This document shows, in pieces, positions 1 to 64,000 of a DNA stretch of 64,000 bases. Both the position numbers and the translations under genes were made by a program. The DNA comes from Sulfuricurvum sp. Its GTDB lineage: Bacteria > Campylobacterota > Campylobacteria > Campylobacterales > Sulfurimonadaceae. Each line of letters begins with the position of its first letter. The stretch's first letter is position 1. Location of the stretch: NCBI RefSeq assembly GCF_030691015.1, contig NZ_JAUYFF010000002.1:310001-374000 (forward strand), given 5' to 3'. The notes under the pieces are model-generated. The model searched no databases. It was not told the DNA's origin and was given only the letters and a program-made list of their open reading frames with translations.

Positions 1-2579
1 GTTTTGACAAAGAGCACAAAACGATTCCGATGGCTATGGCGGTAGGGCGAATCAGCCGAGGATTGTTAGATAAGCGTATCCGTCATTTGGTCTCGATTGT
101 CGCGTGTACATCTGAGGTGATCGATTCTCACGGTGCAGCGACATTGATCGCGTATGGTGCAAGTGCCGTTTATCCTATCTTGTTATTTACGACGGTTGCA
201 GCGCATATCGAGCAGCACAATAAGGATGTCAGTTGTTCCGAAGCATTTAAATCGGTTCATTATGCCCTCAATGCGGGATTGCTCAAAATAATGTCGAAAA
301 TGGGGATTGCAACGATTGCGTCATACCGTAATTCAGGATTGTTTGATGTCATGGGTCTAAGCCGTGAAATCGTTCATGAATGTTTCGGCGAATCGCATGC
401 GATGATTCCTGGGCTAACTTACGAAGACATCGATGCACGACTTGATCGTAACCACAAAGATGCGTTTGAAGTGAGCGGATTTAATACGATTTTCCCGCTT
501 AAAATCGGGGGATACTATAAGTTCTACAACGGACAAGAGCATCATGATTTCAATCCGGATGTGATTCATGCGATTCATCTTGTTGCCAAAACCGGCAAGA
601 AGGAAGATTTTGATCGTCTTAGCAGTTTGGTTAACGGGCGCGGACAAAAATTTATCCGAGATTTCTTTGAATTCAAATCCGATCGTAGCGCTATCGATAT
701 TTCAGAAGTAGAGTCTAAAGAGGCTATTTTTAAACGTTTCGCTTCAGCGGCAATGTCTTTAGGGTCTATCTCCCCTGAAGCGCATGAATGCATCGCCGTT
801 GCGATGAACACGATCGGCGCACAAAGCAACTCAGGTGAGGGAGGAGAAGACGCTGAGCGTTTCGGAACCCTCAAAAACTCTAAAATCAAACAGGTTGCAT
901 CGGGACGTTTCGGGGTTACTCCGGCGTATCTCCGCTCTGCCGAAGAGATTCAAATCAAAGTAGCCCAAGGGGCAAAACCGGGTGAGGGTGGTCAGTTACC
1001 TGGTCATAAAGTGAGCGGTCTCATCGCACGCTTACGTTATACCATGCCGGGCGTTACCTTGATCTCACCTCCGCCGCACCACGATATCTATTCGATTGAG
1101 GATTTGGCGCAGCTTATTTTTGACATGAAACAGGTCAACCCGAACGCAAAAGTGGCGGTTAAACTTGTTTCTGCCGCAGGTGTCGGTACGATTGCCGCGG
1201 GTGTAGCGAAAGCATACGCCGATAAAATTATTATCTCAGGCGGAGATGGCGGTACGGGTGCCGCACCGCTTACTTCTATCAAGTTCGCAGGAAATCCATG
1301 GGAACTCGGACTTTCCGAAGCTCATAATGCCCTTAAAGTCAACAATCTCCGAGGACTGGTTCACGTTCAAACCGACGGAGGACTCAAAACGGGTATGGAT
1401 ATCGTCAAAGCAGCACTATTAGGGGCTGAGAGCTATGCGTTCGGTACGGGAGCACTCACAATCATCGGATGTAAAATGCTCCGTATCTGTCATGTCAATA
1501 AATGCTCCGTCGGTATTGCAACCCAAAACGAAAAACTTCGAAGTGAACATTTTGAGGGGACGGTTGAGCAGTTGATCAACTACTTCACCTATTTGGCGGA
1601 AGACGTACGTAAAATTATGGCGCAGCTGGGTTATAAAACGATGGAAGAGATGATCGGACGAAGTGATTTGCTTCGTGTGGTTGACACGGAATTCGCTAAA
1701 AAATTCGATTTTAGTTCGGTATTGCATCGTGAAGAGGGGGTAAATACCTGTCAATCACCTTCTAATGAACCGTTTGATGACAATGCATTTGAGCAAAAAG
1801 TCCTTGCAGAAGTGATGGACTCGATCAAACACCCTGAACGCACTATCCGTATCACACGTGATATTTGTAATCTTAACCGTAGCTTCGGTGCCCGAATCAG
1901 CGGTGAAATCGCCCACTATTACGGAGACAAAGGACTTAAAGCCGATACGATACGTCTCCAGCTCAAAGGGATTGCCGGTCAAGCATTGGGAGCATTCCTC
2001 AATAACGGTGTCTCTATCCATCTTGAGGGTGTAGCGAATGATTACATCGGAAAAGGGATGCACGGCGGTAAAATTGTTATCCGGTCTCAAAATCAGGGTG
2101 AAGCATTTGCTGCAGGTGGAAATACGTGTCTTTACGGTGCAACGGGAGGAAAACTCTTTATTGCCGGATCGGTCGGTGAGCGCTTCGCTGTACGTAACTC
2201 CGGTGCACTTGCCATCGTTGAGGGGACAGGGGACAACGCGTGTGAATACATGACGGGCGGTGTTGCCGTGATTCTCGGAAAAACCGGTATCAACTTCGGT
2301 GCAGGTATGACAGGCGGGTTTGCATTCGTCTACGACAAAGATCACAGTTTTGTTGAAAACGTTAACCGTGAACTCGTTGATGCCCTTCGTATCGATACGG
2401 ATGATGGGGATGAAGCACGCCATTATCTCAAACGTCTTCTCAAAGAGTATGTTGCCGAGACAGAAAGTGAGATGGGTCGAATGCTACTTAAAAATTTCCG
2501 TGTAGAGATCCGAAACTTCTGGCTTGTACGCCCGAAAAACTTAACAAAATTGCCACTCAATCCGGATAAAGGGGACTAA
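1..2579 (+). CDS. gltB: Glutamate synthase large subunit, C-terminal part (5' end outside window)
   Basis: Synthase part of NADPH-dependent glutamate synthase, which makes glutamate from 2-oxoglutarate and ammonia released from glutamine. The frame is open from the first bases (FDKEHKTIPMAMAV...), so the ATG at 30 is internal; about 858 residues of a protein usually near 1,480 are present. Visible parts: the end of the central domain, the FMN-binding synthase domain (ISPEAHECIA, GEGGED, GGDGGTGAAP), the 3Fe-4S cysteine cluster CKMLRICHVNKC (about residues 490-500) and the C-terminal GXGXG beta-helix (GGKLFIAG, EYMTGGVAVILG). The N-terminal glutaminase domain lies upstream of the window. gltD follows after 5 bases, so the two subunits are co-transcribed. 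Confidence 0.97.
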   Translation, partial: FDKEHKTIPMAMAVGRISRGLLDKRIRHLVSIVACTSEVIDSHGAATLIAYGASAVYPILLFTTVAAHIEQHNKDVSCSEAFKSVHYALNAGLLKIMSKMGIATIASYRNSGLFDVMGLSREIVHECFGESHAMIPGLTYEDIDARLDRNHKDAFEVSGFNTIFPLKIGGYYKFYNGQEHHDFNPDVIHAIHLVAKTGKKEDFDRLSSLVNGRGQKFIRDFFEFKSDRSAIDISEVESKEAIFKRFASAAMSLGSISPEAHECIAVAMNTIGAQSNSGEGGEDAERFGTLKNSKIKQVASGRFGVTPAYLRSAEEIQIKVAQGAKPGEGGQLPGHKVSGLIARLRYTMPGVTLISPPPHHDIYSIEDLAQLIFDMKQVNPNAKVAVKLVSAAGVGTIAAGVAKAYADKIIISGGDGGTGAAPLTSIKFAGNPWELGLSEAHNALKVNNLRGLVHVQTDGGLKTGMDIVKAALLGAESYAFGTGALTIIGCKMLRICHVNKCSVGIATQNEKLRSEHFEGTVEQLINYFTYLAEDVRKIMAQLGYKTMEEMIGRSDLLRVVDTEFAKKFDFSSVLHREEGVNTCQSPSNEPFDDNAFEQKVLAEVMDSIKHPERTIRITRDICNLNRSFGARISGEIAHYYGDKGLKADTIRLQLKGIAGQALGAFLNNGVSIHLEGVANDYIGKGMHGGKIVIRSQNQGEAFAAGGNTCLYGATGGKLFIAGSVGERFAVRNSGALAIVEGTGDNACEYMTGGVAVILGKTGINFGAGMTGGFAFVYDKDHSFVENVNRELVDALRIDTDDGDEARHYLKRLLKEYVAETESEMGRMLLKNFRVEIRNFWLVRPKNLTKLPLNPDKGD

Positions 2580-2584
2580 GAAAT

Positions 2585-3967
2585 ATGAGAGAATTTTTAA
2601 CGATTGAGCGCATCGACCCCACGAAACGCCTAGTATTACAGCGCTTAAAAGATTTTAGCGAGATTTATGAACCGATGGGAAGCAGCGATGCTTCCAGCCA
2701 AAGTGATCGTTGTATCCAATGCGGAGATCCGTTTTGTTTGAACAAATGTCCGTTGCATAACTATATTCCGCAATGGCTTAAAGCGGTTGCGGAAAAAGAT
2801 TTGAAATTTGCATTTAACCTCTCCAACGAGCCCTCACCGTTTCCTGAAGTGATGGGGCGTGTTTGCCCTCATGATCGTCTGTGTGAAGGGGATTGTACCC
2901 TTAATGACGGCCACGGTGCGATTACGATAGGCGGTATCGAGACCTTTATTAACGAAGAGGGGTTTAAACAAGGGCTTAAACCCTATTTTCCGGGGATTAC
3001 AACGGATAAAAAAGTAGCGATTATCGGTTCGGGTCCTGCGGGACTTTCAGCGGCTACATACTTGCTCCGCTCCGGTATTGCGGTCACGATGTACGAGCGC
3101 AGTGACCGTGCGGGGGGCTTGCTTACCTATGGTATCCCGAATTTTAAACTTGATAAAAAAATCGTGGAACGCCGCGTTAATTTGCTTCTTGAAGCGGGAT
3201 TGGAATTGGTGTTAAATTGCGAAGTGGGCAAAGATATCGAGTTTGATGCTATTGCGGACAAACATGATGCGGTATTTATCGGAATCGGTGCGACTAAAAG
3301 CAAAACGGCAAAAATATCAGGGGAAAATGCTTCCAATGTGTATGCTGCCATGGAGTATCTCACCGCGATCCAACGTAAGAATTTTTCCCTTTCGTATGAG
3401 AAAAAATTCGATTTCAAAGACCTCGATGTCGTTGTAGTCGGAGGTGGGGACACTGCAATGGACTGTGTCCGCAGTGCAAAACGTGAAGGGGCAAAAAGCG
3501 TTACCTGTCTCTATCGTCGTGATGCCCATAATATGCCGGGTTCGGTAAAAGAGTACAAAAATGCGATTGAAGAGGGGGTTGACTTTACGTTTAATGCCTC
3601 TCCGAAAGAGGTCATTTTGAATGACGGCGGCAAAGCGGTCGGTATCCATATGGCAAAAACCATTATGGGAGTGAAAGACGAGTCTGGCCGCCAAAAGATG
3701 GAAGAGGTCAAAGGGGGCGATTTTAACGTCAATGCTGATGTTATCATTATGGCGCTCGGGTTTGATCCGTGTGTACCGCCGTTTTTAGCGGAAAACGGTA
3801 TCACCGTTAATTCATGGGGCGGTATTATCGTCAATGAGAAACATGAAACGACAACATCGGGAATCTATGCCGGAGGGGACTGCTATCGCGGTGCCGATTT
3901 GGTAGTCACCGCAGCGTATGACGGACGCGAAGCGGCACGCTCTATTATGAAATCATTGCTGGGTTGA
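2585..3967 (+). CDS. gltD: Glutamate synthase small subunit
   Basis: FAD-dependent NADPH-oxidising partner of GltB; it passes electrons to the large subunit through iron-sulfur clusters. The 460-residue length is normal. The N-terminal cysteine-rich 4Fe-4S region is present (CIQCGDPFCLNKCP, then CPHDRLCEGDC). A first dinucleotide fold follows (GSGPAGLSAA, about residue 149) and a second (VVGGGDTAMDC, about residue 287). The C-terminal flavin motif GGIYAGGDC is also there (read as SGIYAGGDCYRG). The stop codon shares its last base with the ATG of the next gene. Confidence 0.97.
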   Translation: MREFLTIERIDPTKRLVLQRLKDFSEIYEPMGSSDASSQSDRCIQCGDPFCLNKCPLHNYIPQWLKAVAEKDLKFAFNLSNEPSPFPEVMGRVCPHDRLCEGDCTLNDGHGAITIGGIETFINEEGFKQGLKPYFPGITTDKKVAIIGSGPAGLSAATYLLRSGIAVTMYERSDRAGGLLTYGIPNFKLDKKIVERRVNLLLEAGLELVLNCEVGKDIEFDAIADKHDAVFIGIGATKSKTAKISGENASNVYAAMEYLTAIQRKNFSLSYEKKFDFKDLDVVVVGGGDTAMDCVRSAKREGAKSVTCLYRRDAHNMPGSVKEYKNAIEEGVDFTFNASPKEVILNDGGKAVGIHMAKTIMGVKDESGRQKMEEVKGGDFNVNADVIIMALGFDPCVPPFLAENGITVNSWGGIIVNEKHETTTSGIYAGGDCYRGADLVVTAAYDGREAARSIMKSLLG

Positions 3968-4695
3968 TGAACGGGTTTATCCAATCCGCTATTCTTGCCT
4001 GCCAAGAAGTAGATGCGCTTGTAAAAGAGGGTAACTCTTCGTTGTTTTTACTTCATGAGAGGGGAATGGGCGGAGACATCAGCAACGGGGCTGATTTACG
4101 AGCCGAAGCAATCTGCTTTTCTCATCTCTCCACTTATGGGTCAATATTTTCCGAAGAGAGCGGGTGGATGAGCCCCCAATCGGAAACTACTATTTTTCTT
4201 GACCCGATTGACGGCAGTGATAATTTTGTTTCACAACTCCCATATTACGGCATATCTATAGCTCGTGTCAGCTCAGGAAAAACGACGGAAGCCCTTGTCT
4301 GCAATCTTGCAAACGGTGATCTGTTCGTCCGAACCGAGGATGAATATTACAAATCAACATTGCAAAATCCTCTCATAAAACACGAAATCAACATCAACAC
4401 TTCCGCCAAAATCGGCCTTTTTGAAAAAGCACCCGAGCATCCTGATTTGATTAAAAAATTGATGGCTCAAAGGCTTAAATTCAGATCCCCCGGAGCACTG
4501 GCTCTCTCGTTGGCGTATGCCCCTTATGTGAAATATGTGCTATTTTTAGGTACAATGCGCCCATACGATATCCAAGCCGGACTCTATTTGAGTGAGCATC
4601 TTCACCTCTTTTGTGATGATAGATACCTCCTCATATGTGCGGATAAAGAGCTTTTTGAGCAGATACGTTCGATTGTAGAAAAGGAGTATTTTTGA
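3967..4695 (+). CDS. Inositol monophosphatase-family phosphatase
   Basis: Mg2+-dependent sugar/inositol/PAP phosphatase family (IMPase/SuhB/CysQ fold), 242 residues. The metal-binding signature is clear: an upstream EES motif (FSEESGW), then FLDPIDGSDNF, the family's DPxDGxxNF motif, around residue 80. The usual C-terminal WD motif is weak: RPYDIQAGLYL replaces it. The ATG at 3967 overlaps the gltD TGA by one base; a TTG three bases earlier is possible but less likely. The 3' end overlaps the start of accD. I recall the same neighbour before accD in Campylobacter. The substrate cannot be told from sequence. Confidence 0.85.
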   Translation: MNGFIQSAILACQEVDALVKEGNSSLFLLHERGMGGDISNGADLRAEAICFSHLSTYGSIFSEESGWMSPQSETTIFLDPIDGSDNFVSQLPYYGISIARVSSGKTTEALVCNLANGDLFVRTEDEYYKSTLQNPLIKHEININTSAKIGLFEKAPEHPDLIKKLMAQRLKFRSPGALALSLAYAPYVKYVLFLGTMRPYDIQAGLYLSEHLHLFCDDRYLLICADKELFEQIRSIVEKEYF

Positions 4696-5534
4696 GTCTA
4701 TTTAACCTGTTCGGAGACTCCGAAAAGAAAAAACAACCCACTAAAAGTGAGGCACCGTCTCACTGGGTAAAATGCCCCTCGTGCCAGTCACTGATGTATT
4801 ATAAAGAGATTGAAAAACAAAATCATGTATGTCCTAAATGCGGATTTCACCTCCGTATCGGCGTTAAAGAACGTCTAGCCCTTATTGCCGACGAGGGCAG
4901 TTTTGTTGAATTTGACGCTAATCTCCGTCCGACTGACCCGTTGAGTTTTGTCGATAAAAAAAGCTATGCGGCGCGTGTTGAAGAGGGGTATGCGAAAAAC
5001 GGCACCTACTCTTCAGTGGTGAGCGGTGAATGTACGATTAATGATGTTCCTGCGCAGCTTGTTGTGTTTGATTTCAACTTTATGGGCGGGTCACTCGGTT
5101 CTGTTGAAGGGGAAAAAATCGTCCGTGCGGTCAATCGTGCGATAGAGAAGCGGATGGGATTGATTATTGTCAGTGCCAGCGGCGGGGCACGGATGCAGGA
5201 GAGTACTTTCTCTTTGATGCAAATGTCGAAAACTTCTGCGGCTTTGGCAAAATTGTCCACCGCAAAACTTCCGTATATCTCATTACTGACCGATCCGACG
5301 ATGGGTGGGGTCAGTGCCTCTTTTGCAACGCTTGGGGATATTATTATCGCCGAGCCGGGTGCTTTGGTCGGATTCGCCGGTCAGCGCGTTATCAAACAAA
5401 CGATCGGCTCTGATCTTCCTGAGGGGTTTCAGCGTGCTGAGTTCTTACTCGAAAAAGGGTCCATCGATATGATCGTAGAGCGGAGCGAACTCAAAGAGAC
5501 CTTGAGCGATATGCTCAAATTGCTTCTTCCCTAA
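4692..5534 (+). CDS. accD: Acetyl-CoA carboxylase carboxyltransferase beta subunit
   Basis: Beta subunit of the carboxyltransferase that moves CO2 from biotin carboxyl carrier protein to acetyl-CoA, giving malonyl-CoA for fatty acid synthesis. The N-terminal four-cysteine zinc ribbon is intact (C28, C31, C47, C50). The crotonase-like core has SASGGARMQES and MGGVSASFA. The start is TTG at 4692, chosen because AAGGAG lies 5 bases upstream (4681-4686) and no nearby ATG is in frame. It overlaps the preceding stop (TTGA). Length 280 is typical for the family. Confidence 0.96.
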   Translation: MSLFNLFGDSEKKKQPTKSEAPSHWVKCPSCQSLMYYKEIEKQNHVCPKCGFHLRIGVKERLALIADEGSFVEFDANLRPTDPLSFVDKKSYAARVEEGYAKNGTYSSVVSGECTINDVPAQLVVFDFNFMGGSLGSVEGEKIVRAVNRAIEKRMGLIIVSASGGARMQESTFSLMQMSKTSAALAKLSTAKLPYISLLTDPTMGGVSASFATLGDIIIAEPGALVGFAGQRVIKQTIGSDLPEGFQRAEFLLEKGSIDMIVERSELKETLSDMLKLLLP

Positions 5535-6091
5535 TGCAGCTTTACGCCCTTTGTGACATCGATACATTGCACAAAGGAGGGGTAACTATCCTCTCGTTTG
5601 CGGCACGTGCTAAATCGTTAGGCTCAAGTGTCCTCCAATACCGAAACAAACATGCCGATATTGCAACCATTAAAACCGATTTGATTGCCCTTCGCCAAGT
5701 GTGGGAAGGATTTTTAATCATAAATGACCATTATGAACTCGCCCCTTTTTGCGACGGTGTTCATATCGGTCAGGAAGATTTGTATGCGATCGATCCCGAT
5801 CCCTCTCGTGCGATCAAGATTTTGAAAATGGCGATCGGCGAGGATAAAATTATCGGTCTCTCCACCCATAATGCCGCCGAGATTGACATTGCAAATACCC
5901 TTGACATCAATTACATCGGATTAGGGGCGTATCGCGCCACATCGACAAAATCGGAAGCCAAAGTTCTTGGGGAAAGGCTCGATGAGATTGCGGCGCACTC
6001 CAAGCACCCTGTCGCCGCTATCGGTGGGGTAAAACTGGATGATACTTTCCAACACGTAACCTATCGTGTTGTGGGGTCAGGACTGCTGTGA
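5534..6091 (+). CDS. thiE: Thiamine-phosphate synthase-like protein (TMP-TENI family)
   Basis: TIM-barrel family that joins hydroxymethylpyrimidine diphosphate to the thiazole phosphate to form thiamine phosphate. Seen: VLQYRNK (the substrate-binding Q-x-R/K segment near residue 36), [27 protein letters not shown] and [10 protein letters not shown], ending AIGGV near residue 160. At 185 residues it is shorter than most ThiE (about 200-215), and the diphosphate-binding GAYRAT replaces the usual GP.F.T.TK. It could therefore be a TenI-type or divergent Campylobacterota paralogue. It shares one base with the accD stop. Confidence 0.75.
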
Positions 6092-6546
6092 ATATCTCAA
6101 TCATATCGATTGCGAAAAAAGAGCGCTCACTATACGATCCTCTCTATCAGGATTTAATGAAGATGATTTCCCGTTTTTCAAAGTGTGAGGATATCGAATT
6201 ATTCCCCAAAGAGATCGTAAAAGCCCACACCATCAGTTCTGAGGCTTCCCAAGTGGCGTATTCTAAGCTTCTTTCACCGATGTTGGGTAAAAATTACTCG
6301 ATTGCGTTGCATCCTGAGGGAAAAAAAATGGATAGTTTTGCATTTAGTAAGCTTATAAGTGATAAAATTTCGTTGCAATTTTTTATAGGTGGAGCCTACG
6401 GCTTTGAAAAAAGTTTTGTAGATCAATGTGATGTGGCAATAAGTTTATCTGATATGACTATGAGCCACAAAATCGCAAAAGCGGTTCTGTTAGAGCAGAT
6501 ATACCGTGCCTATTCACTGTTAGCAAACCATCCGTACCACAAATGA
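6088..6546 (+). CDS. rlmH: 23S rRNA pseudouridine-1915 N3-methyltransferase
   Basis: SPOUT-class methyltransferase that modifies pseudouridine 1915 in helix 69 of 23S rRNA on assembled ribosomes. The 152-residue length is standard. The knotted SAM site is visible: [15 protein letters not shown] (family motif F.IGGA.G) and the C-terminal [22 protein letters not shown] segment. The family ending YHK is present. The GTG start overlaps the thiE stop by four bases (GTGA). Confidence 0.95.
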
Positions 6547-6555
6547 GGAGCATTG

Positions 6556-6909
6556 ATGAGAGACCATGAGTTGCAGTATTTCGAGGAGATATTACTGACG
6601 CGTAAAGCTCAGATTATCAAAAATCTTACCGGCGTCGAGAGCGAAATGAACCAGTTGCGCGAGATGGAACTGAACGACGAAGGTGATTATGCATCTGCAA
6701 GTAATGACAATATGGTCGAAAATGCGATCGGTTCACAACAGATGCATGAATTGGAAGAGATCGAAGCGGCACTCTATAAAATCAAATCCAAACAATACGG
6801 AATTTGTGAAATGTGTGAAGATGATATCGGTTTTCAACGTTTAAAAGTTAAACCGCATGCAAAATATTGTATCGTGTGTCGTCCGATCGTTGAAAAAAAC
6901 AAACATTAA
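6556..6909 (+). CDS. dksA: DksA/TraR-family zinc-finger regulator
   Basis: RNA polymerase secondary-channel factor of the DksA type, which works with ppGpp in other bacteria. It is 117 residues with an N-terminal coiled coil (about 1-75), then a four-cysteine zinc finger C-x2-C (CEMCED) and C-x2-C (CIVC). The acidic tip residues of DksA (DxxDxA) read NDEGDYASAS here. ATG 6556 is preferred over TTG 6553 because GAGGAG ends five bases before the ATG. It lies between rlmH and a membrane protein, the order I recall from Campylobacter. Confidence 0.9.
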   Translation: MRDHELQYFEEILLTRKAQIIKNLTGVESEMNQLREMELNDEGDYASASNDNMVENAIGSQQMHELEEIEAALYKIKSKQYGICEMCEDDIGFQRLKVKPHAKYCIVCRPIVEKNKH

Positions 6910-6921
6910 GAGGGAGAATAA

Positions 6922-7944
6922 ATGCAACTAAAACGGTATACCATCGCATCGCTAATTTTGATACTTCTAGTCGCTGCTGCGGTTTATTCTATCGATAACG
7001 AATCAATTTCATTTGATTTGTTAGGGATGCATTTTCCAAACTTACCGGTTGCATTTTGGGTGGTTGTACCTCTCATTATTATGTACCTTGCCAGTTTGCT
7101 GCATATGGGTATCTATGCGTTGGTAGGGAACTTCAAACTTCGTCGTTTGAACAAAGACCATGAAAAAATGATTGATGCCCTTCGTGATTCATTGCTGGGC
7201 GTCAATGAGCGCAATTACGTTTACAAAAGCGATGCGTATAAACTGATGGGCAAGTTGATTGACAATGCCCTCGTTTTGCCGTATGAAACGCTTCGCAGTG
7301 TCGGAAACGAAAAAATCGACGAAGCACTTCAACTTATGCGCGATGTCAAAGAGAAGAAAAAAGTAGAGATCAAAAAATTTCACTTGTCGAATACCACTTC
7401 CATCGCGATTGAAAATAATTTGAACCGTTTTGAACGCGGTGAGATTGATGCGGATACGATCCTTTCTCGCCCTGAGAGTTACGGTGAAATCGTATGTGCT
7501 AAAGCATACGAGTCGTATGTTAAAACGGCATCTATCGGGTCGGTTATGAAGTTCAAAAATCTTTTTACAAAAGCGTCATTGGTTGATTTTGTTCAACGTG
7601 TGAATGCGGCAGAAAACGGTATCCAAATTTCGAATGAAGAGTTGGCGACTATTTTTTCTGCACTTAAACTCAGCAGTAACGATTGGATTGATCTTTCAGC
7701 GGCTATGTCGAAAAATATGCTTCCTGAACAGCGTATCCGCTTGTTTGAAATGCTAAGTGAAAACAATGATGATGCGATGGAGGGGTATCTTTATACCCTT
7801 TATGATTTGCAAATGATCGATACGGCGAATGAAATTCTGAACAACACGGCTCATACCGATTTTCAGATTTTTAAAGCGTACCGTGATCTTAAACGTGCCA
7901 ACAAGCACTACGATATTGCGATCTTTTTACGTCGCAGTTGCTAA
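6922..7944 (+). CDS. Conserved Campylobacterota membrane protein of unknown function
   Basis: I do not recognise a named family. The 340-residue protein has two hydrophobic helices close together (about residues 9-23 and 43-68), followed by a long, mostly helical, charged cytoplasmic domain. The first helix pair with ISFDLLG between resembles LapA-type small membrane domains, but the soluble part does not. RBS GAGGGAG lies ahead of the ATG. Position between dksA and dusB matches the Campylobacter order as I remember it, so it is probably vertically inherited rather than accessory. Confidence 0.8.
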   Translation: MQLKRYTIASLILILLVAAAVYSIDNESISFDLLGMHFPNLPVAFWVVVPLIIMYLASLLHMGIYALVGNFKLRRLNKDHEKMIDALRDSLLGVNERNYVYKSDAYKLMGKLIDNALVLPYETLRSVGNEKIDEALQLMRDVKEKKKVEIKKFHLSNTTSIAIENNLNRFERGEIDADTILSRPESYGEIVCAKAYESYVKTASIGSVMKFKNLFTKASLVDFVQRVNAAENGIQISNEELATIFSALKLSSNDWIDLSAAMSKNMLPEQRIRLFEMLSENNDDAMEGYLYTLYDLQMIDTANEILNNTAHTDFQIFKAYRDLKRANKHYDIAIFLRRSC

Positions 7945-7949
7945 GTAAA

Positions 7950-7970
7950 AAAGGTAGCTTTGCTGCCTTT
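7950..7970. terminator. Weak hairpin between membrane protein and dusB
   Basis: AAAGGTAGC (7950-7958) can pair with GCTGCCTTT (7962-7970) with one mismatch and a TTT loop. There is no T-run on the + strand; an A-run precedes it, so it would look more like a terminator on the - strand. It may only attenuate read-through into dusB. Confidence 0.3.
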
Positions 7971-7990
7971 CCTCTTCCAAGGTATTTTTA

Positions 7991-8980
7991 ATGACTCCCA
8001 AACTTGACTTTTCTACTCCTATTTATGCGCTTGCCCCATTAGCGGGATACACTGATTTACCGTTTCGTAACGTCGTTAAAAAATTCGGTGCCGATCTGAC
8101 GGTGAGTGAGATGATCAGTTCCAATGCCCTCGCATACGGTTCAGCTAAAACGATTCGTATGTTGGAGAGAAGTCCCAATGAAGATCCCTATTCGGTTCAG
8201 ATTGCCGGAGCGGAAGAGGATATTGTCCGTCGTGCCGTAGAGGTGTTAAATACTATCGATGATATTGATATTATCGACCTTAACTGCGGATGCCCCGTCC
8301 CTAAAATCGTCTGTCACGGTTCGGGAAGTGCATTATTGAACGATTTGCCCCGTATGGCACGTATTATTGAAATGATCAAAAAGACATCCAACAAATCAAC
8401 CCTCAGTGTCAAAATCCGTTTGGGATTCGAGACGAAAAATCATATCGAGATTGCCAAGCTCGTCGAAAGCTGCGGTGCCGATTTTCTTGCCGTTCACGGG
8501 CGTACCCGTGCGGGTAAATTCAAAGCTCCCGTCGATTATGACGCTATCGGAGAGATAAAAGCCTCTATCGGTATCCCTGTGATTGCCAACGGTGATATTG
8601 ATTCTTTTGAGAAGGCGCAATGGGTACTGGAGCATACGAAAGCGGACGGTGTTATGATCGGTCGCGGAGCGGTGGGTGCACCATGGATTTTCCATCAGCT
8701 CAAAACGGGCAGTGCTACGGTCGATTTAATGGTTAAACACGCAATCATAATGGAGCATTTGGACGGTATGGTGAGCTGTTACGGCTCACGTGGTGTCGTG
8801 ACGTTCCGTAAACACGTTCATACCTACTCAAAAGGATACGAGGGGGCATCGGCGCTGCGTGATCTCGTCAATCGTATCGATGATCCCGTACACTTCCGCG
8901 CGGTGGTTGATGAGTTTTTTCTCACCCATCGACAGATCAGTGAGGGGTTCAAAGCCTCCGATATGAAGTGTGAGTGCTAA
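7991..8980 (+). CDS. dusB: tRNA-dihydrouridine synthase
   Basis: FMN-dependent enzyme that reduces uridines in tRNA to dihydrouridine. 329 residues on a TIM barrel. Motifs: LAPLAGYTDLPFR at the start, SEMISSNAL, IIDLNCGCPVPKIV with the catalytic cysteine, VHGRTR and the FMN phosphate site IANGDI...GVMIGRGAVGAPW. Closest to the DusB group by these motifs. Last gene of the + strand run; its stop is 8 bases from the stop of the converging slyD. Confidence 0.94.
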   Translation: MTPKLDFSTPIYALAPLAGYTDLPFRNVVKKFGADLTVSEMISSNALAYGSAKTIRMLERSPNEDPYSVQIAGAEEDIVRRAVEVLNTIDDIDIIDLNCGCPVPKIVCHGSGSALLNDLPRMARIIEMIKKTSNKSTLSVKIRLGFETKNHIEIAKLVESCGADFLAVHGRTRAGKFKAPVDYDAIGEIKASIGIPVIANGDIDSFEKAQWVLEHTKADGVMIGRGAVGAPWIFHQLKTGSATVDLMVKHAIIMEHLDGMVSCYGSRGVVTFRKHVHTYSKGYEGASALRDLVNRIDDPVHFRAVVDEFFLTHRQISEGFKASDMKCEC

Positions 8981-8988
8981 TTATTAAA

Positions 8989-9462
8989 TCAATGCTGGTG
9001 GTGAAATTCCTGTATCTCTTTGATCTCTTCGGGTGTCGCTTCATGAATATCTAAAACGGTTCCCTCGAAAATGAGATCCATTCCCGCAAGTGGGTGATTT
9101 CCATCGAGAGTTGCGTGATCGCCTTCTATTTCACTGACGGTGTAGATAATGACATCCTCAGAATCCTCTTCGAAATATCCGTCCAGTTCCATCCCGACAG
9201 TTACTTCTACCGGTAGTTCGCTAAGGGCTTCAGTAACAACCAATGAAGGGTCATAAATTCCGAATGCTTTATCGGCCGATAGCGTCACTTTGAACGACTC
9301 TCCGATACTTTTTCCCTCTAGTGCTTCTTCAACGGTCGGGAAGATATGACCGTAGTTACCGTGGAGGTACACAAGAGCTTCCTCTTCTTCGTGGAGGAGG
9401 TTTCCTTCGGTGTCATTGATGTGATAGTCGATGGTGACGATGCAGTCTTTTTTGATGGTCAT
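8989..9462 (-). CDS. slyD: SlyD-type FKBP peptidyl-prolyl isomerase
   Basis: Cytoplasmic proline isomerase/chaperone, 157 residues. N-terminal FKBP half-domain (VTIDYHINDTEG, YLHGNYGHIFP) is interrupted by the insert-in-flap chaperone domain, and the FKBP strand resumes near LDGNHPLAGM, the SlyD signature. The tail is short and has only HHQH, so the long histidine-rich nickel-binding tail of E. coli SlyD is missing. It lies 9 bases after modC and may be co-transcribed with the mod genes. Confidence 0.92.
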   Translation of the reverse strand: MTIKKDCIVTIDYHINDTEGNLLHEEEEALVYLHGNYGHIFPTVEEALEGKSIGESFKVTLSADKAFGIYDPSLVVTEALSELPVEVTVGMELDGYFEEDSEDVIIYTVSEIEGDHATLDGNHPLAGMDLIFEGTVLDIHEATPEEIKEIQEFHHQH

Positions 9463-9471
9463 AGTTATTCC

Positions 9472-10347
9472 TTAGGGTAGCGGTATGAGAATAGGGTTAA
9501 ACGCTTTGGTTGAAATTATAGCGCGTCCACCCACACATAGCTCTGAAGCCTCGGCAGAGCTGAGGACGGTGCGAACGACGGAGGAGCCTACGAGCAGTGT
9601 TACGATGATGGCAGGGAAGTCCTCTTCGATTTTGAGCACCTCTCCGATCAACTGAAGTTTACCGCTGAGGGTTTGGGGGGAGAAGAACTCCATCGGTGGG
9701 CAGAGCCGCTCTATCCGTCCCGAAACCACCGACGCGAGACGGTCGGAGAGTTTCACCGTCTCGGCGATATCGTGGCTTACGAGCAGGGTCGTCACCCCTA
9801 AGCGGGAGTGGATAAGAGAGAGTTCATCTTGGAGCTTTGTCCGCATAGCGGGATCGAGTGCCGAGAGGGGCTCATCGAGTAGCAAAATTTTTGGATGGCG
9901 TACCAGCGCACGAGCAAGAGCGACCCGCTGTTTTTGTCCCCCTGATAGGGTTGCGGGGAGACGGTCGGAGAGCTGTGAGAGTTCGACGAGATCGATCAGC
10001 TCATCCACGGTGCGACGTTGTTTTTCATTCTCAGCGGCGAAGAGGAGGTTTTCACGGACACTCATGCTCGGGAAGAGGGCGTAGTCTTGGAAAACAAAAC
10101 CGATACTCCGTTTTTGGGGCGGGAGATTGATATGGCGTTCCGAATCAAACCACACGTCGCCGTCCACTTCGATGCGTCCGCTGTTCGGTTTTTCAAGCCC
10201 TGCGATGAGGCGTAATAGGGTTGTTTTACCTGCTCCGGAAGTGCCAAAGAGGGTGAGAAATTCGCCGTCGGTGATACTCAGCTCATAATGGGCTTCCAAT
10301 GCCCCCTCGGCAGTATCGAGATGCTTTTTAATATTAATATATATCAT
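9472..10347 (-). CDS. modC: Molybdate ABC transporter ATP-binding protein
   Basis: ATPase that drives molybdate uptake by ModAB. 291 residues: Walker A GTSGAGKTTLL (about residue 36), Q-loop FQDYALFP, signature LSGGQKQRVALARAL, Walker B ILLLDEPLSALDP and switch histidine in LVSHD. The C-terminal part (about 230-291) is a short TOBE-like domain. It overlaps modB by four bases. The substrate assignment rests mainly on the neighbours (modA, Mop/TOBE, modE). Confidence 0.93.
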   Translation of the reverse strand: MIYINIKKHLDTAEGALEAHYELSITDGEFLTLFGTSGAGKTTLLRLIAGLEKPNSGRIEVDGDVWFDSERHINLPPQKRSIGFVFQDYALFPSMSVRENLLFAAENEKQRRTVDELIDLVELSQLSDRLPATLSGGQKQRVALARALVRHPKILLLDEPLSALDPAMRTKLQDELSLIHSRLGVTTLLVSHDIAETVKLSDRLASVVSGRIERLCPPMEFFSPQTLSGKLQLIGEVLKIEEDFPAIIVTLLVGSSVVRTVLSSAEASELCVGGRAIISTKAFNPILIPLP

Positions 10348-11018
10348 CGAATCCCCCCGAGTGATTTTTTATTGAGGGTGTAGACGAGGAGCAAGATGGC
10401 AAAGGTGACGACAAAGAGGGTGAGGGCATACTGATGCGCTAATGCATAGTTGAGCGATTCAACTTCATCATAGATGGCGATGGAGGCAACGCGTGTTTCA
10501 TCGGGGATATTTCCTCCGATCATCAATATCACCCCGAACTCTCCGACGGTGTGGGCGAAGGCAAGGACGATCCCTGAGATCACTCCGTGACGGATACTCG
10601 GAAGAATCACCCGCATCATCGTTTGGAGTTTCGATTTGCCAAGGGTATAAGAGGCTTCGAAGATCGTCTTTGGAACCCCTGAGAGTGCCGACTGGATCGG
10701 ATGAACCATAAACGGGAGGCTGAAGAGAACGGAACCGATCACCAACCCCTCGAAACTAAACGCCAAGCGGATTCCGTGTTCGCTCATAAAGCTCCCGATG
10801 GCGGAAGCGGGGCTGAACGCGAGGAGGAGATAAAAACCCAGCACGGAGGGAGGCAATACGAGGGGCATACTTACGATCGTTTCGATGATACTTTTGAAGC
10901 GCATTTTGGAGAAGACCAAAAACGATGCGAGGGGAATCCCGATGAGGAGGAGGATCACGGTGGTAACGGCGGCGAGTTTAAAGGTCAGCACCATCGTGCT
11001 GATGAATTCAGATTCCAT
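10344..11018 (-). CDS. modB: Molybdate ABC transporter permease
   Basis: Inner-membrane permease, 224 residues with five to six hydrophobic helices. The coupling motif EASYTLGKSKLQTMMRVILP matches the EAA loop of ModB permeases, and MPLVLPPSVLGFYLL and HTVGEFGVILMIGGNIP are typical ModB segments. Overlaps the preceding Mop/TOBE gene by 11 bases and modC by four. Confidence 0.95.
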   Translation of the reverse strand: MESEFISTMVLTFKLAAVTTVILLLIGIPLASFLVFSKMRFKSIIETIVSMPLVLPPSVLGFYLLLAFSPASAIGSFMSEHGIRLAFSFEGLVIGSVLFSLPFMVHPIQSALSGVPKTIFEASYTLGKSKLQTMMRVILPSIRHGVISGIVLAFAHTVGEFGVILMIGGNIPDETRVASIAIYDEVESLNYALAHQYALTLFVVTFAILLLVYTLNKKSLGGIR

Positions 11019-11403
11019 TAGTGCCTCTCAATAGAGATATTTCAGAGGGTTGAACCATCCAGCTCACCTGGTCCCCTTCAGCTATCGCGAGAGTATTAAA
11101 CGTTAGTGTCGGTACCAACGTGATGAGACTCATCCCCTGATAAGTGAGGGTGATTTGGGAGAGGACAATCCCCGATTCGATCTTTTGCACGGTTGCACGG
11201 GCACAATTTGCGCTCGTGATGGTGGAATCTTTGGAGAGAATCACTTCGGTCTCTTTAAACGCCAATGTGACATTTGTCCCGACTGCGGCATTCGAGGCTT
11301 CGGCGAGGAGGAGGTGAAACGGTTCATCTCCTACGGCGACGGTGAGGATGCTCAGGTGCTCAGAAGCAGTGAGGGCGGTGATGGTGGCTTTTAGGGTGTT
11401 CAT
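11008..11403 (-). CDS. Mop/TOBE-domain molybdate-binding protein
   Basis: A 131-residue protein made of two similar halves of about 65 residues, each like a molbindin (TOBE) domain: MNTLKATITAL...VTLAFKETEVILS and then ARATVQKIESGIVLSQITLTYQG. Such proteins bind oxyanions in the cytoplasm. The ATG at 11403 overlaps the methyltransferase stop (ATGA), favouring it over an upstream TTG at 11418. I recall a comparable small gene between modA and modB in Campylobacter. Confidence 0.8.
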   Translation of the reverse strand: MNTLKATITALTASEHLSILTVAVGDEPFHLLLAEASNAAVGTNVTLAFKETEVILSKDSTITSANCARATVQKIESGIVLSQITLTYQGMSLITLVPTLTFNTLAIAEGDQVSWMVQPSEISLLRGTNGI

Positions 11404-12194
11404 AGTGTCGTATTCCAACCGATAAATGCCCAGTTAACAGCGCGGGGAGGTCTATTTTGTCCCACGATGACGTCACGGTAATACTCTCGTGCTTTTGTCT
11501 GTTGTTCCTCTTCGAGGCTTCCGATGCTCCAAATCAGCGATTCGACGAACTCCTCTTCATTCCCGCTACGGACACTGCCCCGTCCTGTTTCGATGTAATC
11601 GACACGGGGGAGGAACCCTTGGGCGTAGAGGATGAGGGGGATGTACCAGTAGTCGGGTTTGGTTTTCACCTTTTTTCCGATGAAATCGAGGATATTCATA
11701 TCAACGAAACTTCCCCCCACCTTGTAGGTGAGATAGCACGCTTTTTGAGCGTGAGCTGACATTTTAGTGAGGGCGGCTTCGACGTCGGAGACCTCCATCG
11801 AGCGTGAAGCGACGGCGATGTCAATCTGCGGCAAGTGGCTCCAGTCATCGTCCCAACCGATATGATATGTTTTAATATTAGTGACACCCTCGCGCGCGGC
11901 GTAGGCTTTGAGTTCTTCGAGCATTTGAGCGGAGAAGTCGATGGCGATTACCTCTTTAACTCTTTTGGCCAAAGGGATAGTGAGTGCCCCAGGCCCGCAT
12001 CCGATATCGAGAACGACTTCATCCCCCGTGATATTCATTCGGGAGATAAAATCCTCCACGTAGGGGCTGTTGATCGTGGAGAGTGCCATATCGGCGGATT
12101 TCTCATCCCAGTCACTGCTCGTTTTTGATTTGAAATCGGTGGTCGCTTTATGCTCTTTGTACATCGCGGGAAAGTTTATCGGTTCAAGAAACAT
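11400..12194 (-). CDS. Class I SAM-dependent methyltransferase in the mod operon
   Basis: A 264-residue Rossmann-fold methyltransferase: motif I VLDIGCGPGALTIPLA (about residue 62), acidic motif II VIAIDFSAQML, and motif with VASRSMEV in the position of motif IV. The substrate is unknown. It lies exactly between modA (sharing one base) and the Mop gene (ATGA overlap), so it must be translated with the molybdate genes. A role in molybdenum use, for instance on a pterin or a small molecule, is inference from position only; it could equally be a passenger. Confidence 0.82.
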   Translation of the reverse strand: MFLEPINFPAMYKEHKATTDFKSKTSSDWDEKSADMALSTINSPYVEDFISRMNITGDEVVLDIGCGPGALTIPLAKRVKEVIAIDFSAQMLEELKAYAAREGVTNIKTYHIGWDDDWSHLPQIDIAVASRSMEVSDVEAALTKMSAHAQKACYLTYKVGGSFVDMNILDFIGKKVKTKPDYWYIPLILYAQGFLPRVDYIETGRGSVRSGNEEEFVESLIWSIGSLEEEQQTKAREYYRDVIVGQNRPPRAVNWAFIGWNTTL

Positions 12195-12970
12195 TATTTT
12201 TCTTTAATTATAGATTTTGTTTTAGGTATATTATACCCGTTGGCTTTTAAGATAGTAATCGCTTTCGGTGAAGAGATATAGCGGAGGAATTTTTTCGCCG
12301 CGATCTGATTTTCAGGAGTGCCGTTTTTGAGTCCCACCATCGCTTGATCGATCATGTTGTACGCTTTATCGTCCACTTCAACCCATTTTCCGACGTTTTT
12401 CATCTCAGGAGATAGGACGATTGATTTTGCCATAAACCCGACATCGACCGCTTTGGTTGTGACATACGCACCCACTTGAGAGATCGATTCGGCGGTGATG
12501 ATTTTGCCTGTTGCGGCACCCTCTACTTTATAGTATTTCATTGCGTTCATCGCTTCGATGCCGTACGGGGCTGTTTTAGGGTTGGCTACTGCAATCTTTT
12601 TGACGCTTGGATCAGCAACAACAGCAACCCCTTTAGAGAGATCAACACCTGTACTACTCCAGAGGATCAATGTTCCGTAAGCATACACTTGAGCAGGAGT
12701 AGTGGTATATCCGCCAAGTGCCAGTTTGGCAGGATACTCGACATCGGCAGAGAGAAATGCATCATACGGCGCACCGCTCATAATCTGCTGGGTCAGTTTA
12801 CCTGAGGCTCCGGTGATAATTTTCACGTCGATACCTGTCTCTTTGGTAAATACTTTAGCGATATCGGTCACCGCGTATTTCATGTTGGCCGCAGCAGCAA
12901 CGGTGATCGTTTGAGCTGTCAATGCTGAAGTAAAGGCGAAAGAGGCGAGGGTAAGTTTTAACAGTTTCAT
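12194..12970 (-). CDS. modA: Periplasmic molybdate-binding protein
   Basis: Solute-binding protein that captures molybdate/tungstate for ModBC. 258 residues with a Sec signal peptide (MKLLKLTLASFAFTSALTAQT). Family motifs: VAAAANMKYAV with the oxyanion-binding serine/alanine segment, GASGKLTQQI, GAPYDAFLSAD, and ANPKTAPYG...A. RBS AAGGGA precedes the ATG. First gene behind a strong promoter with ModE-type sites. Confidence 0.96.
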   Translation of the reverse strand: MKLLKLTLASFAFTSALTAQTITVAAAANMKYAVTDIAKVFTKETGIDVKIITGASGKLTQQIMSGAPYDAFLSADVEYPAKLALGGYTTTPAQVYAYGTLILWSSTGVDLSKGVAVVADPSVKKIAVANPKTAPYGIEAMNAMKYYKVEGAATGKIITAESISQVGAYVTTKAVDVGFMAKSIVLSPEMKNVGKWVEVDDKAYNMIDQAMVGLKNGTPENQIAAKKFLRYISSPKAITILKANGYNIPKTKSIIKEK

Positions 12971-12992
12971 TAGAAATCCCTTTATTTCTTTT

Positions 12993-13021
12993 ATGATATA
13001 ACGATAATCACACTATTGCAA
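12993..13021 (-). promoter_or_regulatory. modA promoter overlapped by a ModE half-site
   Basis: Reading the - strand: -35 TTGCAA (13016-13021), a 17-base spacer and -10 TATCAT (12993-12998), about 22 bases before the modA start. ATCGTTAT (12998-13005), a half-site of the palindrome upstream, touches the -10 element, as expected for repression when molybdate is plentiful. Confidence 0.6.
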
Positions 13022-13045
13022 AAATGGTTCACGGGAAAACGCGAC

Positions 13046-13079
13046 AATATCGTTATGCTTTGTAAGATATAACGATATT
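13046..13079. promoter_or_regulatory. ModE-type operator palindrome
   Basis: Perfect inverted repeat AATATCGTTAT (13046-13056) and ATAACGATATT (13069-13079), with 12 bases between the arms. The CGTTAT-N12-ATAACG core has the same arms and spacing as the E. coli ModE operator of modA as I remember it. It sits between modE and modA, upstream of the modA -35 element. Confidence 0.75.
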
Positions 13080-13125
13080 ATAGAGAAAATGGCTTAAAGT
13101 TTGTAGGTGGATGAGAAAAAAAGTG

Positions 13126-13902
13126 TTACAACCCGATAATAATATGGCTTGGAGAGATGAGGGCGTAGGCATTCATCCCCTCGGAGAGTTGCGCAGTATC
13201 TTTGGGGTTCATCAGAGCGATAAGCTCGGTAAAAAGATCAAGCGCGAAGGTAATCTCATCCGTTTCATCTTGGGATTCGATGCGATTGATCGTCCCTTTG
13301 AGAGCGTTCATCACTTCATCGCTTTTCGGGGGAGTGGTAACGATGCTCACGTCGCTTGATTTGATGATGGCGTAGAGATCACATCCGATCGTGAGACCCA
13401 TATTACGGATTGATTTCATCGTAATGACCGATTGGATCGTATGGTTCCCCGTGAGTGAGAGAGTGAGGAGACCATTTAATCCTCTCTCTTCGATGCTTAG
13501 AAGCGTTGCGGGGAGCTGATTTCGTGCACTGGTGGTGAGAAAGGTACGGCTGAGGATTCGGGCGAGCCGTTCGGGGTCGTTGCCCGCTTCGGCGAAACGG
13601 TCGATAAACTGGCGGTGGAGTTCATTGAAACGGTGAAACGTCGCGATGAGTTCGCGGGCATAGGGGGTGAGCTTTGTCCCTCCGCCCCCTTTGCCGCCTG
13701 TGAGACGCTCGATGAGCGGCTGATCGGCTAGGGCGTTCATCCCGTTGATCCGCTCCCACGCCGCTTTGTAGCTCATCTTCATCTCTTTGGCGGCGGCGTT
13801 GATCGATCCTGTTTTATCGATCCGCTCCAGCAGTTCGATCCGTCCGGCACCTAAAAAGCTTTGAGACTCTTTGGTGAGCCAGAAACGTCCGTCGATTTGC
13901 AT
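13126..13902 (-). CDS. modE: ModE-family molybdate-responsive regulator
   Basis: Molybdate sensor that binds DNA when it has bound molybdate. 258 residues. The N-terminal winged helix (about 1-110) has the ModE features GRIELLERIDKTGSINAAAKEMKMSYKAAWERI, and the glycine-rich wing GGKGGGGT. The C-terminal part (about 120-258) holds two TOBE-like halves (ARNQLPATLLSIEERG, VITMKSIRNMGLTIG). It follows aroE with a one-base overlap and is followed by the operator and modA, so it probably controls the downstream genes. Confidence 0.92.
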   Translation of the reverse strand: MQIDGRFWLTKESQSFLGAGRIELLERIDKTGSINAAAKEMKMSYKAAWERINGMNALADQPLIERLTGGKGGGGTKLTPYARELIATFHRFNELHRQFIDRFAEAGNDPERLARILSRTFLTTSARNQLPATLLSIEERGLNGLLTLSLTGNHTIQSVITMKSIRNMGLTIGCDLYAIIKSSDVSIVTTPPKSDEVMNALKGTINRIESQDETDEITFALDLFTELIALMNPKDTAQLSEGMNAYALISPSHIIIGL

Positions 13903-14693
13903 TAGAGGGTAAAACTGTGTTTCATAGCGGAGCGGATCTGATCGATCGGATAGGCACCATGAAAAAAGAGGTGATTGGCGAGGACACCCTGCTCAAGAAG
14001 CATATCGGAGCCGTCTTTATAGGGGAGGGCGCTCACTTTTACTTCTCGTAAAAACGGAGTCTCTTTGCCGTAAATGACATCAATCGCCCCTTTTGTCTGA
14101 GATAAGAGTTCCATCAATATCGGACGGGGGAGAGGGAGTTCATTATCGCTCAGCCCAGCCGAGGTGGTGTTGATGATCAGATCATAGGGTCGTGCAATAA
14201 ACTCTTCCCAGTCAAAACACTCGAACCCTTCGCACTCGAAATACTCCAACCGTCCGCGTGAACGGTTTAAAATCGTGGGGGTAATCCCTCCATGGCTCAG
14301 AGCGATAGAGAGGGCGCGCGCTGTTCCCCCCGCTCCGATAATGAGCGCGGTATGGATATCTCCGAATGAACCGATTGCCGACATAAAACCGTCCGCATCG
14401 GTGTTGTAGCCGATCAATTTTCCCTCTTCCAAAACGAGGGTATTGACCGCCTGAATCGTTTTGGCGATACCGCGTACTTCGTCGCATTGAGCGTAAGCGG
14501 CCTCTTTGTGGGGGACGGTGACGTTGGCGCCGCTAAGGGCTTTGGCAAAAAAAGTATTGCGTAATTGTGCGCCCTCTGTGAGGTGGGTACGAGTGTAGCA
14601 CGCATCGATGTTGAGAGTTTTAAAAACACAGTTGTGCATCAGCGGCGAGCGTGAATGGCTCACCGGATCGCCGAAGATACTAAAAACGTTCAT
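13902..14693 (-). CDS. aroE: Shikimate dehydrogenase
   Basis: Reduces 3-dehydroshikimate to shikimate with NADPH in aromatic amino acid synthesis. 263 residues. Substrate site FGDPVSHSRSPLMHN, catalytic lysine/aspartate segments GANVTVPHKEAAY and NTDADGF, NADP fold IIGAGGTARA. Overlaps trpE upstream by four bases and modE downstream by one. Confidence 0.96.
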   Translation of the reverse strand: MNVFSIFGDPVSHSRSPLMHNCVFKTLNIDACYTRTHLTEGAQLRNTFFAKALSGANVTVPHKEAAYAQCDEVRGIAKTIQAVNTLVLEEGKLIGYNTDADGFMSAIGSFGDIHTALIIGAGGTARALSIALSHGGITPTILNRSRGRLEYFECEGFECFDWEEFIARPYDLIINTTSAGLSDNELPLPRPILMELLSQTKGAIDVIYGKETPFLREVKVSALPYKDGSDMLLEQGVLANHLFFHGAYPIDQIRSAMKHSFTL

Positions 14694-16102
14694 TGAGGGG
14701 AGACCAGATCATCCAGTGTGCTCATCAGAGCGCCGAGTTTGTTGGTCACTTCGAGATATTCGAGTTCATGCACCGAATCGGCGACGACACCAGCCCCCGC
14801 TTGCAAGATAACACTATCTTCCGTGATAAGGGCGGTGCGGATCGTGATGGCGCTATCCATGTTGCCATCAAACCCGAAATAACCGATGGTTCCGCTGTAG
14901 AAGCCCCGTTTGACCCCTTCGAACTGCGCGATAAGCTCCATTGCACGGATTTTCGGAGCGCCTGTCATTGTTCCTGCGGTAAACGTCGCGGCGAGGAGAT
15001 CGAACATATCTTTATTCTCGGCGATTTGGGCGTGAACGTCGGAGACGATATGCATAACGTGCGAATAGCGTTCGACATGCATCATCTCCTCAACCCGTAC
15101 CGTCCCTGTTTTGGCAACGCGGCCGACATCGTTGCGACCCAAATCGATGAGCATCAAGTGCTCCGCCAACTCTTTAGGATCGGAGAGAAGCTCTTCTTCG
15201 AGTTCAGCGTCGCGTTGCTTAGTTCCGCCCCGTTTGCGGGTTCCGGCGATCGGACGGAGCAAGATGTCACCGTCACTGAGACGTACCATCACCTCAGGTG
15301 AACTGCCGACGATGCTGAAATCCTCATATTCCATCAGATACATATAAGGAGAGGGGTTTTTCAGTCTCAAAATACGGTAAAAGCTAAACGGATCTACTCT
15401 CGCATGACGGATATAGCGGTTGGTCATCAGGATTTGAAACACATCTCCGCTGAGGATCATTTTTTTAGACTCATCGACCATGGAGAAAAATTTCTCTTTG
15501 GTAAAGATAAATTCGCCCCCTTTGTCGTTTTTCATCGCGCAAAGAGGTGTATAGTTATAGGGAGCTTTGAGAACGTTCTCTATCTCTTCGAAACGACCGA
15601 TCATACTCTCTACGCAGCTGAGCATGGTAATGCTCGCATTTTTATGGGAGACGACGAGGGTGAGTTTCGGGAGGATGAGATCCATATCGGGAATGTGGGT
15701 CTGATCGACTAGATTAGCCATTGACTCTTCGAGCACTGACTCAAAAACCTGCACCATATCGTAGCCGATGTAGCCGATAAACCCGTCGATATAGCCGACA
15801 TTCAGTTCTCTCGCACGTTCACGATAAGCTTTTTGGTCGAGTTTAGAGTAATACTCTTTTAAAAAGGCAAATGGAGAGATGTCGAGAACATTTTTATTTC
15901 CCATACTATCGATATAGGTGGTTGTTTTGTCGCTGTAGATGAGCCGTTCACGTGCACCGATGACGATAATGGTGTAATTGCCTTCGCTGTTTCCGGCACT
16001 TTCGAAGAGAAAACTGACTTCAGAGGGGAAAAGGCTTTTGGCCTTTTCGTAGACGGCTATGGGAGCAAATTGATCGAGAGAAAAATGGCGTGAAGCAATC
16101 AC
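14690..16102 (-). CDS. trpE: Anthranilate synthase component I
   Basis: Makes anthranilate from chorismate with a glutamine amidotransferase partner (not in the window). The GTG at 16102 is preferred: it follows the SPOR gene stop by one base and has AAGGGG seven bases upstream, giving 470 residues; the open frame extends to 16180 inside the SPOR gene without support. Seen: LFES (feedback-site motif LLES in other TrpE) near residue 30, RPIAGTRKRG, LIDLGRNDVGRVA, MTGAPKIRAMELI and GYFGFDGNMDSAITIRT. PabB is the alternative, but the N-terminal LFES segment favours TrpE. Confidence 0.88.
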   Translation of the reverse strand: MIASRHFSLDQFAPIAVYEKAKSLFPSEVSFLFESAGNSEGNYTIIVIGARERLIYSDKTTTYIDSMGNKNVLDISPFAFLKEYYSKLDQKAYRERARELNVGYIDGFIGYIGYDMVQVFESVLEESMANLVDQTHIPDMDLILPKLTLVVSHKNASITMLSCVESMIGRFEEIENVLKAPYNYTPLCAMKNDKGGEFIFTKEKFFSMVDESKKMILSGDVFQILMTNRYIRHARVDPFSFYRILRLKNPSPYMYLMEYEDFSIVGSSPEVMVRLSDGDILLRPIAGTRKRGGTKQRDAELEEELLSDPKELAEHLMLIDLGRNDVGRVAKTGTVRVEEMMHVERYSHVMHIVSDVHAQIAENKDMFDLLAATFTAGTMTGAPKIRAMELIAQFEGVKRGFYSGTIGYFGFDGNMDSAITIRTALITEDSVILQAGAGVVADSVHELEYLEVTNKLGALMSTLDDLVSPQ

Positions 16103-16103
16103 G

Positions 16104-16994
16104 TTACCCCTTTGTGATGTATGCGCCGGCTTCAACATTACGTTTGACGGTTCCGAGAACGTCACGTGCCGCTTTTTCACCTTGGAACGGTCCTACCATG
16201 ACTTTTGTTGCAGCTCCGGCAGGAACAGTGGTGTATTTAAGTCCGCTGGCATTCAGACGATCAAAAAGGGTTTTGCTCGGTTCTTTGGTAAATGAACCGA
16301 CTTGGATGTAATAGGTTCCCATAGGCTCAGCCGCTTTAGCGGCAGCTTTAGGTGCTGTAGTATCTGCTACTGCACTCTTCGTAGGAGTTTCAGCCGCTTT
16401 TTGTACCGTTTCTGTGACAGGTTTAGCGGTTACTGCAACAGCTTTTTTAGCTTCTGCGACCTTTTTTACCTCAGTCGGTTTGACTGTTTTGATAGTAGGG
16501 GTATTGACTACCGGCTGCGCAACTTTTGGAGCTGTCTGGACTTTAACCGGTGCAGCGACGGGTTTAGAAACAATTTTAGGAGCAGGTGCAGCCGCTACAG
16601 GTACCGGTGCAGATTTTACGACTGTAGCCGGAGCGCTTTGAACTACATTCTCTTGTACCGGAGTATTTTGAAAAGATTCTTCTTTTATTTTTTGAGCAAT
16701 TTGTCCTAAATCTTGTGTTGCGTCTGCATTAGTGACATTTCCGGCACCCTCTTGGATCACTTCAACCGGTTCAAAAAGAGGATCATCAATGATCTCAGTC
16801 GGGGAGGTCGGTTGAGGGGGAACGGCAGCAAGTGGCGGCTGTTCATCACTTTGAGTTTTGAGTGAATTCATAATCACCAAAACGATGATAAGGATGAGGG
16901 TTAGTGCGGCGATTGCCAATAACAGCTTTTTGCTATTGGAATTTGATCCGCTTTTACTTAGAATGATGTCGTTAAGTTCGTTTTTTTCTTCCAT
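16104..16994 (-). CDS. SPOR-domain membrane protein
   Basis: Probable peptidoglycan-binding divisome or cell-wall protein, 296 residues. One transmembrane helix near the N-terminus (about residues 25-44), then a long alanine-, proline-, valine- and lysine-rich linker (about 50-215) spanning the periplasm, and a C-terminal SPOR domain (about 225-296: YYIQVGSFTK, VMVGPFQGEKAA). Low complexity of the linker means its exact length probably varies between strains. I recall a SPOR gene at the same place (next to aroE) in Campylobacter. Confidence 0.88.
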   Translation of the reverse strand: MEEKNELNDIILSKSGSNSNSKKLLLAIAALTLILIIVLVIMNSLKTQSDEQPPLAAVPPQPTSPTEIIDDPLFEPVEVIQEGAGNVTNADATQDLGQIAQKIKEESFQNTPVQENVVQSAPATVVKSAPVPVAAAPAPKIVSKPVAAPVKVQTAPKVAQPVVNTPTIKTVKPTEVKKVAEAKKAVAVTAKPVTETVQKAAETPTKSAVADTTAPKAAAKAAEPMGTYYIQVGSFTKEPSKTLFDRLNASGLKYTTVPAGAATKVMVGPFQGEKAARDVLGTVKRNVEAGAYITKG

Positions 16995-17036
16995 TGAAAT
17001 GCCATTCCTTATACGTATTGATAGTGCTGTCGAATT

Positions 17037-17579
17037 TTACATATGCTTCGACCACGAAGCACCGCGCTCTTTAGCGTACACTTCGTAGGGAAGGTTGAGA
17101 ATATTATACTCCGGAGGTAGTTCATCCGTTGGAAACATTCTCCACTGTTTCGGTTGCTTTGCAGCCAATTTCATCGAAAGCATTTTACCCAATTGTATCG
17201 CTTCTTGGAAAGTAGTATGCCCTTTATGGATATAAACATGCAAATGTCCCGGTGTTTTGGTTTCAAATGCGGTGAAATTTATGTATCCCTCTTCTCTAAG
17301 CAATAATTGTGCCTTATGGTAAAAACGTTGCGGGTCGGTACCGTTGTAGTCGATGATGATATTTTCGACTTTATTGAATTTATTGATGAGAGAATGGGCT
17401 ACGGTAATCTGTTTTTTGAGATGTTGATCTATAATCGATTGCGTTAGTGTTTTATCGACTTTTTCATATTTATTAAAAAAAGTACGCCCTTTGAAATCGA
17501 TTTTATCGACGACAGTATCATGTTTCAACCAGTAATGGTCTGAAATCATTTTGATAAGTTTGATATCCATCGATGTCAT
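17037..17579 (-). CDS. DUF1882-type conserved protein
   Basis: A 180-residue cytoplasmic protein I match to the Campylobacterota-specific DUF1882 group by its context and by segments such as ISDHYWLKHDT, KTPGHLHVYIHKGHTTF and WRMFPTDELPPEYNIL. No signal peptide or membrane helix. Function unknown. It sits 16 bases after glyA, the same order (glyA-DUF1882-SPOR-aroE) I recall from Campylobacter jejuni. Confidence 0.75.
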   Translation of the reverse strand: MTSMDIKLIKMISDHYWLKHDTVVDKIDFKGRTFFNKYEKVDKTLTQSIIDQHLKKQITVAHSLINKFNKVENIIIDYNGTDPQRFYHKAQLLLREEGYINFTAFETKTPGHLHVYIHKGHTTFQEAIQLGKMLSMKLAAKQPKQWRMFPTDELPPEYNILNLPYEVYAKERGASWSKHM

Positions 17580-17595
17580 GGGCGTTATTCCTTAA

Positions 17596-18843
17596 TTAAT
17601 ACGTTGGTTGGTTGTAAATAACGAAATTTTGTGCCAGAGCTTTGAGCTCTTCTTTGATAGCGGCTTGTTTACCCTCATTTTCGATATCATCCAAAACATC
17701 GGCGATGCGGTTAGCGATGAGATCAAACTCTTTCTCTTTCATACCGCGTGATGTCAATGCAGGGCTTCCGATACGGACACCTGATGTGACAAACGGTGAA
17801 CGTGTTTCACCCGGTACGGTGTTTTTATTGACGGTGATCCCTGCACGTCCGAGTGCCGCATCGGCATCTTTACCGCTGAAGTGTTTGTTGAGGAAAGATA
17901 CGAGAACAAGGTGGTTATCCGTTCCGCCGCTGACGATATCGTATCCGCGTTTCATCAATACGTCTGCAAGTACGGCGGCATTGGCTTTAACTTGCTTGGC
18001 GTATACTTTCCACTCAGGAGAGAGGTTGAATTTGAATCCGACCGCTTTTGCCGCGATAACGTGAACCAACGGCCCCCCCTGAAGTGCAGGGAAGATAGCA
18101 GAATTGATTTTTTTAGCGATCTCTTCATCGTTCGTCATGATCATACCGCCGCGAGGTCCTGCGAGCGTTTTATGGGTTGTCGTCGTAACGACATCCGCAT
18201 ACGGGAAGGGGCTAGGGTGCTCACCGGCACAGACAAGACCTGCGATATGGGCGATATCGGCGAATAAAAGTGCTCCGACCGCATCGGCGATTTCACGGAA
18301 TTTTTTGAAATCGATTTCACGAGCGTAGGCTGACGCACCGCACACGATGATTTTCGGTTGAACGATTTTAGCGATGTCCATGACACGCTCGTAATTGATA
18401 CGTCCGTCAAGTTCGACACCGTATGAGAAGCTGTGGTAGTTTTTACCTGAAAAGCTTACTTTTGAACCGTGAGTCAAGTGACCGCCGTGGCTAAGATCCA
18501 TACCGAGGAGTTTGTCGCCGGCTTGCAATAATGCCGCATAAACGGCACCGTTTGCGGATGAGCCCGAATGCGGTTGTACGTTGGCAAAGTTACATCCGAA
18601 TAGCTCACACGCACGATCGATTGCGAGTTGCTCAACACCGTCTGCGTATTCACATCCGCCGTAGTAACGTTTAGCGGGATATCCTTCGGCGTATTTGTTG
18701 GTAAATACAGACCCCATCGCTTCCATAACAGCCGGTAGGGTAAAGTTTTCAGACGCGATCATCTCCAAATGGTCAGTTTGACGTTCAAGCTCTTGCTCAC
18801 ATAGGGCGTAAATTTCGTTGTCGTATTCTTTGAGGAAACTCAT
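17596..18843 (-). CDS. glyA: Serine hydroxymethyltransferase
   Basis: PLP enzyme interconverting serine and glycine while charging tetrahydrofolate with one-carbon units. 415 residues, normal length. Motifs: N-terminal [27 protein letters not shown], and the PLP-lysine segment [17 protein letters not shown]. Overlaps lysS by four bases, so translation is probably coupled. Confidence 0.98.
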
Positions 18844-20357
18844 TCTTCTTCTCCGTGGTTGGTTTGGTTGTGTTGGATCGGTTTCATAGCCGGGAAGAGT
18901 AATACATCCCGAATAGAGTGTTGGTTGGTCAGCATCATGACAAGACGATCGATTCCGATCCCTTGTCCCGCCGTCGGTGCCATTCCGTAGCTGAGCGCCG
19001 TGACGAAATCTTCATCCATCTCATGGGCTTCATCATCGCCCGAATCTTTGGCGGCCATTTGACCTTCGAAACGCTGTAATTGATCGACGGGATCGTTAAG
19101 CTCGCTAAAGGCATTGGCGATTTCGCGTCCGGCAATGAACAGCTCAAAACGATCCGTCAACTCAGGACGATCGTCACTACGGCGCGCCAACGGTGAGATC
19201 TCAACAGGGTAGTGGGTAATAAACGTCGGATTGATTAACTTCGCTTCGACGAACTCGTCAAAGAGTTCTCCTTGGAGCTGTCCAAGATTCATCGTCGCTT
19301 TGGCTTCGAGGTTTTTGGATTTCAAAAATGCCAAAATAGCCTCTTTGTCGTTTACGATCTCTTCAGGGACTCCGCCGATGAGAGTGAGACTTTTGATGAG
19401 CTCTATTTCGCTAAACTGATCAAAATCGACCTCCAACTCACCGTAGGGGAGACGTTTCGGTAGATCGAGATGATCGAAGAGGTATTCAAAATACTCTTTT
19501 GTAATAGTGATCAAATCTTTATAGGTTTTATATGCCCAGTAAAATTCGATAGAGGTAAACTCAGGATTGTGGGTTGCATCCATCCCCTCATTACGGAAAT
19601 TACGGTTGATCTCAAATACCGCTTCAAAACCGCCGACGATAAGACGTTTTAGATAGAGTTCAGGGGCGATACGAAGATAGCGATCAATACCTAGAGCATT
19701 GTGATGGGTAACGAACGGCTTCGCATTCGCTCCTCCCGCGATCGGGTGCATCATCGGCGTTTCAACTTCCAAGAATCCTTTGTCTTCGAAGAATCGGCGT
19801 GTTAGACTGATCACTTTCGAGCGGATATGAAAGGTTTTACGCACCTCAGAATTCATGATTAAATCGAGATAGCGCTGGCGATAGCGCATCTCTTTATCCT
19901 GAATACCGTGGAATTTTTCCGGTAGAGGTGAAATCGCTTTGGTGAGGAGGGTCAGTTTATCGGCATGGAGGGAGAGTTCACCATGTTGAGTGACGAACGG
20001 ATATCCGCTCACTTCGATGATATCGCCTACTTCGATCAATTTTTTAAAGATATCATTGTAAAAATTCTCAGGCAAATTATCACGAGCGACATAGATTTGG
20101 AGCATTCCGCTCTCATCTTCGATCTTCACAAAGCTTGCTTTACCCATAAGACGGTAGAGCTTTATTCGTCCGGCAACGGTATAGTGGCGATGTTCGTCGC
20201 GTTGATCTTCTTTTTTAAAGAGATCAGAATTGACGTTATGAAATTTTTCAATGGTTGTATTGCGCTCCGAATGGTTTGCATAGGGATCGACTCCGAGTGC
20301 TCTTAGTGCTTCGGCTTTTTCAATTCGTTGTTGTACGTATTGGTTTTCAAATGCCAA
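18840..20357 (-). CDS. lysS: Lysyl-tRNA synthetase, class II
   Basis: Charges tRNA-Lys. 505 residues: N-terminal OB-fold anticodon-binding domain (about 50-150, [21 protein letters not shown]), then a class II catalytic core with motif 2 ([20 protein letters not shown]) and motif 3 ([15 protein letters not shown]). Part of the fur-lysS-glyA operon. Confidence 0.98.
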
Positions 20358-20378
20358 TGGGATTCCTTTATTCGATGG

Positions 20379-20861
20379 TTATTTTTTAGGTTTTTCTTGA
20401 CAATTTTTACAGATTCCGTAAATTTGCATGGAGTGTTCTTGCATGACAAATCCCAACGCTTCCGTAATCTCACGTTGACGTAATTCGATTTGTTCATCCA
20501 CAAATTCAGTAATATTTCCACACGAAGTACAGATAATATGATCGTGATGATCTTTTGCGCCGAGCTCGTATTTTTTCCCTTGTGCGCCGAACGAGAGAGA
20601 GGTGACCATTTCGGAATCTTCAAGCAAAGAGAGAGTGCGATACACGGTAGCAATACCGGTATTGAGTTCAGGGTGCTTTTGCTGAATCAGATGATGCAGA
20701 CCCTCTGGAGTGAGATGTTCATCTGAGTTATAGAGCATTTCCAAAATAACTTCACGTTGAATGGTGAATTTGAGTCCGTTAACTTTTAACAGTTGTTTGA
20801 AATCACTCAATAGTTTGTTATATTCAATCGTCCGTTCCGTAAAATCGGTATACGCATTCAT
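20379..20861 (-). CDS. fur: Ferric uptake regulator
   Basis: Iron-responsive repressor, 160 residues. Winged helix (about 1-90) with TPEGLHHLIQQKHP and GIATVYRTLSLLE, then the metal-binding domain with HHDH and two C-x2-C pairs (CTSCG, CKNCQ). Lies directly upstream of lysS, as in Campylobacter jejuni as I recall. A second Fur-family gene (23894-24298) looks PerR-like, so this one is the better candidate for Fur. Confidence 0.93.
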   Translation of the reverse strand: MNAYTDFTERTIEYNKLLSDFKQLLKVNGLKFTIQREVILEMLYNSDEHLTPEGLHHLIQQKHPELNTGIATVYRTLSLLEDSEMVTSLSFGAQGKKYELGAKDHHDHIICTSCGNITEFVDEQIELRQREITEALGFVMQEHSMQIYGICKNCQEKPKK

Positions 20862-20864
20862 GGA

Positions 20865-21416
20865 TTAATCTTCCTTCGTAGAGCTATTGGTATCGGTTTC
20901 GTTTTCATCACCTATGAGAGACGTGACATCATCCGTTTCTATGTGCAAAATAAAATCACCGGTAGCGAACATCGGTTTATAAAAAAAGCTATCGGCCATT
21001 TTTTCTTCAAAGTTTTCACGAATTGCCGTGACACTGAAGAGAGCATAGACAATAATAGAGACAATAAAGAAAAACTTACTGCTTCCGATGATAAAACCTA
21101 ATACACGATCCAACGGTCCTAAGCCGCTTAGGGCAGTGAGTTTTTTAAATCCGGTACCTAATGCAACCATTAGAAGCCAAAAAATACCCAATGCAAAGAT
21201 AAAACCGACCAAATTAATCGCCGCACTGCTTTCAAAATGGAAAATAACGTCGCTTAAAAATTTTCCGATAATTCCACCGAGATGAGAAGCAACAAAGACT
21301 CCCCCCACAATTCCGGCTAAACCGAATACTTCTTTTGCGAAGCCGTTTAATAGCCCTTTAAGACCTAATAAAAGTATTACCGATCCGACGGCAACATCAA
21401 AATAATTCAAATCCAT
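20865..21416 (-). CDS. cvpA: CvpA-family membrane protein
   Basis: Four-helix inner-membrane protein of 183 residues (helices about 5-25, 30-50, 65-88, 105-125). The opening DVAVGSVILLLGLKGLLNGFAKEVFGLAGIVGG is the CvpA pattern. Role in bacteria is poorly defined; linked to envelope maintenance and colicin V export in E. coli. The ~50-residue acidic tail (DENETDTNSSTKED) is cytoplasmic or periplasmic. Shares one base with the preceding cyclase gene. Confidence 0.85.
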   Translation of the reverse strand: MDLNYFDVAVGSVILLLGLKGLLNGFAKEVFGLAGIVGGVFVASHLGGIIGKFLSDVIFHFESSAAINLVGFIFALGIFWLLMVALGTGFKKLTALSGLGPLDRVLGFIIGSSKFFFIVSIIVYALFSVTAIRENFEEKMADSFFYKPMFATGDFILHIETDDVTSLIGDENETDTNSSTKED

Positions 21417-22372
21417 TAAAACTCCATTTCCAAACGGTCTTTGCCGCTGTTTTTAGCGCGATATAAAGCAGTATCGGATCGACCGATAATCGTATCAATC
21501 GTATCTTTCTCTATAATCTTTGTCATACCGATACTTAAGGTGACCGATATTTGTTTGTTCTGAAATAAAGGTTTATTGTTACGACACAGCGTTAACAACC
21601 TCTCCGCCACTAACTGTGCCCCTTCTAGATCCGTTCGGTTAAGCAAAATAATAAATTCTTCTCCTCCGAAGCGATAGACACGATCTCCGTCACGGAGGGC
21701 TTTTTTAAATACTTTTGCCAGAAAAATAAGCACTTTGTCACCCGCAATGTGACCGTACTGATCGTTGATGAGCTTGAAGTTGTCAACATCGATCATGAGG
21801 GTAAAAATATCGAAATCAAGTTTGTCTTTCTCTAAAACGGCACGAAGGTGTTCATGCAAAGCGTAACGGTTGTACGTTTTCGTTAAAGGGTCAAGTGAGG
21901 TCTTTACCTCAAGATTTTTAACTTGTTCCAATAATGTGTGAATGACTTCATTGGCTCGAGTGACTTCATCACTGAGATGATTTTGGATATCGTTAAACTT
22001 TTCGGTAATTTTTTCAAAATTAATTAAAGTATCAGGATTTTTTTCATCTAACAAACTAGCTTGTTCTTCGGTTATTTTTCCAATTTGTTTATTGGTCAGT
22101 GCATACGAATCGATACTTTTGATCGCCAGTTCTTTGTACTCATCTGCGGCTGTATTGCGATACGCTTGGAGGTCAATTTCACCGGATGCATAGGCTTCTA
22201 AAACTTCATGAGTAGCGGTTGATACAAGCTCGGCAAATTCAGCAGGCGCAATCGTCGCTTGGCGATTTCCCACAGATTCGAGATGGATGGAAAGCTCTTT
22301 GCAAAAATGATATAAAAAAGGGTTGATTTGGTTGTGTTCCACCCAGTAACCTTTATGAAATCGGACGCTCAA
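21416..22372 (-). CDS. GGDEF-domain diguanylate cyclase
   Basis: Makes the second messenger cyclic di-GMP. 318 residues: an N-terminal helical region of unknown type (about 1-140) ending in a coiled coil, then a GGDEF domain (about 155-315) with intact active site RFGGEEF and the TLMIDVDNFKLIND metal-binding segment. No RxxD inhibitory site is visible before GGEEF. No membrane helix, so it is cytoplasmic. The start used is TTG at 22372, with AAAGAG close upstream; no ATG is near. Confidence 0.88.
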   Translation of the reverse strand: MSVRFHKGYWVEHNQINPFLYHFCKELSIHLESVGNRQATIAPAEFAELVSTATHEVLEAYASGEIDLQAYRNTAADEYKELAIKSIDSYALTNKQIGKITEEQASLLDEKNPDTLINFEKITEKFNDIQNHLSDEVTRANEVIHTLLEQVKNLEVKTSLDPLTKTYNRYALHEHLRAVLEKDKLDFDIFTLMIDVDNFKLINDQYGHIAGDKVLIFLAKVFKKALRDGDRVYRFGGEEFIILLNRTDLEGAQLVAERLLTLCRNNKPLFQNKQISVTLSIGMTKIIEKDTIDTIIGRSDTALYRAKNSGKDRLEMEF

Positions 22373-22427
22373 AAACTCTTTGTTTTCGGAAAAAAAAGGG
22401 ACAGATGAGAGTCGTTATAACTGATGC

Positions 22428-22433
22428 CATTAT
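22428..22433 (-). promoter_or_regulatory. -10 element upstream of the cyclase-cvpA-fur-lysS operon
   Basis: Perfect TATAAT on the - strand, about 55 bases before the cyclase start. No convincing -35, which is normal for Campylobacterota sigma-70 promoters. Confidence 0.5.
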
Positions 22434-22544
22434 ACTTTTTCAAACATAAATCTAACATTTGATTTCTTCAATCAGTCCCGATTTAGGATAAAAGGATAAA
22501 ATTCGTCCAATAACAATAAGGTGCGAGAGCATACAGGAGATGAT

Positions 22545-23891
22545 ATGAGTACATGGAGCCGATCAAGCTGGAGAGAAAAACCGATCAAACAACAGCCCAC
22601 CTATCCGGATGCGGCCGTTTTGGAACAAATTGAATCGCAACTCCGTAACTATCCTCCTCTCGTATTTGCGGGTGAAGCACGTACTCTTAAAAAGAATTTT
22701 GCGGATGTGTGTGAGGGGAAGGCATTTTTACTCCAAGGGGGGGATTGTGCTGAAAGTTTTTCGGAATTTCATGCGCATAATATCCGCGATACCTTTAAAG
22801 TCATGATGCAGATGGCTGTCGTCATGACATTCGCAGGGGGCGTTCCGGTCGTCAAAGTAGGGCGACTTGGGGGTCAGTTTGCTAAACCTCGTTCATCCGA
22901 TATGGAATCGATTGACGGAGTGAGTCTTCCAAGCTATCGCGGAGATATCATCAACGGGGTTGACTTCAATGAAGCTGCCCGTATCCCCGATCCTCACCGT
23001 ATGGTTCAGGCGTATAACCAATCCGCTGCGACCTTGAATCTTCTTCGTGCTTTTGCATCGGGGGGATTAGCTGATCTGCATCAGGTACATGCGTGGAATT
23101 TGGGCTTTGTCGGACAAAATGATTTGACCAAAAAATACGATGAACTCTCCCGCCAAATCGATGATTCTCTCCGCTTCATGGCGGCATGCGGTATTACGTC
23201 AGATAACTACCGTACGTTACGAGAGACCGATTTTTATACGTCGCATGAAGCGTTGCTTCTCAATTATGAAGAGGCGTTTACTAGACAAGATTCGCTTACA
23301 GGTGAATGGTATGACGTCTCGTCTCACATGCTTTGGATCGGTGATCGTACCCGCCAGCTTGATGGTGCTCATGTCGAATTTATGCGCGGTATTAACAATC
23401 CGATCGGTGTCAAAGCGGGACCGTCTATGGATCCTGAGGATTTAATCCGCTTGTGTGATGTTCTTAACCCTAATAATGAAGCGGGACGATTGAACGTCAT
23501 CGTCCGTATGGGTGCGGATAAAGTAGCCGACGGTATGCCCGCATTGATCCGTGCAATCGAGAGAGAAGGGAAAAAAGTGTTGTGGAGCTGTGATCCGATG
23601 CATGGCAATACGATCACCAGCAGCGGCTATAAAACCCGTCCTGTCGAACAAATTCTCAAAGAGATGAAACAGTTTTTCCAAGTACACAAATCAGAAGGTA
23701 CCTATGCAGGGGGAGTTCACTTGGAGATGACGGGTAAAAATGTGACCGAGTGTCTGGGGGGATCGTTTGAGATTACCTCTGAGAACTTAAAAAGCCGTTA
23801 CCATACCCATTGTGACCCGCGTCTCAATGCCGATCAATCATTAGAGTTGGCATTTTTGATCGCCGATACGCTCAAAGAGGCGCATCGTTAG
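22545..23891 (+). CDS. aroF: Class II 3-deoxy-7-phosphoheptulonate (DAHP) synthase
   Basis: First step of the shikimate pathway, condensing phosphoenolpyruvate with erythrose 4-phosphate. It is of the plant-like class II type: opening [53 protein letters not shown] and [11 protein letters not shown] 22545 is chosen because AGGAGA lies four bases upstream (22535-22540), giving 448 residues; a GTG at 22521 extends the frame but has no RBS. The gene symbol is by function only; class II enzymes are variously named. Confidence 0.95.
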
Positions 23892-23893
23892 AA

Positions 23894-24298
23894 TTACTTC
23901 TTTTGACATTCGGGGCAAATCCCCGAAATAACAATTGATACTTCATCCATTTTATAATGATTCACTGCCATTGATTTTTGAAGCAATGATAGTGGATCAA
24001 CTGCGATATCTTTAAGCTCACCGCATGATTTGCATACAATATGCGCATGAGACTCTTTTTCAATTTCATATTTTGTTTTTTGACCCGCGATTTTTACTTC
24101 ACGAATCAGTGTGACGTCCAACATTGTATTCACATTTTTATACAGTGTTGCCAGCGAAATCGAGCTAAATTTCTCTCGAATCATTTGATAAAGCTCGTCG
24201 ATGGTTATATGCCCTGCTTGATGCATGAGTTGAATAATGGCAAGTCGCTGAGGAGTTGCTTTGAGTCGATGATGCTTGAGTAAGTGTTCATGTTTCAT
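23894..24298 (-). CDS. perR: PerR-like Fur-family regulator
   Basis: Fur-superfamily metalloregulator, 134 residues. N-terminal winged helix (HRLKATPQRLAIIQLM, SLATLYKNVN), then a metal site with SHAHIVCKSCG and CPEC giving two C-x2-C zinc pairs. The N-terminal LKATPQR and Y-K-N pattern (TLYKNVN) resembles PerR more than Fur, and a separate Fur is present at 20379. No Shine-Dalgarno sequence is visible; a TATAAT lies only eight bases before the ATG. Converges with the DAHP synthase gene, two bases apart. Confidence 0.8.
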   Translation of the reverse strand: MKHEHLLKHHRLKATPQRLAIIQLMHQAGHITIDELYQMIREKFSSISLATLYKNVNTMLDVTLIREVKIAGQKTKYEIEKESHAHIVCKSCGELKDIAVDPLSLLQKSMAVNHYKMDEVSIVISGICPECQKK

Positions 24299-24312
24299 AA
24301 TGTCTAATTATA
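24297..24312 (-). promoter_or_regulatory. perR -10 element inside a Per-box-like inverted repeat
   Basis: The - strand reads TATAAT (24307-24312), then 8 bases, then the ATG. The inverted repeat ATAAT-N5-ATTAT covers 24297-24311, so an AT-rich palindrome of PerR-box type overlaps the -10 and the start codon. It suggests autoregulation and perhaps a leaderless mRNA. Confidence 0.4.
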
Positions 24313-24376
24313 AACGATGAAAGGGGTGAAGTTTCATAAAGAAGGGGAAAAGGGGATAATTTTGAAATAATTTTTA

Positions 24377-24404
24377 AGATTTCCCCCATTAATGGGGAGA
24401 ATCT
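24377..24404 (-). terminator. pilT terminator
   Basis: An 11-base-pair stem with one mismatch (AGATTCTCCCC pairing with GGGGGAAATCT on the - strand) and a six-base loop ATTAAT starts at the pilT stop codon. It is followed by TAAAAATTATTTC rather than a pure T-run. Confidence 0.6.
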
Positions 24405-25474
24405 TACAATGAATCAATGATTCGAAGCAACTCATCGGGTTTATTGGAATACTGTAGCGCTGTATCTTTGCTAACCAGTTTTTTTCGTAAATACTCGACA
24501 ATCTCTTGGGTCTGAGTTGTCATATTGGTTCCTGTTTGGTTCAGCTGCATTTGAGAATAAAGCTGATGCACTTTATCCTCACGAATCAGGTTGGCAATGG
24601 CGGGATTGGTGATCATGACTTCTTGTGCCGCGATACGACCTCCACCGATTTTTGGTAAAAGGGCTTGTGAAATAACGGCGATGAGAGAAGTAGAGAGCTG
24701 TGCTCGAACCTGTGGCTGTTCGTCACCGGAAAATACGTCAATAATACGGTTGATGGTTTGCGGTGCAGAGTTGGTATGGAGTGTTCCGAAAACCAAGTGA
24801 CCCGTTTCTGCTGCCGTTAACGCTGCGGAAATCGTTTCACGATCACGCATCTCCCCGATCAAAATAACGTCCGGGTCTTCACGCAGAGCGTATTTAAGAG
24901 CGGCGGAGAAGCTTTTGGTGTCGGTTCCGACGTTACGGTGCGAGAAGAGCGACTTTTTGTTGGTGTGGACAAACTCGACGGGATCTTCAACCGTAATGAT
25001 ATGACGTGCCTCATTAAGATTGATTTCGTTGAGCATTGCCGCAAGGGTTGTTGATTTACCGCTTCCGGTTGGGCCTGTGACAAGGATAAGCCCTTTTTCA
25101 CGCTTGATAAGTTCTTTAAATATCTTCTTGGCATTTAAATCATCGAGAGAGGGGATCGTGACCGGAATGATACGAAAGGCACACGCGATGTCGTCCATCG
25201 TTTTGTAATAGTTGGCGCGGAAACGGCCGACATCGGGGATAACGATTGAAAAGTCTAGCTCATTGTTCTCTTCAAATGCTTTTTTTTGTTTTTCAGTGAG
25301 AAGCGAATATCCCATCTCTTCAATGCTTTGTCCATCAAGAACCGGCAAATTAAGGGCAACAAGGCGACCGTCAATACGAATTTGCGGTTCGGAACGGCTG
25401 ACAAGATGTAAATCCGACGCTTTATAAGCGACAACACTTTTAAGGAGTTTATAAATATCTAACGCAGTATTCAT
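24404..25474 (-). CDS. pilT: Type IV pilus retraction ATPase PilT
   Basis: Hexameric ATPase that retracts type IV pili. 356 residues: N-terminal PAS-like domain (SDLHLVSRSEPQIRIDG), Walker A GPTGSGKSTTLAA (about residue 132), Asp box HIITVEDPVEF, Walker B ALREDPDVILIGEMRD, His box AAETGHLVFGTLHTN and the C-terminal PilT motif AIANLIREDK (AIRNLIRE in the type protein). No pilin or assembly genes are in the window. Overlaps the upstream ArsC-like gene by four bases. Confidence 0.94.
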   Translation of the reverse strand: MNTALDIYKLLKSVVAYKASDLHLVSRSEPQIRIDGRLVALNLPVLDGQSIEEMGYSLLTEKQKKAFEENNELDFSIVIPDVGRFRANYYKTMDDIACAFRIIPVTIPSLDDLNAKKIFKELIKREKGLILVTGPTGSGKSTTLAAMLNEINLNEARHIITVEDPVEFVHTNKKSLFSHRNVGTDTKSFSAALKYALREDPDVILIGEMRDRETISAALTAAETGHLVFGTLHTNSAPQTINRIIDVFSGDEQPQVRAQLSTSLIAVISQALLPKIGGGRIAAQEVMITNPAIANLIREDKVHQLYSQMQLNQTGTNMTTQTQEIVEYLRKKLVSKDTALQYSNKPDELLRIIDSL

Positions 25475-25815
25475 GAATGAAATATCCCTTCGTAGTAAGC
25501 TTCATCGTATCCGACAACAAGTGTATCGTTAAATTCAATAACGGGGCGTTTAATCAAAAGATTATGAGTGCTCATCCACTCAATTTTACCGTTGTCATCT
25601 AAATCTTGGGCTTTGAGTCCTAAGGTGCGATAGGTTGTCCCTTTTGTATTTAAAAGAACATTGAGGGGTGATTGTCGTGTCCAAGTTTCAATTTTTTCAC
25701 GAGAAACGGGAGAAATTTTAAAATCGTGAAAGGTATAGGCAATCCCACGCGCGTCTAGATATCGAAGCGCTTTTTGGACACTGCCGCAACTTTTTATCCC
25801 GTATACGTGAGTCAT
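25471..25815 (-). CDS. ArsC/Spx-family thioredoxin-fold protein
   Basis: Small ArsC-related protein of 114 residues. It opens with YGIKSCGSVQKALRYL: a single cysteine where Spx has CxxC, the pattern of the YffB/ArsC-like subgroup. LLIKRPVIE near residue 88 is the family's RP-x-IE segment. A true arsenate reductase role is not indicated because no other ars genes are present. Sits between gatC and pilT with almost no spacing. Confidence 0.82.
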   Translation of the reverse strand: MTHVYGIKSCGSVQKALRYLDARGIAYTFHDFKISPVSREKIETWTRQSPLNVLLNTKGTTYRTLGLKAQDLDDNGKIEWMSTHNLLIKRPVIEFNDTLVVGYDEAYYEGIFHS

Positions 25816-25818
25816 TGT

Positions 25819-26109
25819 TTACTCAATAATTTTTGGGACAATGAAAAAATGCTCTTGAGAATGGGGAGCATGGGAGAGAATAGTATCATTGATGGTGCGA
25901 TCAACGTTGCCGATATCTTCACGAAGTGCGGTTGCCGCGCCAGACATAGCGAACGAGGCCTCTACCCCTTCTGTGGAGAGTTCTGAGAGATTGTCAACAA
26001 AGGAGACGATTTCGCTAAGCTGTGCTATCATCTCTTCGCGATGTTCTTGGGGAATTTGGAGATAAGAAAGTTTCTCTAACCGTTGTAAGAGGGTTTCGTC
26101 AATTTGCAT
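25819..26109 (-). CDS. gatC: Asp/Glu-tRNA amidotransferase subunit C
   Basis: Small subunit of GatCAB, which converts Glu-tRNA-Gln and Asp-tRNA-Asn to the amidated forms, needed in Campylobacterota that lack some tRNA synthetases. The 96-residue length from ATG 26109 is typical. Motifs: LEKLSYLQIPQEHR, EIVSFVDNLSEL and LREDIG. The open frame begins at 26154, but MQIDE at 26109 is the family start. GatA and GatB are not nearby. Confidence 0.9.
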   Translation of the reverse strand: MQIDETLLQRLEKLSYLQIPQEHREEMIAQLSEIVSFVDNLSELSTEGVEASFAMSGAATALREDIGNVDRTINDTILSHAPHSQEHFFIVPKIIE

Positions 26110-26231
26110 GGTTAACCTAAGTTGTGATAAATTTATAGAAATAATTGTACCCAAAAAATAGGTTTACAAAACTTTAACATAGGGTGAGATATTATTGCCC
26201 TAATTAATGATTGTAAATTACAGGAGCCGTT
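26110..26231. promoter_or_regulatory. Divergent promoter region between gatC and the membrane protein operon
   Basis: An AT-rich 122-base spacer. On the + strand TATTAT (26190-26195) could be a -10 about 37 bases before the TTG start. On the - strand TACAAT in the GGGTACAATTATTTC stretch could serve gatC. Neither has a clear -35. Confidence 0.35.
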
Positions 26232-26831
26232 TTGAGTCTAAAAGAGAATATGGAAGCCCTTAAAGAAGAGCTGAGTTCTGAAGAGAAGTTTTTTGAAAGT
26301 GCCGTACGGACGGAACGTTTCGTTAAACGATACCAAAAACCTTTAATGGCGGTTGTAGCTGCATCGTTGTTAGCAGTGGGTGGAGCCATCGGCTACCAAA
26401 CCTATACCAATACAAAATTAGAGAGTTCAAATACGGCATTTAATCTCCTTTTGGCGAATCCTGCAGATACACAAGCAGAACAAACGTTGAAAAACGATAA
26501 CCCTGAATTGTACGATTTATGGAAACTTTCCCGAGGAATCGCTCAAAATGACATCACGATTCTTGAAGGATTGAAACATTCTGAAGCATTCGGTGTTGCC
26601 GATATCGCATCGTATGAGGTTGCCGCTATCAAAGGTGATATTCAATCATTGGAAAAATACACCAAAAAGCAGGGTGCACTTTACAAAGATTTAGCATTGC
26701 TCGAAGTGGCAGTTGCTGCGATTGAAAAAGGCGATGTTACTTCGGCACATCAAAAAATTGCCCTTATCGGTGAGGATTCACCCCTTTACCAAGTAGGCGC
26801 GGCACTTTCACATTACGGAGTAAAAGAATGA
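26232..26831 (+). CDS. Single-pass membrane protein with TPR-like periplasmic domain
   Basis: A 199-residue protein with an N-terminal charged cytoplasmic segment, one membrane helix (about residues 36-56, LMAVVAASLLAVGGAIGY) and a helical periplasmic part with alanine-rich repeats. The arrangement resembles YfgM, a TPR-like periplasmic chaperone partner, and the next gene is a beta-propeller-like lipoprotein as in the yfgM-bamB pair of E. coli. The assignment is tentative. TTG start with CAGGAG seven bases upstream. Confidence 0.72.
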   Translation: MSLKENMEALKEELSSEEKFFESAVRTERFVKRYQKPLMAVVAASLLAVGGAIGYQTYTNTKLESSNTAFNLLLANPADTQAEQTLKNDNPELYDLWKLSRGIAQNDITILEGLKHSEAFGVADIASYEVAAIKGDIQSLEKYTKKQGALYKDLALLEVAVAAIEKGDVTSAHQKIALIGEDSPLYQVGAALSHYGVKE

Positions 26832-27826
26832 AATTATCCACTATTGCTTTAGTACTCGGTGCTGCACTGCTTCTTAGCGGATGTTCTCATAAAGAGGTGT
26901 ATAAACCTGAAGATGTGAAAGGCGAATGGCGCAATGCCGGAGAGCTTAGTGCTTCAATTTCCCAAACGACCCATTCAGCCGCTTTGCTCGATAACGGTCG
27001 ATTATTGACGAAAGATGGGGAGAAAAACATTAAAATCCCTGAGGAATATCGTCTTATTAATGCCAACGAGAGTTGGGTTATTACGGAGAGCCCTGAGGGG
27101 AATTTAGTCCTTTTCCCTGTGGATGGGACGGATGCAAAAGTGACGTTTGAATTGAAACGTCACGTTGCCGCCGCAAATATTCAAGACGATACCGTAGCTA
27201 TTTTGTTTACGAACAATGAAATGGCACTTTATTCGCTCGAGAGTAAAAAACTTCTTTTTAAAGAGAGTGCAAATTCTCCGATTGCCGTGGATAGCCGTAT
27301 CACAAACCCTTATTTTCTCAAAGAATTGGTGTTGTTTTTAACGTTGGATGGAAAAATTGTCATCGTCAATTCGGAAACAAAACAGGTCCTTCGTTCCGTA
27401 GTTGTCAGCTCAGACGAGTATTTTAACAATATCACCTATTTGAACGTCATCGATAATAATCTAGTCGCATCGACCGCTACGTCGGTTTTGGCACTTTCTC
27501 AAAAAGAGGCGCGTGAAAAATATGAGATTCGTAACATCGCGTATACGGCTGAGGGAATTTGGATAGCGACTAAGCAAGGTGAAATTATCGCCCTTAGTCC
27601 TACGTTACAGTTCAAAGCAAAGAAAAAATTTCCGTTTGCCCATTTCGTAGGGCTCAGTGTTCAAAATGACCGTGTTTATGCACTGGAGCAAGAGGGGTAT
27701 ATGATTGCTCTGACCAAGAATCTTTTGGCGTATGATGTTTACGATGTCGACATGGACAGTGATAACAAAATTTTCTTGGGTGATGGACGTTTTTATTTTG
27801 ACGATCGCTATATCAATATAAAATAA
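26828..27826 (+). CDS. Putative lipoprotein, beta-propeller-like (BamB-like)
   Basis: A 332-residue lipoprotein: signal peptide with lipobox LLSGC (cysteine about residue 19). The rest is a string of beta-strand segments with repeated patterns (ALLDNGRLLTKDG, TVAILFTNNEMALYSLES, LFLTLDGKIVIVNSETKQV, GIWIATKQGEIIALSP) like PQQ-repeat propellers such as BamB. It may have the BamB role in outer-membrane protein assembly, given the YfgM-like gene before it, but the repeats are divergent. Overlaps both neighbours. Confidence 0.7.
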   Translation: MKLSTIALVLGAALLLSGCSHKEVYKPEDVKGEWRNAGELSASISQTTHSAALLDNGRLLTKDGEKNIKIPEEYRLINANESWVITESPEGNLVLFPVDGTDAKVTFELKRHVAAANIQDDTVAILFTNNEMALYSLESKKLLFKESANSPIAVDSRITNPYFLKELVLFLTLDGKIVIVNSETKQVLRSVVVSSDEYFNNITYLNVIDNNLVASTATSVLALSQKEAREKYEIRNIAYTAEGIWIATKQGEIIALSPTLQFKAKKKFPFAHFVGLSVQNDRVYALEQEGYMIALTKNLLAYDVYDVDMDSDNKIFLGDGRFYFDDRYINIK

Positions 27827-28647
27827 TGTCGAAAGAGCTTGAGGCTTTTATCGAATATATTACCGTGATCAAAGCGCTTAGCCCTCGAACAATCGAGGCC
27901 TATAGCCATGATTTGGATGAGATAGAACGCACGTCACAAAAGAGTCTCACCGAGATTGATTCGAATAGTGTTTTTCAGATTCTCGGAACGATTGCCAACA
28001 AACGAACCCTTAACCGAAAACTCTCCGCTTTTAACTCTTTTCTCGATTTTTGCCACCGTCATCGCTTTGATTCCGTTTCGTCTAAATTCACCCTCTCCAA
28101 AGTCCCGAAAAATCTCCCTAAATATGTACCGTTTGAGGCCATTCAATCTTCACTTAACTTGATTGATCGAAGTGAATGGATCGGATCGCGAGATTATGCC
28201 CTGATCCTTTTCCTCTACGCTTCAGGGGCTCGTATCAGTGAGTGCTTGATTGTGGAGGAGGGGGATATCGAGGGGGAATGGCTTCGTATTCGCCACGGTA
28301 AAGGGGAAAAAGAGCGTTACGTTCCCATTGCACAAGAGGCACTAAAAGCACTTAGAGCGTATCAGGAAGCCTCACCGTACCAAAATCGACCCCATCTGTG
28401 GCTCAACTATCGAGGAGAGCCTCTTAGCCGTATTTCGGCGTTTAAAATCACCCAAAAATATTTGGGTATTTCTCCCCATGCGCTGCGCCACTCGTATGCC
28501 ACGGCATTGATCCTCGGAGGAGCCGATTTGCGCGTCGTGCAAGAGCTTCTCGGTCATGCATCGCTACTCACGACACAAATATACACCCATGTTCAAAAAC
28601 AGAACCTTCAAGATACCGTATTGAAGCATCATCCAATGGCAAAATAA
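27826..28647 (+). CDS. Tyrosine recombinase (XerC/XerD/XerH family)
   Basis: Tyrosine site-specific recombinase, 273 residues. N-terminal SAM-like core-binding domain (about 1-95, LSPRTIEAYSHDLDEIE), then the catalytic domain with arginine in SGARISECL, lysine in RHGKGEKERYVPI, HALRHSYAT, LLGHASLLTTQIYTHV with the nucleophilic tyrosine. It may be the chromosome-dimer-resolving Xer enzyme; XerH is the usual single recombinase in Campylobacterota, but the protein is shorter than XerH. The foreign island begins just downstream. Confidence 0.85.
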   Translation: MSKELEAFIEYITVIKALSPRTIEAYSHDLDEIERTSQKSLTEIDSNSVFQILGTIANKRTLNRKLSAFNSFLDFCHRHRFDSVSSKFTLSKVPKNLPKYVPFEAIQSSLNLIDRSEWIGSRDYALILFLYASGARISECLIVEEGDIEGEWLRIRHGKGEKERYVPIAQEALKALRAYQEASPYQNRPHLWLNYRGEPLSRISAFKITQKYLGISPHALRHSYATALILGGADLRVVQELLGHASLLTTQIYTHVQKQNLQDTVLKHHPMAK

Positions 28648-28663
28648 TAATAAAGGAACAAAA

Positions 28664-29470
28664 ATGAAGAAGAAATCTAAAATTGATTATGTACTAATAC
28701 TATTTTTACTATTCATTGTAATTATATTATTGGATTTGATATTGAATTTATACACAAATTCAAATATTGTCATAAGTAATATTTTCCCTGACTTAAATGC
28801 AACAGATGGTTGGGAACAAAGAGGGCAATGGGGAGATATGTTATCGGGTCATTTTGCAGCACTTGCATTTTTAGCAGTAGCTTATAGTATTTATATGCAG
28901 CAAAAAGAGAGCAAAATAGAAAAGAGTTTAAATTCATTTAAAATGATATTGGAATTAGTTAAAAATACAAAAGACGAATCTATTTATTTAACATCGAAAA
29001 CGAATGAATCATTGATTGAGATATTGACGAAAACTCTTGATTTTATTAAAGAAAAAAATTCATTAGAGATTGTAGAAATTTAAAAGAAGTCCTTCTATGA
29101 TATTTTATTAATTGAGTCATTTATTGAGTCACTTTTAATACTCAATAATGATTTAACTGAAAAACAGCTTGATATTATTATGATTAAAATTAGGCTTATT
29201 GAATCGGAATATAAATTAATTGCACTCTTGTATTTATGGACAGATGTCTCATTACGATATATTCGAGAAGATTTTAATTTTGATAATCTTAGCTATGAAG
29301 AATCAAAAATTAGAAAAAAATTATCAAAGGTTGCCGCAAAAGTTTTAACTGAAATTAAAGAGGATATGCAAAATGATTATATGGAATTTTTTAAAAATGA
29401 AAAAAATTTAGAAAAGTATAATCATCAAATTGACAATATATTATTTGGAAATACAACAGAAATATCTTGA
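28664..29470 (+). pseudogene. AbiC-like membrane protein gene interrupted by an in-frame TAA
   Basis: The first part (28664-29083, 139 residues) has two membrane helices (about 8-28 and 60-80) with the segment RGQWGDMLSGHFAALAFLAVAYSIYMQQKE, which resembles the start of putative phage abortive-infection proteins (putAbiC type). The frame does not change after the TAA at 29081-29083: it stays open for the next 32 codons, reads on through an internal ATG (29180) and ends at 29470 (DISLRYIREDF-type helical region). So it was one gene of about 268 codons, cut by one stop. Base composition is extreme: 10 of 60 bases are G or C at 28681-28740, against 35 of 60 in xer. RBS AAAGGAAC precedes the ATG. 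Confidence 0.65.
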
Positions 29471-29549
29471 GTATAAGTTTGCATTTTGTCATATTATTTC
29501 CCATTTTTTAGTGACGGAGTAGAATGAAGTAAAATTTTAGGAACTACCG

Positions 29550-30527
29550 ATGAACGAAGTCACCGCCTCCATCGACGAGATTATCAAAACCAAAATCTAC
29601 ACCATTCGCGGAATGCAGGTGATGTTGGATAGTGATTTGGCGGAACTTTATGAAGTAGAAACTAAAAATCTCAATAGAGCAGTAAATAGAAATAGTGACA
29701 GATTTCCACAAAACTTTATGTTTCAGCTGACCGAAGAAGAGTACCAAAATTTGAGGTTCCAATTTGGAACCTCAAGTTCAAGTAGCTCTTTAAGGTTCCA
29801 AAATGACACCTTAGATGATGATTCTTTAAGGTCGCAAATTGCGACCTTAAGTTTGGTATCGCAAAATGCGACATCTAATCAACACGGCGGAAGAAGATAT
29901 ATGCCCTACGTGTTTACCGAACAAGGAGTGGCGATGCTCTCGGCGGTATTACGAAGCCAGAGCGCTGTGCAGATGAGTATTCATATCATCAATGCTTTTG
30001 TCGAGATGCGGAGATTTATCTCAAATAATGCTTTGATTTTTCAAAGACTCGATTCATTGGAGCAAAAACAGTTCAAAATCGATGATAAAGTAGAAGCGAT
30101 ACTTAGTGCCATCGAAGATAAATCTATTAAACCGAAACAGGGGATTTTTTACGATGGGCAAGTGTATGATGCCTATCTGTTTGTGTCAGATCTCATTAAA
30201 AGTGCCAAAGAGAACATTATTCTGATCGATAACTATGTCGATGAGAGCGTTTTGACGTTATTATCCAAACGAGATACGAACGTAAAAGCGACGATTTACA
30301 CCAAAAATATCACCAAACAGCTCGCACTTGATCTCCAAAAACACAATGCCCAATATCCGAACATAGAGATAAAAAAGTTTGATTCCTCACATGATCGCTT
30401 TTTACTGATCGATAAAAAAGAGGTGTATCATATCGGTGCAAGTCTCAAAGATTTGGGCAAAAAATGGTTTGCGTTTTCAAAGTTAGATATGGGCGTGTTA
30501 GATATAGTTGAAAAGATAAAAAATTGA
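29550..30527 (+). CDS. ORF6N-domain protein with C-terminal PLD-like region
   Basis: A 325-residue protein. The N-terminal half is an ORF6N DNA-binding domain of phage and mobile-element type (IYTIRGMQVMLDSDLAELYEV, LNRAVNRNSDRFPQNFMFQL, RRYMPYVFTEQGVAML). A repeat-bearing insert lies at about residues 69-110. A short coiled coil follows, then a C-terminal domain with HDRFLLIDKKEVYHIGASLKDLGKKW, a PLD-like motif also seen in abortive or regulatory ORF6N proteins. Function unknown; often linked to phage defence or regulation. It lies next to the AbiC-like gene. RBS AGGAACTACCG precedes the ATG. Confidence 0.82.
   Translation: MNEVTASIDEIIKTKIYTIRGMQVMLDSDLAELYEVETKNLNRAVNRNSDRFPQNFMFQLTEEEYQNLRFQFGTSSSSSSLRFQNDTLDDDSLRSQIATLSLVSQNATSNQHGGRRYMPYVFTEQGVAMLSAVLRSQSAVQMSIHIINAFVEMRRFISNNALIFQRLDSLEQKQFKIDDKVEAILSAIEDKSIKPKQGIFYDGQVYDAYLFVSDLIKSAKENIILIDNYVDESVLTLLSKRDTNVKATIYTKNITKQLALDLQKHNAQYPNIEIKKFDSSHDRFLLIDKKEVYHIGASLKDLGKKWFAFSKLDMGVLDIVEKIKN
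29751..29871 (+). repeat. Four hairpin-forming coding repeats inside the ORF6N gene
   Basis: Four inverted repeats, each arm-AT trinucleotide-arm: 29751-29775 (11-base arms TTGAGGTTCCA/TGGAACCTCAA, loop ATT), 29791-29813 (imperfect, TAAGGTTCCA against TGACACCTTA), 29826-29850 (11-base arms TTAAGGTCGCA/TGCGACCTTAA, loop AAT) and 29859-29871 (TCGCA/TGCGA, loop AAA). The arms co-vary between copies: CCA with TGG and CGCA with TGCG. Each copy codes for a variant of L-R-x-Q-x-x-T. Confidence 0.85.
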
Positions 30528-30534
30528 AAACTTA

Positions 30535-30554
30535 TTCTTGATATTCATCAAGAA
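30535..30554 (+). repeat. Inverted repeat between ORF6N gene and cupin gene
   Basis: TTCTTGAT and ATCAAGAA (8-base perfect arms, ATTC loop), starting seven bases after the ORF6N stop. No T-run follows. It could be a weak terminator or an operator of the cupin gene, whose possible -10 TATATT begins two bases further on. Confidence 0.45.
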
Positions 30555-30605
30555 ACTATATTCTCGTTAAGGTTATCATCCGTTATTAAAAAAAAGGATA
30601 TTCCT

Positions 30606-30947
30606 ATGACTTATGCTTCATTTACCTCAGATATCGTCTACGGGGATACACAACCTATTATTACACCGCTTATTACAAACGAGTTTACCAAAGAGATTCG
30701 GATCGTTTTCCATGCTGGACAGTCGATGAAAGCTCATAAGACATCGTTTCCGATTACCGTTATGATCGTGCAGGGACGTATTGATTTCGGGGTAGGGGAA
30801 GAGCGTTATACTTTATCGGCGGGCGATGTTGTCGCGTTGGAAGGGAACGTTGTCCATGATCTCAATGCCCTAGAAGATTCTATTGTCCGTCTGAGTCTCC
30901 ATAAAGGTGACAGTGTCGCACGGGTGAGCGGGGTACTTAAGCTATAA
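30606..30947 (+). CDS. Cupin-domain protein
   Basis: A 113-residue single-domain cupin. The barrel motifs are visible: KAHKTSFPITVMIVQGRIDFGVG and SAGDVVALEGNVVHDLNAL. The first metal-binding histidine pair is reduced (KAHKTS), so metal content and substrate are uncertain. RBS AAAAGGATATTCCT precedes the ATG. coaX follows after 7 bases. Confidence 0.82.
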   Translation: MTYASFTSDIVYGDTQPIITPLITNEFTKEIRIVFHAGQSMKAHKTSFPITVMIVQGRIDFGVGEERYTLSAGDVVALEGNVVHDLNALEDSIVRLSLHKGDSVARVSGVLKL

Positions 30948-30954
30948 TATCAGC

Positions 30955-31572
30955 ATGATATTATGTGACATCGGTAACACATCGGTTGATTTGTTTTATG
31001 AGGGGAAGCGTACCAAGCTGAGTGTAGAGAATTTCGATCCCTATATTCTTCTCAATGATGTTTATTACGTCAGTGTCAACGCCTCTTTTAATGAACGAAT
31101 CCGAGACTATCCGAATTGGTACGATTTGCGAGAGTTTATCGACTGGGAGAAATACTATCCGACCATGGGGATTGATCGGATAATGGTATGCGAAGCGGTT
31201 GAGGATGGGGTTATCGTCGATGCAGGGAGCGCCATTACCGTCGATGTGATGCGCGGCGGGATCTATCAGGGGGGATTTATTTCCTTGGGACTTCGTTCGG
31301 CTGAGGCGGCATATGCGAGACTCTCTAGCGCACTGGACGTGTCATTTAACTTTGAGGTAGATTTGGCTAAAATGGCGAAAAATACTCCCGATGCACTCAC
31401 GGTCGGTTTTATGGCTCCTTTGATCGAAAAGATTGAGAGACTCGGAAAACCACTTTATATGAGCGGAGGGGATGCACGGCTGTTGTCCCGTTTTTTTAGT
31501 GAGGCAATTGTGGATGAAGATCTGATCTTCAAAGGGATGAAAAAGTTGATTGAAAAAGGTGTTAAATGCTAA
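30955..31572 (+). CDS. coaX: Type III pantothenate kinase
   Basis: First step of coenzyme A synthesis, phosphorylating pantothenate with ATP. 205 residues, shorter than typical CoaX (about 250) but like Campylobacterota versions. Motifs: ILCDIGNTSVDLF (ATP phosphate site), MGIDRIM (the GxDR substrate motif) and VIVDAGSAITVDVM, then GGFISLGL. Overlaps hisG by seven bases. Confidence 0.92.
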   Translation: MILCDIGNTSVDLFYEGKRTKLSVENFDPYILLNDVYYVSVNASFNERIRDYPNWYDLREFIDWEKYYPTMGIDRIMVCEAVEDGVIVDAGSAITVDVMRGGIYQGGFISLGLRSAEAAYARLSSALDVSFNFEVDLAKMAKNTPDALTVGFMAPLIEKIERLGKPLYMSGGDARLLSRFFSEAIVDEDLIFKGMKKLIEKGVKC

Positions 31573-32186
31573 GTGTCGCACTCCCAAAAGGGCGAATTGC
31601 CGAAGATACGTTGGAGATTTTTGAAACGATTTTCGGTAGCAGTTTTAAATTTGATGATCGTAAATTGATCTTAGAGACGGAAAATTTTAAGTTTTTATTG
31701 GTTCGTAACCAAGACGTTGCGACGTATGTCTATCATCAAGCTGCCGATATCGGTGTCGTTGGTCTCGATACTCTCGAAGAGCAGGGGCTGGATGTTATCC
31801 GTCTGCTTGATTTGCAAAAGGGGAAATGTCGTGTCGCGATCGGGATGCGTGCGGGAGAAAAACCCGATTTTACCAAAAGCGAGATCAAGGTTGCTACTAA
31901 AATGGTGAATATCACCAAGCGTTATTTTGCCGAACGTGCGGTTGCGGCTGATATCATCAAACTCTACGGTTCTATCGAGCTCGCTCCTCTCGTAGGACTT
32001 GCCGATATGATCGTCGATGTCGTCGAGACGGGAAGCACAATGAAACAAAACGGGTTGGAAGTTGTCGAGACGATTATGGAATCGACGACCCATCTGATTG
32101 CGAATAAAAATAGTTTTTTCGAGAAAAAAAGTGAGATATTGGATATCTATGAAAAAATCAATACACTTCTTTATGCTACGAAGTAA
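31566..32186 (+). CDS. hisG: ATP phosphoribosyltransferase, short form
   Basis: Catalyses the first step of histidine synthesis. 206 residues lacking the C-terminal regulatory domain, so it is the short form, which in other bacteria works with HisZ. Motifs: LSVALPKGRIAEDTLE, DIGVVGLDTLEE and the phosphoribosyl-diphosphate site VDVVETGSTMKQNGL. No other his gene is near. Confidence 0.96.
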   Translation: MLSVALPKGRIAEDTLEIFETIFGSSFKFDDRKLILETENFKFLLVRNQDVATYVYHQAADIGVVGLDTLEEQGLDVIRLLDLQKGKCRVAIGMRAGEKPDFTKSEIKVATKMVNITKRYFAERAVAADIIKLYGSIELAPLVGLADMIVDVVETGSTMKQNGLEVVETIMESTTHLIANKNSFFEKKSEILDIYEKINTLLYATK

Positions 32187-32212
32187 TTCACTATTGGTTA
32201 ACAATTTACCTC

Positions 32213-32218
32213 TACAAT
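32213..32218 (+). promoter_or_regulatory. -10 element for the glycine-zipper gene
   Basis: TACAAT about 27 bases upstream of the ATG, in the 59-base hisG spacer. Confidence 0.4.
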
Positions 32219-32245
32219 CTCGTAAATACAAGTGAGGAAATTAAA

Positions 32246-32761
32246 ATGTCAAAAATAATATTGCCTATGGCGTTGTCAGTACTCGTCTCAAGTGCCCTTA
32301 TGGCTGAGAGCTTTTCGATCGTTGAATATGTTAATGTCACACGCTCAACACCTATCTATTCAACGGTTCAAGAAGATATTCCGAGCGAAAGATGTTATGA
32401 CGTCAAAGAAGAAGTCAGTTCTGCCGGCGGTGGACATTCAGATGTTGTGGGTGCCGTTGTCGGCGGTGCCTTAGGGGGTGTTTTAGGACATCAAGTAGGC
32501 GGCGGAAAAGGTAAAACGGCAGCTACGGTCGGCGGAGCGGTTCTGGGTACCCTTGCGGGTCAGAACGTAGGGAGCAAATACAATACTCCTCAAAATGCAA
32601 CCTACCGAGTCGTTCGCAAATGTGAAGTGACCAATACCGTTGAATCCCGTCGAGTGTTGAGCGGATATAACAATATTGCTAAAGTAAAGGGGAAAGAGAT
32701 CAGCATAGAGAGCGATCAGCCCCTTAAACAAATTCCCGTTACTATCACGTATAGCTATTAA
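32246..32761 (+). CDS. Glycine-zipper 2TM-domain outer-membrane protein
   Basis: A 171-residue exported protein: Sec signal peptide (LPMALSVLVSSALMA), short linker, then a glycine zipper (about residues 74-112: VVGAVVGGALGGVLG, TVGGAVLGTLAGQNVG) of the Rickettsia 17-kDa antigen type, and a C-terminal beta-rich part ending ITYSY. No lipobox. Likely anchored in the outer membrane or envelope; function unknown. Confidence 0.85.
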   Translation: MSKIILPMALSVLVSSALMAESFSIVEYVNVTRSTPIYSTVQEDIPSERCYDVKEEVSSAGGGHSDVVGAVVGGALGGVLGHQVGGGKGKTAATVGGAVLGTLAGQNVGSKYNTPQNATYRVVRKCEVTNTVESRRVLSGYNNIAKVKGKEISIESDQPLKQIPVTITYSY

Positions 32762-32768
32762 TTTCCCC

Positions 32769-32785
32769 CTCCCTTTTTTTGGGAG
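32769..32785 (+). terminator. Short hairpin after the glycine-zipper gene
   Basis: CTCCC-T7-GGGAG immediately downstream of the stop. The five-pair stem has a T-rich loop but only AAAATTT after it, so this is a weak candidate. Confidence 0.35.
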
Positions 32786-32823
32786 AAAATTTCCTCTTTA
32801 TTACCCTCTTTTTAACGATAATC

Positions 32824-32832
32824 TGTTAGAAT
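32824..32832 (+). promoter_or_regulatory. gap promoter, extended -10
   Basis: TGTTAGAAT, an extended -10 (TGn + TAGAAT), about 40 bases upstream of the gap ATG. RBS CAGGAG lies just before the start. Confidence 0.45.
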
Positions 32833-32871
32833 TAATCACACTATAAATTTTCTACAAGAACAGGAGTTTCC

Positions 32872-33867
32872 ATGGCACTTAAAGTGGCGATTAACGGAAC
32901 AGGCAGAATCGGAATTATCGTAGCAAAGATCATCGCGGAGCGGAGCGATATTGAGCTGGTAGCACTAAATACGACGGCGAAACCTGATATGTTGGAATAT
33001 TTACTTAAATTTGACAGTGTCCATCGTGGAATCGATGCAAAAGTGATCGATGACAATACGATTGCAATCGGCGGTAAAAACGTCCGTATGTTTCGTGAAC
33101 GCGACATTGAAAAAGTCGATTTCGGTGGCTGCGGCGCAGAAGTGGTTATCGAGTGCACAGGTGTGTTCTTGGATCAAGAGAGCTGTCAAAAACACCTCAG
33201 AAACGGAATCAAAAAAGTCATTATGTCGGCTCCTGCGAAAGATGACTCTCCGACGTATGTGTATGGCGTTAACTCAGATAGCTACAAAGGTGAAGCGATC
33301 ATTTCAAATGCCAGCTGTACGACCAACTGTTTGGGACCGATTTGTAAAGTCTTGGATGATGCGTTCGGGATTGAAAACGGGTTGATGACGACGATTCACT
33401 CGTATACGAACGATCAAAATGTTTTAGATGTCAAACATTCCAAAGACCCTCGTCGTGCACGTGCGGCAGCCCTTAATATGATCCCTACCTCTACGGGTGC
33501 GGCGAAAGCGATCGGTAAAGTTATGCCGAAATTACTCGGAAAACTCAACGGCTATGCGATGCGTGTACCGACTCCCGATGTCTCGGTTGTCGATTTGACC
33601 GTTAATTTGAGCAAAGCGGTTACCAAAGACGATATTAATGCCGCATTCACTTCAGCAGCAGCCGGAGCTTTCAAAGGGCTAATCGAAGTGGATAACGACA
33701 AACGTGTTTCATCTGATTTTATCGGTTCAACTTACAGTTCGACGTACGTTCCCGATATGACAAGCGTTGTTGACGGCACTACGGTAAAAGTATTGGCGTG
33801 GTATGACAACGAGTGGGGATACAGCAGTCGACTTGTGGATATGACGGTTCTTATCGGAACACACTGA
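32872..33867 (+). CDS. gap: Glyceraldehyde-3-phosphate dehydrogenase
   Basis: Glycolysis/gluconeogenesis enzyme, 331 residues. NAD fold INGTGRIGIIVAK, active site SNASCTTNCLGP with the catalytic cysteine, and the phosphate-binding segments MTTIHSYTNDQ and RRARAAALNMIPTSTGAAKA. C-terminal WYDNEWGYSSR. Type I enzyme by these motifs. The TGA shares its last base with the ATG of pgi. Confidence 0.97.
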   Translation: MALKVAINGTGRIGIIVAKIIAERSDIELVALNTTAKPDMLEYLLKFDSVHRGIDAKVIDDNTIAIGGKNVRMFRERDIEKVDFGGCGAEVVIECTGVFLDQESCQKHLRNGIKKVIMSAPAKDDSPTYVYGVNSDSYKGEAIISNASCTTNCLGPICKVLDDAFGIENGLMTTIHSYTNDQNVLDVKHSKDPRRARAAALNMIPTSTGAAKAIGKVMPKLLGKLNGYAMRVPTPDVSVVDLTVNLSKAVTKDDINAAFTSAAAGAFKGLIEVDNDKRVSSDFIGSTYSSTYVPDMTSVVDGTTVKVLAWYDNEWGYSSRLVDMTVLIGTH

Positions 33868-35105
33868 TGCTTCGCTATACAAACCATTTTGATAGCAAAC
33901 TGCTCGACCCTGACACTTTGGAAAAAGGGTTTGAGGCCGTTCGTCAGGAAGCCTCTTCCGGCGAGGTCGGGTATTATCATCTTCCCCTTCTATCCCAACC
34001 CTTAGTGGAAGAACTCAAAACGGTTCATCATGATATTGACCGCCGTTTCAATACGATTGCCATCATCGGAATAGGGGGCTCATCGCTGGGGATAAAAGCG
34101 ATAGAGAGACTCCTTCGGCCGAGCACCCCCAATGCTAAAAAACTGATCTATCTCGAAAACTCTGATCCCATCAGTATTATGAGCGAGATGAAGCAGATTG
34201 ATAAATTCCGTACCCTTTTTATCGTGATATCCAAATCGGGCGGTACCGTTGAGACACTTTCAATCTTTAAGCGTCTTATCGTCAGTTTTGAATTGCCGTT
34301 GGAAAACTCCGATCAGATTTATGTCGTGAGTGATGAAGATTCGATACTTGCCCATTTCGCGGATGATCATCATCTACGCCGCTTTGTGATACCTAGCAAT
34401 GTCGGTGGACGCTTTTCCGTACTCAGTGCGGTCGGGATGGTCCCTTTAACGTTGGCAGGGTTTGATACGACGGCTATACTCAAGGGGGCGCAACTCTTTT
34501 TAGAGCAATTTTGGAAGCGTGAAGAAGATCACATGCTCCAAAAAGCGGCCTATTACGTTACCCACAGTGATCACTATCCCATGAATGTCTTATTTGCCTA
34601 TTCGGATACGTTCGAAGAGTTTGGCAAATGGGTCGTTCAGATATGGGGTGAGTCACTGGGCAAACGAAACGCACGGGGTGAGCGGGTAGGATTGACCCCG
34701 ATATCGTTGATCGGATCGGTCGATCAGCACTCGTTCTTACAGCTCATTATAGAGGGACCGTTGAACAAAACGGTGACGTTTATGCATATTGAGCATTCGG
34801 AAGAGCATTTAATGATTCCCAACCTTTCTCTCAAATATTTAGAGAAAAGCGACTTTGTAAACGGTAAAAGTTTCAATGATCTCATTAACGCTCAGTGCCA
34901 TTCAACAATGCAGAGTGTGTTGCAAAGCGGTGTCAGTGTTGATGAAATTGCGTGGAAGAAAATCGATGAAGGCTCTGTCGGTGAGTTGATTCTTTATTAT
35001 GAACTTTTAACCTCGTTAAGCGGAGCATTGTTTGGGATCAATACGTATGACCAGCCGGGTGTCGAGATAGGAAAAAAGATTTTAGGAACGTACTTCGAAG
35101 CGTAA
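33867..35105 (+). CDS. pgi: Glucose-6-phosphate isomerase
   Basis: Interconverts glucose 6-phosphate and fructose 6-phosphate. 412 residues from the ATG at 33867, which overlaps the gap stop (TGATG); the open frame upstream lies inside gap. Sugar-phosphate site IIGIGGSSLGIKAIE, SKSGGTVETLSIF, NVGGRFSVLSAVG, and QIWGESLGKRN with QHSFLQLI near the end. Shorter than E. coli Pgi (549), as in other Campylobacterota. Confidence 0.95.
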   Translation: MLRYTNHFDSKLLDPDTLEKGFEAVRQEASSGEVGYYHLPLLSQPLVEELKTVHHDIDRRFNTIAIIGIGGSSLGIKAIERLLRPSTPNAKKLIYLENSDPISIMSEMKQIDKFRTLFIVISKSGGTVETLSIFKRLIVSFELPLENSDQIYVVSDEDSILAHFADDHHLRRFVIPSNVGGRFSVLSAVGMVPLTLAGFDTTAILKGAQLFLEQFWKREEDHMLQKAAYYVTHSDHYPMNVLFAYSDTFEEFGKWVVQIWGESLGKRNARGERVGLTPISLIGSVDQHSFLQLIIEGPLNKTVTFMHIEHSEEHLMIPNLSLKYLEKSDFVNGKSFNDLINAQCHSTMQSVLQSGVSVDEIAWKKIDEGSVGELILYYELLTSLSGALFGINTYDQPGVEIGKKILGTYFEA

Positions 35106-35107
35106 TG

Positions 35108-35133
35108 GCTTAGGCTTTTGCCTAAGCTTTCTT
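35108..35133 (+). terminator. pgi terminator, shared with the converging chemoreceptor gene
   Basis: Perfect hairpin GCTTAGGC-TTTT-GCCTAAGC (35108-35127) then TTTCTT, two bases after the pgi stop. The chemoreceptor stop (35122-35124) is inside its right arm, so it can act in both directions. Confidence 0.75.
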
Positions 35134-36570
35134 CATCAAATAATCTTCAGACTCTTTATTGAGGTTATCCATTAACGTAAATAGAAGTTGACTGTCTTTC
35201 TCCATCTCTTCGAAACTGCTTAGAATCGCATCTTGATGATGAATAGTTTGATCTTCATGCTCGATATATTTCATATTCTCAAGGACAATGCTGTGTACAG
35301 AAGCATGAGGTGCTTGCATCTTAGCGTAGCTCGATAGATGAGAGAAACGCTCTTTTCCTGCACCTGAATCGTACCATTTACCTAAGCGGCAACCGTGATG
35401 GTCAGAGAACTGGGTTTCTGTTTTACCGTTTGCGATACTTTTATAGGCATTTGATTTGAAGATAATATGGTCAATTTTAGCGAGTGTGATAAAGGTGGTA
35501 TTTTCAATTGCAGTCGTTTGCAATGCTGCTTTTTTGGCATCTTCATTGAACATATAGAGTGTTTGACGAAATGAGCTGATAGATTCACTTGAATCTTGAG
35601 CGATCTCATTCATATCTTCAGAATTTGAGTGGATTTCAGTCGTCTCTTGTTGGAGTGTCTGGACGGCAATACCGATTTCACCTGTCGCTTTTTGCGTACG
35701 TTCTGCAAGTTTACGCACTTCATCGGCAACAACGGCAAATCCGCGTCCGTGTTCACCTGCACGCGCTGCTTCGATTGCTGCATTGAGAGCAAGGAGATTG
35801 GTCTGATCGGCGATGTCTTTGATCAAATTGACAACCGAACTGATTTCTCCGGTTTTTTCATTAAGGGAGTTAATCGATTCGACAGAAACATGAACCAGTT
35901 CAATAAGGCGACTGAGCTTGGTAATGATCTCTTCAAGTTCATTGACACTGTTGGAAGAATTGTCTGAAGTGGTTTGGCTGATAGCCGCAATGGTATGAAG
36001 GCGTTGAATGGTTCTTTGAAGATCTTGCTGAATCACTTCCATCCCCCCTCCGATACCGGTACCGATTTGTCCTAAGGCACTGTTTAGTAATGATTTTTGT
36101 ATATGGAGGTAGTTAGAGTGCATGGAGCCGATAGCCATATTGACAAAACTGCTGGCCTCTTTGTATTCTCCTTGAAGCCCTTGAATAATGATTTTGCGGT
36201 GGAATTCATCACGGCTCGCCGCTTCGACGCTGGCACGAATCTCACGAATAAACACTTCGGTCTGATCGAGCATATTATTGGTATTCCAACATAAATCACT
36301 GAGTTCTCCGTGATCTCTGATATGGGTGATACGGCTCTCAAGATGACCGATTTCTGCCCCTTTAATGACGGCAGCGACTTCGCTGACGGTGTCTTGGGTC
36401 TTTCGTATATTGATAAACATAAACCATGCAAGGGCAAAGTTGAAAAAGTTTAGCAGACGTATCCAGCTCCATCCGTATAAAAACATTTCAAGGAGGAGCG
36501 CAATGACGAATAGAGCGATGGATGCAATATTGGCGTATTGAATTTTAGAGAGAGAGGATAAATTCGTCAT
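35122..36570 (-). CDS. Methyl-accepting chemotaxis protein with CZB domain
   Basis: A 482-residue receptor. Two closely spaced membrane helices at the N-terminus (about 13-50) with no room for a periplasmic ligand domain, a HAMP-like linker, and the signalling hairpin ([38 protein letters not shown], about 245-280). A C-terminal CZB zinc-binding domain (about 375-470) has [15 protein letters not shown] and APHASVH. Its sensing is probably cytoplasmic and done with the PAS protein encoded just upstream (26-base overlap). CZB domains bind zinc and hypochlorous acid in other proteins. Confidence 0.93.
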
Positions 36571-37045
36571 ACGACATTCCTTTGTCTTTTAGAATTTGAT
36601 TAAGTGTTGCCTCTGAAGCACTGATACCGCCGCTTTTTTCTTTTTGAAGCAGCATTGAATAGAGTGGTTTAATAACGTCAAGCGCTTTTTGTGTAGGTTG
36701 ACGTCGGACAGAATGATAATTGGTGATTTGTCTATTGGTATCAAATGAGGGAGTGACGTGCGCAAATACCCAGTAAAAATCACCGTTTTTTGTTTTATTC
36801 TTAACATAGGCAAAAATCTCTTTTCCCTCTTTGATCCGAGTCCAAAGGAGTTTAAAGACAATAGCAGGCATATCTTCATGTCTGAGTATGTTATGAGGCT
36901 GATCAATCAGTTCAAGCTCATTGTAGCCGGACATAGTGATAAAAAGGGAATTGCCGTAGGTGATTTTACCGTTTAGATCCGTTTTGGATACGATAAACTG
37001 CTCATCACCGAAAGTTAGTTCTTGATTGGGCATAAAAATCCTCAT
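36545..37045 (-). CDS. PAS-domain sensor of Aer/CetB type
   Basis: A 166-residue cytoplasmic PAS protein: [41 protein letters not shown] (PAS core), followed by [23 protein letters not shown], the Aer/CetB pattern of redox or FAD-binding PAS domains. The C-terminal helix probably docks on the receptor. ATG 37045 or the internal ATG at 37033 may be the start. It overlaps the chemoreceptor start by 26 bases, so the two make a split Aer, like CetA/CetB in Campylobacter. Confidence 0.82.
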
Positions 37046-37076
37046 CTCTATAATAAAATATCATAAACCGAATCTA

Positions 37077-38429
37077 TTAGTCTAACAACCATTTCCTGAA
37101 TGTTTTCCCTTTTATTGGGCGATTTATGAGTTTTTGATAAATACTTTCGGCTTTGTTACGAGGAATCGCAACATAGCTAAGATGATCAAGTTGATCAATT
37201 TTTCCAATTTCTTCTTTGCTCAAACCGCACTCATGAATAAGCGCCCCGACAATGTCACCCGCACGCAGTTTCTCTTTCTTACCGGCATCGATACAGATCG
37301 TACGCATTAATGTTTTGAGTGAAAATTTTTCTTTGATATCGGGAAGTTCAATCGGCGTGATCGGACGTTTGAGATCGATAAAGCGTTCATATTGATGATG
37401 ATTGACCAAAGTAATGGCAACACCGCTTTTTCCCGCACGGCCGGTACGGCCGATACGGTGCGTATAGCGTTCGTTTTGGATAGGTACTTCATAGTTGATA
37501 ATGGCATCAAGCCCTTCGATATCGATACCTCGTCCTGCCACATCGGTTGCAACAAGAATAGGGGCACTTAAGTTTCGAAACTGGATAATTGCTTCGTTGC
37601 GATCAAACTGTTCCATATCTCCATGTAATGTTAGGGCATGAATACCTATTCCGTTTAGGTCATCACACAAAGCGGCCGCATCGACTTTGGTATTACAAAA
37701 GACGATGGTATTGGTTATATTGTGAAGTTGAAGAACCTGTGTAATAGAGGCAAGTTTTTTATTGCAGATATAGGCAATCTCTTCAATTTTCGGTTTGCTA
37801 ATAGCGTGTTCGGCCCTCACCATCACCGGATCTTTCATAAACTCCGAAGTGATGGTTTTGATCGATTCGGGAAACGTAGCAGAGAATAGGAGCGTTTGTC
37901 GTGAGGGTGGGGTGAATCCCAAAATAGTCGTAATATCCTCAATAAATCCCATATCAATCATCTGGTCGGCTTCATCCAATACGACGGTTTGTATTTGAGC
38001 CGTATCAAAGGCCTCCATCTGAAGGAGCTTAAGGACGCGTCCCGGCGTACCGACGATGATGTGTGCACCGTGTTTGAGTGAATGGAGCTGTCCTCGCATA
38101 GGGACTCCGCCGCAGAGGGTAAGAATCTTAATATTACCGATTTCAGAGGCGAGTGAGCGGAGTACCTTAGCTACTTGTTCCGCGAGTTCACGAGTAGGGC
38201 AGAGGATAAGGGATTGTATACCGAATGATTTGGGATTAATCGGGTTCAATATGCCCAATCCAAATGCCAATGTTTTTCCGCTTCCCGTTGCCGCTTGTGC
38301 AATACAATCTTTTTTGTCTAAAATAATAGGAAGAGCAGTCGATTGGATAGAGGTCATGGTGGTAAATTCAAGATGTTTTAACGCCTCTTTTAGAGGTGAT
38401 CGTAAGGGTAATGTATCGAATGAGGACAT
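37077..38429 (-). CDS. dbpA: DEAD-box RNA helicase DbpA
   Basis: ATP-dependent RNA helicase for 50S assembly, 450 residues. Helicase core: Q motif, TGSGKTLAFGL, PTRELAEQV, TPGR, VLDEADQMIDMGF, SATFP, VATDVAGRGID and HRIGRTGRAG. A C-terminal DbpA-type RNA-binding domain follows (about 370-450, GDIVGALIHECGL, YVAIPRNKAESIYQKL), which targets hairpin 92 of 23S rRNA in E. coli. Confidence 0.93.
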   Translation of the reverse strand: MSSFDTLPLRSPLKEALKHLEFTTMTSIQSTALPIILDKKDCIAQAATGSGKTLAFGLGILNPINPKSFGIQSLILCPTRELAEQVAKVLRSLASEIGNIKILTLCGGVPMRGQLHSLKHGAHIIVGTPGRVLKLLQMEAFDTAQIQTVVLDEADQMIDMGFIEDITTILGFTPPSRQTLLFSATFPESIKTITSEFMKDPVMVRAEHAISKPKIEEIAYICNKKLASITQVLQLHNITNTIVFCNTKVDAAALCDDLNGIGIHALTLHGDMEQFDRNEAIIQFRNLSAPILVATDVAGRGIDIEGLDAIINYEVPIQNERYTHRIGRTGRAGKSGVAITLVNHHQYERFIDLKRPITPIELPDIKEKFSLKTLMRTICIDAGKKEKLRAGDIVGALIHECGLSKEEIGKIDQLDHLSYVAIPRNKAESIYQKLINRPIKGKTFRKWLLD

Positions 38430-38455
38430 TGTGTCGCTTTGTATATAGATAAGGG

Positions 38456-38464
38456 ATTATAGCA
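38456..38464 (-). promoter_or_regulatory. dbpA promoter, extended -10
   Basis: TGCTATAAT on the - strand (TATAAT at 38456-38461), 27 bases before the ATG. No clear -35. Confidence 0.55.
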
Positions 38465-38474
38465 TAGATGGAGG

Positions 38475-38497
38475 AAACCCCCTAGAAAAGGGGATTT
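38475..38497 (-). terminator. acnB terminator
   Basis: On the - strand AAATCCCC pairs with GGGGGTTT (one G-T pair) around a TTTTCTA loop, 12 bases after the acnB stop. The tail is only CCTCC, so efficiency is uncertain. Confidence 0.5.
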
Positions 38498-38509
38498 GAG
38501 AGGAGTTGT

Positions 38510-41119
38510 TTATACGGCTTTGATCGTAACGCCGTATTTTTCTTCAGCAACATTACGTGCTTGAAGAGCGTATGAAGAGATCTCATTAAAGTTGAGATAT
38601 TTATACACTTGATCCGCTTTTCCTGCCAATTTTTCAGGAACGATGCTCATGTACTCAGAGACAGTCGGGATACGTCCGAGTTTAGCACACACGCTCGCGA
38701 GTTCAGCAGAACCGAGATAGACTTGTGTCCCTTTACCTAAACGGTTGTCGAAGTTACGAGTCGAGGTTGAGAATACGGTTGAACCCTCACGTGAACTCGC
38801 TTGGTTACCCATACAGAGTGAACATCCCGGAACTTCCGTTGTAGCGGCAATCGCTTTATAAACGTCGTAGTACCCTTCATTGATGAGTTGTTGCTCATCC
38901 ATACGAGTCGGTGGTACGATCCAGAATTTCTCAACGGCGATTTTACCTTCGCCGCGCATCACTTCACCTGCCGCACGGTAATGTCCGATATTGGTCATAC
39001 AGCTGCCTAAGAATACTTCGTTGATTTCAGTACCCGCAACTTCACTGAGCAATTTAACATTGTCCGGATCGTTCGGACATGCTAAAATCGGCTCTTTAAC
39101 GTCGTTAAGGTCGATTTCGATGATCGCTGCGTACTCCGCATCGGCATCCGGTTCCATCAACGTCGGAGCGGCTAACCACTCTTTCATTTTATCGGCACGA
39201 CGTTGCAATGTACGAGCATCTTCGTAACCATCGGCAACCATCGCTTCGATCAACGTAACGTTTGATTTTAGGTACTCGATGACCGGCTCTTTGTTAAGGC
39301 GAACGGTACACGCTGCCGCTGAACGCTCAGCCGATGCATCGGAAAGCTCAAACGCTTGTTCCACTTTCATGTTCGGCAACCCTTCGATCTCCAATACACG
39401 TCCGTTGAAGATGTTTTTCTTACCCTTCTTCTCAACGGTCAAAAGACCTTGTTTGATTGCGTAGTAAGGGATTGCGTTAACAAGGTCACGCAATGTGATA
39501 CCCGCTTGCATCTCCCCTTTGAAGCGTACCAATACCGATTCCGGCATCTCTAAGGGCATAGCACCCGTAACACCTGCGAACGCTACAAGACCCGAACCTG
39601 CAGGAAAACTCACACCGATCGGGAAACGGGTATGGCTATCGCCACCGGTTCCGACGGTATCAGGGAGAACCATACGGTTCAACCATGAGTGGATAACACC
39701 GTCCGCCGGACGAAGGGCAACACCGCTGCGTGAGCTGATGAATGCAGGGAGGGTTGCGTGCAATTTCACGTCGGATGGTTTCGGGTATGCCGCTGTATGA
39801 CAAAATGATTGGAGAACGAAATCAGCTGAGAATCCAAGAGCGGAGAGTTCTTTGATCTCATCGCGTGTCATCGGTCCTGTGGTATCTTGGCTTCCTACGG
39901 TGCTTGTGATCGGCTCACAGTACATTCCCGGACGAACACCCTCCATGCCACATGCCTTACCGACCATTTTTTGGGCAAGGGTATACCCTTTGCCCGTATC
40001 GGCAGGTTGGATAGGGGTTGCGAAAATAGTAGCAGGCTCTAGTCCAAGAGCTGTACGTGCTTTTGCCGTCAAACCGCGACCGATGATAAGGGGGATACGT
40101 CCACCGGCACGTACTTCGTCTTCGATCGTGTTCGGACGAAGGCTGAAGTTAGCGATGACTGCACCATTTTTTGTGATGGTTCCCGCTTTGGTATCGATAT
40201 CGAGTACATCGCCTGTTTCCATTTGAGATACATCGGCTTCGATAGGGAGTGCGCCTGAGTCTTCACACGTTGCGAAGAAGATCGGAGCGATGATGCTACC
40301 GATAACGACACCGCCGGTACGTTTATTCGGGATACCCGGAATATCATCACCCATGTGCCATTGAACCGAGTTCGCCGCCGATTTACGGCTAGAGCCTGTT
40401 CCGACGACATCACCGACGTAAGCGATTTGCATCCCTTTTTGTTTCAATTCAGCGATTTTAGCGATACCCTCAGGCATTTTTGCACTGAGCATCGTTGTTG
40501 CGTGAAGAGGGATATCAGAACGGGTAAATGCCGCGCTCGCAGGAGAGAGGTCATCGGTATTGGTTTCACCCGGGAATTTGAAAACGACAACACTGAATCG
40601 TTCCGCCAATGTTTTTTTGCTGGTAAACCACTCTGCGTCTGCCCATGATTGGAGAACTTCCGCAGCATAGGTATTTGTTTTTGAAAGTTCAACGATATCA
40701 TTGAATGCATCATAGACCAAAAGGGTATGTTTAAGCTCATGTGCCGCTTCTTTGGCAATAGCATTGTTACTGAGTGCATCGATAAGAGGTTTAACATTGT
40801 AACCCCCTACCATTTTACCGAGGATTTTAATCGCCGCTTTTTTGTGATCATCACTGTTGATGTCGCTGTTATCTGCCAAGAATGCTTTTACTTCACCTTG
40901 GACGACTTGATGTAAAAATGCCGCTTTTACGTGTGCACCATCATCAACACCTGGATTGACACGTTCTGCTAACATCTCAACCAATTCACCGTTTTTAGAG
41001 GTTTCTGAAGTGATGAGTTCAACAAGAGAGGTAACTTGCTCTTTAGTAAGTGGGAATGGGGGGATTCCCTGCGCTGCGCGTTCCGCTACGTGTGCTTTGT
41101 ATTCGTCCATAAAAGCCAT
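38510..41119 (-). CDS. acnB: Aconitate hydratase B
   Basis: Interconverts citrate and isocitrate in the oxidative or reductive TCA cycle. 869 residues, matching AcnB (E. coli 865). N-terminal HEAT-like helical domain, swivelling domain 4 moved to the front ([31 protein letters not shown]), then domains 1-3 with the 4Fe-4S ligands (SFCHTAAYP, and [10 protein letters not shown]). RBS CAGGAG before the ATG. Own promoter and terminator. Confidence 0.97.
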
Positions 41120-41149
41120 AGTGACTCCTGTGCATGTTAATTTTGAATG

Positions 41150-41158
41150 ATTATATCA
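41150..41158 (-). promoter_or_regulatory. acnB promoter, extended -10
   Basis: TGATATAAT on the - strand (TATAAT 41150-41155), 30 bases before the ATG. Confidence 0.6.
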
Positions 41159-41180
41159 GAAGAAAAAATCAGATTTCTCA

Positions 41181-41244
41181 ATGTGTTACATATCTACTCA
41201 TTTGTTTTGTGTAATCGGAATAAATATGCGTAATTATGTAACAT
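41181..41244. promoter_or_regulatory. Two operator-like palindromes upstream of acnB
   Basis: ATGTGTTACAT (41181-41191) and ATGTAACAT (41236-41244) are each palindromic and also face each other as TGTTACATA/TATGTAACA. Their centres are about 54 bases apart, at roughly -43 and -97 from the predicted transcription start, positions suited to an activator or a loop-forming regulator. The remaining part of this 224-base spacer holds only the ftsK terminator. Confidence 0.45.
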
Positions 41245-41314
41245 TGTTTGAAATCAACATAAATTATATTATTTGTCAATAATAATGGAGAGGAAAAAAA
41301 GTTACAGATTGGTG

Positions 41315-41344
41315 TTAAAAGAGGGACTCTCCTGTGAGGAGAAT
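41315..41344 (-). terminator. ftsK terminator
   Basis: On the - strand ATTCTCCT pairs with AGGAGAGT (one G-T pair) around CAC (41326-41344), followed by CCCTCTTTTAAC. It begins at the ftsK stop codon. Confidence 0.65.
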
Positions 41345-43587
41345 CAAAAAGGATCGTTAACGATTATGTCGCGATTCCCTTTAGAATTGGGAGAAGAGAG
41401 GATACCGTTGTTTTCCAGCTGTTCAATCAGACGGGCAGAACGGTTATACCCGATTTGAAGACGACGCTGCAGATAGCTGATAGAGGTTTTTTGCTCGGTA
41501 AGGATGATATTCTTAGCCTCTTCATAAAGCTCATCGCTCTCTTCGTCATTTCCATTGTTTCCATTGGATGTAACCATCTCTTCTTTATCTCGTAAAAATT
41601 TGCGGTCGTATTCGGGTTCACGTTGAGCTTTGAGGAAATCGACTACTTTTTCAATCTCGACTTCAGTGCTCCACGGAGCATGGAGTCGTACAAGACCGCT
41701 CATACCCGGAGGGGTAAAGAGCATATCACCGCGCCCGAGAAGCGATTCGGCACCCATGCCGTCAAGAATGATCTTACTGTCAATCTTTTGTCCCACTTTG
41801 TAGCTGATACGAGACGGTAAGTTGGCTTTGATAAGTCCCGTTACGACATCGACGCTCGGACGCTGGGTCGCCACGATTAAGTGGATACCGCTGGCACGTG
41901 CCATCTGAGCAAGACGGGCGATGGAGTATTCGACATCTTTGCCGCTTGTCATCATCAGATCGGCTAATTCGTCAATGATGACAACGATATAAGGGAGCGG
42001 GTCTAGTTTTTCCGTTTTTGCTTTTTCATTGTAGTTTTCAATGTTTTTCGTACGGGTTTCACTCATCAGTTGATAACGGCGTTCCATCTCGTACACCATA
42101 TTATTAAGGGCTGAAATTGCCTCTTTCGGTTTGGTAATAACCGGTGTAAGAAGATGCGGGATATCATTATAGATAGAAAACTCTAACATTTTCGGATCGA
42201 TCATCAAGAGTTTGAGCTGATCGGGTGAGTTTTTATACAAGAGGCTCAAAATCATAGAGTTGATACCGACACTCTTACCGCTTCCCGTCGTACCTGCGAT
42301 GAGAAGATGAGGAAGTTTTTTCAAATCGGTAATAAACGGCTTGCCGACGATGTCTTTACCTAAAATCAGTGTGAGGGGAGAGGCTGCCTCTTGGAAAAGC
42401 TTGCTCTCCAGCATTTCACGCAGATAGATCGTTTCTACACTTTTGTTGGGTATCTCAATCCCTACGACATCTTTGCCGGGGATCGGAGCCTGAATACGGA
42501 TCGTTTGGGCTTTTAGTGCCATAGCCAGGTCATCTTGGAGCCCTAAAATTTTAGAGACTTTGATGTTAGCGGCAGGTTTGAATTCAAATGTCGATACGAC
42601 GGGGCCGGCGTAGGTGCGTACCACATCCCCTTCGATATTGAAATGTTTCAGTTTTTCGATCAAATCTCTTATTTTGTCATCGAGTTCCGCTTCATCTACC
42701 AAGGTTTGTTTTTTAGGAGGCATTTGAAAAAATTCAACCAACGGAAGTTTAAAGTTTTTTGGTTTTTCACTCACCCCTTTATCGATCTGATCTAAAAGCA
42801 TCTTATTCTCTTCCAACTCATCCACTACAAGGGCATGCTGTTTAGACTCTTTGACTTTCTTAGCCATACTGAGAATGGTGGATTCTTTAGCGATATTTTC
42901 AATCGGAGCGGGAACATCATTGGTTGGGTTAGCTTCAGCAATAATATCTTTAATAGGTTCAACGGTTGGTGAAGAAACGGTACTCTTGATGGTAGGGGTA
43001 ATGATATTGTTTTCATCAAAAGATGAGGATATCTCTTCATGAATGGTATCTTCATAAAGTGGGTAAGTCTCCGTTTTAGCAATCGGATGAGTGTCGGTTG
43101 ACGTTTGAACGGGCTTTACAACTGTAAGCGGTTTATCCATGTACTCTTTGATCGGCTGAGCAAGCTCTGATAAACTTTGCTCCATTACTAATACAACCGA
43201 TACGGTAACCATCATTAACCATAATATCCACAAGCCGAAAGCACCGATGTATATCGATAAAAAATCTACCAAACTACCGATTAACGAACCGCGGTATATT
43301 CCCTCCACCACCATTGCCTGAAAAAAGAGAAGGGCTAAAAATAGCAGGGCAAAAACTCCGCTCATTTCTAATCGTCTGTGAATTCCTCCGTCGTATTTAT
43401 ACCAATAAAAAAGTGGAACCATAAGGAGGAGGAGATAGGTGTACGCAACATAACCGAAGACCTGAATATTTGTCAGTGCAAAGGTTGCTCCATAGGCACC
43501 GATAATCGATGGATCAGCGATAATGGTTGCAAGTCCTAAATAAAATAAAATACCGAAACCGGCAATAAACAGTGTATCGCGTAAAAT
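41344..43587 (-). CDS. ftsK: DNA translocase FtsK (probable ATT start)
   Basis: Septal DNA pump that clears and aligns chromosome termini at division. N-terminal membrane domain of about four helices, an unstructured linker, and a motor of alpha/beta/gamma type: IAGTTGSGKSVGINSMI (Walker A), VVIIDELADLM (Walker B), and the C-terminal winged-helix gamma (SISYLQRRLQIGYNRSARLIEQL). The first ATG (43422) has no RBS and cuts off membrane helices. The same frame stays open to a stop at 43618 and codes hydrophobic sequence (FIAGFGILFYLGLATII). There is no ATG, GTG or TTG in it, but ATT at 43587 has AAGGA six bases upstream and a promoter behind it. The total is then 747 residues. Confidence 0.85.
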   Translation of the reverse strand: MLRDTLFIAGFGILFYLGLATIIADPSIIGAYGATFALTNIQVFGYVAYTYLLLLMVPLFYWYKYDGGIHRRLEMSGVFALLFLALLFFQAMVVEGIYRGSLIGSLVDFLSIYIGAFGLWILWLMMVTVSVVLVMEQSLSELAQPIKEYMDKPLTVVKPVQTSTDTHPIAKTETYPLYEDTIHEEISSSFDENNIITPTIKSTVSSPTVEPIKDIIAEANPTNDVPAPIENIAKESTILSMAKKVKESKQHALVVDELEENKMLLDQIDKGVSEKPKNFKLPLVEFFQMPPKKQTLVDEAELDDKIRDLIEKLKHFNIEGDVVRTYAGPVVSTFEFKPAANIKVSKILGLQDDLAMALKAQTIRIQAPIPGKDVVGIEIPNKSVETIYLREMLESKLFQEAASPLTLILGKDIVGKPFITDLKKLPHLLIAGTTGSGKSVGINSMILSLLYKNSPDQLKLLMIDPKMLEFSIYNDIPHLLTPVITKPKEAISALNNMVYEMERRYQLMSETRTKNIENYNEKAKTEKLDPLPYIVVIIDELADLMMTSGKDVEYSIARLAQMARASGIHLIVATQRPSVDVVTGLIKANLPSRISYKVGQKIDSKIILDGMGAESLLGRGDMLFTPPGMSGLVRLHAPWSTEVEIEKVVDFLKAQREPEYDRKFLRDKEEMVTSNGNNGNDEESDELYEEAKNIILTEQKTSISYLQRRLQIGYNRSARLIEQLENNGILSSPNSKGNRDIIVNDPF

Positions 43588-43621
43588 AGTAGATCCTTGA
43601 ATCAGGTTGAAAAGTGGTTAG

Positions 43622-43630
43622 ATTATAGCA
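43622..43630 (-). promoter_or_regulatory. ftsK promoter, extended -10
   Basis: TGCTATAAT on the - strand (TATAAT at 43622-43627), 35 bases before the ATT start and inside the tail of the flgL terminator. Confidence 0.6.
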
Positions 43631-43654
43631 AAAAAGGGGATAGAAAGCCCTTTT
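43630..43654 (-). terminator. flgL terminator
   Basis: AAAAGGG pairs with CCCTTTT (7 base pairs, 9-base loop) on the - strand, followed by T residues, 11 bases after the flgL stop. Confidence 0.7.
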
Positions 43655-43665
43655 ATTGCAAATTG

Positions 43666-45774
43666 CTATAAATAATTGACGAGGGAAAGTTTAGAGACTT
43701 TGGAAATATTAGACAAGAGCGCTTGATAATTCAGTGTAAGCTGCTGTAATTTCAATTGTGATTCGGCAATATCAGTATCAATGACATCTGATTGAAGTGT
43801 TTTGGTACTGATGAGAAGAAGATCGGTACGATTCGATGAGGCTTGGAGTGTTTGAGAATACGATCCTGCTTCAGTTTGAAGACGGCTGACATGATCGCTC
43901 AGATCGTCCATCATTCGAATGGCATTTTGGACACCGATATTGCGCGGGTCAGTGCTTTCAGACCCGTTCGCTCGTTTTTTCCCTTGCTCCACCGAGCTTA
44001 TGATCTCTTCGATCTGGGCAAAAAGGTCTGTTTTCGGATCTCGTAAAGTAAGAGCGCTGTTGGCGTTAAAGCTTAATGCCGAACCGGATGTTGTTGAATA
44101 ATCCAACGAGCTTGCATCATACAATGCTATTGATGCTTGCGTACTTGGGTAAATTTTGTCTTCAAATACCATACGTCCGGCACGATCGAGTGTCGTAGCA
44201 GAGAGAGCGTTTGCAGCCGTGGTGGCGGAGTCGTATTGTGCTGCCGTATTACCGATAGGGAGAGAACCGCTCATGGTCATATTGACAACATCGAGAAGCT
44301 GTTGATATGTGACTTGATCTGCTCCTGCAACGGTTCGTGTCGCATCGGCATTATAGATATTAAAAGCGGTAATCGGCACGCCGTTGACCGTACCGCTGAC
44401 AGAGGATGCCGCCGCTAAATTGATTTGTATATCATAATCAAATCCGTCAATATTTTTTCCTTGAAGGTTGAGCGTCGTCCCAACCAAGGTACCGTTACCG
44501 GATACATCGAGCAATTTCGTAGAGGCAGATGCAGCCGTATTATCCGTTTTTAGAACTTGGGATACATTCGAAAGAAGTTTTGAACCGTCTTTTATAAAAT
44601 TAGTTCGATCGTAATTGATCCCTTCAATCGTATTGGGTGTACCTGTCGGTGTTGTGAATCCGCTTTTGGTAAATTCTTTAATAAAGAGACCGGGAGTCGT
44701 AACCGCAGCCGTTTCAAAATTGGTAGTTCCCGATTGAAGATTATCGATTTCATTCGGTGTAGCCGCATACATTGCCACATCAGAAATATCTGCGGCATCA
44801 CCTGCATTTAAACTATCAAAGTCTACTGCCCCCACCATATGGAAATCAAGCTTGCTTGAGCCAGAGATTTTATCCACTATCTCAATTTGCCCATGAGCAT
44901 TAAGGGTAACTTCCACTTGATCAGAACCATATTCGTTTTTAATAGCAGTGAGTAAATCCTCAACCTTATTGTCCATCGTTATACTGCTAATATGGTTTTT
45001 GAAGGTAGTTCCGTCACTCTTCGTACCTTGGATATAAAAATGGGGAGAATACGAGGTGGCAGGATTATCATCCGTGTCGCCCATAAGATCGCGAATGGTA
45101 CTATTCGCGCTGATGTAGGTCTCTTCTGCGGCTGTACGAGACATTGTCGTACTCTGCATAATGTCAGGGTATAAATCGGTTAAACTCATGTGTGAAACGT
45201 TAGAGCTCACCGTTCTATTGGTTTTGCTTTCATCGCCCGTGAAAAGTTGAGAACCGCTTATATTGTATTTTTGTTTGAAACCTGCACCTAAAAATGCTTC
45301 GAGATTTTGATCATTGCCTTGATATGATCCATCAGCAGCAATAGGTTTAACCGATGTCGCCGTTCCAGAAAAAAGATACTGCCCGCCGATCGAGGAATTT
45401 GCCAACGTTACAAGATGATTTTGGAGACCGCGTAACTCTTTTGCAATAGCTTGAAGACTGCTTTCTGAGTTAACGTCATTAGCCGCATTGACCATTTTGA
45501 CTTTCATGGATTCGATAGTTTTGACGATTTCACCAATCGTAGTATCGGTTTGAGTAGAAAGTTTATAGGCATTTTGAGTACTATTTTTTATTTGAGCCAG
45601 CGTCGTGATCTCATCATCCAGCCGAAGGGTATCAATAAATATGCCCGGATTTTCATGGGAATATTGAATTTTTAGACCGGATGAAATTTGTTTGTTGACA
45701 TCAAACAATTGCTGATTTATTTTATTATTTTCACCGTATATATTGTTGTAATAAGATCCTGATGTTATTCTCAC
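43666..45774 (-). CDS. flgL: Flagellar hook-associated protein 3
   Basis: Hook-filament junction protein. 702 residues, far longer than enterobacterial FlgL (about 317) but usual for Campylobacterota, which carry large central domains. N-terminal D0/D1 helices (MRITSGSYYNNIYGENNKI, ISSGLKIQYSHENPGIF) and C-terminal helices (SKTLQSDVIDTDIAESQLKLQQLTLNYQALLSNISKVSKLSLVNYL region) match flagellin family ends; the middle (about 200-580) is a variable surface domain. A sigma-28 promoter precedes it. Confidence 0.92.
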   Translation of the reverse strand: MRITSGSYYNNIYGENNKINQQLFDVNKQISSGLKIQYSHENPGIFIDTLRLDDEITTLAQIKNSTQNAYKLSTQTDTTIGEIVKTIESMKVKMVNAANDVNSESSLQAIAKELRGLQNHLVTLANSSIGGQYLFSGTATSVKPIAADGSYQGNDQNLEAFLGAGFKQKYNISGSQLFTGDESKTNRTVSSNVSHMSLTDLYPDIMQSTTMSRTAAEETYISANSTIRDLMGDTDDNPATSYSPHFYIQGTKSDGTTFKNHISSITMDNKVEDLLTAIKNEYGSDQVEVTLNAHGQIEIVDKISGSSKLDFHMVGAVDFDSLNAGDAADISDVAMYAATPNEIDNLQSGTTNFETAAVTTPGLFIKEFTKSGFTTPTGTPNTIEGINYDRTNFIKDGSKLLSNVSQVLKTDNTAASASTKLLDVSGNGTLVGTTLNLQGKNIDGFDYDIQINLAAASSVSGTVNGVPITAFNIYNADATRTVAGADQVTYQQLLDVVNMTMSGSLPIGNTAAQYDSATTAANALSATTLDRAGRMVFEDKIYPSTQASIALYDASSLDYSTTSGSALSFNANSALTLRDPKTDLFAQIEEIISSVEQGKKRANGSESTDPRNIGVQNAIRMMDDLSDHVSRLQTEAGSYSQTLQASSNRTDLLLISTKTLQSDVIDTDIAESQLKLQQLTLNYQALLSNISKVSKLSLVNYL

Positions 45775-45831
45775 GTCAAATCCTTTTGTACAAGCTTACT
45801 GCATCTAAAGCAATAAAAGTTCCATACTCTA

Positions 45832-45858
45832 ATATCGGCAAAAGTCAAAAAACGATTA
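45832..45858 (-). promoter_or_regulatory. Sigma-28 (FliA) promoter of flgL
   Basis: On the - strand TAAT (45855-45858), 15 bases, then GCCGATAT (45832-45839), a near-exact match to the FliA pattern TAAA-N15-GCCGATAA, with the 5' leader about 50 bases long. Confidence 0.7.
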
Positions 45859-45896
45859 GCAAAACAGCTTTTACGTCTCTTTAAGCAAAGCCTCCC

Positions 45897-45902
45897 TATA
45901 AT
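45897..45902 (+). promoter_or_regulatory. tRNA-Leu promoter -10 element
   Basis: TATAAT twenty bases upstream of the tRNA on the + strand. Confidence 0.55.
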
Positions 45903-45921
45903 TTCACCTCTTCAAACACAT

Positions 45922-46005
45922 GCCAGTGTGGTGAAATGGTAGACACGCCGGATTCAAAATCCGGTATAGCGATATGTGCCGGTTCGAGTCCGGCCACTGG
46001 TACCA
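45922..46005 (+). tRNA. tRNA-Leu (anticodon CAA)
   Basis: 84 nucleotides, long variable arm as in leucine tRNAs, CCA encoded. Acceptor GCCAGTG with CACTGGT (first pair G-T), anticodon stem CCGGA/TCCGG with loop TTCAAAA (anticodon CAA, reads UUG), T arm GCCGG-TTCGAGT-CCGGC. Confidence 0.95.
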
Positions 46006-46048
46006 CCCTCTTAATCTAAATATCCATTCAACAACATATATTTTGGTG

Positions 46049-46609
46049 TCATTCCAATTGAGACAGTTCAGCTAATAAATTTTTTCTTGCTTCAGGTGAA
46101 AGTTTCTTCATAGCTGTTTTAATCTCATTGGCATCTTTCTCATCATTGTTTTCTTTCTCTTTTGCATCATTTACGTCTTTAAGTTCTTTCTCTTTTGCAT
46201 CATTGTTTTCTTGCTCTTTTGCATCATTTACGTCTTTAAGTTCTTGCTCTTTTGCATCTTTAGTAGTTTTTAGTATTGCTTCAAGTACAGCAATGGCTGA
46301 GAGTACATCAGGAAAATTCTTATACTCCTTTTTAAGAGTAAATAATGTTTCTGGAAAAGAAGGTGCCTTAAACTCCATGGAGTTTATATTCTGAGACGTG
46401 TTCTCTGGCTCACTTGCTGTCAGCGGTGATTGCCCTGTCCATTTTCTAAAGTCTTTTCTGAAAGTTTTGTCTATTTTTAGACAGGCTTCCTCTTCATCCA
46501 TACCATCTTTAATTAGGTTGATGACCTTATCTACATTACCCAGTTGAGTAGCTTTTTCATCCGAATCCTCATTGGCAATATTAATCTCGTAGCCTCTGTA
46601 ATCAATCAT
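46049..46609 (-). CDS. Hypothetical protein with acidic-lysine repeats
   Basis: I do not recognise a family. 186 residues: an N-terminal part (about 1-115) with helical segments (FRKDFRKWTGQSPLT), then a highly charged region made of a 19-residue unit (DAKEQELKDVNDAKEQENN, then DAKEKELKDVNDAKEKENN) and a C-terminal helix (TAMKKLSPEARKNLLAELSQLE). No signal peptide. No upstream gene on the same strand; lies after tRNA-Leu, a common place for inserted DNA. Confidence 0.6.
   Translation of the reverse strand: MIDYRGYEINIANEDSDEKATQLGNVDKVINLIKDGMDEEEACLKIDKTFRKDFRKWTGQSPLTASEPENTSQNINSMEFKAPSFPETLFTLKKEYKNFPDVLSAIAVLEAILKTTKDAKEQELKDVNDAKEQENNDAKEKELKDVNDAKEKENNDEKDANEIKTAMKKLSPEARKNLLAELSQLE
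46143..46256 (-). repeat. Two tandem 57-base coding repeats
   Basis: 46143-46199 and 46200-46256 are near-identical (two T/G differences) and in frame inside the hypothetical gene. Each contains a half-length sub-repeat around TCTTTTGCATCATT. Confidence 0.85.
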
Positions 46610-47047
46610 GGCAGTGTCTCCATCTATTTATATTGGAGTCATTGTACCGTAAATAACAATTTCTATTTACTATTGTTAAATAATAGTGCGAAAAATGGGA
46701 GTAGGGCATTACAGTTGGTGAACACTAAAAGACCTCACGCAGTCGGCTCATCAGACTTTCGAGAACTTTGGATTCCAACTCGATACCAAATTTAGGCGCA
46801 ACGATGGTTTGTAGCCGAATTACCGCTTCGATATATGCGATTTGATCATCGATACTAAAGCGTGTCCAGTTGTATTTATTTTTCTTACCGTTATGGGCAT
46901 TAGAGAGGATTTGAAGATTGTCAGGATACGATTTATGCTTCTTTATGGAATACAAATGTTATTAAAGAGCAATCAAAGATATTTGGAATAAAATTAATTA
47001 AGTTCTAAAAAAAGATGAAGTAGTTTAGTAATCAAAACGGAGTGAAA
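46610..47047. other. Spacer with one doubtful remnant
   Basis: Apart from the possible gene remnant at 46725-46955, this AT-rich stretch shows only the FecR gene's Shine-Dalgarno GGAG (47039-47042). No promoter was convincing. Confidence 0.4.
46725..46955 (-). pseudogene. Possible remnant of an HNH-type or related protein
   Basis: A 76-codon frame that has only a TTG start just after a stop. The peptide HKSYPDNLQILSNAHNGKKN looks like the end of an HNH-endonuclease motif (DNLQ-x-L...HN-x-KK) without its first half. It is probably a degraded fragment; it may be chance. Confidence 0.3.
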
Positions 47048-48163
47048 ATGAAAAAATATCATATAGAGAAATTAATCGCCCGTTGGCTGATGCTGATGCT
47101 TTGTAGCAATACAGCATGGTCAGTCACACCGCAATCGCTAAATAATCCAGATGGAACGAACCCATATTCTCCCTATGAGGGACATCCGATTACAACAAAA
47201 CCGGTTCCACCGCTAAGTGATGTATCGGTAAAACAAAATGATGATGCGGCATGGTCGGCGACACAGCTGGGAATACTATTCAAATTTGAGCGTCAACGTG
47301 ATGAGGCGATAGCGGGCATACGAAAAGCGGATGAAAAAATTGCAAAAGCACAAAATCTGATATCGCGTGCACAAGCAGCGAATAATAAAGCGGCGGAAAC
47401 GATTGCCATTCGAGCGTTGCAAACGGCGCAAGAGACCAAGCGTCTATATGAGCAGAAAAAGATACAGATTGAAAAAAACAGTGCTTATGTCCGTAATCGC
47501 ATGGCGGATAAAAGCGGCATGAATATGAAAATTGCAGGAATGGTAACGCAACATACAGGGAGAGTGCAGGTAACATCCGGCAAATCACCGTATGAGACGA
47601 TTCCTCTTGATAGAGATCAAGCCGGATATTTTGAAGAGGGAGACACCATCGAGACGTATGACAACAGCCAAGCACAAATACAATTCCTTGATGGTCGAGG
47701 CAGTATGACGATTGGAGAATACAGTCGTGTGAAAATGGAGAAAAAAGATCCCTACTCCGAAACCGTTTCTCTGGCAAAAGGGACAATCCATACTGCAATA
47801 GATAAAGCTGAAGTGTTTGAAGCCTGGATTGAAAAACAAGCAGAAATGGCAGCAGATGATCCGAATAAAATGTTGGAGCATGATTTTAAGGCGATTCGAG
47901 CTTGGGTCAAAAACAAATCCAAAAAATTTGAAATCCGCACTGGTTCGGGAACTGCTTCCGTTAGAGGTACGACCTTTACGATGGGGATCGATGAGGCGGG
48001 GACGACAATCATAGAGCTGATTGAGGGAGAGCTGGCCGTTACGAACGCTAAAACGTTCTCTTTAACGATACTAAAAGGGGGAGAAAAAATGACACTTTCT
48101 TCGGATGGAACAGCGTATGTTGAGCCGTTTAAACTCCCTTCGAAAGGATGGTGGGAACAATGA
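47048..48163 (+). CDS. Exported FecR-domain protein
   Basis: A 371-residue protein with a Sec signal peptide (LIARWLMLMLCSNTAWS). An alpha-helical charged region (about 80-150) is followed by a FecR-like beta domain (about 160-300: VTSGKSPYETIPLDRDQAGYFEEGDTIETYDNSQAQIQFLDG, TGSGTASVRGTTFTMGIDEAGTTIIELIEGELAV). Such domains occur in many exported proteins besides the FecI/FecR iron system; no sigma factor or TonB receptor gene is near, so iron sensing is unlikely. ATG 47048 is chosen for GGAG six bases upstream. First gene of a four-gene cluster. Confidence 0.82.
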   Translation: MKKYHIEKLIARWLMLMLCSNTAWSVTPQSLNNPDGTNPYSPYEGHPITTKPVPPLSDVSVKQNDDAAWSATQLGILFKFERQRDEAIAGIRKADEKIAKAQNLISRAQAANNKAAETIAIRALQTAQETKRLYEQKKIQIEKNSAYVRNRMADKSGMNMKIAGMVTQHTGRVQVTSGKSPYETIPLDRDQAGYFEEGDTIETYDNSQAQIQFLDGRGSMTIGEYSRVKMEKKDPYSETVSLAKGTIHTAIDKAEVFEAWIEKQAEMAADDPNKMLEHDFKAIRAWVKNKSKKFEIRTGSGTASVRGTTFTMGIDEAGTTIIELIEGELAVTNAKTFSLTILKGGEKMTLSSDGTAYVEPFKLPSKGWWEQ

Positions 48164-48828
48164 TTTTTAAGGCGACCCTTCTCATTGCCCTGATGCTGAC
48201 ACTCTCGCATGGCGGAGAATGCAATATCCGACATTATGGGCAGCCTACAATAAGAGAAGGAGTTGTCGAACCTTACACATCAAGAGGAGAGCTGTTTTCG
48301 TTAATGCTTCCGCAAGGGTGGATGAAAAGCGAAGAAAAGTTTCCGTATGAGACCCCGGAAGCCAAAGTTGCAGGGGTGCATCTCAAAGGGCCAGTGGACG
48401 ATACATGGGTAGCGGCCGAAATATCGGTACTTTATTACGAATACGGCGGATTTTTTTCTGATTATCGTGATTACATTCGTCAAAAAGGTCAAAGCTTTGA
48501 TCGACAAGATAAGGATACGAAGGTATCGCTCTCTCAGGTTAATGCCGGTGGAAAAGAAGGGGTAAAATTTGTGATACGGACGGTTGAGGCGACGAGCAGC
48601 GCGAGCATTTTTGAAGAAGGGGTAATGTATCGGATTAATTCAGAACATATTCCAAAGATGGTTAATACTCTCGAAACGTTTATAATTTTTCCTGCAGTAC
48701 GGGGTTTTTTCGTTTTTCATTATAAATCATCCGAAGCGATGGTTTCTCAGTGTCAAGGAGTCTTTGATAAACTGGTGCAATCGGTTCATTTTATGAATCC
48801 TGAACCGTGGCAGGAAAAAGTGAAATGA
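48160..48828 (+). CDS. Exported PsbP-like protein
   Basis: A 222-residue secreted protein: signal peptide (FKATLLIALMLTLSHGG) and a fold suggested by SLMLPQGWMKSEEKFPYETPEAKVAGVHLKGP and the C-terminal VSQCQGVFDKLVQSVHF, similar to PsbP/MOG1-like beta-sandwich proteins. The assignment is weak. ATGA overlap with the FecR-domain gene and the next gene shows an operon. Confidence 0.7.
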   Translation: MIFKATLLIALMLTLSHGGECNIRHYGQPTIREGVVEPYTSRGELFSLMLPQGWMKSEEKFPYETPEAKVAGVHLKGPVDDTWVAAEISVLYYEYGGFFSDYRDYIRQKGQSFDRQDKDTKVSLSQVNAGGKEGVKFVIRTVEATSSASIFEEGVMYRINSEHIPKMVNTLETFIIFPAVRGFFVFHYKSSEAMVSQCQGVFDKLVQSVHFMNPEPWQEKVK

Positions 48829-49991
48829 AAAATGTATTTGTTGTAGTTGCATTGATAAGTATTGGCACTGCCACAACGATTAGCGCTGAATATTGTGTCA
48901 ATTATTCATCAAACCTCCAAAGTTTTATGAGACAGAATGGAGATTCCCGTACAAACGCTTGTTTTTCGTCACAATCACAATGTGAATCTTGGGCCAATAG
49001 TATGCGTAACAATAATGTTCATCAATATGATCTATCCGGTTCATGCTATTCGACAGGGCAAAATAGTTCATCTTCAGGAGGATATAGCGGCCAGAACTCT
49101 TTGCAATATCAGATGATGCAGGGGATTATCGGTGGATTTATGCAAGGACTGATGCAAGGACTGGAAAATCAACAACGGGAAGCGGAAAAAAGGGCAAAAG
49201 AAGAACAATGGAAAAAGGAGGAGGAAGAACGACGTAAAAAAGAAAAGGAACAGCAGCAAGCAGCATTCATCAATTCCCAAACTAATGCGCTTAACCTTTT
49301 AGGAAATCGCCCCGGGAGCGGCACAAGTTTTTTTGGATCACCCCCCACCAATACTATGGGAAGCAATTTCGAGCCAATAGGTAGTGGAAAATACGATGCA
49401 TCTCCAATGAAACAAATAGAACGGCTAATGTGCAGTACCTATTTTGCGCAGCAGGCTTTGATTGCGGTTAAAAATCATCAAGATGAAAAAGCAAGATATT
49501 TGAATCATCAAGGCGATCTAGTAATGGAGGGGAGAAAGTATCAAGAAGAGTGTAAAATACCGCCTATTCCGCAGCCGCCTGAACCTTCATTGGCAAGAGT
49601 GCCAGATGATATTGAAGCAATAAAAAACATAGAAACAATAACATTAGCGATTCAAAAAGATATCAAAGAACTTCAGACATTAGAGACAAAGATTCAAGAA
49701 AATAAGAAAAAAATGGATGAGACTCAACTAGAAAAAGAGAAGCTAGAAACAAAAATAAAAGAGATTCAGACTAAGCCGATTGATACTATGACCTCGAGTG
49801 AAAAAGAGCAACAAGACACGTTGATAAGAGAAGCGATGGCTTTGGAAGAAGAGATTAATGTGATGAACAAATCGTATGAAAAAGATGTCGATGAAAAAAG
49901 TAAGATAGAAGGAAGCTTGCAAGAAAAAAGCCGTAAACTTGAATCACAATCAAAGACACTCCCCTCTGAGAAAAAAGATGAGAAAAAGTAA
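48825..49991 (+). CDS. Exported coiled-coil protein
   Basis: A 388-residue protein with a signal peptide (MKNVFVVVALISIGTATTISA), a small four-cysteine region (C28... ACFSSQSQCESW, SGSCYS), then a glutamine/methionine-rich helix and highly charged coiled coils (REAEKRAKEEQWKKEEEERRKKEKEQ and a second at about 270-388). No known domain recognised. It starts four bases inside the previous gene. Confidence 0.78.
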   Translation: MKNVFVVVALISIGTATTISAEYCVNYSSNLQSFMRQNGDSRTNACFSSQSQCESWANSMRNNNVHQYDLSGSCYSTGQNSSSSGGYSGQNSLQYQMMQGIIGGFMQGLMQGLENQQREAEKRAKEEQWKKEEEERRKKEKEQQQAAFINSQTNALNLLGNRPGSGTSFFGSPPTNTMGSNFEPIGSGKYDASPMKQIERLMCSTYFAQQALIAVKNHQDEKARYLNHQGDLVMEGRKYQEECKIPPIPQPPEPSLARVPDDIEAIKNIETITLAIQKDIKELQTLETKIQENKKKMDETQLEKEKLETKIKEIQTKPIDTMTSSEKEQQDTLIREAMALEEEINVMNKSYEKDVDEKSKIEGSLQEKSRKLESQSKTLPSEKKDEKK

Positions 49992-50023
49992 ATTTTTAAT
50001 CACTCATACTACAAGGATTGTCT

Positions 50024-52051
50024 ATGTGTAAGGTTATTTCAACTTCGATCAAAATCTCATTGATTGTATGCAGTATCATCCTAGTAGGCAATGTTGGATT
50101 GTTGTATGCCAAAGAGATGCCATCTGCGGAAGTTCATCAACTTCTGGTTGAAGGTCAATCCATTTTAGAAGGTTCTTCCTCTGATGTGAGTTTCCAATTA
50201 GCTTTGCGAAAGTTTGAAAAGGCGCGTGATCTTTCACCGGACTGGCCTGAAATCTACTATTACCTAGGGGTTACATACAATGCAAATGAAAATTTCAGCA
50301 GTGCTCTTCAGTCATTTAAGCGTTATCTTGAATTGGATCCAAATGCAGCAGATGCCGCATTCGTACGAGATCTGATTTCGCAAATTGAAACAAAACAGCA
50401 AAATACGCTACATTCTGGGAAAAATAAATCAACGATAACACCTAGCGGTTCGCCATCCATTCTGGGCAATGAAGCGCTTCACACTCAGCAATATCAGCAG
50501 GCTGTTATCTATTATATCCAAGCGATGGAGATAGACCCAAACGATTACCGATCTAGCTATAACTTGGGAATCTGTTATGTTAATCTTGGGAAAAGAACTT
50601 TGGCTATCGAAGCATTTCAGAGAGCTGTTCAGATTAACCCGACCTACTATCTCGCCTATAACGATCTAGGATTGGTCTACAGTAAACTGAGTCGCTTTCA
50701 AGAAGCCTTAGATGCTTATGATAAAGCAATTGCAGCCAAACCTGATTATGCTCCCGCCCATTATAATACTGGAGTCGTCTACACGAATCAAGGCAAACAT
50801 TCTGAAGCAATACCATTTTATAAAAAGGCGGCAGCAATCAATCCTCGATATATTGAAGCCTTGAGTAACCTCGCTAGCTCCTACAGTGCACTTAAACAGT
50901 ATGATCAATCGATGTATTTTTATCAGGAGGCTTTGAAAGTCGATTCGGAGTATGTATTTGCGAACTATGGATATGGATGTGATCTAATAGATCTAGACCG
51001 TAATGATGAAGCGATTCCCTACTTAAAAAAGGCGTTGCAAAAAAATCCTAAATATGCGCCTTCCAGCTTTATGCTAGGCTTGGCCAATGCAAAATTAAAA
51101 CGTTATGAAGAATCCGTCAAATGGTATAGTAAGGCTATTGAAATGAATCCTAATTATGGTGATGCTTATTACAACATTGCTATTGCTTATGTCGAATGGG
51201 GGCGTCCAGAGGAAGCAATCCCCTATTATCAAAAGTCTGCAATGTTGAAACCTAATGATGTATCTACCCTTAATAACATGGCTTCTGTTTATATCACTCT
51301 TGGTAAGTATAGTGAAGCAAAAGAGATTTTGATAAATGCGTTGGCAATTAATCCGCGACACGATAAAGCAAACTATAACATGGGCTATGCCTTACGGGCT
51401 TTAGGTCAAAAACAACAAGCAGTTTCTTATTATGAGAAAGCACTCCTATTTAATCCGAAACATGCAGATGCGCTATATGAGCTGGGGAGCATTTTGATGG
51501 AAGATGAAAAGCCCGAAAAGGCAATTCAGTATTTTCAGATGGCAATATCGGCTGAGCCAAAACATGCTGAAGCTTATCACAATTTGGGTATTTGTTATGA
51601 AAATCTTGGAAATATTCAGAAAGCAATAGCCTATTATGAGAAGGCAGCTTCTCTAAGTGATAATCCGGCGGAGAGCTATTATGCTCTCGGTCTTGCTTTA
51701 GATGCTCTAGGTGATGGTAAAAAAGCAATGACTGCCTATGAAAATGCACTTTCAGATTTTGCGCTATCCGTCAGAAAAGACCCTAATAATGGCGAATTAC
51801 TTAATAGGATGAGCGGTGCTTATTATTCTCTTGGCAGGTATGAAGAGGCTATTTCGCTTCTGGAGCAGGCAGTTAAGCTCAATCCTGATGATGCTGATTC
51901 ATATGTTGGTCTGGGTGCCTGTTATATTGAACTCAAAAAAAATGACCAGGCCAGAGATGCATTGCAAAAAGCCAAGAAGCTTCACCAGAAACAAAATAAT
52001 TCAGCAGGTATACAGGAAGCGGATGAATATTTAAAGAATATTATCGAATGA
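50024..52051 (+). CDS. Exported TPR-repeat protein
   Basis: A 675-residue protein: Sec signal peptide (KVISTSIKISLIVCSIILVGNVGLLYA), then about 15-17 tetratricopeptide repeats (typical units KALQKNPKYAPSSFMLGLANAKLKRYEESV, AISAEPKHAEAYHNLGICYENLGN), so it is a protein-interaction scaffold in the periplasm or on the surface. ATG 50024 is preferred over TTG 50018 because AAGGA (50013-50017) sits six bases before it. The 3' end overlaps the converging gene by 21 bases. Strong candidate for the structural core of the cluster. Confidence 0.87.
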   Translation: MCKVISTSIKISLIVCSIILVGNVGLLYAKEMPSAEVHQLLVEGQSILEGSSSDVSFQLALRKFEKARDLSPDWPEIYYYLGVTYNANENFSSALQSFKRYLELDPNAADAAFVRDLISQIETKQQNTLHSGKNKSTITPSGSPSILGNEALHTQQYQQAVIYYIQAMEIDPNDYRSSYNLGICYVNLGKRTLAIEAFQRAVQINPTYYLAYNDLGLVYSKLSRFQEALDAYDKAIAAKPDYAPAHYNTGVVYTNQGKHSEAIPFYKKAAAINPRYIEALSNLASSYSALKQYDQSMYFYQEALKVDSEYVFANYGYGCDLIDLDRNDEAIPYLKKALQKNPKYAPSSFMLGLANAKLKRYEESVKWYSKAIEMNPNYGDAYYNIAIAYVEWGRPEEAIPYYQKSAMLKPNDVSTLNNMASVYITLGKYSEAKEILINALAINPRHDKANYNMGYALRALGQKQQAVSYYEKALLFNPKHADALYELGSILMEDEKPEKAIQYFQMAISAEPKHAEAYHNLGICYENLGNIQKAIAYYEKAASLSDNPAESYYALGLALDALGDGKKAMTAYENALSDFALSVRKDPNNGELLNRMSGAYYSLGRYEEAISLLEQAVKLNPDDADSYVGLGACYIELKKNDQARDALQKAKKLHQKQNNSAGIQEADEYLKNIIE

Positions 52052-52630
52052 AGAGAAAAAACAGATAGATTTTAAGGTTTCAATCAATGTACCGCTGCAT
52101 TTAAAATCTTTTGACACTCCATTCGATATCAATTGGATTCGTTGATCATCTTTTATTGGACAGTTGTTCATAAATGAACATAAGTCTTGTTGTGGTGAAG
52201 ATTGAAATTCGCATTGAGCTTCCTTGCCTATCAACATTTGGATACTGGCGTGTTTTCGTAAAGCGGGGCATTCAGGAAGAATCGTTTTAAAGAATGAATT
52301 TTCAGGTTGCTTTTTAAAGCTTTGAAGCTTGTTGATTGAAATATCAGCAACAGTATGAACAAGAGAAGGTTTATTAAAACCAGGCATGCTTTGCAAATCA
52401 GCCTCTCCATAATCCAATGAACTAGTCTTTGTTATTGTAATGGATGTTTCTTCGATAATAGAAGTACCCTCACTTTCTATTTTTTTTATTTCAATCGATT
52501 TTGCTGAATTAAGATGATTGTTTACACATTGAGTATCATTGCTGCCACATTGAATGTTATCTTGAGATAAGGCGATATTACTGAATATAGAGGATAGAAT
52601 AATCAATCGGATCCATCTCTTATTTCTCAT
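52031..52630 (-). CDS. Small secreted protein of unknown function
   Basis: A 199-residue protein with a signal peptide (WIRLIILSSIFSNIALS) and several cysteines (IQCGSNDTQCVNN, ECPAL, QCEFQ, DLCSFMNNCP, KCSGT, SICFF), consistent with a disulfide-bonded secreted protein. No family recognised. Last gene of the minus-strand cluster; overlaps the TPR gene end. Confidence 0.65.
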   Translation of the reverse strand: MRNKRWIRLIILSSIFSNIALSQDNIQCGSNDTQCVNNHLNSAKSIEIKKIESEGTSIIEETSITITKTSSLDYGEADLQSMPGFNKPSLVHTVADISINKLQSFKKQPENSFFKTILPECPALRKHASIQMLIGKEAQCEFQSSPQQDLCSFMNNCPIKDDQRIQLISNGVSKDFKCSGTLIETLKSICFFSSFDNIL

Positions 52631-52663
52631 TTTTGATCCTTTTTTCTTTGTGTTACAACTGTT

Positions 52664-53518
52664 TTATCTAGCTTTTTTGTATTTAGAGTCGTCTAAAATA
52701 CCGCCCCATTCAATAACAGTGAAACCTTTACGCTCAGGCGTTGTAATAGCTGGCTCATCAATTTTTTCCAGTTCTTTAAGTGGCGTAAAGTAAAAATCGA
52801 GTCGTATAAGCGTATCAGGTTTTGGATGAATATCTAAGTCCATATTGTCAGACAAAAACTTCATATCCAGCAATTGGATTTTATAATAAGATGAAGAAGG
52901 TAGTTCATTTATCCAATACTCTTTAAACTGCTGTTTTTCTTTAGCATTTAAACCAAGTTTTGCAAGATTGATATCAAACCAAAGGTTTAGCTCTTTGTAT
53001 TCTACGATCCATCCCTCTTTAGGAAGGGTCACTTTTTTGAGATCCGCCTCGTAAAAAAGATAATCATACCCCCCTTCGATGGCGCCATTGGGCTCTGCAC
53101 TCACTTTCCACCCGCCGTTATAGGGGGGAATTGTCGTTGTCAGGGTGCCGTTAACGCGCAGAGAGACGGAAATATCGGTTTTTTTAGTCGGGTAGAGGTA
53201 GATGGCCGGTTTTTTGATCGGATATCCCGGCCCCTCGGGTTCTACGCACATTTTGACGCACTCCTCTTTGGTCTCGAAGGGGACAGTCCCTTCGCATCCC
53301 CCGTATATAAACTCCTTGCACTGGTTCGTTTTGGGGTCATACGTGTATTTCCAAAAGATCGCTTTGCAGGGCCCTTTTTCCGGAACCATTGTGCAACGCG
53401 GGTCGGCAGAGCCGTTTTCCCACGGCATCGGCGGGATGAGTATCTCTTCTGCGGCATTTAAAAAAGCGGAGAGGGAGAGAATGGCGATTAGGGTTTGTAA
53501 CGGGTTTAATGAGGGCAT
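52664..53518 (-). CDS. Secreted Kunitz/BPTI-domain protein with IYLYP-type C-terminal domain
   Basis: A 284-residue secreted protein: signal peptide (LQTLIAILSLSAFLNA), then a Kunitz domain at about residues 42-91 with all six cysteines (C42, C51, C67, C75, C87, C91). Spacing between them is 8, 15, 7, 11 and 3, against 8, 15, 7, 12 and 3 in bovine pancreatic trypsin inhibitor. The reactive loop reads GPCKAI, with lysine at P1, suggesting trypsin-like targets. The rest (about 95-284) is the domain with PAIYLYPTKKTDI and ending KGFTVIEWGG, which I recall from other bacterial surface proteins. Kunitz domains are mainly animal; finding one here is unusual. Coding composition changes inside the gene. 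Confidence 0.85.
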   Translation of the reverse strand: MPSLNPLQTLIAILSLSAFLNAAEEILIPPMPWENGSADPRCTMVPEKGPCKAIFWKYTYDPKTNQCKEFIYGGCEGTVPFETKEECVKMCVEPEGPGYPIKKPAIYLYPTKKTDISVSLRVNGTLTTTIPPYNGGWKVSAEPNGAIEGGYDYLFYEADLKKVTLPKEGWIVEYKELNLWFDINLAKLGLNAKEKQQFKEYWINELPSSSYYKIQLLDMKFLSDNMDLDIHPKPDTLIRLDFYFTPLKELEKIDEPAITTPERKGFTVIEWGGILDDSKYKKAR

Positions 53519-53528
53519 AGCGTTTCCT

Positions 53529-53963
53529 TTATCGGGGGGTAGTTGGAGATATGGGTTGAGGATTTGAGAAATACGGGTCGTATTGCTGGAATGTCAATGC
53601 CGTGGCTACGGCTATGGCAACAATCCATACCAACACTACCGTCGGATGAATTTGAAGGGTAAAAACTGACATAATCCAAGATTTATTTGCCCTTTTTTCA
53701 GAGAGGGGGTGTACCATCTTCATGGTGATAAGCGGACCGATTAAAGGGACGAAAGCTACAATACAGGCGATGTAAAAACGACTTTTATCCCCCTCTCTGT
53801 CCCACGTCAAAAAGACCCAGGAGAGAAGTAAGAATGTCGCGATGAGATAGAGGATAGCCCCTACGCCATCCAGCCTTGGAATGGCTGCGATCACTAAGGC
53901 GCCGATGTGGCTGAGGAGCCCAAGCCCCAACAGGTTATCTTTGATAACTGTTTTTGTGATCAT
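53529..53963 (-). CDS. Small membrane protein, four helices
   Basis: A 144-residue hydrophobic protein with about four membrane helices (12-30, 35-55, 65-85, 105-125) and a proline-rich tail. No family recognised. It lies six bases after the DUF4919-like gene and ten bases before the Kunitz gene, so it is co-transcribed and may help export or anchor its neighbours. Confidence 0.7.
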   Translation of the reverse strand: MITKTVIKDNLLGLGLLSHIGALVIAAIPRLDGVGAILYLIATFLLLSWVFLTWDREGDKSRFYIACIVAFVPLIGPLITMKMVHPLSEKRANKSWIMSVFTLQIHPTVVLVWIVAIAVATALTFQQYDPYFSNPQPISPTTPR

Positions 53964-53969
53964 ATGCTG

Positions 53970-54605
53970 TCACTTTTTCTTAAGGCTTTCGTTGAGCCAG
54001 TTGTAGGGGAGAGTCACATCGAAGAATAGGGCAAATGTCTCATTATTTCGGGAATCGGATACTTCAAAAACATCGTAGGCTTTGTCGTTGATCTGTTGCA
54101 GTTTTTGCTGTTTAGGTTGGAGATTAAGAACCTTCAATATTATGTATTCTTCTCGCGTCGTGATGACTTGCAAGGCTGATTGGGGGGTCGTTCCATCTCC
54201 CGAATTCATAATTGAATCGATTAGATTGGCAAGAGTCGCGTGATGGGAATCGTAGCATGCTTTGTCTCCCATCTCTCTACAGGCCATCCGTGCTCCGAAA
54301 TGGGCATCCAGATCGGTAAAATTCTTTTCGTTGATTTTTCGGGCATATTCGAGTGCTTTCGGATACGCTTTGTCGTTGAGAGCCTGGAGCATGAGGGGCA
54401 TATTCTCATCTTCACTGTATGGATTGTATTGGGGCGTCTGGGAATAGGCTATTCGTAGTGCTTTGAAATCGACGTTTGTATCACCGTTTTTGACTTTGGT
54501 TACTAATGTTTGATAGTCGTTTATTAAGGGTGCTTCCGCGAATAAAGCTGTTCCTGACATAATCATCATAAAACTGACAAAGAGTAAGAAATTTCGGTAA
54601 AACAT
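53970..54605 (-). CDS. Exported DUF4919-like protein
   Basis: A 211-residue exported protein with a signal peptide (FLLFVSFMMIMSGTALFA). The segments DFKALRIAYSQTPQYNPY and LPYNWLNESL match the DUF4919 pattern as I remember it; function unknown. ATG 54605 is chosen because AAAGGAAA precedes it; the open frame upstream (to 54638) overlaps the MuiA-like gene without an RBS. Confidence 0.72.
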   Translation of the reverse strand: MFYRNFLLFVSFMMIMSGTALFAEAPLINDYQTLVTKVKNGDTNVDFKALRIAYSQTPQYNPYSEDENMPLMLQALNDKAYPKALEYARKINEKNFTDLDAHFGARMACREMGDKACYDSHHATLANLIDSIMNSGDGTTPQSALQVITTREEYIILKVLNLQPKQQKLQQINDKAYDVFEVSDSRNNETFALFFDVTLPYNWLNESLKKK

Positions 54606-54634
54606 TTTTTTTCCTTTGGATGTAATATCGCTGA

Positions 54635-56245
54635 TCATTCGAGTCCTTCTATCTCAATTTTTTTAGGATAGGAAACCGTAAACTGCATTGGTAAAACTTT
54701 CTTTTCATGGGCACTTAATTCTACATTCCAAATGATAATCCCATCTTCGGAAATTTTTGCAGACTCTTTTTGAGGTGTGTCAAGAACAACTTTGATCTGT
54801 TCGTTTCGAGAAACCGGAAAATGATCTTCTATATCAATCCGAATCGGTTTGTTTTTACCATTGCTAATTTCGTGAGAATAGCTATATTTTACATGGGTAT
54901 CATTTGAAATAAATTGATCCTCTTTACTGTATTTCTTTTGTTGTTTGTATTCAATTTTAATACTTTCATCTGCACCAAGGGAGAGTTGAACCTCTTCTTT
55001 AGGAAAGATTGTTTTCAAAGTATTGTGCATGCCTACGACTTGTCCATCCAATAGTAAAGTCATTTCACCCCTCAAGAGGGGGAAAGAGAATGGGCTCTCT
55101 AAATCTGCGGTCAAATAGGCAAACGATGAAACTCTAGGAACAGCTCGGTAATGAAAGTTTGCCTCTTTTTCAGCAGATGAAATAAAAATTTTGTGTGGCT
55201 GATTATCAGATGGAATCGTATTCCTACCGGGTAGCACAAAACTAAAAGAGGTCGATTCTTGCTGAATTTCAGGTGCTGCATACGTATCAGGAAGCATGGA
55301 TGCAACTGTTCTTGGCTCAGCCATCATCTCAACTTGATCATAGGCTGATTTAGAATAATTTCTTGAGCTTGGACGGTAAATATCAATATACCATCCTTCC
55401 AATGTATCTGGTGCCTTAGCGCTGAAAGGTTTAGCTGTCGAAATTTCAATCGATGCATCTGCCCAATCTTCTCCGCTTGATTGGGAAATGGAGGTGAAGT
55501 TTGACCATTCTATTTTTCCGGAAATGGAATCGGCATGAATGATATAGAGTGGATTCCAATGTGCGTTATTTACCATATAAGAAATTTCAACTTTTTGATC
55601 TTTTAAATCGGTTGAAGAATAGAGTTCTATCTGGACACTCTTACTTTCATCCGACGTTTTAAGTGTATTGAGCTCTTTTTCTATCGAAACTTTTTCTTTT
55701 TGGAGTTCTTTAGTGTGAACTTCTATTTTTGCAAGACGATTATAATTGTCTGTAAGGGTTTTTTCGAGAAATTTGGTATGGGCTTCTATTTCAGCAGGAA
55801 GGACTTTTTGATTGTGTGAAAATGGTGTTATCCTTTTTAAAAATTCATTTGAATTTGTGACAATGGCCATTTCATCTATATCATTTTGAATAAGAGCGGT
55901 TATTTGATCTAGCTTGGATTGGAGCTTTTCAATGTTATCGTGTTGCAACTTTTGAAGGTAAGTCTTTTTTACTTTTACATCTGATATTTTGATCGTGGAA
56001 ACTCCATCTAGCTTCACTTGAAGAGAATTATCAATTAAATTAGGGGTTAAATCGGGTATATAAATCGAGTTTTCTCCTTTTTTCAGAGAAACTTTTCCCT
56101 CTTTCGTAACCATGGCATTATTGGTAAAAACGGTAACATGAGTGATTTTAGGATTGACTAACTGCATCTTACTTGACGCCGATAGCTCCGAAATATACAA
56201 GAAGAAGGCAATTAATATAACTGAATGGACAGAACTTCTAAACAT
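54635..56245 (-). CDS. Exported MuiA/DUF4139-like protein
   Basis: A 536-residue protein: signal peptide (VHSVILIAFFLYISELSAS), an N-terminal DUF4140-like domain (ITHVTVFTNNAMVTKEGKVSLKKGEN), two coiled-coil helices (about 80-200), and a C-terminal beta domain of DUF4139/MuiA type (VEISYMVNNAHWNPLYIIHADS, AKPFSAKAP, FPVSRNEQIKV). In other bacteria the family is named mucoidy inhibitor A from early work. First gene of the cluster and probably an envelope protein. Confidence 0.8.
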   Translation of the reverse strand: MFRSSVHSVILIAFFLYISELSASSKMQLVNPKITHVTVFTNNAMVTKEGKVSLKKGENSIYIPDLTPNLIDNSLQVKLDGVSTIKISDVKVKKTYLQKLQHDNIEKLQSKLDQITALIQNDIDEMAIVTNSNEFLKRITPFSHNQKVLPAEIEAHTKFLEKTLTDNYNRLAKIEVHTKELQKEKVSIEKELNTLKTSDESKSVQIELYSSTDLKDQKVEISYMVNNAHWNPLYIIHADSISGKIEWSNFTSISQSSGEDWADASIEISTAKPFSAKAPDTLEGWYIDIYRPSSRNYSKSAYDQVEMMAEPRTVASMLPDTYAAPEIQQESTSFSFVLPGRNTIPSDNQPHKIFISSAEKEANFHYRAVPRVSSFAYLTADLESPFSFPLLRGEMTLLLDGQVVGMHNTLKTIFPKEEVQLSLGADESIKIEYKQQKKYSKEDQFISNDTHVKYSYSHEISNGKNKPIRIDIEDHFPVSRNEQIKVVLDTPQKESAKISEDGIIIWNVELSAHEKKVLPMQFTVSYPKKIEIEGLE

Positions 56246-56276
56246 TAATAACCACCTACTATTTATTCTATTAAAT

Positions 56277-56282
56277 ATTATA
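56277..56282 (-). promoter_or_regulatory. -10 element of the MuiA-Kunitz operon
   Basis: TATAAT on the - strand, 32 bases before the MuiA-like ATG; RBS-like AGGTGG follows. The rest of the spacer up to 56419 is AT-rich and shows no other signal. Confidence 0.5.
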
Positions 56283-56419
56283 AATAGTATCTACTTTTAA
56301 CAATAAAATTCTACTTAATATAATTTTAACAATCGACGACATTAACGAATTAAAAAGTATCTAGTATTTTGGGACATTCAAGAATTGATTGTAAAAGTTG
56401 GAATTAAAGTAAGAAACTT

Positions 56420-57259
56420 TTATCCAAATATCTTTACGGTATCAATCTGATAAAAATCCATAAACTCATCATACAGTTCGGGAAAATGTTTTTTTAACGA
56501 TAGCGGAGACTCAAAAAAACGCTCCGTAACAACGGCAAAAAATTCTGCTTCATTCGTTGCGGCATAAGAACCTAGGAGTTTGTATTTTCCCCAGTCACGG
56601 TTTTTATTTGAAATTTTGCTGAGGGCATTAAACTCTTTGTTGAGCGTATGTACCCACCCGTCATATTTTGATTTTTCGATGGGGGGAACTCCATCGATTT
56701 CACCATCCATAAAATCAATTTCATGGGCGAATTCATGGATCATAACATTAGTATGGCGCATATGATACGCTTCGCTTTTGGCCTGATGCCACGTGATGAC
56801 CACGGTATCATTGGACGATTGCCCTGCGAGTATAAACTGCTCTTTGGAGTAAATGCCACCATAGGATTTGACCTCTTTAGTGATAACGGGATGAGGATAG
56901 ATGATAATGGTTTTTAGATTGTCGTAGCAACTATGTGGCCCTTTATGCACCAACAAAAGAGAGGCATAGAAGGCAATAACCAACTTCATCTCTTCCGTTA
57001 CCTCCATGTACACACCTATAAACTCTTTTGTATAGATAAAACGTAAAATGGTGCGCTGAATTTGATGTTGATCGGTAGAAGAGAGTTTTTGATAATGGGG
57101 TATTCTTTTTAAAATCGCTTCGTACTGCTCAGAAAAAGGGAGAGCTTCAACATCATGTAAAAATCTTTTTTTTCGTAATTCAAAAAATAAAATAAAGACA
57201 AAATAGATTGCTCCCAAACCTCCGAAGAGAAGGAGAAGTGCGCTATGATAGTTCATCAA
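56420..57259 (-). CDS. mtfA: MtfA-family zinc peptidase
   Basis: Zinc metallopeptidase of the MtfA/M90 family, 279 residues. N-terminal membrane helix (about 5-26), catalytic HEFAH-x-x-D (HEFAHEIDF, residues 175-183) and the downstream segment NEAEFFAVVTERFF with the third ligand. E. coli MtfA removes the glucose repressor Mlc and acts on peptides; no Mlc-like gene is here, so the substrate is unknown. Follows the small 69-residue gene by three bases. Confidence 0.88.
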   Translation of the reverse strand: MMNYHSALLLLFGGLGAIYFVFILFFELRKKRFLHDVEALPFSEQYEAILKRIPHYQKLSSTDQHQIQRTILRFIYTKEFIGVYMEVTEEMKLVIAFYASLLLVHKGPHSCYDNLKTIIIYPHPVITKEVKSYGGIYSKEQFILAGQSSNDTVVITWHQAKSEAYHMRHTNVMIHEFAHEIDFMDGEIDGVPPIEKSKYDGWVHTLNKEFNALSKISNKNRDWGKYKLLGSYAATNEAEFFAVVTERFFESPLSLKKHFPELYDEFMDFYQIDTVKIFG

Positions 57260-57262
57260 GGT

Positions 57263-57472
57263 TTATATAAGCCCTAATTCCGCCAGTATGGGTTTCATAC
57301 CGCTTGTTAACTCCATGAGTTCTTTATAGAGCGTGCCCTCTGCTTTGTCTTCCAAAATCCACTCTTCGATGTGTTTTACCGATTCTGACTTATCGTGATC
57401 GTTTAGATGGTCAGATTTTTCAATAGCCTCTTTGATTTTTTCTAAATGCGAATGATCTTTGTGTGAACTCAT
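57263..57472 (-). CDS. Small acidic protein upstream of mtfA
   Basis: A 69-residue, highly charged, helical protein (SHKDHSHLEKIKEAIEKSDHLNDHDKSESVKHIEEWI). No family recognised. Start shares the mtfA operon; promoter at 57522. Confidence 0.65.
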   Translation of the reverse strand: MSSHKDHSHLEKIKEAIEKSDHLNDHDKSESVKHIEEWILEDKAEGTLYKELMELTSGMKPILAELGLI

Positions 57473-57499
57473 AATTGATTCCTGAGTGGTATTAGATTT

Positions 57500-57530
57500 G
57501 TCTTTTCAAGACATCGTAATCATTATATCA
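57500..57530 (-). promoter_or_regulatory. Promoter of the small gene-mtfA operon, with palindrome near the start
   Basis: TGATATAAT on the - strand (TATAAT at 57522-57527). GTCTT-TTC-AAGAC (57500-57512) is a small inverted repeat close to the predicted transcription start. Confidence 0.5.
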
Positions 57531-57643
57531 ACTTATAGACACATTTATACACTATAACTGTTCAATCTTTCAGAACATTAAATCCTTCCTAAAACTCTAT
57601 TTAAAAAGTAAATTTTTTTATTTAGTATCAGTAACATTTATAG

Positions 57644-57674
57644 TGATATAGTGTGTAAATATATTGCAATATAT
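57644..57674 (+). promoter_or_regulatory. Promoter of the small secreted protein gene with 16-base palindrome
   Basis: TGATATAGT (extended -10, TATAGT 57647-57652) and, at the predicted transcription start, the perfect palindrome ATATATTGCAATATAT (57659-57674). The palindrome may be an operator. Confidence 0.5.
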
Positions 57675-57695
57675 AAAAACACAAAAGGATCTAAA

Positions 57696-57893
57696 ATGAA
57701 AAAAGTTATTCTTGCTATGGCTCTAACTGCCCTTGCTTCTCTTTATGCGGCAGATGCTGTCAAACCTACGCCTACTGCCGGTCCAGGAGAAAAAACACAA
57801 GTTGAAAAAAATGTGGTAAAAGTCGAAAAAGTAGAGAAAACATCTGAAAAGCAAGTTAAAAAAGAAGCTCACCGAGCTGCAGATAAACTTTAA
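57696..57893 (+). CDS. Small exported lysine-rich protein
   Basis: A 65-residue protein with a Sec signal peptide (KKVILAMALTALASLYA) and a lysine/valine/glutamate-rich mature part (VEKNVVKVEKVEKTSEKQVKKE). ATG 57696 chosen over the frame's first ATG (57651) because AAAGGA precedes it. Ten bases before the YfaZ-like gene. No function known. Confidence 0.7.
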   Translation: MKKVILAMALTALASLYAADAVKPTPTAGPGEKTQVEKNVVKVEKVEKTSEKQVKKEAHRAADKL

Positions 57894-57903
57894 AAGGATT
57901 ATT

Positions 57904-58494
57904 ATGTTGAAAATACTACTACTCGGTACTTTGATAAGTACAGCTGCATTTGCGGCACACCAAGCGGAGTTGAATGTAAACAATAAAGAGCTTGAGGGGC
58001 AAATTCGGATCGATATGAAACAAATGAGCATCAGTTCTTTAGAAGGATCTTATCTCGGAGCACGTATTTTGAACGGTGATGAGAGCAACAGCGATCGAAT
58101 CGGAAATACAGATCCTTTGATGGAAGTATCGTTTATGGTGCAACGTCCGGTTGCGGAAGTTCCCGGCTTGGCTATCGGTCTTGGGCTCAAAGGTGAATAC
58201 ACCAAGTTTGACGGTCAACATTATTCGGCTATACCTTTGGGGATTGAAGCAGATATGAAGCTTCCGATTGAAGCCTCGATTCCGTTTTATGTCGGCGGTG
58301 CTTTGTACTATGCCCCTTCGGTATTGGCATTTCAAGACGCTGATGCGTATTTCGAAACTCGCATCCATTTTGATGTCGAGCCGATTAAAAACGGACGGAT
58401 TGAAGTAGGGTATCGAATGATCGACACCGATGTTAAAAGTAGAGATGTTACGTATAACGATGCGTGGTATTTAGGAATGAGAATCGATTTTTAA
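57904..58494 (+). CDS. YfaZ-like outer-membrane beta-barrel protein
   Basis: A 196-residue protein with a signal peptide (KILLLGTLISTAAFA). The mature part is a chain of beta strands with aromatic ends (YLGARILNG, GLGLKGEYTKFD, FYVGGALYYAP, FETRIHFDVEP, GYRMIDTDV, WYLGMRIDF with terminal F), as in YfaZ-type barrels. Follows the small secreted gene. Confidence 0.75.
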   Translation: MLKILLLGTLISTAAFAAHQAELNVNNKELEGQIRIDMKQMSISSLEGSYLGARILNGDESNSDRIGNTDPLMEVSFMVQRPVAEVPGLAIGLGLKGEYTKFDGQHYSAIPLGIEADMKLPIEASIPFYVGGALYYAPSVLAFQDADAYFETRIHFDVEPIKNGRIEVGYRMIDTDVKSRDVTYNDAWYLGMRIDF

Positions 58495-58503
58495 CTGAAC
58501 ATT

Positions 58504-58536
58504 GTTTTGGTATGTTCATCTTAAATGTACCAAAAC
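58504..58536 (+). terminator. Terminator of the YfaZ-like gene
   Basis: GTTTTGGTA (58504-58512) and TACCAAAAC (58528-58536), nine pairs with a 15-base loop, ten bases after the stop; the T-tail is weak. Confidence 0.5.
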
Positions 58537-58660
58537 GATTATTCTACTGCTATTTCTTACGCTGCACTTTCATATATAACATACACGCATATAGTTAATT
58601 TATATTAGTTTTAAATGCAAAGCTAGAAAATATAAACAATGGTCATACTGTTATTAGTCG

Positions 58661-58666
58661 TATAAT
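58661..58666 (+). promoter_or_regulatory. Ice-binding protein gene -10 element
   Basis: TATAAT 43 bases before the ATG. No -35 assigned. The spacer from 58537 shows nothing else clear. Confidence 0.5.
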
Positions 58667-58709
58667 AATGTTACTTTACGATAAATAATGATAGAAAGTG
58701 GGTATTACC

Positions 58710-60155
58710 ATGGAAGTCTTTAAGCAATATTCTAATCAAATCATGTGGCTTGGCATTTTAATGTTTGGTATTGTCGTACTTGGTTGCGGCGGAGGCGGAG
58801 GGGGTAGTGCCAGTGCGATTAATAGCACGGTCGCGGTTGCCCCTACAGTCATTTCCACCAATCCAGGCAATACTGTCACGGCGGTAGCGCGTAATCAGAA
58901 TATAACGGCTACCTTCAGTACAGCAATGAATGCTGCAACGCTGACGGCAAGTACTTTCACGGTAACGGGACCCGGTTCTACGCCCGTTGCCGGAAGTGTT
59001 ACCTACTCAGGAACAACCGCCTCTTTCAACCCGACCGCTGACCTCGCCGACAGTGTACTCTATACTGCTACAATCACCACCGGTGCCAAAAACGTAGCCG
59101 GTACCGCTGTGGCTGCTAATTATGTCTGGACCTTTACTACCGGTTCAATCAATGATAGCACTGCCCCTGATGTAAATTCTACCAATCCGGATAGTAATGC
59201 TACCGGTGTGCCGATCAATCAAAGTATCACCGCTGTCTTTAGCGAAGCTGTTGATTCCGCTACGGTAAATACAACAAGTTTTTCTCTTATCGAGGGGATA
59301 ACACCGATTGCAGGTGTTGTGACCTACTCGGGAACAACGGCGATTTTTAATCCGACGAACAATCTCAATACGGATACCAATTATACGGCAACCATTACTA
59401 CGGCTGTCCAAGACTTGGCAGGTAATGCCATGCTAGTCAATAAAGTCTGGACATTTACAACAGGGACAACGATAGCAAACGGCCCCGATCCGGTTAGTCT
59501 CGGTACGGCGGGTAATTTCGTCCTTCTAAGCAAATCAGGTATCTCAACCACCGGCGTCACGAGCATCACCGGAGATATCGGAGTGAGTCCTATCGATGCG
59601 ACTGCATTTACGGGATTTTCCAATTATGCATTATCCGGAACCTATGCAACGGCAGATCAAGTAACCGGAAAGTTGTATGCGGCTAATTTTGCTGCCCCTA
59701 CACCTGCGTATCTAACCACCGCTATTAGCGATATGGAAATTGCGTTCACCGATGCCGCAGGGCGAACGAATCCTACGGCTACGGAACTCGGTGCCGGAAA
59801 CATTAGCGGGATGATTCTCGCTCCCGGTCTCTATAAATGGGGAACGGGTGTTCTCATCACGGGTGCGGGCGTTACACTCTCAGGGGGTGCTAATGATGTC
59901 TGGATTTTCCAGATTGCACAAGATTTGACGGTGAGCAGCGGTGCGATCATTACCCTTGCTGATGGGGCAATGGCCAAAAATGTTTTCTGGCAAGTCTCCG
60001 GTCAAACGGCACTGGGAACAACGGTTCAATTCAAAGGCAATATATTGAGTCAAACCTTGATCTCTCTCAATACCGGTGCGACATTGGAAGGGCGTACATT
60101 AGCTCAGACAGCGGTTACTTTGAACGCCAATACTATTATTCTTCCTACTCCATAA
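58710..60155 (+). CDS. Ice-binding lipoprotein with two Big_5 domains
   Basis: A 481-residue lipoprotein: signal ending in the lipobox VVLGC, then a glycine linker. Two bacterial Ig-like Big_5 domains follow (about 50-150 and 155-255, each ending in WTFTTG with AVFSEAVDSATVNTTSF or TFSTAMNAATLTASTF). The C-terminal domain (about 262-481) is an ice-binding domain of the DUF3494 type (LGTAGNFVLLSKSGISTTGVTSITGDIGVSP, AADQVTGKLYAANF variants, GLYKWGTG, NVFWQVSGQTALGTTVQFKGNILSQTLISLNTGATLEGR). In other organisms this domain binds ice or attaches cells to it. The start is ATG 58710; GTG 58698 is possible. Confidence 0.9.
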   Translation: MEVFKQYSNQIMWLGILMFGIVVLGCGGGGGGSASAINSTVAVAPTVISTNPGNTVTAVARNQNITATFSTAMNAATLTASTFTVTGPGSTPVAGSVTYSGTTASFNPTADLADSVLYTATITTGAKNVAGTAVAANYVWTFTTGSINDSTAPDVNSTNPDSNATGVPINQSITAVFSEAVDSATVNTTSFSLIEGITPIAGVVTYSGTTAIFNPTNNLNTDTNYTATITTAVQDLAGNAMLVNKVWTFTTGTTIANGPDPVSLGTAGNFVLLSKSGISTTGVTSITGDIGVSPIDATAFTGFSNYALSGTYATADQVTGKLYAANFAAPTPAYLTTAISDMEIAFTDAAGRTNPTATELGAGNISGMILAPGLYKWGTGVLITGAGVTLSGGANDVWIFQIAQDLTVSSGAIITLADGAMAKNVFWQVSGQTALGTTVQFKGNILSQTLISLNTGATLEGRTLAQTAVTLNANTIILPTP

Positions 60156-60167
60156 ACGAGTGGACAA

Positions 60168-60185
60168 TCCGAGCAAAAGCTCGGA
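60168..60185 (+). terminator. Bidirectional terminator between the ice-binding gene and the cyclase
   Basis: TCCGAGC-AAAA-GCTCGGA, seven pairs; lies between two converging genes. It is followed on the + strand by ACGTTCTATTCTTT. Confidence 0.65.
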
Positions 60186-60197
60186 ACGTTCTATTCT

Positions 60198-61313
60198 TTA
60201 GATACTTCGATAACCTTCATTCTCTTCCGCAACAAAAACATAATAGCGATTTTTACCGGCCGATTTGGCTTGATACATCGCATAATCTGCCTGAGCGAGT
60301 AATTGATCCGCATCAATCTCTATGGATTGAGGAAAGAAGGTTATCCCGAAACTGGCAGAAACTTCAACGGAATGGTTATTGATAAGTACCGGTTTTTGTA
60401 CACTCTCTAGTAATCGATTGAGCATTGGAACACAGGCTTGGATATCGTTTAGATTGAGCAATAGAATGACAAATTCATCACCCCCGATTCGGGCAATGGT
60501 ATCAATTTCGCGTAAGGTTCGTTTCATATTTGTGGCAAGTTTAATCAGCAGTTGATCTCCGGCTTCATGCCCGTAGGTATCGTTGACGTTTTTGAACCCA
60601 TCGAGGTCGAGATACAATACGGCAAAAGGTTGTTTATGACGATTGGTTTGTGCCATAGCTTGATGGAGACGATCGGCCAATAGAATCCGATTCGGCAATG
60701 CCGTGAGCGGATCGTATTGAGCGATTTCCTGGAGCTTATTTTCATATTTTTTTCGTTCACTAATGTCACTTATGACAACCCGCCATTGCGGTGTATTGTT
60801 CAAATCTCGTACTATCGTTGTCGTTAGATTAGCCCAGAAGAGTGTTTGATCCGCTTTTAACATCCGCAATTCACAAATAGGATTTGATCCGCATTGGAGG
60901 AGTTGTTTGGAGTAGAGGTAATAGATATCTTGATCTTCAGCAATAACAAAAGTGGAAAAAGGGTGTTGAAGCAAATCTCTTTGCTCAAGTGTGAGTAACA
61001 GGGCAGCCGTATGGTTGGTTTGCACTATAACTCCATGCGCATCTAGGGTGCAATACCCGATAGGAGCAAGTTCATAGAGATCGAAATACCGCTTTCTCTC
61101 ATCCTCTAATTCGATTTGTACTCTCTGAAGCTCTTCATTTTGCAACTCCAGCTCGATTTGATGGAGATTGAGTTCATAAACTATATTCTTGATCTCCGTT
61201 GATGTAAGTTTTTCTAAATTTTGTAAGGTATCAGTACCGTTTTTTTTGGCTATTGCTTCGGCTCTTCGGCGTAGAAGCTGTGCCGTATCGGTTGGTTTCA
61301 GACGCTTAGACAT
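60198..61313 (-). CDS. PAS-GGDEF diguanylate cyclase
   Basis: A 371-residue cytoplasmic protein: an N-terminal coiled coil (about 1-80, HQIELELQNEELQRVQIELEDERKRYF), a PAS domain (about 75-195, LYELAPIGYCTLDAHGVIVQTN), and a GGDEF domain (about 200-365) with DLDGFKNVNDTYGHEAGDQLL and an intact IGGDEFVILL active site. Makes cyclic di-GMP. Its N-terminal region is similar to that of the histidine kinase encoded just before it, indicating duplication. Start overlaps the kinase stop by eight bases. Confidence 0.92.
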   Translation of the reverse strand: MSKRLKPTDTAQLLRRRAEAIAKKNGTDTLQNLEKLTSTEIKNIVYELNLHQIELELQNEELQRVQIELEDERKRYFDLYELAPIGYCTLDAHGVIVQTNHTAALLLTLEQRDLLQHPFSTFVIAEDQDIYYLYSKQLLQCGSNPICELRMLKADQTLFWANLTTTIVRDLNNTPQWRVVISDISERKKYENKLQEIAQYDPLTALPNRILLADRLHQAMAQTNRHKQPFAVLYLDLDGFKNVNDTYGHEAGDQLLIKLATNMKRTLREIDTIARIGGDEFVILLLNLNDIQACVPMLNRLLESVQKPVLINNHSVEVSASFGITFFPQSIEIDADQLLAQADYAMYQAKSAGKNRYYVFVAEENEGYRSI

Positions 61314-62589
61314 GACTTTTATCCAACGTGATGACGAAGCATGCCCCTTGATTTTTGTTGTACCAGCTCAGGGCACCTGAAAAATATTTCTCGATAATGG
61401 TTTGGGATATATAAAGGCCAAGTCCTGTCCCCATTAGCCCTTTGGTTGTGAAATAGGGGAGGGCAATTTTATCGATAATTGCCTCGGGAATTCCGCCGCC
61501 GTTATCCCGAATGGTGGTGATGATGGAAGTAGGTGTTTCATCGATAATAATAGTAATGATCGCCGGTTTCACGTTAGCCGACTCCAATGCGTGTTTTGCA
61601 TTTCCTAAAATATTGAGGAATACCTGTACCAATGAGTTTTTGTGGATTAGCAAGGGAGTTGTACTGTTGTTATGGACATTTATCGCTATGTTTGTCACAT
61701 AGCATTGTCCGATAATTTTCAAGGTACAGTTGATTACTTCCTCAATGCTTATCAACTCTTTAGGCTGATCGGGTGAGAAAAAGTTTCTAAAATCATCGAT
61801 AGTTTTGGACATAAACTGCAAAATTTGATCTACTTTTTCGTGGGAAGCGTAAACACTTTTATCATCCAATTTACCCAATTCTAATTTTATGTACATATCT
61901 TGATTGATGAGTGCCAGATTATTCAGCGGTTGTCGCCATTGATGGGCTATCATCGAGATGAGTTCTCCCATAGCCGCTTTTTGTGCCTGTGCGAGCATAA
62001 TCTGCTCATTCAATTTTAACTTCTCTTTGACTATCGTATATTTCGTAATATCACTGATAATCAAATGATACTCATATATATTGTCGGGATTATGCCCATC
62101 TCTGGTTTCCAAATGTGCCCAAAACGGTTCTTCATCTTTACCTATCATACGCAGTTCACAGGAACGTGATTCACCAAATTCTTCGATCTGTTTTTGGCAC
62201 ATGTAGAAGATATCCTGATCCTCTTGGAGGATAAAATGGGTGATAGCTTGGTTGATGACATTATTTAGATGTGTCCCAAAGAGATTCGCAGCCGTCATAT
62301 TTGCCTGCAGAATTTTTCCTTGCATGTTAAGGGTGCAATACCCTACGGGTGCTAGATTATAGAGATCGATGTAACGATTACGTTCATGGTCAAGCTCCAC
62401 TTGGGTGAGGTGGAGTTGTTCGTTTTGCATCTCCAATTCGATCTGATGTACTTGCAGCTCGTGGATGAGATTATGGTTCTCAACGCCGGATAATATTTCG
62501 AGACTTTTGGGGGAGCGAGCCGCTAACTCTTCGGCTTTGCGGCGGAGCATTCGGGTGGAGCTTTTGAACGGTGCATTATTAAGGTTCAT
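61306..62589 (-). CDS. Cytoplasmic PAS-histidine kinase
   Basis: A 427-residue kinase with no membrane helix. Coiled coil and PAS (LYNLAPVGYCTLNMQGKILQANMTAANLFG), HisKA with phospho-acceptor histidine in MIAHQWRQPLNNLALI (about residue 215), and the ATPase domain with IRDNGGGIPEAIIDKIALPYFTTKG and GTGLGLYISQTI (N, G1, G2 boxes). No response regulator is in the window; the neighbours suggest a role in chemotaxis or c-di-GMP control. Starts four bases inside the CheR-type gene. Confidence 0.92.
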   Translation of the reverse strand: MNLNNAPFKSSTRMLRRKAEELAARSPKSLEILSGVENHNLIHELQVHQIELEMQNEQLHLTQVELDHERNRYIDLYNLAPVGYCTLNMQGKILQANMTAANLFGTHLNNVINQAITHFILQEDQDIFYMCQKQIEEFGESRSCELRMIGKDEEPFWAHLETRDGHNPDNIYEYHLIISDITKYTIVKEKLKLNEQIMLAQAQKAAMGELISMIAHQWRQPLNNLALINQDMYIKLELGKLDDKSVYASHEKVDQILQFMSKTIDDFRNFFSPDQPKELISIEEVINCTLKIIGQCYVTNIAINVHNNSTTPLLIHKNSLVQVFLNILGNAKHALESANVKPAIITIIIDETPTSIITTIRDNGGGIPEAIIDKIALPYFTTKGLMGTGLGLYISQTIIEKYFSGALSWYNKNQGACFVITLDKSHV

Positions 62590-64000
62590 TGCGCATCATT
62601 TGTATGGCCATGAAGTAACTCATTGGCTTTGTGGAGGGCTTCACGTATGTGAACCGTTTCGGTAATATCCACAAATGAGATGACCGCCCCCTCTATCACA
62701 TTATTTAAGGTACGGTACGGCTGAATCCGCATCGTAAACCACAGCCCCTCAACCGTTTGAACCTCTATCTCTTTTGGACTGAGGGTGTCTAAGACGTTAT
62801 GAATATCGCTGACTAAGTGATCGTATCCGACAAGGTTGGAGACGATATGTCCGATAGGTCGGCCGATATCGCTTTTGATAAGGTTGATGGTACGGGTTAC
62901 ATCTCGGGTGTAGCGGAGTATGTTTAGGTTGATATCGACAAATACCGTCCCGATCCCTGTACCGGAGAGGAGGTTATTCATATCGTTATTCGCATGGGAG
63001 AGATCGGTGACTTTGGTCTGGAGTTCGGCATTGACGGTGGAGAGCTCTTCGTTCATGGATTGCAGCTCCTCTTTGGAGGTTTCCAGTTCCTCATTGGTCG
63101 ATTGGAGCTCTTCATTGAGTGACTGCATCTCTTCATTGGATGCTTGTAACGCTTCGATAGTCGCTTCGAGTTTATCGTTTGAGGCTTGGAGAAACTCCTC
63201 TTGTATCTGCAACTCTTGCTGAAGGGCGGCTATATGTCCGAGTGGATCAGACTCTTTTGTCTCTGTCTCAGTGCTGAGAGTTCCTTTTATCCCTAGAGGG
63301 CTCTCTTCAAATGTGACAAGGTACAGAGGAGAGTCAATCGTTACGGCGGCAGCGGAGGAGACGGCTCGAACGGTGAGGTTAACATTTTTGATAATATCGT
63401 TTTGTTGAATTTGTACCCATGCGCGTCGGACGATCTCTTTTGTCGTAATGGCTTTTTGCAATGCCATAGTAAGCTCGCGCCGAAGCGTGTCTTTTGCCAT
63501 TTTGAGGATATTATTGACCCCCATTTCGCCGGAGGGGAGTTCTAAATAGGTTCCGGTTCGACCGTGCAGATAGAGAATATCCCCTTGGGCGTTGATCAAG
63601 GCTGCGGTGAGATTGAGTTGTTTCAAAAGAGCCTGTTCCGTTATCTCCCGCAGCGGTAATTTAGGGGAAGCATTGGTTTTAGTGTTATTTTGTACCGATG
63701 GGGAACGGATAGAGGTGGTTTTCGGGACAATCCGACCGATGGTTTTGGTCGTATCGTATAGGGTCTCTTTGCGTTTGAATATTTTTGATTTACTATCTTC
63801 GACGCTAAAAAGATCATTGAACTCCCCGATGCTCTCAGAGGAGCCTAAAAAGAGTATTCCCCCTGGATTGAGGGCGTAGTGAAAGAGGGGGATCAGCCGT
63901 TTTTGTAAAGTAGCGCCAAAGTAGATCATCAGATTACGGCAACTGATGAGGTCAATTTTAGAAAATGGGGGATCTTTGATAATGTTTTGTTCGGAAAAAA
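62586..64000 (-). CDS. CheR/PAS signalling fusion (5' end outside window)
   Basis: About 470 residues of a larger protein, open at the window edge. It begins inside the CheR methyltransferase domain (KIDLISCRNLMIYF, then GGILFLGSSESIG), followed by a PAS-like region, a long heptad coiled coil of repeated LQASNEEMQSLNEELQSTNEEL-type segments (about 230-310, characteristic of CheB/CheR-PAS hybrid proteins), and a C-terminal PAS domain (VFVDINLNILRYT...FVDITE). A CheB methylesterase domain probably precedes it upstream of 64000. It heads the operon with the kinase and the cyclase. Confidence 0.9.
   Translation of the reverse strand, partial: FSEQNIIKDPPFSKIDLISCRNLMIYFGATLQKRLIPLFHYALNPGGILFLGSSESIGEFNDLFSVEDSKSKIFKRKETLYDTTKTIGRIVPKTTSIRSPSVQNNTKTNASPKLPLREITEQALLKQLNLTAALINAQGDILYLHGRTGTYLELPSGEMGVNNILKMAKDTLRRELTMALQKAITTKEIVRRAWVQIQQNDIIKNVNLTVRAVSSAAAVTIDSPLYLVTFEESPLGIKGTLSTETETKESDPLGHIAALQQELQIQEEFLQASNDKLEATIEALQASNEEMQSLNEELQSTNEELETSKEELQSMNEELSTVNAELQTKVTDLSHANNDMNNLLSGTGIGTVFVDINLNILRYTRDVTRTINLIKSDIGRPIGHIVSNLVGYDHLVSDIHNVLDTLSPKEIEVQTVEGLWFTMRIQPYRTLNNVIEGAVISFVDITETVHIREALHKANELLHGHTNDAQ

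Follow-up and report, generated by a model that had tools for sequence, protein, structure and literature searches.

Kunitz domains are textbook protease inhibitors of animals, and bacterial members of the family, PF00014, are already listed in public databases. The animal inhibitors closest to the protein described here are BPTI, TFPI Kunitz domain 1, SmCI domain 3, boophilin and ShPI-1. They share with the bacterial domains six cysteines, a P1 Lys or Arg within a G-x-C-K-A loop, an F-x-Y/W-GGC secondary loop and a C-terminal C-x3-C, and TFPI domain 1 has both GPCKAI and FIYGGCEG in common with the domain of the window, the whole 64-kb stretch of DNA analysed here. In the open-access literature searched, no study of a bacterial Kunitz domain was found. 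Judged by its sequence, the window protein carries a genuine animal-type (aprotinin-like) Kunitz domain joined to an undescribed domain in a free-living bacterium. With a probability of roughly 0.6, it would be a secreted canonical Kunitz/BPTI inhibitor built on this second module, termed IYLYP, with an animal-derived domain directed most likely against foreign trypsin-like proteases.

The Kunitz domain and its gene

The gene (52664..53518, minus strand) starts with ATG, is preceded by the RBS-like AAAGGAAA and encodes a secreted-type protein of 284 aa with an orthologue in a sister species. The protein consists of a signal-peptide-like N-terminus of the Sec type, MPSLNPLQTLIAILSLSAFLNA-AEE (53450..53518, minus strand; read from the sequence by eye, the cleavage site being approximate), a Kunitz/BPTI domain spanning Cys1 to Cys6 (53246..53395, minus strand) and a C-terminal IYLYP domain, KKPAIYLYP...EWGGIL (52691..53215, minus strand). 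Within the Kunitz domain, the reactive site C-K-A (P2-P1-P1') lies at 53360..53368 on the minus strand, as placed by the alignment of 13 bacterial domains.

The initial annotation had proposed a Kunitz/BPTI domain with six cysteines and a lysine at P1, and each of these points stands. The six-Cys segment, CTMVPEKGPCKAIFWKYTYDPKTNQCKEFIYGGCEGTVPFETKEECVKMC, falls exactly at 53246..53395 with a spacing of 8-15-7-11-3, and P1 is K. Residues 41-91 match PF00014 with E 6.8e-14 and 52.2 bits (cut-off 21), the domain alone reaches E 2.2e-15, and this is the single PF00014 match of the whole host genome, the 14 control genomes containing none. Searched with phmmer against PDB sequences, the domain retrieves 108 distinct chains at E <= 1e-3, the best at 4.9e-30, and all are Kunitz proteins among the 60 of 108 listed. 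The six-Cys pattern appears once in the six frames of the window, and 200,000 shuffled versions of the protein never produce it, so that it is not attributable to chance.

The domain had also been described as one residue short, and every aligned animal domain indeed carries one residue more than its bacterial query between Cys4 and Cys5. This segment comprises 11 residues in 12 of the 13 bacterial domains, 10 in the remaining one and typically 12 in animals. Because of the shortening, the PROSITE Kunitz pattern, F-x3-G-C-x6-[FY]-x5-C, fails by one position. With the shorter segment, the stretch around the core residue Asn43 of BPTI is lost or replaced, which might weaken the Kunitz fold. In AF2 predictions, one alignment for which omits its phage and plasmid rows, the Kunitz part alone has a low mean pLDDT of 63 from a shallow alignment, and its best PDB matches are Kunitz structures with TM of about 0.26-0.35. 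With the full model, Foldseek places Kunitz structures at the top (prob 0.99, E 3.2e-3), with low TM and a domain pLDDT of about 50-71.

The gene is embedded in a minus-strand run whose order is DUF4139, DUF4919, membrane protein, Kunitz protein and 199-aa exported protein. The DUF4140/DUF4139 gene (54635..56245, Pfam), first of a probable operon, overlaps by 4 nt that of an exported DUF4919 protein, a conserved neighbour (53970..54638; PF16266, E 2.1e-16). Gaps of 6 nt, 10 nt and 33 nt then precede a membrane protein of 144 aa with multiple hydrophobic segments (53529..53963), the Kunitz gene directly downstream of it, and the Cys-containing 199-aa protein (52031..52630), respectively. In the sister species (G543; L014/L032), counterparts of the first four genes stand in identical order, and the two Kunitz proteins are 65% identical.

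On the plus strand, an exported 677-aa protein made of TPR repeats almost throughout (50018..52051) converges on the Kunitz operon and overlaps the end of the 199-aa gene. Elsewhere in the window, the C-terminal part of the product of 58698..60155 (plus strand) resembles the ice-binding family NF045625 (E 3.3e-64, under the cut-off of that model), which may point to a cold habitat. The flagellar FlgL protein of the window matches campylobacterial models and thereby suggests Campylobacterota. Within the Kunitz gene itself, GC amounts to about 0.50-0.54 in the 5' half, with about 0.50 in the Kunitz part, and to 0.34 in the 3' half. A mosaic gene, suggested by this jump, was set aside, and no conclusion on mosaic origin is drawn because the sister-species gene has a uniform GC of about 0.42 and the protein identity to the sister shows no matching step.

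Conservation of the reactive site and the proposed target

The Kunitz profile search covered genomes of the host's order, where PF00014 is matched in 7 of 399 sampled genomes. Two of the 41 genomes of the host's genus have a match and 39 have none, and the corresponding figures are 10 of 104 in family f9 and 1 of 175 in family f6, after dropping one spurious f6 match (G663, L020, E 5e-4), which runs antisense inside other genes and contains a stop codon. The plasmid and phage collections yield no Kunitz relative, and the viral contigs searched with the full protein yield no relatives. The fusion of Kunitz and IYLYP domains occurs in the host's genus and in f6. The f6 copy (L004/L031, G163) has a GC of 60% and GC3 of 0.79, and is flanked by unrelated genes, outside the gene run of the window. 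In the ten f9 genomes, the domain stands alone in a lipoprotein that has a lipobox (e.g. FTAC-S) and measures about 75-85 residues. The same small membrane-protein gene adjoins the lipoprotein gene in the five f9 loci examined in full, so the locus is a resident one in that family.

All 13 bacterial domains match PF00014 and have the spacing 8-15-7-11-3, with 10 in place of 11 in one of them. The six cysteines predicted to form the disulfides are kept in 13 of 13, so that these homologues do not show the loss of the disulfide pattern that would have spoken against the initial annotation. In their alignment, which spans three families, P1 is K or R and P1' is A or G without exception, while the residues around these two positions vary. 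Conservation extends to the Gly at position -2 relative to Cys2, which corresponds to BPTI Gly12, and to the GGC secondary loop. In support of secretion, all 13 proteins have a Sec-like start or a lipobox. Between the two closest species, the Kunitz part has a dN of 0.15 and a dS of about 2.2, the latter near saturation, and the bacterial Kunitz domains evolve under purifying selection.

In the proposed mechanism, the protein would be secreted, either periplasmic or extracellular, with the inhibitor domain borne by the IYLYP module, which is conserved and extracytoplasmic. Through its exposed loop G-P-C-K-A-I, the inhibitor would offer Lys as P1 to the S1 pocket of S1 serine proteases with trypsin-like (Lys/Arg) specificity, and so mimic a substrate, bound tightly and cleaved slowly. 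Most likely, the protease blocked would be a foreign one reaching the cell envelope, derived from a predatory bacterium, a protist, a competitor or an animal-associated habitat. Both the inhibition and the foreign target are inferred here. Since the related domains from other bacteria of the order all keep the trypsin-blocking residue, they probably shield cells from foreign proteases.

Some animal Kunitz domains are non-inhibitory and act as toxins or binding modules. It is conceivable, although rather unlikely, that the bacterial domain is such a module for adhesion or receptor binding, with the scaffold alone kept. The fold matches include cone-snail conkunitzins and domains of collagen VI, and fusion to an uncharacterised IYLYP module permits a binding role, but the retention of P1 K/R and P1' A/G in 13 domains of three families, amid variable surroundings, speaks for an inhibitory loop. 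A machine-learning analysis of PF00014 found Arg or Lys in this position to be the mark of trypsin-type inhibitory domains, the non-inhibitory ones scoring low on this R/K feature (PMC6436896), which weighs further against a binding module.

An envelope protease of the cell itself, also put forward in the initial annotation, is a less probable target still and is disfavoured by the gene content of the host. Such regulation would suit an exported protein whose partners in the operon, all without assigned function, are likewise exported or lie in the membrane. However, the host genome contains only two S1-type matches, and no exported S1 protease with trypsin-type specificity was found in it. 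L025 is HtrA-like with GNSGGP, has no signal peptide and carries Ala in place of trypsin Asp189, whereas L026 is a large protein with an S1-like stretch and without a signal-peptide-like start. The M90 peptidase encoded nearby belongs to the metallopeptidases, and 39 of the 41 genomes of the genus have no Kunitz match. A foreign target is thus the more likely one, because the S1 proteins of the host lack export signals and L025 also lacks Asp189.

For the preferred reading, inhibition of a foreign protease, Bdellovibrio bacteriovorus BspK provides a concrete candidate: this protease, which bears a signal peptide and cuts after Lys, is blocked by aprotinin (BPTI) (PMC5288813). In a broader and speculative form, held to be improbable as a whole, the bacterial Kunitz lineage, resident and with a shortened loop of its own, would constitute an anti-predator shield that acts at the envelope of the prey against Lys-specific proteases such as BspK, with IYLYP as an effector-swapping display or targeting module across bacteria, archaea and giant viruses.

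Origin of the domain

In a 22-sequence tree, the bacterial and animal domains are split with support of 97/97 (51 columns, nine animal domains, unrooted). The tree groups the bacterial domains and, being unrooted, gives no direction. The arrival of the domain by transfer, as initially suggested, agrees with its patchy distribution, which is compatible with an ancient transfer and later losses or secondary transfers. In animals Kunitz domains abound, and from this distribution we infer an animal source and hence the direction of transfer. The domain would ultimately come from animals and form one bacterial lineage, in which the Cys4-Cys5 segment is 1-2 residues shorter.

That the bacterial lineage is instead convergent, or the source of the animal domains, is very unlikely. 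The single bacterial group and the unrooted direction would accommodate it, but the matches to animal domains are so strong that convergence is excluded, and the abundance of the domain in animals, set against its rarity in the host's order, argues against a bacterial source. Contamination of the assembly or bin by animal DNA, which an animal-like domain present in just two of 41 species of the genus might suggest, is refuted: the gene lies on a 384-kb contig of a 2.33-Mb, 99.99% complete genome, in a bacterial gene run with an RBS, as an in-frame fusion with a prokaryotic domain, and both the gene and the order of its neighbours recur in a second species.

The IYLYP domain and comparison with known systems

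The C-terminal IYLYP domain, about 180 aa long, has no model in Pfam, NCBIfam or PHROG, and a Pfam-A scan of the whole protein at E <= 1 returns only the Kunitz domain and a weak UEV match. It represents a sizeable conserved family, with 35 invariant columns across seven diverse proteins and a confident AF2 model (block pLDDT mostly 83-98). The PDB search with its model gives no convincing structural match, and the viral contigs searched with the IYLYP alignment yield no relatives. By predicted structure, the Terrestrivirus (giant virus) protein A0A3G4ZNZ8 matches it with E 7.8e-14.

Beyond the window protein, the domain recurs in L002, L011, L012, L013, L027 and L028, with varied partners: in f6 (L011) it follows a different N-terminal part, on a Ruminococcus albus plasmid it is C-terminal to BspA-like LRR and SH3 domains, and it is found in Woesearchaeota and related genomes (L002, L027, L028) and on a phage-like gut contig. 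These partner domains suggest a mobile extracytoplasmic module that would combine with varied effector domains. The idea that IYLYP anchors the protein is unsupported, as the module is widespread and joined to other partners, and one archaeal protein has an N-terminal hydrophobic segment that holds the IYLYP domain itself. The 199-aa protein encoded downstream of the Kunitz gene is similar to L002 (BLASTP pairwise E 1e-4, 23% identity over 179 columns) and collinear with its residues 25-167, which lie towards the N-terminus of this archaeal protein, whereas its C-terminus is an IYLYP domain. As L002 fuses a domain resembling the 199-aa protein to IYLYP, a possible fusion link between neighbouring genes, this is a hint that the 199-aa protein and the IYLYP domain may act together.

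Compared with known proteins, the IYLYP domain of the window shares KPAIYLYP...P.PD..R...GF..EWGG with the BspA-like protein of Ruminococcus albus (WP_013483720.1, 33% identical) and with the Woesearchaeota proteins L002 (60% identical), L027 and L028. None of these carries a Kunitz domain, their partners being LRR/SH3, a Cys-containing domain or a hydrophobic anchor only.

Ecotin has a dimeric fold unrelated to Kunitz and broad specificity, and the Pfam-A scan of the Kunitz protein at E <= 1 gives no ecotin match. Bacteria are known to use ecotin against foreign proteases (PMC5893882), and work on Campylobacter rectus and C. showae has addressed its homologues (PMC7773321). Ecotin sets a precedent for a bacterial inhibitor acting on foreign proteases (PMC5893882, PMC7773321), and the same role is proposed here. 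With 13 bacterial genomes having a common signature and an intact reactive site, bacterial use of a BPTI-type inhibitor is directly testable. In conclusion, the role proposed for the bacterial Kunitz proteins resembles that of ecotin, an exported bacterial S1-protease inhibitor credited with protection from foreign proteases, whereas in comparison with the animal Kunitz inhibitors they are distinguished by their bacterial host, by a Cys4-Cys5 segment shortened by 1-2 residues, by their presentation as a lipoprotein or an IYLYP fusion, and by an inhibitory activity that is predicted.
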